64,000 nucleotides of DNA from Valencia hispanica (Eukaryota > Chordata > Actinopteri > Cyprinodontiformes > Valenciidae): positions 32,529,849 to 32,593,848 of the forward strand of contig OY747721.1 of the NCBI GenBank assembly GCA_963556495.2, read 5' to 3'. Positions within the stretch are counted from its first letter, which is position 1; every line of letters starts with the position of its first letter. Below the pieces are notes generated by a model that had not been told where the DNA came from, ran no database searches, and worked only from the letters and a program-made list of their open reading frames with translations. Shown here one piece after another: positions 1-64,000 of this stretch. A program made the position numbers and the translations under genes.

Positions 1-897
1 TCAGAAGTTTGCATAGATTTTGTGGTATTTCGTAGATTTGCCCTTTAAACTGTACAACTTTGAAATGGTTTGGGTTTCTAGCCACAAGCTTCTCACAATA
101 GTCTTTCTTGTAAAAACATGGACTCTCTAGTATGGGCCTTTCAAGACTTGCATCACTCCATCCTTACCAGTGTTAGCCAGCGTCTTCACAAGGACCTTTG
201 CTTTTCTCATGGGGTTAATAAACAAATTTGCTCCAAACCACATTCATCTGTGGAACACAGAGCCTTTCTCCTACCTAAATCGTCGACGCTTTCGGAAACA
301 GACTTGTGAGACTTGGATTCTTAAGGGAATGTAGATCCTTGCCTTAAGTCTGTTTATATTTTAGGATTTTTATTAGATGTCCCATAAGGAAGATGAGATG
401 TTGCCTTCAAATACATCCACCGTGGGCCTCCATATTAGTCAAATGTTTAAGAATTAACCTGAAAGGCAGCTTAAAAAGCTGAGACTTCATCAGCTATGCT
501 TTCCCAAATTGTTTAAAGTCATAGTAATCTTTATGGATATACAGTTTTGAGTTTTAAGAATGTAATGAAAGACTAAGAAGTTTAACCCTTTATGTTTTGA
601 TTAGAAACTACTGTTATGCAAGCTTTGCAGCCTCGTTTTTATACTTGTATGAATAGCTGTCAGATGGAATAATTTATTTCAAAAAAGATAAAGGATTAAA
701 AAGTTTAGTTAATAATAATTTGTGCTCTGGCACAAACGGATTAACTAAATTAATTTCCGTACAGACAGGTGAAGCAGGACACCTGAAATCGCTCTGCCAG
801 AGTATTAACCTTTTTTTTTGCATAATCATGAATTTTAAAGGTGCAAGGTTCAGTTGTAACTACTAAATACATTTGTTCTTCTTTTTTGCTTTGCTAG
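1..897. other. abcc3: abcc3 intron 8, 3' part
   Basis: AT-rich non-coding sequence ending in a pyrimidine tract and an AG acceptor at 896-897. No convincing coding exon, repeat or RNA gene was seen here. It is assigned to intron 8 because the first exon to the right has the length (178 bp) and content of exon 9 in the ABCC1/ABCC3 gene structure. Confidence 0.6.
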
Positions 898-23811
<22,914 letters not shown>

Positions 23812-24782
23812 AAGGAGGTCTCTCAGCTCAGCTCAGCTCACCACAGCCTGATTCTGGGCTTTAAACCTGGCAGCTGAGCTGTGCATCACTTCTTATGTGG
23901 ACTTGACTTCATGATATGATTGTTTTTGTTTTTTTTAGGAGCACTTTCTGCTCGTTTTAAATGAAGCCTGGAATCCTTTGCAGGCTTGGGTCAAATAGCT
24001 CTTGGAAAAAGTCCTCGTTCTTGTCAGAAGCTACATCAGGTCTTTTTTTCCATCTGGCTGTAACACCTGCAGCCACCCTTACAACTATCCCTCTGTCATA
24101 TAAATAGGAACAAAAGCCATATATGCAGATGCTACTTGACCCAAGCCTGTTCCTTCGTGCCTTCTGCCAGTGGGATAAGAAAGCCAGTGAATGTATCAGA
24201 TTTTAACTTGGCTGACTGCTGCAAAACAGCTATAAAGGAGGAACTTTTATTTTACTATACAAAGAAAAAGACTGTGCCACTATACCTTCCTCATGAGAGA
24301 CAAAAAAAACATACACTTTTTTTGATAAAACCCACGTTATGTTTGTATTGTACCTTTATTTAAGCTACCTTTTGAGAGATTTGTATCATCTAGGGATGTT
24401 TGCTCAACTGTGTGATTATTCTGTGAACCAAATCTATAAAAACTTGAATTCTATACCACCAAAATATGAAAAAATAATATGCCTTTTATAAAAAAACAAA
24501 AACAACGGAAGATCAATCTGTGTGTGATTTGTTGCAAAGATAATAGTTGCCGTTAGCATTACCAGATAACATATATGTAGGTGGGAACATTTGAGTTTCT
24601 GGATCACTTCACAGCCACCCACTGAGAATACTGGAGACGTGTGGAAGCTGCTATCTAATATATATGAAAAATAACAGCTAAGATCATCTGGGTTATGATA
24701 GCTTCTAATGGTTTGTGTTGAGTTATGGCTTCCTTCTAAGAATGTCAAACAAATGAGCTTTGGTAATTGTGTTTACAATAAA
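23812..24782 (+). other. abcc3: abcc3 3' untranslated region (probable)
   Basis: AT-rich sequence after the TAA with a copy of AATAAA at 24777-24782, the first clean polyadenylation hexamer after the stop. UTR length is therefore about 0.97 kb if this site is used. No transcript evidence is available here. Confidence 0.5.
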
Positions 24783-25009
24783 AAAAACCCAGACATTATA
24801 GGGTAGATTTTCACAAGGACTGGGTCTGTAGTGCACCAGTTATCCACTAGATGGAGCTCAGAGTCGTAGCTCTTACAGGTGGACAACTGAGCCAAACCTT
24901 TAATTCATGCATCAAATTGCAGGAAATATTTTGGACAGCTGATTTAGAATTACGAATGTACTGAATAAATGTACATGTAGCAGACTCTTTAATCCAAAGC
25001 TATTTACAA

Positions 25010-25200
25010 ATTCAAATAAATTCAGTTTATTTATATAGCGCCTATTCACAACAGATGTCATCTCAAGGCACTTTAAAAGAAGTCATTTTAATTCAATCAT
25101 TCAAGCTTTTAAATCAGTTCAAAATTTTCTATGAAATTAATCCCAGCAGATTGCATTGAGTCATTGAGGAAAAATGAGAAATATATGCATAAACTAGATC
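25010..25200 (-). mobile_element. L2-type LINE 3' tail, antisense
   Basis: The phrase ttcagtttatttatatagcg followed by aacagatgtcatctcaaggc is the same tail that ends the larger LINE at 26013. Only the last 150-190 bp remain. Confidence 0.65.
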
Positions 25201-25202
25201 AG

Positions 25203-25800
25203 CGCCAAAACTATTCACATCCCTTGAGCTTTATCATATTTTGACACATAACATTGTTTATGGGGGGAATTTATGTGATAGACAAACACAACATTGTTCA
25301 TAATAATAATAATTTATAATATAAATATATTAAATGAGTGTCTGAACTGATTTGGTCTTGCTAATGATTCGCAATTAGATATAGGTCAGGAATTTGACTG
25401 GGCCATTCTAACTCATGAGGGTGTTTTGATAGACAGCATTCAATTATAACTCTGGCTGAGTTATGGGTTTTGTTTTCCTAATGGAATGCGAACCTCTGCT
25501 CCAGTCTCGAGTTTCTTTCCCGGATTCAGTTCCATCTGCTCTGAGCGGCATGTCAGTCTTTGCTAATAAATGGTTTGTCCACAGCATGATGATGCCACCA
25601 TGGTGGCTGAATATAAAAACGCACCACACTATTTTATAATATTTTTTTACTTTCATGAAGTGTTGAAGACCATGAATCCTTTTCCTTCCATATCACAATT
25701 ATGTACTGCTTTTTGTTGGTCTGTCACATAAAATCTCAATTAAAAAAAACACTGAATTTTGTAGTGGTAGCATGATAAAACATGAAGAGTAGCTAAGAAG
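25203..25800. mobile_element. Tc1-like non-autonomous element
   Basis: Left-end wording attcacatcccttgagcttt and right-end wording tgttggtctgtcacataaaa are typical of Tc1-derived fish repeats; the middle holds ccacagcatgatgatgccac at 25580. No open transposase frame. Boundaries are approximate. Confidence 0.6.
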
Positions 25801-26708
25801 AAGCTAAGAGCTTTACATTTAAGTAGTTAAAATCAAGACCATTTTTACTTATGCACTCACTTCATATACATTTTAACCCAAATTTATATTGTCTCTGAGT
25901 GAAAAGCCAAAGACATTAAAACACCTCAGAAAGCCTGTTGATCGGAATCTTGAATTTATCACTTTTTAAAATATCCATTTTTTTCTGTGATTATTTACTA
26001 ATTTTACCATTAATTCAATTCAGTTTATTTATATAGCGCCAATTCACAACAGATGTCATCTCAAGGCACTTAACAAGAAGTCATTTCAATACATTTATAC
26101 AAACATTCCAATCAGTTAAAAAGTTTCCTATTTAAGGATTCCCAGCAGATTGCGTCAGTCATTGGCGTGAGGTTGGGCAGACTTTCCAACCACAGCAATC
26201 CTTCAGCAATCCCTCATACTGAGCAAGCATGTAGCGACGGTGGAGAGGAAAAACTCCCCTTTAACAGGAAGAAACCTCCAACAAAACCAGGCTCAGTAGG
26301 AGCGGCCATCTGCCACGACCGTCTGGGGGTTTGAGAAGACAGAGCAGAAACACAGAAGGAACAGAAGATCTGATATAAGAGAACTTTCTATGTTACAGAA
26401 AGTAAAAAGTTGATAACAGGACACAGTGGATGTTCAGTTACTGGGAGGATCATCCCAGTCGATGCCCCCCGTCCAACAGGGCATTGCAGCCAAGCAGGAT
26501 ACCAGACCAGGTATATCTTCTATGGAGAGAAAAACACTGAGAGAACACAAAGTTAACAGTCGAAATAACAGAATGTACTGTAATACAACTGGAGAGTTGT
26601 AGTAGAAAAGGAAGTAGCAGACTGAAGAAAATTGGTAAGTCTGTCCTCCAGCAGTCTAAGCCTATAGCAGCATAACTACAGAGCTAGCTCAGGATGACCT
26701 AAGCCACT

Positions 26709-29686
26709 CTAACTATAAGCTTTATCAAAAAGGAAAGTTTTAAGCCTGGCCTTAAAAGTAAACAGAGGGTCTGCCTGACGGACTAAAACTGGGAGCTGGT
26801 TCCACAGGAGAGGAGCCTGATAACTAAAAGATCTGCCTCCTATTCTACTTTTAGAAATCCTAGGAACTACAAGTAAACCTGCAGCCTGAGAGTGAAAGGC
26901 TCTGTTGGGAACATATGGAACAATTAGATCTCTGATGTATGATGGAGCTTGATTATTAAGGGCTTTGTATGTAAGAAGAAGGATCTTAAATTCTATTCTG
27001 GATTTAACAGGGAGCCAATGAAGGGAAGGTAAAACAGGAGAAATGTGATCTCTCTTTTTAATATTCATCAGAACTCTTGCTGTCGCATTTTGGATCAACT
27101 GAAGGCTTTTAATGGCATTTTGTGGACTACCTGATAGTAAAGAATTACAGTAGTCCAGCCTTGAGGTAACAAATGCATGGACTAGTTTCTCAGCATCACT
27201 CCTGGACAGGATGTTTCTTATTTTAGCAATATTCCAGAGGTGAAAGAAGGAAATCCTAGAAACCTGTTTAATACGGGATTTAAATGTCATGTCCCGGTCA
27301 AAAATAACGCCGAGGTTCTTCATTTTACCACTGGGGGCCAGTTCAATGCCATCCAGATGAAGTGATTGACTAATCAGTTTCTGTTTTAGAACTTCTGGTC
27401 AAAAGACAGCAACTTCTGTCTTGTCAGAATTTAAAAGCAAAAAAGTTTAGATCCATCCATGTTTTTATGTCTTCCAGACATGCCTGTAATCTACCTAACT
27501 GACTGGGTCCATCAGGATTTATGGATGAATATAGTTGTGTATCATCGGCATAGCTGTGGAAATTTGTCCCATGCTGTCTAATGATTCTACCAATTGGAAG
27601 CATATATATGGTGAAAAGAATTGGTCCAAGCACAGAACCCTGTGGAACTCCACAAGTAACCCTTGAGAGTTAAGAAGATTGAGATTTAGATGAACAAACT
27701 GGAATCTATCAGACAAATATGATTTAAACCAGCCTAGTGCTGTTCCTTTGATCCCTGCAACATATTCAAGCCTTTCTAAGAGAATATTATGATCGACTGT
27801 GTCAAAAGCAGCACTGAGATCTAACAAGACCAGAACAGACACAAGTCCATTATCTGAGGCCATGAGAATATCATTAGTAACCTTCACCAGTGCTATGATG
27901 AGCTCTAAAACCTGACAAACTCTTCAAAACAGCTCGTTACTGTTTAGATGCTCACAGACTTGATTAGCAACTATTTTCTCAAGGACTTTGGATAAGAAAG
28001 GAAGGTTAGATATAGGTCTGTAATTCACCAAGTCATCTTGATCAAGGGAAGGTTTCTTGAGTAAAGGTTATATTACAGCTATTTTAAATTCTTGTGGTAC
28101 GTATCCGTTTACTAAGGATAGAGTCATCATATCCAAAATGGGGCCAGGAACCAAATGGAACACCTCCTTAAATAATTTGGTTGGAATTTGGTCCAACATA
28201 CAAGTTGAAGGTTTAGATGAGGCTAATATTTTTGATAATTCCGAAAGCTCGACTGAATCAAAACAGCCTAAGCACAAATGAGGTTCTACAGTTCTTTCTG
28301 ATGCTGCGTCATTTACTGAGGAAGAAGTAATCATGTTTGGGAAGATGCTAAGGATTTTATTTTTAATAGAATTAAATTTATTTATTAAGAATCCCATAAA
28401 ATCATCACTGCTTAGAGCTGGGGGAATAGTTGGCTCAACAGAGCTATGACTCTGTGTAAGTTTGGCAACTGTACTAAAAAGAAACCTAGGATTGTTTTTA
28501 TTCACCTCTATTAATGTGAAAAATATGCTGTTCTAGATTGTCGAAGGGTCTTTTTATACAGCAGTAGACTGTTATTCCAGGTTAAATAGGAATCCTCTAG
28601 ATGTGTAGAGCGCCATTTTCTCTCCAACTTCCTAGTATTCTGCTTTAAAGTATGCAACTCAGCGTTAAACCAAGGAGTCAGCCTCTTATGGCTAGCCACT
28701 TTCTTTTTTAAGGGGGCTACACTATCTAATGACGCAATGAGGACGTAACGCTTTGAACCAGACCATCAATTTCTGAAGGGTTAGAGATAGAATTGCTGTC
28801 ATCCACTGTGTTACTCTGAGACACTGAGGAAAGTAAGAATGGAACAGATTCTTTAAAGATTGTTACAGCATTGTCTGATAAAGCTCTACTATAATGAAAT
28901 TTTCTTTCAGATTTAAGATGGTCAGTTAAAGTAAATTCAAAAGTTAAGAAGTGGTCAGACAGGACCGGGTTATGTGGGGGGACTGTTATTTCCTCACACT
29001 CAATACCATATTTCAGTACAAGGTCCAAAGTGTGTTTACCCGAGTGGGTCGATCCCTGTACTTTTTGAATAAAGCCAATTGAGTCTAAAATAGCACTAAA
29101 GGCTGCATTTAGGCTATCACTTTCAGTATCCACATAAATATTGAAGTCCCCCACTGTAATGACCCTATCAGTATTTAATACTAAATCAGATAAAAAATGT
29201 GAGATCTGATCCAAGAATTGAGAGTGGTGGTGGACGATACAAAACCACAAACAAAAATGGTCTTAATGTTTTGCAACTTGGATGAGGAAAATTAAGGGTT
29301 AGATGTTCAAAAGAACTGTAGCTATCAATTGGTCTGGGACTAATTAGTAAATCAGAATGAAAAATGGTTGTAACTCCTCCTCCTCGCTCAGTACTTCTAG
29401 GAATCTGAAAATTTAAATGACTGGAAGGAGTTGACTCATTTATACTGACATTATCCTCCTGCTGCAACCAGGTTTCTGTGAGACAAAGGAAATCAATGTG
29501 ATTATCACAAATCAAGTCATTTACTAACAAAGTCTTTGAGGAGAGAGATCTTATGTTTAACAAACCACATTTAATAGATTTATTTTTCTGTTCAGTCAAA
29601 GTTGTATTTATCTTTATGAGATTTCCATAATTTGCTTTTGTTGGGTTAACTTTTAATCCATTTAATTTTGGCCGTGGGCAAGACAC
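26709..29686 (-). pseudogene. L2 LINE ORF2: endonuclease plus reverse transcriptase, frameshifted
   Basis: Open pieces on the minus strand: 29686-29186 (endonuclease start, [12 protein letters not shown]), 29250-28726 (GDFNIYVDTESDSLNAAFSA and SDH motif), 28699-28511, 28505-28068 (pre-RT), 27887-27519 (RT box A), 27633-27424 (RT box C with YADD) and 27323-26709 (RT C-terminal, SRLDYCNSLLSG, ending FKARLKTFLF). Neighbouring pieces overlap in different frames, which marks at least four frame breaks. In an active copy this protein nicks target DNA and copies its own RNA in place. Confidence 0.85.
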
Positions 29687-29779
29687 TGTTTCTATAGGGT
29701 AATGGGTGGGTAACAGTACAGAAGCAGCAGAGAGGTGGGTTAAACTACGACTCTGCTTCCTGGTCTGGACCCTGGGTTG

Positions 29780-30577
29780 TCAGTGTTTTGGAGGATTAAT
29801 AAATTCGGCCATATTCCTAGAAAGAAGAGCTGCTCCATCCAAAGTGGGATGGATGCCATCTCTCCGGATCAGACCAGGTTTTCCCCAAAATGTTCTCCAG
29901 TTATCAATGTAGCCCACATCGTTTGCAGGACACCACCTAGACAACCATTGATGGAATGACAGCATGCGGCTAAACATGTCGTCACAGGTCCGATCACGCA
30001 GGGGGACCAGAGAAGAATACCGAGTCTGACATGGTTTTGGCAAACTTACACACCGAAGCAACACTAATTTTAGTGACCTCCGATTGGCGTAACCGGGTGT
30101 CATTACCGCCAGCGCGAATAACAATCTTACTGTATTTACGCTTATCTTTAGCCAGCAGTTTCAGGTAGGATTTGATGTCGCCCGTTCTGGCCCCTGGCAA
30201 ACATTTGACTATGATCAATGGTGTCTCTAATGCCACGTTTCTGACTATGGAGCTGCCAATTACCAGGGTTGGCTTCTCAGCGGGTGTGTCGCTGAGCGGG
30301 GAAATCTGTTAGAAACGCGGACGGGTTGGTGGTGGCCCGGGGGCTGGGTACTAGAACTATGCTTCCTATGTACCGTCACCCAGCCGGCCTGGGGTCCCGG
30401 CTGCGCGGGCTCTATCGGAGGTTGGCTAGGGGGTTCTATCCTTGTTGGCTCCGCCCTGGCTAATGGGCTTCGGCTATCAGCTGGTTTTTCAACAGGGCGG
30501 AGCCGTGCTTCTAATTCTGATACCCTCGCCTCAAAAGCTACAAAAAATATTACATTTATTACAGTTACCATTATCAC
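29780..30577 (-). pseudogene. L2 LINE ORF1 with SGNH-esterase-like domain, broken
   Basis: The N-terminal piece (30577-30260) has a short coiled-coil-like start (EARVSELEARLRPVEKPADS) and a proline-rich stretch ending near WVTVHRKH. The next pieces (30236-29994 and 30124-29780, different frames) carry [13 protein letters not shown], matching the G-x-N-D block, and [18 protein letters not shown], matching the D-x-x-H catalytic block of SGNH hydrolases. Esterase-type ORF1 proteins are known from some CR1/L2 elements in fish. A frame break separates the two catalytic blocks. Confidence 0.75.
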
Positions 30578-30900
30578 TAAAGCAGGCAGGGAAACAACTA
30601 CACATCTGACACAGAGAGAAGAGAAGAGTTAGAGACAGGAGAGTAGCCATAGCCGCAATGAAGCTAAGCTAACTGAGCTAGCGAGAACTTACCACCCCAA
30701 GAAAAGCTGTGTGAAACACAAGGAGTTCCCAAAACGTAAAGTACACCACCACAAAACGTGTGTTTTAGTGTGCTTGTGTGTTAAAATAACTTAGAAAGGC
30801 CTCAGCACAGAAAAAACAAGATCAATTCAAGAGTCTGAATAACAGCTCCACGGAGCAGAACAGGTAATGACGCAATACAGCTTACCCCCGTCACAGAGTA

Positions 30901-31378
30901 CCAACCATTAAACATTAAACAATTTGTACGGCCACTATGGCTCATCAATAATATGCATTATTAATGCATGTATTATTTGCTTTCACTTTATAAATACAAA
31001 AAATTCAATTGATTTCCACATGTAACTTATAAAATATAAATTAATGAAATATTTAAGCAAGTGCTTTGTTTAAATATTTCATGTGTGTACTTGCAGTTAA
31101 AATTTAATTAATTACTTATTTGTGAACTATGGCGTTTTTAGCCCCAACTACAGAAGTATTGGGTTACATCTTACCTCTTCTAACAGTTCTTGTAGCTTTC
31201 TAAGGTTTCCTGAACAGAGAACCCTCAGCAGGTACAGTTAACTGTGCGTGACCCAGATGGTGGTGCTATACTATTCCAACACCAGGTGGCGCCTATTTAG
31301 GGTCTGCTGGCGTCTGTTAGACGTGCAGAGGTGCCTAATAAACATCAGGTGGCGCTTTTAGCCCAGGTGCGGCTTGCA
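30901..31378. other. Intergenic, unassigned
   Basis: AT-rich first half with no features. 31240-31370 contains caggtggcgc at 31284 and again at 31347 within unrelated context, perhaps an old short repeat. No gene seen. Confidence 0.35.
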
Positions 31379-31841
31379 TTAAACCACTCCATCTGAAGGT
31401 TTACATTGCTCTTAGTGATGTCAGCCATCTAAACCCATTCCATGAAGACTTGAAGCACAATGTTCTTGAGCTGATCTGAAGGCCACATGAACTCTGGACA
31501 TCTGAACCCGCTGACCACCTCTGCTCAGCATGCACCTCATCATCCTCACACCTACTCAACGATTTTACATGGCCTACCCCCTTTTCTATAAAGCCACTAA
31601 CAGTTCACTGTGAACTATTGAGTCACAGGGTAAACTCATGACTCGACTTATTGCACAGGTGGCATCCTATCCCGGTACCACGTTGAAATTCACTGATCTC
31701 CCAAAACTGACCCCTTTTATCCCAAATAATTGTAGAAGCAGTCTGCATGCCCAAGTTCTTACACCTGTAATCGTGGGAGTCACTGGAACACCTGAACTCA
31801 GTGAGTTGGGTGGGTGAACAAATACTTTTGGCAGTATAGCG
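31379..31841 (-). mobile_element. Tc1-like element, 5' part, antisense
   Basis: The right border reads tacttttggcagtatagcg followed by TA at 31842-31843, a Tc1/mariner-type end next to its TA target. Reading leftwards on the minus strand gives the leader and the beginning of a transposase (IGCHLCNKSSHE region near 31640). Continuing to 31380 there are further transposase-like pieces with deletions. It lacks its other end. Confidence 0.7.
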
Positions 31842-31843
31842 TA

Positions 31844-33704
31844 AAAAGAGCAAACATTCCCGTCCATCTCCAAACATCCAGGTATAGCGCACTTTGGTAA
31901 TTATCAGCCCACCTCCTGCAGAGAGCTTTTACTTTTCCGGCTCCTGCAGTAACCCACCACCGTTGTTCTCAGTAAACATATTTTTTTAAGCTGACCCTGT
32001 TTTTCTAAGAATTTCCCTTCTAATGTTCTCACTAGCTCCCCGAAGGGCTTGTTTTTCTTTCTGCAGCCTGACGGTGGCCTGTTTTGCTCCCCATTTTAAG
32101 AAGAGAAAAAAAACCCTGCCAAATACAAATCCCACACCTGAAATGACCTCCACAGCTTGTAGCCGCTTTGCCATGAGACAGCATTTGTGGAACAGATGGA
32201 AAATGGGAGTCATTTTAAAACTGTAACCTGCGTCGATAAAACAGCTGAAATAACGAATATTGTTTTATCGTTCAAACATTTCCATAAGTCAGATCCAATG
32301 GAAAACACACAGGCAGCGACAGCTCCAAGAAGAGCTCATCTCGGATCCCTCGCGGCAAGATGCCTGACAAACTGTGGTTAGGATTTCTTAATATTTCCTC
32401 CAAACTGTTGAAAGTTTATAATAACTGATGATGAACACACCCTGTTTTAGTCTCTGACATGCCGAAACTAAGATGGCTAGAGATGAATGAGAGCTCTGCT
32501 GCCAAATTCTTCTATAATGCCCACGGGCGATGTTGTCTGGAGTGACAGGAGAGTTGGGATATGGGGTTCTGACTTGTCCCAGCAGTTCATACCACAGGCG
32601 TCTAACTCAGACGTAAAAGCATGACTGAAGATGATCTATGCAAAACAGTGGCAAAGCAAAAACCTCCTTTAAAACACTTCATTAACAAATTACCAGAATT
32701 TTTCTGAATATTATGTCTGTGAATCTAAGATTAGGATGTTCTTCTGCTCCCCCCAGAATTCTCGGAGAAGTGCCATAAGACCAAAAATCATTTAAATGAA
32801 TATTTTGGGTAATATATACCGTTTGAGGGGTTTAGCTGACATAAAGTTAAGGTCATGCTTACTCTTTGCCTGTAAACCGGTTCACACTATGCGTTTTTTC
32901 GGCCATTGCAAAGGACTGCATCATGTCACACTGTGTGACGTCTCGTTCTAGTGGAACACGCCGACGTCATGAGCATACGTTACCGCAGATCCTTCCTCCA
33001 AACTAGCTGTAAGACATTATAACCATCACTGCTCCTAACAAATTCGATGAATGTTTACATCCTTATTATTGCACAACTCTGTTATTTGCACTGTATTATT
33101 TTTCACTTCCTGTAAATAATCTGTGGGGGAGTTTTAAATGCACAAATACACATGCACATTTTGCAATTTTATTTGAAATTATCCTGCTCAGTTGAACATT
33201 CCTTTTGATCTGAGTAGGCTATTTTTAATATTAGCATTCTCAGAGAAAATCCCAAGTTGACCTCTCCACCATCAAATAGACCACATCACCATGCAATTGT
33301 AATCGTATCAATTACGCATATCTACATTTGCTCACAAAATACCCAGAAAGTCCCAGCTTACTTGCAAAAAATGGCCAAATAGAAAAGAAGTCTAGGCTGT
33401 TTTAGCTTCTTATATATTTTTATGCTCATGTAAATCCCTTTGTGCAACATCACCTCAATCCCCTTCTGTTCTTAATGCAGCCAATATGTCGCATGTTTTC
33501 CGCTAATGCCCATAGATGCTTATTTCACACATACCAAGGAACATATTGGAAGTGATTTTCTGCCATCTAGTGGTCATGGACTACACCACACTGACACCAG
33601 TGAACATCCAGGGAGTGGATATTGAGATGGAGCACTCTTATAGGTACACGGGTGTTCACATGAACAATAAACTGAACTGGACATAAAACACTGGATTTTA
33701 TATG
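31844..33704. other. Intergenic, nothing recognised
   Basis: No gene, bounded repeat or RNA gene could be supported in this 1.9 kb on either strand. The short open frames present have no family resemblance that I recognise. Confidence 0.4.
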
Positions 33705-33960
33705 AATTTTCAGAGCAGACTCTATCTGCTGAGGAGATTCAGGTCTTTTGGTGTGCAGCAGTTGCTCCTAAAGCTGTTCTCTGACACGCTTGTGGCATTA
33801 GCTATACCCTACAGTGGGAGCTGCTGGAGCAGCGGCAGCTTATCAGTGACTGGTGGGAAATGACTGAACAAAGGGGTCAAGGAGGCGGGTTCTGTTCTGG
33901 GATGTCGCTTCAGTTCAGTGCAGGTAGTGGGAGAAAGGAGAACTACAGCCAAACCGATGT
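33705..33960 (+). mobile_element. Rex1-like reverse transcriptase fragment
   Basis: Frame pieces read SRLYLLRRFRSFGVQQLLLK and, after a gap, NKGVKEAGSVLG, the same C-terminal RT plan as the longer copy at 34433-35248 (SRLYFLRKLRSFKV and LIKKAGSVLG). Truncated at both ends. Confidence 0.6.
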
Positions 33961-34399
33961 CACTACTGGACAATGGCCCCCATGCATGACACTGTTACAG
34001 CTTTGTAAAGTGACCAGCATCATCATGTGTATTGCAGCTGTTTCCTACCAGCAGCTGTTAGACAATCAGCATTTCTATCAGCAAAATAGACAAAACTGTT
34101 TAGAAGCCTGATCTTCCTTCCACAGTTCTCAATATTCCTGAACATGGCCTATTTTTGCACAAATACAAAAAGCTACATTTTTACAGTTATACAAGTGTTT
34201 TGAGACAAAGTATGTTAGTATATTCAATTAGCTGAATTTCCTCATCAGCAGTCATTCAGCTCAGGAGAGGCCTGGAAACGAGTCATTGATCTGATTCAGC
34301 TCTAGAGGACTGGACTTGGACACCCCTGGTTTAAGACCTCAAGTCTTGTAATGACCTAATGTATGCAGCAATTTTGGGTTTGCTATACAACTTCTGCAC

Positions 34400-35330
34400 G
34401 CAGAAATACGATTCATTGGTGGAATCAAACATTTGACTCAATATACCCCAAACCGGATACTGCGGTTAGGGATATACGTACTCTCACCATTTCGTTTCCC
34501 TCTGTACACCTCAGACTTCCAGTACAAATCAGAGACCTGTCATCTGCAGAAATACTCAGATGACTCTGCAATTGTTGGGTGTATCAGAGATGGACAAGAA
34601 GCTGAATACAGAGAGCTGGTGGACCGCTTTGTGACATGGTGTGGAAACAATCGTCTTACTTTAAATGTAAATAAAACAAAGGAGATGATTGTAGATTTCA
34701 GCAGAAACAGGGATAAGTCAAACACTGTTTCCATCATGGGAGAAGAAGTGGAGGTGGTTGAGGAGTATAAATACCTCGGAGTTCACCTTGACAACAGACT
34801 GGACTGGAGACTGTACAGTGAAACCGTCTACAAGAAGGGACAGAGCAGACTGTACTTCTTGAGGAAGCTTAGGTCCTTCAAGGTTTGCAGCAAGATCCTG
34901 CAGATCTTCTTCAAGTCTGTTGTGGAGAGTGTAATCTCTTCAGCCGTCATCTGTTGGGGTAGCAGCATCAGAGCCAGGGATTTAAAAAGGCTAAACAACC
35001 TGATAAAGAAGGCTGGTTCTGTTCTGGGGACGACTGTGGAACCTCTGGAGATGATGATGCCAAGAAGGATTCTTCAGAAAATCAAAAAAATTATGGACAA
35101 CCCTGAGCATCCTCTTCATGAGACTGTCATACAACAACAGAGTGTCTTCAGTCGGAGGCTTCTTCAGTTTCGCTGCAATACAGACCGCTACATGAAATCC
35201 TTCCTGCCCACAGCCATCATCATCTACAACAACTCCTTAAAGAATTAATTATATGAGCTACAACAACACTTAATTTCCCTCTGGGATCAATAAAGTATTT
35301 TTGAATTTGAATTGAATTTGAATGTTCCAA
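34400..35330 (+). mobile_element. Rex1-type LINE, 5'-truncated
   Basis: One open frame (34433-35248) covers the later half of a reverse transcriptase: KYSDDSAIVG (the polymerase YxDD box, with Ser in place of the usual Ala), LNVNKTKEMIVDFSRN, YKYLGVHLDNRLDW, AVICWGSSIRARDLKRL, AGSVLGTTVEPLEMM and MKSFLPTAIIIYN. It is followed by the tail ccctctgggatcaataaagt and gaattt-type repeats to about 35330. The N-terminal endonuclease is missing. An uninterrupted frame of more than 250 codons suggests a younger insertion than the L2 at 26-31 kb. Confidence 0.85.
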
Positions 35331-36101
35331 TTGTTACTATATTTAGCATCTGCTAGCAACAACACTAATTAATCTTTTTTTTATCTCGATAGAATTGTAA
35401 ACCAATTCAATAAGAGAGGTCAGGGTTTTATAACTTTTAAATAATATTTATCTGCACACCAGTTCAGCACCCTGGTTGACCTGTTTGACAAAGGTCAGGC
35501 TACGGACTAATGTAAATTTACTGGTTAAGACGTTAGAGCTCTTTACAGAGCATCACATTTTGATGAATTTGATATGAATTTATGTAATTTTTCATGTAAC
35601 TGAATTTTTAATTTTTATGTTTTTTTGTTTTTGTTTGGATTGACTGTAAAGCTCTTTGGTAACCTCAGTTGTTTTTAAATGCGCCATACAGACACAATTC
35701 ATATTGACTTCTGGGATTCTATGTTATTCCTTATGGTTATGTTAAAAAATATGAGTACAACAGGTGGTGTTTGCTGACTCACCATCACACATTTAGACTA
35801 GTATATTGTAGTGGCTGCCTTGCTCACAGTTTCAGCCCTGATTGCTTCCACAGTTATCTGAAATATCTTTGAAATTTTGGACACAATGTATGATTATGTT
35901 AATGTTAGATTGGCGCCGTCAAATAATCTAATTGGCTGTCTCATTTGCTTGCCACAGGAAGGTCTGATTTTTGCGCAGCTCTGACTTCACTGAAGATGCA
36001 ACCAATTAGCCCACTGATTACCAGCAGCTGAGTTGTGACCATCAGAAGTTTTCTTTTGCCTGCTCAGCTGAGGGATGAGTTTTCAATTGGTGGCTGCCAC
36101 A
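35331..36101. other. Upstream region of the sequon-repeat gene
   Basis: No repeat boundary or TATA box is obvious. Two CAGCTG E-boxes (36025-36030 and 36065-36070) lie just upstream of the start codon, and accaatt sits at 36001. E-boxes of the CANNTG type are used by oocyte factors such as FIGLA in fish egg-coat genes, but this short motif also occurs by chance. Confidence 0.3.
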
Positions 36102-39100
36102 ATGGGAACTGTTTGGCTTCTGCTGGTCTGGGTACTGATGTGTTGGCCCTCCGAAGGTTGGATGTGTAGTGAGAAGTTTTTTTTTTTGTTTGTTTTTTTT
36201 TACAAACCAGAAGATTGAAAGTGTCATAAGCAATGTGTTCAGTTTTTCTCATCCTGGCATTTAAAAAAAAACAGTAATTGGTGCAACTGAAGATACGGAT
36301 CATTAACTTTAGTTTATTTTGTCTACAGGCATGGATATGTCAGTCATTGGAGGAACAAAAAGGGATAAAGAGGAACTCCAGGGAAGCTGGAAAGGTAGTG
36401 TTAATAGTTTTAACCATTCATTTAAAGGCTACTTTTGAACAGAAACTACGTCTCTTTTTACAGTGTTGTCTCCAAATCATATCTCCATAAAGACCCTTGG
36501 GCTTGTCAAGTCAATGGATTCTATGTCGGAAAACCAAGTTAAAGCGGGTGAGTAAATTTGATCATGCTAGGGAGTTGATGGCTGAGGGTTTTTTGTTGTT
36601 GTTGTTGCTACATCTTAGTTTTATTTTTGCTATTGGGCAAGAGTAGTCCAACCAGATTGCTACAGCCTCTTCTTGGGTAGGAAAGGGAATGTAAAAACTG
36701 TGCTGAAAGCTACATACACTATCTTAAAGATTTTTCTGAATTGGTCATTCTAATTGCTTTTAATTGTTTTTGTTTTTTATTTTTACAGTACTCTTGGAAA
36801 AAAATGAAGTTGAAACTCATACCTCACTTGGACATGTGAGACTTCAGGGGCTGGACAGGGCAGGAAAACTGAAAGTTGAACAATATAATGAAATGACTTC
36901 CATCAATGTGACTATAGCTACTGCTACCAATGGGACAATTTTTGCCAGCAATGAGACTGTAGCTGGTGCCAACTGGACTGTAATTGCAAGCAATAAGACA
37001 GTGGGTAGTGCCAATGGGACTATAGCTGCCAGCAATAACTTGTCCAACATCACAGAGACTGTGGTTAGCACAAAGTTGACAGTGTTTGTGAGCAATCAGA
37101 CAGTGACCAGTACCTATGGAGCAATGGTCAGTGTCAACACTGACAAAAGAATGGTGGTTGCTGCAACCATGACTGTTGCTGGCATCAATGAAACTATAGT
37201 TGCTGGCAACAAGACTGTGGCTGGCACTAACAGGACTGTAGTTACTGAAAAAGACTCTGTGGCTGGTTCTTCTGGGACTGTGGTTCTGGGGAACAAGATG
37301 GTGGCCAGGACCAATGACGCTGCGGCTAGCACCAACAAAACTGTGGTTAAGGGCAACGTGATTGGGACAGTTTCAACAAATGAAACTGTACTTGCTGGCA
37401 ATGCCACTGGGGCCGCTGCCACCAATGCCACTGGGGCCGCTGCCACCAATGCCACTGGGGCCGCTGCCACCAATGCCACTGGGGCCGCTGGCAGTGCCAC
37501 TGTGGCCGCTCCCACCAATGAAACCGTGGTTCCTGGCAATGTGACTAGGGCCATTGTCGCCAATGAAACTGTGGTTGCTAGCAATGTGACTGAGGCCAGT
37601 GGAAACAAAACTGTGGCTGCTGCCATCAATAAAACGGTGGTTCCTGGCAATTTGACTGGGGCCACTGCCACCAATGAAACTGTAGTTGCTGGCAATGTGA
37701 CTGGGGCTGGTGGCATTGTGACTGGTGCTACTGCCACCAATGAGACTGTGGTTGCTCACAACGTGTCTTTGGTAGCTGCCACCAATGAAACTGGGGCCGC
37801 TGGGAACGAAACTGTGGCTGCTGCCACTGATGAAACTGTAGTTGCTGGCAATGTGACTGAGGCCAGTGGAAACAAAACTGTGGCTACTGCCATCAATAAA
37901 ACTGTGGTTCCTGGCAATGTGACTGGGGCCACTGCCACCAATGAAACTGTGGTTGCTAGCAATGTGACTGAGGCCAGTGGCAACAAAACTGTGGCCGCTG
38001 ACTCCAACAATACTGTGGTTGCTGGCAATGTGACTGAGGCCAGTGGAAACAAAACTGTGGCTACTGCCATCAATAAAACTGTGGTTCCTGGCAATGTGAC
38101 TGGGGCCACTGCCACCAATGAAACTGTGGTTGCTAGCAATGTGACTGAGGCCAGTGGCAACAAAACTGTGGCCGCTGACTCCAACAATACTGTGGTTGGT
38201 GGCAATGTGACTGGGGCCAGTGGCAACGTGAGTGCGGATGCTGGCACCCATAAAACTGGGGCCAGTGGCAACGAAACGGTGGCCTCTAAAACTATTGAAA
38301 CCGTGGTTCCTGGCAATGTGACTAGGGCCATTGTCGCCAATGAAACTGTGGTTGCTAGCAATGTGACTGAGGCCAGTGGAAACAAAACTGTGGCTGCTGC
38401 CATCAATAAAACGGTGGTTCCTGGCAATTTGACTGGGGCCACTGCCACCAATGAAACTGTAGTTGCTGGCAATGTGACTGGGGCTGGTGGCATTGTGACT
38501 GGTGCTACTGCCACCAATGAGACTGTGGTTGCTAACAACGTGTCTTTGGTAGCTGCCACCAATGAAACTGGGGCCGCTGGGAACGAAACTGTGGCTGCTG
38601 CCACTGATGAAACTGTAGTTGCTGGCAATGTGACTGAGGCCAGTGGAAACAAAACTGTGGCTATTGCCATCAATAAAACTGTGGTTCCTGGCAATGTGAC
38701 TGGGGCCACTGCCACCAATGAAACTGTGGTTGCTAGCAATGTGACTGAGGCCAGTGGCAACAAAACTGTGGCCGCTGACTCCAACAATACTGTGGTTGCT
38801 GGCAATGTGACTGAGGCCAGTGGAAACAAAACTGTGGCTACTGCCATCAATAAAACTGTGGTTCCTGGCAATGTGACTGGGGCCACTGCCACCAATGAAA
38901 CTGTGGTTGCTAGCAATGTGACTGAGGCCAGTGGCAACAAAACTGTGGCCGCTGACTCCAACAATACTGTGGTTGGTGGCAATGTGACTGGGGCCAGTGG
39001 CAACGTGAGTGCGGATGCTGGCACCCATAAAACTGGGGCCAGTGGCAACGAAACTGTGGCCTCTAAAACTATTGAAACTGTAATTGCTGGCAACGTGACT

Positions 39101-40135
39101 GTGGCTGCCAGCAACGTGTCTTTGGTCACTGCCACCAATGAAACTGGGGCCCCTGCCACCAATGAAACTATAGTTGTTGGCAATGTGACTGGGGCTGGTG
39201 GCATTGTGACTGGTGCTACTGCCACCAATGAAACTGTGGTTGCTGGCAATGTGACTGGGGCTGGTGGCATTGTGACTGGTGCTACTGCCACCAATGAGAC
39301 TGTGGTTGCTGGCAACGTGTCTTTGGTAGCTGCCACCAATGAAACTGGGGCCGCTGGGAATGAAACTGTGGCTGCTGCCACTGATGAAACTGTAGTTGCT
39401 GGCAATGTGACTGGGGCTGGTGGCATTGTGACTGGTGCTACTGCCACCAATGAAACTGTGGTTGCTGGCAACGTGTCTTTGGTCGCTGGCAACGTGTCTT
39501 TGGTCGCTGCCCCCAATGAAACTGGGGCTGCTGGGAACGAAACTGTGGCTGCTGCCACCGATGAAACCGTAGTTGCTGGCAATGTGACTGGGGCTGGTGG
39601 CATTGTGACTGGTGCTACTGCCCCCAATGAGACTGTGGTTGCTGGCAACGTGTCTTTGGTCGCTGCCACCAATGAAACTGTGGCTGCTAGGAACGAAACT
39701 GTGGCTGCTGGCACCGATGAAAGTGTGGTTACAGGCACCGAGACTGAGGTCGACACCAACAGGACTGCAGATGCCAGGAATAACTCTGTGGCTGATCTCT
39801 ATGGGACTGTGGTTCCGGGCAATAAAACAGCAGATGGTGCCATTGGGACTGTGGCCTGTGGTAATGCTGCCAATGGGACAGTACTTGCTGTGAATGAGAC
39901 CGTGGCCGGCGCTAATAAAACTTGGTTTATTGGCAATGTGACTGTGGCCGCCACTGGCAACAAGACTGTGGATGGAAGCAACAAGACTTTGGTTAATGCC
40001 AATGGGACTGTGGCAAATGCCACCTCCAAGTGGACCTTGGCCACTACCAATGTCATCACCGCCAACACTGCCAGGGATACTGTGGCTGCCATCAAAAAGA
40101 CTGGGGTTGCTGATGCCAGCAAAGGGAGTTTTTAG
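36102..40135 (+). CDS. Secreted sequon-repeat glycoprotein, hyosophorin-like (four exons, 1,183 aa)
   Basis: Exons 36102-36156, 36329-36394, 36464-36547 and 36789-40135; all three introns are phase 1 with GT-AG borders. The ATG has a strong context (ACAATGG) and opens a signal peptide, MGTVWLLLVWVLMCWPSE. About 85 unique residues follow (including HTSLGHVRLQGLDRAGKLKV), then about 1,080 residues of degenerate repeats such as NETVVAGNVTGA, with about 114 N-x-T/S sequons spaced mostly 7-9 residues apart. The protein is almost free of Cys and aromatics. The unit resembles hyosophorin, the N-glycan-loaded tandem-repeat protein of fish egg cortical alveoli released at fertilisation (medaka unit DAASNQTVS). 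The hyosophorin name is inference; a mucin-like secreted protein is the alternative. Stop TAG at 40133-40135. Confidence 0.75.
37399..37490 (+). repeat. Short perfect array of 24-bp units in the sequon exon
   Basis: Four successive NATGAA(A)-type units (AATGCCACTGGGGCCGCT plus GCCACC, 24 bp each) encode NATGAAAT repeated. This is the most uniform micro-array in the exon and probably a recent slippage expansion. Confidence 0.85.
37521..39074 (+). repeat. 777-bp tandem duplication inside the sequon-repeat exon
   Basis: 37521-38297 and 38298-39074 are two adjacent copies of 777 bp (259 codons). I found only three differences: cac/aac near 37757, act/att near 37886 and acg/act near 38277. The duplication keeps frame. 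Within each copy a smaller 177-bp unit (59 codons, from 37841 and again from 38018) is itself doubled. Confidence 0.9.
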
Positions 40136-40200
40136 AGTTTCTGATCCTTAGAATAGGAAAGCTCACAATCAAGATTTTGCTTGAGTATGTTTATCTGATA

Positions 40201-40206
40201 AATAAA
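40201..40206 (+). promoter_or_regulatory. Polyadenylation signal of the sequon-repeat gene
   Basis: AATAAA 66 bp after the stop codon, followed by a T-rich stretch. It gives a very short 3' UTR. Confidence 0.65.
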
Positions 40207-42056
40207 ACTAATTTAATAGTTTTTGATTGAAATGGTCGTTTTTAAACCACAAAGAAAATGAATGTTGAGTGAACAAATGTAGCTATTCTTTGATTGGTGA
40301 TGACTTGAGCTGAAAAATTTAGAATATTTAAAGTGTCTAAAATGTGATTTCCCATGTGACAGGATAAAACAATGAAACATTAATAGAAAAATGGATGCAA
40401 GTGAAGGCATCAAAAGGGGCTTCCGAAGTACTGAACTGAGCTGCACTGTAACTTTTGACCACACGACTCTAATCTGCCCTTTTCCGCTTTGCAGTAAGAG
40501 TCTTCATCCTATTGTGTCTCAGTAATGTTGAAATACGTCTGTGGTCTAACAAACTAGCATCAAAGATTTGAATCCTCAAATAACCTTGCCTGAAGGCATA
40601 CCTATAATATGTCTGCTTATTCCCACTTGATTCCACAGAATAAGATAGGAATTTCCTGTGTAATCTGTCCATTGCCTTAAGACTTATATGTTGTGGGTTT
40701 TGAAGTTTATGAAAGTGTTAAACTTGTAAATGACAGTGTGAGGAACTGCATACAGACTGTTAAACATAAGGTTACTTCTATTTATGTATCATTCATTAGA
40801 CTTACCATTTTCAAATGAACCTATCTGGAGTACATTTTCTTAATAAGAGATCTCTACTTTCATACTTTATAGAAAGGAATGAGATGATAATACTTCCAAG
40901 AACATTGACATTTCAACTGAAATGCAATGATTCCATCAGAACATAATCTGTTAACCCTTTAGTAATCACTCAAATATGTTTTAATGATTAGACATATAAG
41001 CATGAAAGCTAATGGTTTAAAAGGAAATTTCAAAGAGATTTGAGGATGAATGGTCAGAGTAATATTACCTAACTTTAGATTTAACTGCAAATGTACATCA
41101 GTTTCTCACTGAGAAAACAAAATTAGGAGTTTTAATACCTTAAATCTCCGGGAAGGATTGGAAGAGGGGAAAAAGATTCAAAAGGAGGAACTTTTAAGTC
41201 TGTTTCCAACCTGAACTGCAACAGTCAGAACGAGACAGAGGTGGTGCTTTTCTTTGGCTCAGATCATTTACTTTGTTGAAAGTGTGCTATACAAATAAAA
41301 TTGCCTTGCCTTGTTGAAACAATCTTGGATTTCTACTCCGTATTCCACAACTCTGTCACTCTCTGCTAGACGGATTATCGTCCTCGACTGTTCAGTCCGT
41401 TGGTTTTGTAGTATCTAGATGTTTTCTGGGGTTTCTCTCCTACAAAATCAGAACTGAGATATAATGCCAAAAGTAATGTTGCTGGACAAGCTGGGTTTCA
41501 TCTTTGGTACAAGAGCTTTGAGCCGACATTAAACTAGCTAGAGCTTCAAACAAGTTTTATAAATATGGCAAAAAAAAATTCGCAACAGAATTGCAAACAA
41601 GTGGATCAGGCTTTGTTTTTATTTCAAACGTACTTCTTCTTGGCACTGATTTAATGTCTCTAATGCCTAATGGTGCAGTTCATTTTGCTATATGATCTGG
41701 CATATTCAGGAGTGTTTCCACCGCCAGTTGGATCCTTACTGGGCAGGCGGGGTTAAACTAATATGCCTAACATGACGACAAACCTGACACACTACGTCTC
41801 ATGCTTATAGCAAGCAGTGGTGTTTTTCTGTCTCCCAATCAATGGACTTTGTGCGACGCCAGTAGCTCCAGGCTAACTGTACTGTACCATTGTCCTATGG
41901 TCCAGTACTGTTCAGGTACAGGTGTGAAGAAAAATGGATTCTAAACCCTGCTGTTTACATTTCTGAGTTAGAGACAGTGCCAAATTTGGCTAGGCCAACA
42001 ATGCTTTCATTTCAGCAGCTTACGGAGTCCTAAATTAGCGGGATCTTTAATTACTA
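40207..42056. other. Intergenic, mostly unassigned
   Basis: AT-rich sequence without a supported gene. 41268-41320 holds the plus-strand LINE tail gtgtgctatacaaataaaat seen also at 22825-22890. The stretch from 41700 to 41950 has MITE-like wording (gtttccaccgccagttgg) but no paired end was found. Confidence 0.4.
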
Positions 42057-43219
42057 AGGGCATGTTCACACCAGCCTTGTTTATTTTTCTAAAATGAACT
42101 CAAATTCGTTTGAATGTGAATACAACCTGGCGATTTCTGGTGCGCACTAAACAAGCGAACAGAGACCCAGTTGAAGATGTGGTCTCGGACCGGTTCCAAA
42201 CGAACCCTTGTGCGGAGCAAATCAGGTGCGACAGCGACCAAACTTTCCCACCCAGTAAACAAAACTATTTTTTTAGTCTCGGTTGGCACCCATCTTTGTG
42301 GTGCATTATGAGAAGTAAAAAATGTTTTATTTTTATGCATGTGCTGCCTTAACACGTGACTGTCCCCACTTGGACATCCATACAGTCTATTCATATTCTA
42401 TTCATATTTATATGTTCAATCTATACGATCCAACCATCTGCATCCTATTGTACACCTCATGTTGCATCAAACAGTCTTGTCGCTCAAACATGTCAATCGA
42501 CCAGATTAATAAGCTTAATGTATTATGAATATTTTACCTGCTGTGGCCTGAATGCTCCATTGTGCCTGTGCGTAATGGAGGCTGAAGCGGCACAGTTTTG
42601 AAATCAGGGAACATTTCTCCAATTGAAGTGAACAGAATACGGCAAAACTCTATGAACATAGGAGCTTTTCTGTTTGTTTCAGTGGGAAGAAATGCCCCCT
42701 CTTTTTGCACCACTAGTTAAACTGCAGCAATCTGTCACTGCAGTCTGTGCCCGTTGCAGCCACAGATGCGCTCCAAAGCCTCAGTAACTCCTCAACGTGC
42801 TGTCAGCTTGCAGATTGTGAGATGCATTGAGTACAGTGTCCAAGGTCTAAGATGATGCTCAGATCAGATCTCAAATCTTTTATTTTTTGGATTGATATGG
42901 TGACGTTTACTCTGTGCTTAAAGTTGAAAATGTCGGGGGTTTGAATACTAATCTGTCAAAATCACAGACACCCTTCAGATTTTTCCGTCACCGTTTAAAA
43001 ACACGTTTTAAACGCCACGAACGTGGGTTCCTTATTTTACCCCGCTTACCCGTTGAACTGTCCAATGGTTAAAAGACCTTAGCACACGTGTGTTTTTGTT
43101 GAGAAACTCTGGTCCTGTTGCATTTACTCATGTGACTAGGAACATCAGCAAAAAAACAAAACACTTGGTCCAGACCAAAGCAAGTGAACTAACGGACCTT
43201 CCAGGTGTGAATACACCCT
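42057..43219. mobile_element. Inverted-repeat DNA element, about 1.16 kb
   Basis: Left end AGGGCATGTTCACACC and right end GGTGTGAATACACCCT are inverted repeats with three mismatches in 16. Inside, ggaccggttccaaacgaacc-type sequences occur. There is no transposase frame and no certain target duplication, so the superfamily is not assigned. Confidence 0.6.
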
Positions 43220-44879
43220 AAAACTATTCAACATGTATTGGCCTGCATCCAAGAGAATTTCACTTTAATAAATAATGCATTTGGACTTAATTCAACATTC
43301 TAAGGGTTATTTACATATTATTTTAGCTCAGTCTAGTGTCATAATCTAGGCCAATGTAACATGCTTTTTAATCCTTGGACTGAAAAGTTTGCACAAACTT
43401 CTGGTAAAAATATGGTATTGCTAATCACTAATCCGTTTGAAAACTTAAGGAAAGAATAAAAAAAACATGCCCGGCACAGTTTTATCCTTTAAAGCTGCTA
43501 TGTTGAAACCTGATTAAATTTTCTTTATTTGTGAAGTCCACAAAATAATTCCAGCTGTCAAAAGATGCCACAATGGGTTTATTTTCATGATCTGACGAAA
43601 GACGTTATTTATTACAATAAGGTTAAAATGGGCAGATTGCTCAGGTGTTAATGCCATAATTTTGTTCCAGATCAGCAGTGTAAATAAGCTGATGCAGGTA
43701 ATCATACATGCATAAAAACTCGTTACTCATTGGCTTTAAACCCAAAGCGAGTCCTAAATTTTAGGCTTTGTATTGATTTTATGTTATTTTCTACTGTTGC
43801 TATGCTTATCTTAAACATTTTTTTACTTTTTTGCGTGAATTGGTTTAGCATTACTAAATTGTATATCAACTCTTAGATTGTATTTATTGTTTGATACTTC
43901 CTCCTTGATGTACAACACTTTGTTTTAGCTTTGGCTTGTGAAAGCTCTTTATAAACAATGATGATGATGATGATAATATGAACAGTTGTTTGTGATTAGT
44001 GGAGAAACAATTATAATCCCTCTTACTGGTTTGAGACCTGCAGCTCTGCCAGCTCGTCAAGTCCCAGATAAACAAGGCTTTTGCTTGTTACTCAAAAACA
44101 CACACAGCTCTGCATACACATATTCAGAAAAATCTCAGTGTCTGCATCAAGAACAAACAATCCCCACCACATACACTCTGGCACAGCGTGAGTCCACCGT
44201 TATTGCACTGGAAGGCAGACTAATAGCTCCGCTGTCCTCAGCTGAACTGTGGGGGAAACCATTCAAAGCGGTTTACACAGGAAAGGAATGAGCAGACCAG
44301 ATTATAATAACAGCTTCATTCATTTAACGCTGGGCCAACACACGCGCCTGCTGACGGGAACGTCTCTTGCTCTTCAAAGTAAATTTTTTTTTTTTTAAGT
44401 TGTACTGTCCTCATCTCACCTCTGCAGGCTCGCAACTCAGATTTGTAAAGAGGCTCATTCACGTTTGCCGATATCTTGATGTGAAGATAACGCAAGCAAT
44501 TTATTGATTGACGGATTATTTGATTCAAGGATGCAAATAAGCCTTTATCTTGTATAATGTCAGCTGCTTATAGTCACAGCAGCTTAGAGGCGGTGGTGTT
44601 TGGGATTTCTGTCTTAACAATGAGTCCGTACTGTAAAACGTGACAACCTATTTCACCTTAAAGGGCTGCCATTAGAAGCAGTCCAGATTTTCTGAAGTAA
44701 AGGTTCTGTGACGATGTTTGTAATGTTTTCTCATTGTATTAGGCCAGTTGGCCTCAAGGAAGTTCTGGCAAAGTCACGGAAAACATGGCTTGTCCCCGAC
44801 TGTGTTTGGTTTGGAAATGAGAATATTGTTGGTGGCTGGAAGGAGGACTTTAAGGTCCTGATCAACACATCCACTACTT
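43220..44879. other. Intergenic, nothing recognised
   Basis: No coding gene or bounded repeat seen. A short (ATG)n run lies at 43959-43975. Confidence 0.4.
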
Positions 44880-45930
44880 GACTGTTTTCATAGAATCAAA
44901 ATCTGGTTAAGAATCAATTTTCTCAATCTCAATGAGAGCAAAGCAGAGGTTATCAGCTTTGGAAAATCTGCCACCTGTGTCAGTCATTTCAGCTCACTTG
45001 ACCCATTACCACCTTACAGCCACACTGCTGTCAGGAATTTGAGGTTTACATTCAATTCAGAAATACTTTATTGATCCGAAAGGGAAATTAAGTTTTATTG
45101 TAACTCATACTAATGTGTTCTTCAAGGAGTTGTAGATCATGATGGCTGTGCGCAGGAAGGATTTCCTGTAGCGGTCTGTGTTGCAGCACAACTGATGACA
45201 CCTCCGACAGAAGACACTGTGGTAGGATAGTCTCATGACGATGATGCTCAGGGTTGTCCATAATTTTCTTGATTTTTATGAAGAATCCCTCTTTACATCA
45301 TCATGTCTAGAGGTCCCACAGTCGTCCCACTGAACAGAACCAGCCTTCTCTATCAGCTTGTTGAGCCTTTTTAAACAGGCTAAACAATTCTCAAACTGGG
45401 CAAGCAGATAAATGCAGCAATCAGGTCTAGTTTTTTTTGGGACCTTTCATCAAAGCAAAGCCATATCTACCTGTAAAGTACTGCAAAGAAAGAGTAATTC
45501 ATGTTTTCCCATTAGGATGTTTTCTATGCACTCCATTATAATTTCTCCAAAATGCAGCAGGTCGGCTTTTAACTGGCACTAAAAAAAAGCAAGTTCATAT
45601 CACTCCAAACTTGGCATCTCTTCACCGGCTTCCTGTCCGCTTTAGAGTTGATTTAAAGATTTTTTTGCTGGTTTTTAAAGTTTTAAATAGTCTAGCTCCA
45701 AATTATTTATCAGATCTTTTAAACATTTATACACTAGCAAGACAACTGAGGTCAATGGAAATGGTTAGTTTAATCTGTTCAACAAAAAAAACGGAGAAGC
45801 AGTTCCCAGACTATGGAAAGACTTATCTGTTGACATGGCTGTCTGGAGTAGATGAAGATTCACCCCAAGATTTTCTAATGTTTTTTTAAATGATTTTAAA
45901 AAGTTGTTTAATGTTGCATTGGGTGGAAGC
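44880..45930 (+). mobile_element. L2-type LINE reverse transcriptase fragment, interrupted by a Rex1 piece
   Basis: Before the interruption the frame reads RINFLNLNESKAEVISFG (44905-44965). After it come NAAGRLLTGTKKKQVHITPN and LASLHRLPVRFRVDLKIFLL with VFKVLNSLAPNYLSDLL (45550-45720), the C-terminal RT. The two halves are separated at about 45054-45390 by an antisense Rex1 insertion. Frames are broken by several indels. Confidence 0.75.
45054..45390 (-). mobile_element. Rex1-type LINE 3' end nested in the L2-type fragment
   Basis: Plus-strand reading starts attcagaaatactttattga followed by tccgaaagggaaatt, the reverse complement of a Rex1 tail (aatttccctttgggatcaat type). It continues as the reverse complement of the coding end found at 35040-35250 (tcctgtagcggtctgtgttg corresponds to the RYxxSFLPT region). 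5'-truncated. Confidence 0.75.
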
Positions 45931-45959
45931 CCCAATATTCAAGAAAATTGACCAGATGG

Positions 45960-46826
45960 TTCCAATGACACTTCTTAACTACACTCTTGTGTGTTAAGAA
46001 AAGAAGCTTCCAACCTTGGATTCTGGTCCACGTACTCAACACGTTGGATTCCGCCAAGGGTGCCCTCTTGTCCTCAACTTAATATGTGGCGTCTATGGCA
46101 GGGATCTCAGGACACAGTCACAGAGAGGCAGATTTTTGGTTTGGGAACCTCTGGGTCTATCATTTTACGTATGATGTGATTGTTGTTTTCATTAAGTGCA
46201 AGTAATTCACAGCTGAGAGTGAGAAGACTAGGATAAGAGTTAGATCTTCCAAATCCGCGGCCGTTCTTCTCAACTGGAAAAAAGGTGGATTGTTCACTCA
46301 TGGTTGGGAGTCAGTCTTGCCCTCAAGCAGAGAAGAGGTTCATTTATTTTGGGGTTTTCCATCTCAAGTGTTGGGAAAATACAGTGTAAAATAGACAGAT
46401 TGGAGAATTGGTTATGACCCAAGAAACAAGATCCAGAATAAAAGTGGGAGAAATGAACTTCCATTGTAGGGAAAAAGCGGTAAGCCTCGGAGATCGAGTG
46501 AGGAGCTCCATCGTTCCCGGGGAAGCTTGAAGTAGCGATGCGGCTCCACCACATCAAAAGGAGTCAGTGGAGATGGTTCTTGCCTCTGATTGCAATGCCC
46601 TCGGTTTATTTGAGCACATTTCCCTCGGAGGGGACCCTAGAGCAAATCCAGAACTTGCTGCGGTTAGTATCTTATGTCCTGGAAACTCCTTGGAATCCCA
46701 CAAAATGAGCTGGAGAGTGTTGTCAGGAAGAGGGATGTCCGGTTTCCCTCCTGGACTTGTTTCCCCTTTGACCTAATCTCGGATAGGCGATGGATGGATG
46801 GATGGATGGATGGATGGATGGATGGT
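45960..46826 (+). mobile_element. Rex3-like (RTE) LINE 3' fragment ending in GATG repeats
   Basis: Contains wording of the RTE-type 3' coding and UTR region (acctaatctcggataggcga at about 46771) and ends in a run of GGAT/GATG repeats at 46788-46826, as Rex3 elements do. A frame near 46000-46180 reads GFWSTYSTRWIPPRVPSCP and WQGSQDTVTERQIFGLGTSG. Degraded; the family call rests on the tail and general wording. Confidence 0.55.
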
Positions 46827-49599
46827 TTTTAGAATATAATAGAAAACTGAAGTCCTCTGAGAGTAACAGCTAGTAAGACACACAATTTTGTCTTATTTTA
46901 GTATTTAAAAATTCTAACAGAAGAGAGCAATAAACCTGACTTCAAATTTAAGTCTACACATAGCTCTTATATGGGCATGGCTCAATGTTAATTCTGTATG
47001 TTACCCTGATTTAGGTATTTTTCTCTACTTTTTTGACGAAGCAAAACTGTCTGGCTAAATATGGTTGAAACTCACACACAGTTTTGGGATATTTATATAT
47101 CCCACAATGCAGGAGAACTCCCGAGGACCACAAAAGAATTGTAAGTCATTCAGAAATTGCAAAAGCCCAAACTAAAACTCTAAAACAGCCTAATTTGATT
47201 AATAATTTGAGAATAAATGAACCAATATCATCCTTTTCTTGTTTAGCATGTTGCAGTAATAATATTAACGTGCAGATAAAGAGTCAGTCGTTTTATTTAT
47301 TTGAGATCTAAGTATGTAAAATTCAAGAAAAAGGTAGTGAATATATTCTTTATGTATTTATACTGTACCAGTGGATAGAAACGATTCTTATCTCAGTCAA
47401 CATTCGCGCAGCTGGGGAGCCTGTGCTCTGCCAAGAAGATGTTTACCGGACATGACCAGAGAGGAAGTTTAATTTGTTTTCATAAAAGAACATTTTCAAT
47501 GCTCCAGCATGAATCATAATTTCCAAAAAGTACTGGTACACTCTCTTATAGTAGCATCATATCTGTGATTGAGTGGCTTGTATCACAGAGATGATGCAGC
47601 GCTGACGGATTGTCTTCGAGGCAAATGAGGAAATTAGCTTAATTTGCATTCCAAAAAAAAAAGTCATGCCTTATGCAGTTACAATAAAACCCTGACTTGT
47701 AACCATAAAAAGTTGTGGATTTATGTGTTATTTGCACATTATGTGGTTTAGCTCATCTAGTAAAGATGCAAGTCTGAGAGGTCTAGAGTTTTAGCACTGC
47801 TTATTCTACACCTTATTTTTATCTGCGTCGATCTCAGCTAAAACAGATCTATGGTCGGACTTGTAATCGGCATCCAAAAAAGGAATTAAGAAGAAGTTTA
47901 TTATTTACTTCTAGACCACATATATGCAAATTGTTTCAATGTATTTCTTGTAGACTTTTAGTGTGTCAACTAAAATGCTGATTGGGCACCATCCACACTT
48001 TCACAAGACGCCATTGTAAAGCCAAACAACATCCACATTACTGTAGGAAGTGACATGAGTAGAGGCAGCCGGCAGTATCCCTCAACTTGATTGGTGGGCC
48101 GTGAGACGGCCGGGATAATTTCCAAACTATTGCAAAATCTGGAAGAGCACAGTAAGGTGTCATCTTCGATGGCGTTTATCCAAGTTAACTGCTTTCTAGT
48201 TGCACTGAAAGGTCGCGACTGATGAAGCAGGTTGATACAGCTAACTGTATCAACTTGAGTTACTTCATAAAGTAACGTGGAAAGCAACAACACTTATTGG
48301 CATTGCATTGTATGTATTTTCAGTATGAGTAGTGAAAATCAGCTAAAACTGGGTGTTTGTCTGCGTAGCTGTTAGCTTTTCCTACTAGCACTGCAAGATG
48401 ACATCTGTTTACTACAGGCAACTTAATGGTCGCTGGTACTGATGCCACTGAACCTAACTTCTAAACAATATCTCTTTAATTGTGTCCCTTTTTTTTTTTT
48501 TTTTTTTTCACATCATTCAGCTGGGATCTTAAGGCACCCACCTCTATACAAATGTACTACACTGTTTACCAGCCCAGGGTTTAATGGATAGGGTTTTAGT
48601 TTTTTTTTACTTGGTTTTTCTGAGTTTCTTCCAAGACAATCCAGCAGCAGTCATTGTCTCGTCATATAGATGGAAAGATATTGGCTGTTGCCACCCATTA
48701 GTATATCCGGTTGAACTATGTAGAGGTTGCTATGGAACCAGTCAAAAACAAAAACACACCTTTTCCTACAAGTGAGTGTCCATGTGGGATGTATACATGT
48801 AGTTGTAAGTAATCCATTTATCCAAACGAAATTCCAAAAAAAATCCAACAACGGGTGCAGTTGTTTTTTGCTCAAAGATGTGAATCTGTCTTCAAGCACA
48901 CCACATTATGTGCCTCCATGCATCTTAAGCTGGCAATGCTGTTCAATAACAAGACTTTTATACAGTAAGCCTCCATACACTGCTGAAGGTTTGTTCTTAT
49001 GTCCATTAAATCCACAAAACACAACATCGTAGCACATGTGGATATATAAAGAAAAGACTGCTGTGATCTTCCAAAACATCCCAACCCACTTTGAATTTTT
49101 AAAGGCAGTCAAATATAGCAGTCACAGGAAAATCCTTTTTGAGCACAGTAGAATCTTATTCATAAATCTATGACTCATAAATGTGACCACACCCAATCCA
49201 GGGTTAGCAAAGGTCTTAATGTTCTCCTCATTACTGCCTATCAAATTGCTGTACCAGTCCTATATATACAGTAGGTTATTATTTTTAGGCCCATTACACT
49301 AGCAATTAAGAAACAGATGAATGAAATCAAGTTAAATTGGAGAATAATCATTGTTATAACAAAAATTAAAAAAAAGTGCCAGATTCAGAAGATTAACCAT
49401 GTTAATTATCTTTTAAGCTCAAGGACATTTTTGCATGTCTCTTTTATTACAAATAGCCTGATTACCATAATTGACATCTCTTATTACCTGTTAGATTATT
49501 TGATCTTTGGCATCATTTAAATGTGGCAATAATAGAAAATCTAAAACTTTTTTTTGACTGGGAAGAATTCAGTTTTAACATACTGTTGCCTGCTGCTTT
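46827..49599. other. Intergenic, no gene recognised
   Basis: AT-rich. A long poly-T run lies at 48489-48508 or slightly longer, and there is wording of old Tc1-type repeats near 47050-47130. No exon, RNA gene or bounded element is supported. Confidence 0.4.
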
Positions 49600-49912
49600 G
49601 GGGTTGCATGGTGGGGCTGTTGTTAGAACTGTTGCCTTGCAGAAGGAAGGTCTTGGGTTCAAATCCCAGCTAGGTTCTGAATAGAATTGCATGTTCTTTC
49701 CTTGCATGTATGGGGTCTCTCCATTTACTCCTGCTTCTTCCGTTAGACCAAAAATATGCTTGTTTGCTTAATTAGTCGCTCCAAATTTCCCTATATGTAT
49801 AAGTGTTTGTATGAATGGTTTTTGGTTCTATGTAGCCCTGTGATAGACTGGTGACCCATCCAGGGCGTACACATCCCCTCAGTCAACCTTGATTGGATAA
49901 GTGAACATAGTT
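49600..49912 (+). mobile_element. tRNA-derived SINE
   Basis: Begins gggttgcatggtggggctgt and contains ttgggttcaaatcccagc at 49652-49670, matching the B box of a tRNA promoter (GGTTCRANTCC). The body includes gtgatagactggtgacccat at 49840 and it ends tgattggataagtg. This is the plan of a widespread teleost SINE. It is not a functional tRNA gene. Confidence 0.75.
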
Positions 49913-49934
49913 TGATGTTTTTTTGCTTCAGTAT

Positions 49935-50480
49935 TTCAAACATATACATTATGTTGTGTTGTATTTTATTGGAATTTTAAGAGATAGACCAACACAAAGT
50001 AGTTTCTAACTGTAAAGTGTATCGATGATTTTTTTAAAATCTAAAACTGTATAAAGTGTGCCAGGCAGCTGAATTCAGCCAGATTCTCCCACCTGAGCTG
50101 TGGGTCTTTGCACCTCCTTCATAGTCACCATGTGCCTTTTGGCTGCTTCTCTGATTAATGCCCTGCTTGTCTGACCTGAACAGCTGGCTCTATGCTTGGA
50201 TTAAGCTACAAAAACATGGACTCTATTGAATAATCAGATGAATTCTGCCATTTGGTTGCACTGGGTTTTATTTGGGGCATCAGAGTAAAAGGGGCTGAAA
50301 ACAACTATTTGTAATGACTTCTATTAGTAAAACTATCTAAAAATCACATACCGTTTTTCCTTCACTTCCATAGTATGCACTAATTCCAAATGGACTATCA
50401 TATAAAATCCTTTAGGTTTATACTGATCACATGACAAATTGTAAAAAAAAAAAAAAGAATTTGAATACCTTTGCAACAGA
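49935..50480. mobile_element. Tc1-like non-autonomous element
   Basis: The left part has ttttattggaattttaagag and gaccaacacaaagtagtttc; the right part has ttggttgcactgggttttat and ends gaatacctttgcaacagac. These phrases are shared with the element at 5560-6346. No open frame. Confidence 0.6.
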
Positions 50481-51720
50481 CTCTATAAATGTTAATGTAC
50501 AGTCTGTAGGGTCTGAGCTCATGATCAAAACAACTTTATTTGACAAACTTGTTTATTTTGCATAGAGGTAATGTTAACGGGGATAGAGTTCAAAACCGCA
50601 TTTACCTTGTTGTTGTTTAATTTAGGCAGTTTGGGGTGTCAAATTTACCATACCAAAAAGTCTGTGCATGGTCTGGTTTCCAACCTAATTTTCTATACAA
50701 ATTCATAACTTTGTAATTGCTGCTGAGAAGAGAGCCCGTTTGAGCAAAGGTCTGAAAATGCATCATAAGCTGTAGACACCCCCCTTCAAATTTACATGCC
50801 TCCGCCCACTTTGACATCAGCAGTATGTAGCTGTTGGTTACAAAACCAACCCTATCATCATAGAGCCATTGTAGTAAACCGACCAATCAACATGCAGCAT
50901 CTTTAATATTAATGAGTGGGCGGGGAACACCAGTAATTCCATTGTAGGGCTTGGGGTTGTATTTGGCCATTTATCAAGGCTCCTTGGCCATTTTCAACAA
51001 CACCAAAGTTTCATATGCTATGTAGAAGCTCAAAGAACAGTTTCCAATTGTCAATAATATTGTTCTAGAACCCCTTTAATATATTGAAGCAGTCCAGCCA
51101 GAGTCCCAAATTAAATCTAATAGAAAACCTGTGGAGAGAACCAAAAGATTAGGCTGATGGCACAGTGACCTTCCAACCTTAAAAGTTGGAGATCATTAAC
51201 AAAGATAAATAATCAATATACAAGTGAAATCATGCAAAAATGAGGCTTTAAATTACAATATAAGAAATGTTTTATTGCTATAATGCCAATACAGATATCT
51301 CTATTGAATATTGAGAAGAATATCAATACTTTTTGACTTGCATATTTTGATCAAAATGTAAACTGAACGAATATTTTATGTTGAAAACTGATCATCTTAT
51401 CTCGTTTATTATTGCTGGAGAGATGCCTCTCTCATTTTCTACCAGGTACAACCTAATTAATTGAAAAATGATTGTAAATCTACAGTAAATCTGTCACGGA
51501 ATTTTATATTGTCGGTTTTAACTGTGTTAATGTTATACCTTTTAAGATGGGGCGACTTTCTTTCACAGAACACACAGCGTTAAGCATCACTTCTGTTGTT
51601 AAGCAAAGCTTTTAATTTTCAATTTCCATCTTAAGACTCTGAATAAACAAAACATCTGGTTTTAATCTCACCAGTCGTTAAATACATCTTCTCAAAGCAA
51701 CACGTTTCCTTTCTTAGCTC
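50481..51720. other. Intergenic upstream of wfikkn2
   Basis: No gene seen. 51085-51180 resembles a short Tc1 transposase remnant (ccagccagagtcccaaatta, then gaaaacctgtggagag). The region just before 51720 is AT-rich without a clear TATA box. Confidence 0.4.
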
Positions 51721-52143
51721 TGTGCGTCTTGGCGCGCCGTGCGTCCTGGCGCCGCTGGAGACCGCAAAGGGTTAAACGGGGTTACCAGCAATCCCTTTAA
51801 CAGGCAGGTGCCCCCCCACAACCCCAACCCGATGTGGAGCTCCGACTTTTTAAAAACAGCTTCTTCCAGCATCGCAGGAGCAACTCCTAATTGTCTTATT
51901 GCGAGTTACTTAGCGAGTGTTGATGACGGTGATGGCTGCAGATTAGGGAGTAAAAACAGTCGGTTATCTCTGCTACTTAATCAGATCCATCAGCTCAAAC
52001 ACATCAGGTGCTTTATATCCGTTTTTTTTTCTCTTTTTGTTTGCCTAGTGTTAGTTTTAACAAGTGCACGTTTGGAGCTGGATCACAGACTGGCAGCTCT
52101 GTCTCTAATCTTCCCCACTTGTAGAGTTGTGCTGCGCTCAGAG
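51721..52143 (+). promoter_or_regulatory. wfikkn2: wfikkn2 5' region and probable 5' UTR
   Basis: A GC-rich patch (51725-51790, including ggcgcgcc) stands out from AT-rich surroundings and may mark the promoter or first exon. A long pyrimidine tract followed by cctag at 52022-52048 looks like a splice acceptor, so an intron within the 5' UTR is possible. The reading frame of the start codon stays open upstream, with another in-frame ATG at 51832. Confidence 0.4.
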
Positions 52144-54888
52144 ATGCGGTGGATGCTGTTTCCACGGTGGATCTTATTCCTGGCGTGCGCGTCTGCGTGG
52201 ATGGAGCTCAGCGGCGCAGTTCTGCCCCGCGTCACCTATTCGCACACGGGCATCTGCCCCAATGAGATGAACCCCAACTTGTGGGTGGATGCCATGAGCA
52301 CCTGCACACGGGAATGTGAATCTGATGAGGTAGTTTACATTTGTATCCCTAGTATGCAAAAGAGTTTTAAAGTTTGTTATATGCATGCAAAATAACTATT
52401 TTAGTGTCTTCCTAAAGTGTTCACATCCTTTAAACTTTTTTTTATGTCTTCTTCCTTATGACCACTAACTTTCTGGATTTCATTGATTGACCAAAAAGTA
52501 TTACATAATTGCAAAATAAATGGAAATTGATGGAGGGTCTTCAGATTTGTGTGGCTTTAGCTCCAGTGAATCAATACTTGGTAGAATTACCTTTCTCTGC
52601 AAATCCTTCTTTGGATAATAGCTTAAACTCAGTCAAATTAGATGGCTGTCTTCCCACTGATTCTTTATTTATTTTAAATTTGGACTTTGACGGCGCCACT
52701 ATAACGCATGAATCTGTACTTAGCCCCCCTGCATCTTCCTAATGACTCTGACCAGCTGCCTGTCCCTGTCCAAGACACACATTGCCACAGCATGATGCTG
52801 CCACCACCATGTTTTAGCGTAGTTGAAAATTAGGCCTGAACCTTCAAATTTGCAAGGAAGTTTATTTCTATGGTACCTTTCTCAAAAAGAAAGCCACAAA
52901 GTGCTTCAGCTGAATCTAGCGAGCATATAGAGAGCGGAAGATCATTCAGATGGAAGATCATTCTTCCAACTGAGGACATTCTTCCATATGTCTGCTCTCC
53001 CTCCCCCTGCATGGCAAATTGAAACCGAACTCCTTATCACTTTCATTCAACAATTTCTTTTTTCGCCTGAGCTCACGTCATCTTGTTACCACAGGCATGT
53101 TAACAAGCTGAATAGAAATACCCACCATGCTTTGGGTTAATATGTCTAAACCCCCCCCCCCACCCCAATCCAAATAAAATACCTGACATTTGTGTTTGTT
53201 CAAGAAGTGAGGTTCTTTTAGCAAGGTTTTGTATTGTTTTCATTGATTGCAATATATTGTGTTGAGCACTTCCTGACTTGTAAAATCCACCCCATGCACC
53301 GAACATCCTTCATGTGTGATTTTCTTTTTCACTCTTACAGGAGTGTGAGTCCTTTGAAAAGTGCTGCCAAAATGTCTGTGGGAACCGCAGCTGTGTTGCT
53401 GCCCGCTACGTTGATGGGAAGAAGGGCCCTGTGGGAATGCCCAAAGAAGCATCCTGTGCCAGCTTTATGTGCACCCAGCAGGGCTCCAAGTGTGTCATCT
53501 GGGATGGCCACCCCATGTGTAAATGCCGGGACCGCTGTGAGAAGGAACCAAACTTTACCTGTGCCTCAGATGGCATGACTTACTACAACAAGTGTTTCAT
53601 GGATGCAGAGGCATGTTCTAAGGGCATCACCCTCTCGGTTGTCACATGTCGTTTCCACCTTACCTGGCCCAACACAAACCCCCCACTTCCCCAGGTGACC
53701 ACGCTTCGACCTACGACTGTTCCCCTTCAGGCCACCATTCCACATCCAATGGAAACTGAACAACCTGTGTTGGTCACCAGTCCCATTCACCAGACTGTAA
53801 ATGTGGGTGAAACAGCTAGCTTCCAGTGTGATGTCACAGGTCAACCCCGGCCTGAGATCACGTGGGAGAAGAGGCTGCCCTTGGGAGTGGCAAGGGTGGT
53901 CATGAGGCCCAATAATGTGTGGGGCAACATGGTGGTCACAAACATCGGACAGCTGGTCATCTATAACACCCGGCTGCAAGATTCCGGCATCTATACCTGC
54001 ATGGCTCAGAACCCGTCTGGTTCTCTCCAGGCCCACCACCCACTCACTGTACTGTCAACAGAGGTGTTCAGCACTCCAGGGGCCAGGAACCTGACTCGCT
54101 GCCTCCCAGAAGAATGTCAACAACCCTTTGATAGTCCCGAGGACTGTCGAACGAAGCTGGAGAAAGTCAGCTGGTACTATGAGCCCAAATCCAACAACTG
54201 CTTTCCCTTTACACACTGCCACAGCAACAACGACCAGCCACCCAGTAAGGTTTTCGACACATACGAGGATTGCATACAGTGCTGTGGCCCGGAGTTGTCT
54301 GGGCCCTGTGGACTGCCCGCCCTGCAGGGTCGCTGTAAGGTGTACGAGCCTCGGTGGGCATACAGCAGCACCATGCGTGAGTGTCAAACCTTCATCTATG
54401 GAGGCTGCGAGGGAAATGACAACAACTTTGAGTCAAAAGAGGTCTGCGAGGAGATGTGCCCCTTCCCAAAAAACCACCACTGCAAAGCATGCAAGCCAAG
54501 AGGCAAGATGGTGACGAGCTTCTGTAGGAGCGACTTTGTGGTCTTGGGTCGCATGACAGACATTACACAAGAGAAAGACTCAGGCCACGCCCTTGTGACT
54601 GTGGAGGAGATCTTTAAAGACGAGAAGATGGGGCTGCGCTTCTTCGGCAAAGAACCTCTTGAAGTCACTTTCCTCAACATGGACTGGAACTGCCCGTGTC
54701 CAAACATAACGGGTGCGGCTGCAGAAGGTCAGGTCATCATCATGGGCAATGTCAGCGAAGGCATGGCCGTCCTTCAGCCTGAGAGCTACGTGGGCACTTC
54801 CAGCCCCCGTCGTATAAGGAAACTGAAAGAGGTCATCTCTAAGAACACCTGCGACATTCTCAAAGCAATCACAAACAGCCCTCAGTAG
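52144..54888 (+). CDS. wfikkn2: WAP, follistatin/Kazal, immunoglobulin, Kunitz and netrin domain protein 2
   Basis: Two exons, 52144-52329 and 53341-54888, phase 0 junction, 577 residues (human WFIKKN2 is about 576). Order seen: signal peptide (MRWMLFPRWILFLACASAWM); WAP with eight Cys (ICPNEMNPNLWVDAMS to CGNRSCVAARY); follistatin/Kazal (CKCRDRCEKEPNFTCASDGM); Ig domain (ASFQCDVTGQPRPEITWEK to DSGIYTCMAQNPSG); Kunitz 1 (from CLPEECQQPF, atypical spacing); Kunitz 2 (CGLPALQGRCKVYEPRWAYS with YGGCEGNDNNFES); NTR domain (ACKPRGKMVTSFCRSDFVVL to the end). The family is secreted, inhibits serine proteases through Kunitz 2, and binds GDF8/GDF11. The 52144 start was chosen because it opens a signal peptide and matches the family length. 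Confidence 0.96.
52415..52820. mobile_element. Tc1-like fragment in the wfikkn2 intron
   Basis: The left part has tgttcacatcctttaaactt and gattgaccaaaaagtattac; the right part has ccacagcatgatgctgccac (52787-52806). No open transposase frame. It accounts for much of the 1.0-kb intron. Confidence 0.6.
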
Positions 54889-56042
54889 GATTGTCCCTGC
54901 ACAAAGTTTGGACTTGACAAAACTGTAACAAACTAAGCTACACCCCACTGAGGCATTGTTTGAAAGGTTTGAATCTTTTGGGTTTTTTAAAGATTATTTT
55001 TCTTGGAATTCTTTGTTTAGATCTTTATCCATCTTTATTTTCAGGGGGTCTGGATGAGTAATTTATTCATCGGGGATTTTGTATATTTTAGTGTCTGTTT
55101 AGCTAAATGAATTAGGATGGAGAAATCCTTTGTGATTCCTGTGTTATTGTGCTTTGAAAAGTACTTACCCCTTACAAATTTATTTTTGCTCCAACCTTTG
55201 TCAACCCTTAAGGTTTCAAATCAGTAAGCCAATGTGTATGTAAAAGGTAACCCGAGCAAATAAAAAATGCAGTTTTAAATTATGTCTAATTTGTTTATTA
55301 GAAAAAAGCTAACTAAGTCAACTTAGTTTTGGTAGAAAAAGTTATCACCCCCTTTATGAAATACCTGAAATCAACCAGATTTTTTGGAATGGTGATTTCA
55401 ATTTCACCAGCCTCACCCAATCCCGATTAGCTCTAGACATGTAGAATCAACCTCCGGTATGACAGTATTTATAAACCAAAAGATCTTAAAGTTTCCTTAA
55501 TGAATTAAACTGCTATTTGAAAACTGCATTTTGTAATCACTAAAGTTTTCTGTGTCTGATATAAGATTTTGGTTTATGATCTGATACATCAAAGTTTGAC
55601 AAAAAAGCAAAAACAGCAGACATTTCTAGGGGGCAAACACATTCACATTCACTGCGCTGTAGCTTATTTCTCTTCTTTGTTGCTATTTGTGACCTCTCCT
55701 GTCTCTAGCAGAAACTGAGCTCCTTGGCTGTATTGTTCACAACAGATGTCTAAAAATATATATAATTTAAATGGCCTTGTATGTGTAAAGTCTATTAATA
55801 AAGCTCTACTTCCTATCAAAGAACTCTGTATATAAACCTTGTATTAAACCAAAGCACCTATTAAACATATTGTAAGCTTTGATTAGTTTGATTGAAAATG
55901 ATTACTTGTGATATAGTTTCTTTGGTACAACTTTTTTCACAACCACTTTTGTTCTTTTTATTGGCTTTGCTTTTCTTTTGGGGATATTTATTGCCATATA
56001 GGCTTTGTACTTGATTTTTTATGTAATATCTCTATAAATAAA
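54889..56042 (+). other. wfikkn2: wfikkn2 3' untranslated region (probable) with inserted repeat
   Basis: AATAAA occurs at 55259-55264, 55797-55802 and 56037-56042. The first lies inside a Tc1-derived repeat (about 55150-55450, with agtacttaccccttacaaat). Any of them could end the transcript, and the DNA alone does not decide. Confidence 0.45.
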
Positions 56043-59000
56043 TAGAATTTTATAATGTTTTGTGTTATGTGCAAACAATATACACATGCAGTATTTAGCT
56101 CCATAACTCCACTAGGAGGCTTTCTGTGACTGTAAGCTCTGAGTACATCTGTGGCTTATCTGACAGGCGCTGATAAAAGAGAGTTGGGAGTAGTGCGTTC
56201 CCAGCCGACTCTGCCCCCCTCCCTCCCATGCTTACCCTAAAAAACTTCAAAACAGAACCATTCATTCTAAAGACCCCAGTGGCATTGTAAAATACCTGCA
56301 AGGTCCAGCCTAATTGGGTGAGGAGCCCGAGCTGTAAACCTCAGATCCACTCCCATAGAGGAGTTATGTGTTTCATGCGGTGCCAGCAGGCTTCTCTGGG
56401 TTACTAGGAACAGGCCTTGGTGGGCTACGACGAGGGTGTTCTACTTCCCAGATGAGATGCTGTTTCCCCCATCCAGATCGGCGATGGAGGCAGGACATCA
56501 GCGCAAGTATAGAGTTATTTTACTGGCTGCTGTTTGGGGGAGAAATATTAGATCTACAGCGCTTTGTATCAAATGACGAAGTCATCAGCAACTCAAAACT
56601 ACAGCTGACAAATGTTTTTGGAGCTGCCGGACAATTTATTGCTTGGAAATCCTTTGATATTTTATATATATTAACCGAATTAAGAATATGTTCAATTTGG
56701 CTGCTTTGTTTAGTTATATGAAGTGGCATATTTTCAATCAGTAGAGTGTCACTGATCCATTAATCTTAAGAAACAATATTTTAGCAAAGCTGAGGAACAA
56801 AGATGATGGGAAAGTTTTGTATAAACTTTAAAGGATTTTTATTTTTATTTTTTATAATATCAAGTACATTTTTAGTCTAGATCCCACCAGTGTTCTCTGC
56901 TGTAAAATATATGTATTATTTTGACCACAAATATGATTCACACACTTGTTAAACTGTTAGTGCAAACTCACCTATAGATGACCAAACCCAAACCAAAGGC
57001 TGTGATGATACAGGCCCCAAGGCAAACACCATTAAACAAAATATAATGTATAATGATTTATAGGAAACTTTTACAGGGACTAAAAACTGATGAAGAGAAT
57101 AGTCGCTTTCGCACTGTAGGAACCTTTTTTAATTCCTATAACCTTTTCGGGAACCAGGCTGTTTTCTGGCGCGTTCGAACATATAGGAATTACAACCATT
57201 TTAGCTCCTACTCTGAGGCAGGGTCTTTTCTGAGTCTCATAGGAACTCAAATACATAGGTGATTGGTAGAACTCACAAGCCACGCCCCTTGCCTGATATA
57301 CGCTTCTCCTGGCCGCTTCTTTTTCTTTGTACTTTTATGGCGGTTGGCAAACAACAATTTGGTGCATTAAAAGAGGGTCAGGCGGTTAGAGAAATTTGCA
57401 AGTTTATAGTGGAAGATTCTGTTTCAAATAGGTTTGACTTGTTCTAAAATGTTTCTTTTCTTCTTTGCTATAAGTTGTTGGAAAACGTTTAGAAATCTCA
57501 GACTTAAGAAAAGGGTCTTTCGTGTCAAAGTCATACAAGAAATGTGTTTTTGTTGTAATGCTAGTAGCGCTAACTGTCTTCTTTGCTAAACAAATTGAGA
57601 CTACAAATGGTTAAAATGTCAACTCCACAATAACTTCCATTGTATCAAAATAGTTCTTGAATTGCGGTCAGGGTGCCACAAAAGGCTCCTTGGCCACTCT
57701 TTTGACCCCCCTGCTTTACCATCTTTGTAACCCTTCCCCCCAAAAATGGGTTTCTTTTTCTTGGTCTCGTGAACTCGACATCGTGTATGGTCTCGTCTTG
57801 TGAACTGGATATATCGAATAGCTGTGATCAAAAGACTCGGTCGAAGCATCTGACAGATGGTATGTGGCATGTTTCTGTGCATCCGTGATGCGTATCTACT
57901 GACTGTCTAAACATGGCGACAGGTTGATTTGGGAGGTTCAGCAGTAACATTTCAGACTTACCGTGTTTCCAGGTACCTACGAAATGTGCCGCCATGTCAG
58001 AACTGTGTTGGTGGCAAGCAAAGGTTCGACAGCATGGAAGTCAGAGGTGGTCATAATGATTTCCACATCAGTTCCTTTGCACAACTTTGTCTCTTTAAGC
58101 GACTTGAACTGTGGCCAAACATTTATAGCTACAATCAACAGTTCAGCCGAGGAGAGGAGTTCAACTATTAAAAACAAAAACTCCATCATTTAAAAAAAAA
58201 AAAACCCAGCATCAGTTAGTTTTCCAACATTATGTCTATTAAAGAACACCTTTAACTACTTTAATGTGTGGTTCAGGGTCCACAAAAGCACAATTTATTA
58301 TCAATTAAAATTCAGACATATTTGAAACATGTGTGATCTCTATTTTTCAAACACCCGAACACTTTGATGCTTTTTTAATTTGAGCTGGGCCAACTCAAAG
58401 GGTACACAAGTTATGCTTTGATATTTTTGCTCGTGTTTATATATTTATATATTTATTTTTTGGGGTCCTTTCCCCTTTAGGCTGTTGATCTGATGGGGTC
58501 GTTGCGTTCACGAACTCAGTTCACACGAGGCCGAACCAGTGCGCTTTGTGCTCACACGTAGAGCTGGGTCAGGCAGATAGGACTCGGGAAGCAGGTCAGG
58601 CTCGGTTAGCGGAGTCTCTCAGACTCTGTGTGTGTAGATCTGTAAAACGTGTTCATGCTTTGGATCCAGGCAAGATCGGACGGGAGCACCTGTGGAAAAG
58701 ATCAGCTAGATGGGTGGTTTAAGACCTTTGATTCATGACCCTGCATCTGTTATCTTCATACAATTCGGAAGATCTATTGAAAAGATACAGTGGCCACTCA
58801 CACGCATTGACTGGAGCTGCAGCAGTATATCATCCTGTGGCAGAGGGAGCTGAAAGGTTTGAAGCTGGTAGGTGGTAGCAGGTTTAAAAATGATGTTTAA
58901 ATCTGTGCATGGGAAAATAACTTTACTGCATAACATGCAGAGGTGGCCCCGAGTGCAGCACTTCACCTCCAAAGACCCTTTTTCTTGCAAGAGAAAACGT

Positions 59001-59540
59001 AAAGAAAAAAGTTATACGTTTGGAACAACCATCTTACAGTTCTACAATTATATCAAATGTTTGCGTAACAAACACATGAAACGTACACAAAGAGTTTATG
59101 TTTTTCATTTTGACCCTTCTTCATAACTCGCAGAACGTTTCCTAGAACGTTTCTCTCTTCTGGACAGAGATTTAAAGAGGAGCGGGAAAAGCAAATGAGG
59201 TGGATTAGCAGTGTTTGCCAATGACTGTTTGGGTCCTCCAGGACATGCTACTGTGGAATATAGTCTCTGCTGCCCAGAATACAAGCTGTTAGCATTATCC
59301 TGACAGTCATGTATGAAACTGTTATAAAGCAACAGTGTTTTCATTCAGAGGCATCTTGTTGCCAGACAGGTTGCTACTGGAGATTGAATTGCTGGAAAAT
59401 CATCAGATCATCACCGACTTGACTTAGAAACAACCTCACATATAGACTGTATCAGGACTAGGGCTGCAGATATTTAATATTATATTAATTAAGTTCTCTA
59501 TAAATATCAGACTCATTATTGAATAATCTTACATACATAT
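56043..59540. other. Intergenic, mostly unassigned
   Basis: No gene supported. 57060-57330 looks like a DNA-transposon piece (tagtcgctttcgcactgtag) without a paired end. 59100-59400 has faint LINE RT wording (aagcaacagtgttttcattc). The expected mammalian neighbour TOB1 was not found. Confidence 0.4.
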
Positions 59541-59549
59541 GCAACGCCT

Positions 59550-60237
59550 GGCATTGCCATCCGTTATTTCCTGGTGCCCACTGCTTAAATCTACAATCCA
59601 ATCCCACCATCTTAGTCAGTTTAATAATTTATCTTTTAAATGGTGCTGTGAAAAAATCTTGGGGATCTTAGATGTTTTTTGGTTAGCGGTCATCTCTGCT
59701 GTGGCACTTTCCCATGGAGGCCATTTTTGCTCTTTCTTATTGTTGAAACGTGAACACTGACTTTAACCGAGACAGACGAGGTCTGCAGGACTTTAGATAT
59801 TGTTCTGGGTTCTTTTGTGACCTCCTGGGTGAATTGTCAATGCCCTCTTGGAGAGTTGTTGATTGCATGATCACTCATAGGAAGATTCAGCTTTGTAACT
59901 GATAGATGTCAGTGACATTTTTTTCCCTCATCTGTTTTTGAATTTCTTTAGACCATGGTATGATATGATGCTTTTTGAGATCCTTAGCTTACTTCATGTT
60001 CACACACCTGTTCAGTTTAAGTGACCTGTTGAGTCTACAGGCCTGACAGTAATCAACAATGGGGAAAATTATATTTTACATAGGAACAAAGTTGATTTGG
60101 ATAGCTTCTTTTCCCTAATTTTCTACTTGATGAATTAAAATGTCATTTGAAATCTGCAGTTTGTATTTACTCAGGTCATTTTTGTTGGATTTTAAAATCA
60201 GTTTAATGATCTGAAACAATCGTGAGAAAAAAATGTA
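59550..60237. mobile_element. Tc1-derived non-autonomous repeat
   Basis: Phrases such as gaccatggtatgatatgatg (59952) and tctacaggcctgacagtaat (60034) are typical of a Tc1-derived fish repeat of this kind. No open frame; ends not resolved. Confidence 0.55.
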
Positions 60238-60468
60238 GATAGAGTGGTTGTCTTGCAATCGGAGGGTCGTAGGTTCCTGCTTCCTCCTATCACATGTCGA
60301 TCTGCCCCTGAGCAAGGCACTTAACCCCAAGTTGCCTACCGAGTTCTGCATCAGTGTGTAAATGTGTGCGTGTTTGTGAGCGCGAATGGGTGAATGTGGC
60401 TTCAGTGTAAAGCCCTTTGAGTGGTCAGTATGACTAGAAAAGCGCTATATAAGTTTATTCCATTATCA
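60238..60468 (+). mobile_element. tRNA-derived SINE with LINE-like tail
   Basis: Starts agagtggttgtcttgcaatc, continues with gagcaaggcacttaacccca at 60310 and aatgggtgaatgtggc, and ends aaaagcgctatataagttta. The tail resembles the gcgctatataaa ends of the fish LINEs in this window, which would let the SINE borrow LINE machinery. Confidence 0.75.
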
Positions 60469-60697
60469 TGAAGAAAACTGTGAATAAGCTAATCCTTCTT
60501 CTTTTAACAACACTGTACATTAGAAACTCTTTCCAGGATATTTCCAGATGCTCAACTCTCCAACAGGTGCATACATAGCGAATAAACTAAAGTTTGTCCT
60601 TCCGGACTGCAACAGTGTTCCAGTTGATATGCTGAATCCCATTTTACAGTTTATTAAAATTATATATTTAAAACTAAATTATGCCATTCTATTGTAC

Positions 60698-61276
60698 CTT
60701 CTCCACTAGGGTCGGCTCGGCCCAGCCGGGTCGGGTCTGGTCTGCACCTATTTAGCATATTTCTACTACATTTGTCTGGGTTGAGCCAACCCCATTTTTC
60801 GGAGTACCTCTGGCTCAGTCCGAAGCAGGCCGAAGCGACCCAACATGCTCACCTATGGACTGATTGGTCCGGTAAAGTGATGCCACTCTCACACCTAACT
60901 ACGTAGTGGTAGCCACTGATTGGCCTGGCAGTGTGCGTGTGAAGTGGTGTCATAGAAAAGCGCCTGACCGTTCCCAGATAAAGAATGGCACGTTATTACT
61001 TTTTACGTCTCCAGCAGCTCCATGGCAGATTCAACCTCACAACGGAGAGGTGAAGACCTTTCTGTTCCCACTTGCAGAAGAAAAAGTCCAGAGGGAACTG
61101 TTTACTAGGCTTGTGGCGCATACGAATGACATCACAGACTTTTCAAACCACTTCGCTCGCCCATGTCCTTGCCCACTTTGACGTTTCTGAGTCAGCAATA
61201 GAAACACAACCAGACCGTGCTGGGAAGGGGCTGACCTGACCCGGCCTGGGCCGAGCAGACCCTAATGGAAAAGGGG
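60698..61276. mobile_element. Inverted-repeat MITE, about 0.58 kb
   Basis: Left CTCCACTAGGGTCGGCTCGG and right end TGGGCCGAGCAGACCCTAAT with GGAAAAG form inverted repeats of more than 20 bp with a few mismatches. The interior is GC-rich for the region and has no transposase. No certain target duplication. Confidence 0.65.
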
Positions 61277-61550
61277 CATATAATTGGAATGATTGAAATT
61301 CAACAACTTCCACTTCCTTTATGAGAACATGTTAGCATCAATAAAACGGGACATGATTTCATCTTGAAGATGGTTGAAAATCTGAACACCCAGACTGTTC
61401 TGTTCTGTCTGATACGGCCCATGTGAACAGTTGCCCAGGGCAGCAATAAATAGGAAGATGCATGACCTCCAGATAAAATGTGTCCTTTATTTTCTAAGAC
61501 TGGGCATGCTCAAATCACTATTCATGCAAGAACCACCACTGGGAGTAATA

Positions 61551-61600
61551 TTCAATTCAATTCAATTCAATTCAATTCAATTCAATTCAATTCAATTCAA
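61551..61600. repeat. (TTCAA)10 microsatellite
   Basis: Ten perfect TTCAA units. The same pentamer occurs at the ends of the L2-type LINEs here (attcaattcagtttattta), so the array probably grew from a LINE tail. Confidence 0.95.
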
Positions 61601-61983
61601 TATATTCCAGTATCTGCATGAAGTTTCAGGATGCTTCTTATGTCTGTTGCTCCAATACAAAGGGTTGAAAATGTCCTTTGGGACATTGGACATTTTTGTC
61701 CAAAGCTGTTTTAAGAATCAGGACCTTCCATCTAAAAAGCTATTGTTGACATTGTTTTATTACGCAAAGCTAACGTTTTACTGTACAGTGTGGATTACAT
61801 CTTTTCTTAGATTTGGTCTCAAACTTTGAGGTCTTTCACTCTGATTTTCCTCTTATTATCTCCCATCATTCTTCATCACACCTAATATAAACAAAAGCAT
61901 GTTGTGCGACTGCAGTAACTTCTCTTCTTGTCAGAAGGCCTTTGCCTAATGGTCATCCCTTTTTTGTATGCACAATGTTGCAA

Positions 61984-62092
61984 CCAATGTTGATCAGATT
62001 TCACTTCAATTAAATTCAGTTTATTATAGCTACAACTCACAGCATATGTTGTGTCAAGGCACTTAACAAGAAAAGTAATTTCATTTCAATCA
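61984..62092 (-). mobile_element. Decayed L2-type LINE tail, antisense
   Basis: Reads aattaaattcagtttattat and later gtgtcaaggcacttaacaag, a diverged version of the tail at 26013-26080. Confidence 0.6.
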
Positions 62093-63138
62093 CACATACT
62101 ACTTAGTAGTTCTGGAGCTTTCTGGACAATTTTGTGCGATCTGTAGCCTTCCTCACCGCAACTGATCCTTTAACCTTGAAGTTCTTGATGATTAGGAAAT
62201 TTCTTTCAGTTCATTAAGCTGTAATATTCTGTGGAGTAGTTTCCTTCAGTGCATATGGCTTCTCACACAATAAAGGAAACAGAAAAGTTTGCAAAACACA
62301 ATATTTATGTATCTCCTCAAACTCTTCTCAGATTTATGCAAGAACTCAAGCTTTCTCAAACAAAATGGGACAATTTTTTTTTCATAAAATAATTTCTTAC
62401 ATTACTGATACTGAGGCTGTTTTCTTTGCTAGTGTTCCTTTTACATCTTCAATTTCTCCAATTATTACAAAAACATTTTTATTTTACTTGCCCAATATGT
62501 CTGCAGCTATCATTTTAAAACATAAAAGCTTGTTATTCTTTCATTGTAAATGTATATTTTTGCTATCAGAATTTTGGTTCCATTTTACCATTTATATAGT
62601 CATAACAATACACTGAAATATACATTCCATTCCAGATTGCCTTAATACTTGACAACATGAAGAAAATACTTATTTTTTAATGCATACCTGATGAAGATTT
62701 GATTATTTGGTTATTGGTATTTCCCTTTTTCAGATCAATTAAAAAGAAAGAAATATGGAATGACTCAAATATTAAAAGTACAGATTTAGGATCTTGGATC
62801 GAAAACATACCAATTAGACATGATGAATGAAAAACAATAGCTTTCAACTTTCTCATGTAGGAGTTGACAGATAAACTCAGCAGGATGCCAGCCTCCATTT
62901 TTGAATGACAAGGCGATGTTGAACTGATCTGGCTTTTCTGAAGAAAAGTTTGAACACTCTTTGTTCAGTGGACTGATGAATTATAATTTGGATATGATAT
63001 ATATTATTTAAAATAAGTTCATAATCAAAAAACGTACTGTCAACATAAGTGTCAACTTGTTTATTTCTATCCAACCATCCACTGTCCATCCTTATTCTTG
63101 TGAGGCTGGAAGTACCAATGTTAGCTCTTAACCACATA
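62093..63138. other. Intergenic, nothing recognised
   Basis: AT-rich sequence without a supported gene. It ends at the TA target (63137-63138) of the Tc1-like element. Confidence 0.4.
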
Positions 63139-64000
63139 CAGTGGCTTGCAAAAGTATGCGGCCCCCTTGAATTTTTCCACATTTTGTCACATTACAGCCA
63201 CAAACATGAATAATTTTTATTGGAATTCCACGTGAAAGACCAATACAAAGTGGTGTACACGTGAGAAGTGGAACGAAAATCATACATGATTCCAAACATT
63301 TTTTACAAATAAATTACTGAAAAGTGGGGTGTGCGTAATTATTCAGCCCCCTTTGGTCTGAGTGCAGTCAGTTGCCCATAGACATTGTCTGATGAGTGCT
63401 AATGACTAAATAGAGCGCAGCTGTGTGTAATCTAATGTCAGTACAAATACAGCTGCCCTGTGACGGCCTCAGAGGTTGTCTAAGAGAATGTTGGGAGCAA
63501 CAACACCATGAAGTCCAAAGAACACACCAGACAGGTCAGGGATAAAGTTATTGAGAAATTTAAAGCAGGCTTAGGCTACAAAAAGATTTCCCAAGCCTTG
63601 AACATCCCACAGAGCACTGTTCAAGCGATCATTCAGAAATGGAAAGAGAATGGCACAACTGTAAACCTACCAAGACAAGGCCATCCACCTAAACTCACAG
63701 GCCGAACAAGGAGAGCGCTGATCAGAAATGCAGCCAAGAGGCCCATGGTGACTCTGGACGAGCTGCAGAGATCTACAGCTCAGGTGGGGGAATCTGTCCA
63801 TAGGACAACTATTAGTGGTGCACTGCACAAAGTTGGCCTTTATGGAAGAGTGGCAAAAAGAAAGCCATTGTTAAAAGAAAACCATAAGAAGTCCCGTTTG
63901 CAGTTTGCCACAAGCCATGTGGGGGACACAGCAAACATGTGGAAGAAGGTGCTCTGGTCAGATGAGACCAAAATGCAAAACACTATGTGTGGCGGAAAAC
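63139..64000 (+). mobile_element. Tc1-like DNA transposon, left part, running off the window
   Basis: The terminal repeat starts CAGTGGCTTGCAAAAGTATG directly after a TA dinucleotide. A transposase frame opens at ATG 63508 and stays open to the window edge. It encodes the paired-like DNA-binding half (MKSKEHTRQVRDKVIEKFKA, KISQALNIPQSTVQAIIQKW) and the first catalytic Asp region (MWKKVLWSDETK). At about 63975 the frame shifts: the expected AKHYVWRK peptide is present but in another frame, indicating a small deletion between short aaatg repeats. The element is otherwise well kept. Confidence 0.9.
63508..64000 (+). pseudogene. Tc1-like transposase, partial, frameshifted near 63975
   Basis: The 5' part of a cut-and-paste transposase of the DDE family. 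The first 156 codons are intact (HTH DNA-binding region, then KRPMVTLDELQRSTAQVGES, then WSDETK). After the codon at 63973-63975 the natural continuation is in a different frame, so this copy would make a non-functional protein even if the rest, outside the window, is intact. A related, much older copy lies at 20330-20860. Confidence 0.85.

Follow-up and report, generated by a model that had tools for sequence, protein, structure and literature searches.

Fish eggs are the place for which tandem N-glycopeptide polyproteins have been described in the accessible passages of two papers (PMC9630641, PMC3528131). Hyosophorins, according to the accessible part of a review, are cortical alveolus proteins that are 80–90% carbohydrate and consist of tandem identical peptides, and one from Fundulus heteroclitus is mentioned there (PMC3528131); their high carbohydrate content and bulky N-linked glycans are recorded in the passages of both papers (PMC3528131, PMC9630641). 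Salmonid polysialoglycoprotein (PSGP), which the review calls the first hyosophorin to be isolated, is described there as a chain of tridecapeptides, each with three O-linked glycans that bear polysialic acid; on release at fertilisation it is said to generate a colloid osmotic pressure by which the perivitelline space swells (PMC3528131). Zebrafish Ngly2, as presented in passages of a further paper, is a PNGase-F-like, ovary-enriched enzyme that has been proposed to act on hyosophorin (PMC12753239). Throughout the papers that were accessible, hyosophorins are treated as egg biochemistry.

Here we describe a gene whose predicted product carries an extreme density of N-glycosylation sequons, located in a stretch of 64,000 nucleotides from Valencia hispanica (hereafter the window, meaning the whole stretch of DNA analyzed). 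No description of this gene was found in the literature covered, in which subscription papers are thinly represented, and it is absent from the accessible passages of PMC12753239, PMC13079451, PMC9630641, PMC3528131, PMC9855834, PMC6983019, PMC10672638, PMC6193065, PMC13207093, PMC9102325, and PMC4750078.

Gene structure

Four exons on the forward strand (36102–40135) join in frame to give a predicted protein of 1,183 residues, with GT..AG borders and phase 1 at all three introns, as the sequence-only reading had proposed together with a polyadenylation signal. Exon 1 (36102–36156, + strand) supplies the start codon, ends in phase 1, and encodes a hydrophobic, signal-like N-terminal segment, MGTVWLLLVWVLMCWPSEG, read by eye as a predicted secretory start. 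Exon 2 (36329–36394, + strand; 66 bases, CAG acceptor and AAG/GTAGTG donor) and exon 3 (36464–36547, + strand; 84 bases, CAG acceptor and CGG/GTGAGT donor) are both in phase 1 on either side. Exon 4 (36789–40135, + strand) contains the rest of the unique N-terminal region, the sequon array, and the stop codon (TAG, 40133–40135), and an AATAAA polyadenylation signal is located on the same strand at 40201–40206. The hydrophobic start and the AATAAA would be compatible with a secreted, polyadenylated product.

Two details of the 5' end permit a second choice. The exon 1 donor may be at 36157 (AAG/GTTGGA) or at 36169 (GTA/GTGAGA), both in phase 1, their strengths having been judged by eye against consensus frequencies; the donor 12 bases further on would add four residues, WMCS, including a third cysteine. 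A second in-frame ATG is present at 36075, upstream of the exon 1 start. The near absence of cysteine noted earlier was confirmed in the protein as modeled, which contains two, at residue 14 within the signal-like segment and at residue 1092. Release from the cortical alveoli at fertilisation and proteolysis into small glycopeptide units are hyosophorin traits; of possible cleavage sites, dibasic pairs were counted, and only three occur in the whole predicted protein.

The sequon array

The array follows the first 107 residues and extends from the first Asn codon to the end of the last sequon (36905–40024, + strand). It holds 114 N-x-T/S sequons within 1,040 residues, of which 103 are N-x-T and 11 are N-x-S, and Pro follows none of them. 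About 114 sequons had been claimed from the letters alone, and the count agrees; 2,000 composition shuffles of the protein gave a mean of 30.0 (SD 4.4) and a maximum of 45. Expressed per 100 residues there are 9.6 sequons here, as compared with a mean of 0.7 and a maximum of 1.4 among the 120 listed WFIKKN2 proteins that served as a yardstick.

The sequons are arranged on a grid. Of the 113 sequon-to-sequon intervals, 58 measure 7 residues, 31 measure 8, and 16 measure 15, which leaves 8 of other lengths; the mean density is one sequon per 9.1 residues. Parsing the array into units by dynamic programming, with the outermost sequons as its limits, yielded 143 units. Of these, 91 have 7 residues and 49 have 8, 140 in all, and the other 3 are odd; two of the 114 sequons lie off the grid. 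The repeat had previously been called irregular, a description that the 7/8-residue grid replaces. The flanks of the array consist mainly of 7-residue units. Its center mixes units of 7 and 8, and therefore 15-residue pairs recur, for example NETVVAG-NVTGATAT.

With a parse whose scoring rewards N and S/T and hence favors finding them, 112 of the 143 units contain both, 25 contain S/T only, 4 contain N only, and 2 contain neither. Three of the 25 S/T-only units are located near residues 160–187, where the parse register slips, leaving 22 without them. Because these 25 units lack Asn (the three in the register-loss stretch included), N-glycosylation is impossible in part of the grid. The S/T-only units descend from a small number of types that were copied, with IVTG seen six times, DETV four times, and HKTG and IETV twice each. 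Separately, the Asn-less grid units (within 36905–40024; residues 160–1087) mostly retain Thr/Ser, a retention for which an N-glycan carrier has no need. The higher retention of S/T than of Asn across units is only partly accounted for.

The array contains an internal tandem duplication. Its first copy (37519–38301, + strand) and second copy (38296–39078, + strand) are offset by 777 bases, differ at 3 of 783 positions, and overlap by 6 bases, as is normal for a tandem repeat; the largest near-identical blocks of the array derive from it. Among self-match offsets shorter than 1,600 bases, the 60 strongest are without exception multiples of 3, and the leading one is 777 bases. To judge from these offsets, the array was enlarged by in-frame steps.

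Selection on sequons and spacers

Divergence between copies was compared by codon class over 22 aligned segments (1,161 codon pairs), with the second 777-base copy excluded. The pN/pS ratio was lowest for the sequon Asn, 0.21 (0.15–0.27), followed by the sequon Thr/Ser at 0.48 (0.14–0.82, a wide interval), the middle residue of the sequon at 0.85 (0.60–1.17), and the spacers at 0.98 (0.84–1.11), as if these were neutral; all of these intervals are rough and indicative because the aligned segments overlap. What selection retains is the sequon, and the direction of the contrast is clear. Selection appears to preserve attachment sites and not a fold, and constrained sequons set against neutral spacers would be an example of selection acting on glycan attachment alone.

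Counts of replaced residues give a different weighting of the two sequon positions. A sequon S/T was lost in 4 of 150 pairs (2.7%) as compared with 38% for S/T elsewhere, whereas Asn was replaced in 32 of 144 pairs (22%, interval 16–28), as compared with 29% (25–32) for spacer A/V/G, the intervals being rough for the same reason as above. Judged by replacement counts, the constraint on Asn is therefore only weakly above that on spacers, whereas by pN/pS it is strongly so. The closeness of Asn replacement to the spacer rate is explained in part by a few Asn-less units (IVTG, DETV, HKTG, IETV) that were copied along. When the second 777-base copy was included (40 segments), S/T was lost in 12 of 371 pairs and Asn in 65 of 356.

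Searches for relatives and fold

The first 152 residues gave no match in Pfam and none in the PDB. A 479-residue query against a protein database gave no match to its residues 1–125 among 110 candidates (E up to 0.1; proteins of about 264–838 residues), and the full protein gave none at E up to 0.01 among proteins of about 651–2,070 residues, in a search that scored only the 8,000 candidates with the most words in common and in which low complexity may have cost matches. Within these Pfam, PDB, and protein-database searches the N-terminal region is an orphan. It had been put forward as the place to look for kinship, and it matched no other protein family and no hyosophorin either. A Shal-type domain in exon 4 scored 17.3 bits in Pfam, below the cut-off of 23, and was rejected. 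AF2 produced a usable fold neither for the start of exon 4 (pLDDT 41, single sequence) nor for a repeat segment, which it modeled without confidence (mean pLDDT 34, from 5 aligned rows only).

Comparison with hyosophorins

The array resembles the N-glycan hyosophorins of medaka, flounder, Fundulus, and other fish in that it comes from a fish and is built of short tandem units with an Asn sequon, with little else in the chain. It differs from them in several respects: they consist of one identical peptide, whereas here 7- and 8-residue units occur in mixed order and numerous versions; the gene has an orphan N-terminal region; and no sequence match was found. The medaka unit is reportedly a nonapeptide, going by the title of a 1989 paper by Kitajima. 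Against what we take to be the sequence of that nonapeptide, the best array unit agrees at 5 of 9 positions, and 491 of 500 spacer shuffles reach at least 5. The proposal of a hyosophorin-type protein in the sequence-only reading is supported in part, by the signal-like start, the tandem sequon units, and selection on the sequon, and finds no backing in kinship to the medaka unit, where the fit is no better than that of shuffles.

A single glycopeptide isolated from eggs, an octapeptide, has an Ala-Ser-Asn-x-Thr core that is also present here (FASNETV, IASNKTV); the remainder of its sequence differs from the units of this array, and its gene does not appear in the accessible passages. PSGP is likewise a carrier of dense glycans on tandem repeats in fish eggs, but its units have 13 residues with O-glycans, whereas those described here have 7 or 8 with N-sequons. 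With respect to carbohydrate content, 114 potential sites allow a share as high as that of hyosophorins: if all were filled with glycans of 2–6 kDa (assumed masses), carbohydrate would make up 67–86% of the product. Because no sequence relative was found in the searches above, the medaka unit fits no better than shuffles, and the array is not a repeat of one identical peptide, we claim a likeness of working and not membership in the hyosophorins.

Proposed function and alternatives

We consider it probable (roughly 0.6) that the gene encodes a secreted glycopolyprotein of hyosophorin type that belongs to the cortical alveoli of the oocyte. A carrier of the same kind is the simplest reading because of the hyosophorin build, the osmotic role of PSGP, and the estimated carbohydrate share. 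For where the protein is made and stored, how it is glycosylated and processed, and what osmotic effect it has, we infer the following course. The growing oocyte would produce the sequon-array protein, and N-glycans would be attached in the ER along its unfolded backbone. The glycoprotein would be kept in the cortical alveoli until fertilisation and then be released into the perivitelline space, where its dense glycans would pull in water and the space would swell; processing by proteases and by the acid PNGase Ngly2 is possible. Should the product belong to the egg, it would be a candidate natural substrate of the recently identified Ngly2. Closely spaced N-x-S sites are reportedly skipped by the STT3A complex, according to passages of one paper (PMC4750078). 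At a spacing of 7 residues, some sites of this array may stay empty, although 103 of its 114 sequons are N-x-T.

The likeness to hyosophorins may have arisen independently. We regard it as a tentative possibility that this is a lineage-restricted orphan gene of killifishes and their kin, of its own origin, that converged on the hyosophorin design. With equal reserve, we suggest as part of the same reading that selection holds the sequon grid alone, at a 7/8 spacing that is shorter than the medaka nonapeptide and with neutral spacers. The gene would then encode a carrier for which glycan density is the only selected trait.

It is rather unlikely that the product is a densely N-glycosylated secreted protein from elsewhere, such as ovarian fluid, egg envelope, seminal fluid, mucus, or gut, with a separate origin and only a hyosophorin-like design. 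The sequon, grid, and pN/pS evidence would suit any sugar-carrying scaffold, homology to hyosophorin was not found, and the searches made left the N-terminal region an orphan; nothing speaks directly against such a source, but the tandem N-glycopeptide polyproteins described are those of fish eggs.

An improbable alternative is that the Thr/Val pattern forms a folded beta-solenoid or an O-glycosylated mucin-like rod to which Asn is secondary. Such a structure would account for the excess of S/T-only over N-only units, with or without the three doubtful ones, and for the rarity of S/T loss relative to Asn loss in the aligned pairs. It is countered by the pN/pS of Asn, the lowest of any class, by the origin of the S/T-only units in a few copied types, and by the AF2 result on five aligned rows; the 13-residue O-glycan unit of PSGP, moreover, does not fit a 7/8 period.

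Two antisense frames of the exon 4 stretch contain only 2 and 6 stops and are thus nearly open; open-frame length is therefore weak evidence for a gene. The former of the two contains 43 N-x-S/T, as compared with a mean of 15 in its own shuffles. A crude substitution ratio was 0.77 in the + frame, the lowest of the six frames, and 0.91 in one antisense frame. That there is no working gene, merely an open minisatellite or a gene on the antisense strand, is very improbable: the antisense frames, the nearness of the two ratios, and tandem growth in 3-base steps, which by itself holds a frame open, would permit it, but the + frame has the lowest ratio, constraint falls on sequon codons and not on spacers, and the signal-like peptide, the three phase-1 introns, and the AATAAA are all on the + strand. 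The antisense frame with 2 stops includes a 924-residue open frame opposite the array (37373–40147, − strand), which we take to be a by-product of codon usage.

Genomic setting and copy number

The gene is placed between an ABCC1/3-like gene upstream and WFIKKN2 downstream, which makes the locus one at which the origin and turnover of such carriers could be traced across fish. One piece of the upstream transporter was compared with the PDB and is closest to ABCC1 and ABCC3, and ABC domains are present in two further pieces. A protein search with WFIKKN2 (53344–54888) returned 322 matches, fish included, of which the best 120 were used; among the matches listed, those from Poecilia (88%) and Fundulus (87%) are closest. 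In a tree of 15 rows, made up of the window and 14 relatives hand-picked among the 120 listed, Poecilia, Fundulus, and Cyprinodon are grouped with the window (100/100), which places it in a cyprinodontoid fish, of the killifish and livebearer group.

In the genome (1.29 Gb, 29 contigs), the N-terminal region matches this locus alone at E up to 0.001. The array has no credible second copy: of its 20 matches, 19 fall on the array, including one to its antisense strand, and the remaining weak match, at C14:615830–616060 (E 0.025), was dropped because it lies in a simple-repeat stretch. At C14:612000–619999 there are two arrays of simple repeats, each with more than one open frame, from which this chance match to the sequon array originates. 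The rest of the window showed no paralogue, the best match outside the gene having an E of 0.61. A PNGase-F C-terminal domain is encoded on C12 as two pieces, one of which is interrupted by a TAG within its match, and we take this PNGase-F-type domain to be Ngly2.

LINE-like retroelement remains are located upstream of the gene at 26709–30160 (− strand) and 34355–35248 (+ strand). The latter gave a reverse transcriptase match just below the Pfam cut-off together with a domain named ALKBH8_N; two pieces of the former were scanned without a Pfam match, and its LINE reading was made by eye. Perfect microsatellites of GATG (46789–46825) and ATTCA (61550–61601) are also present in the window.
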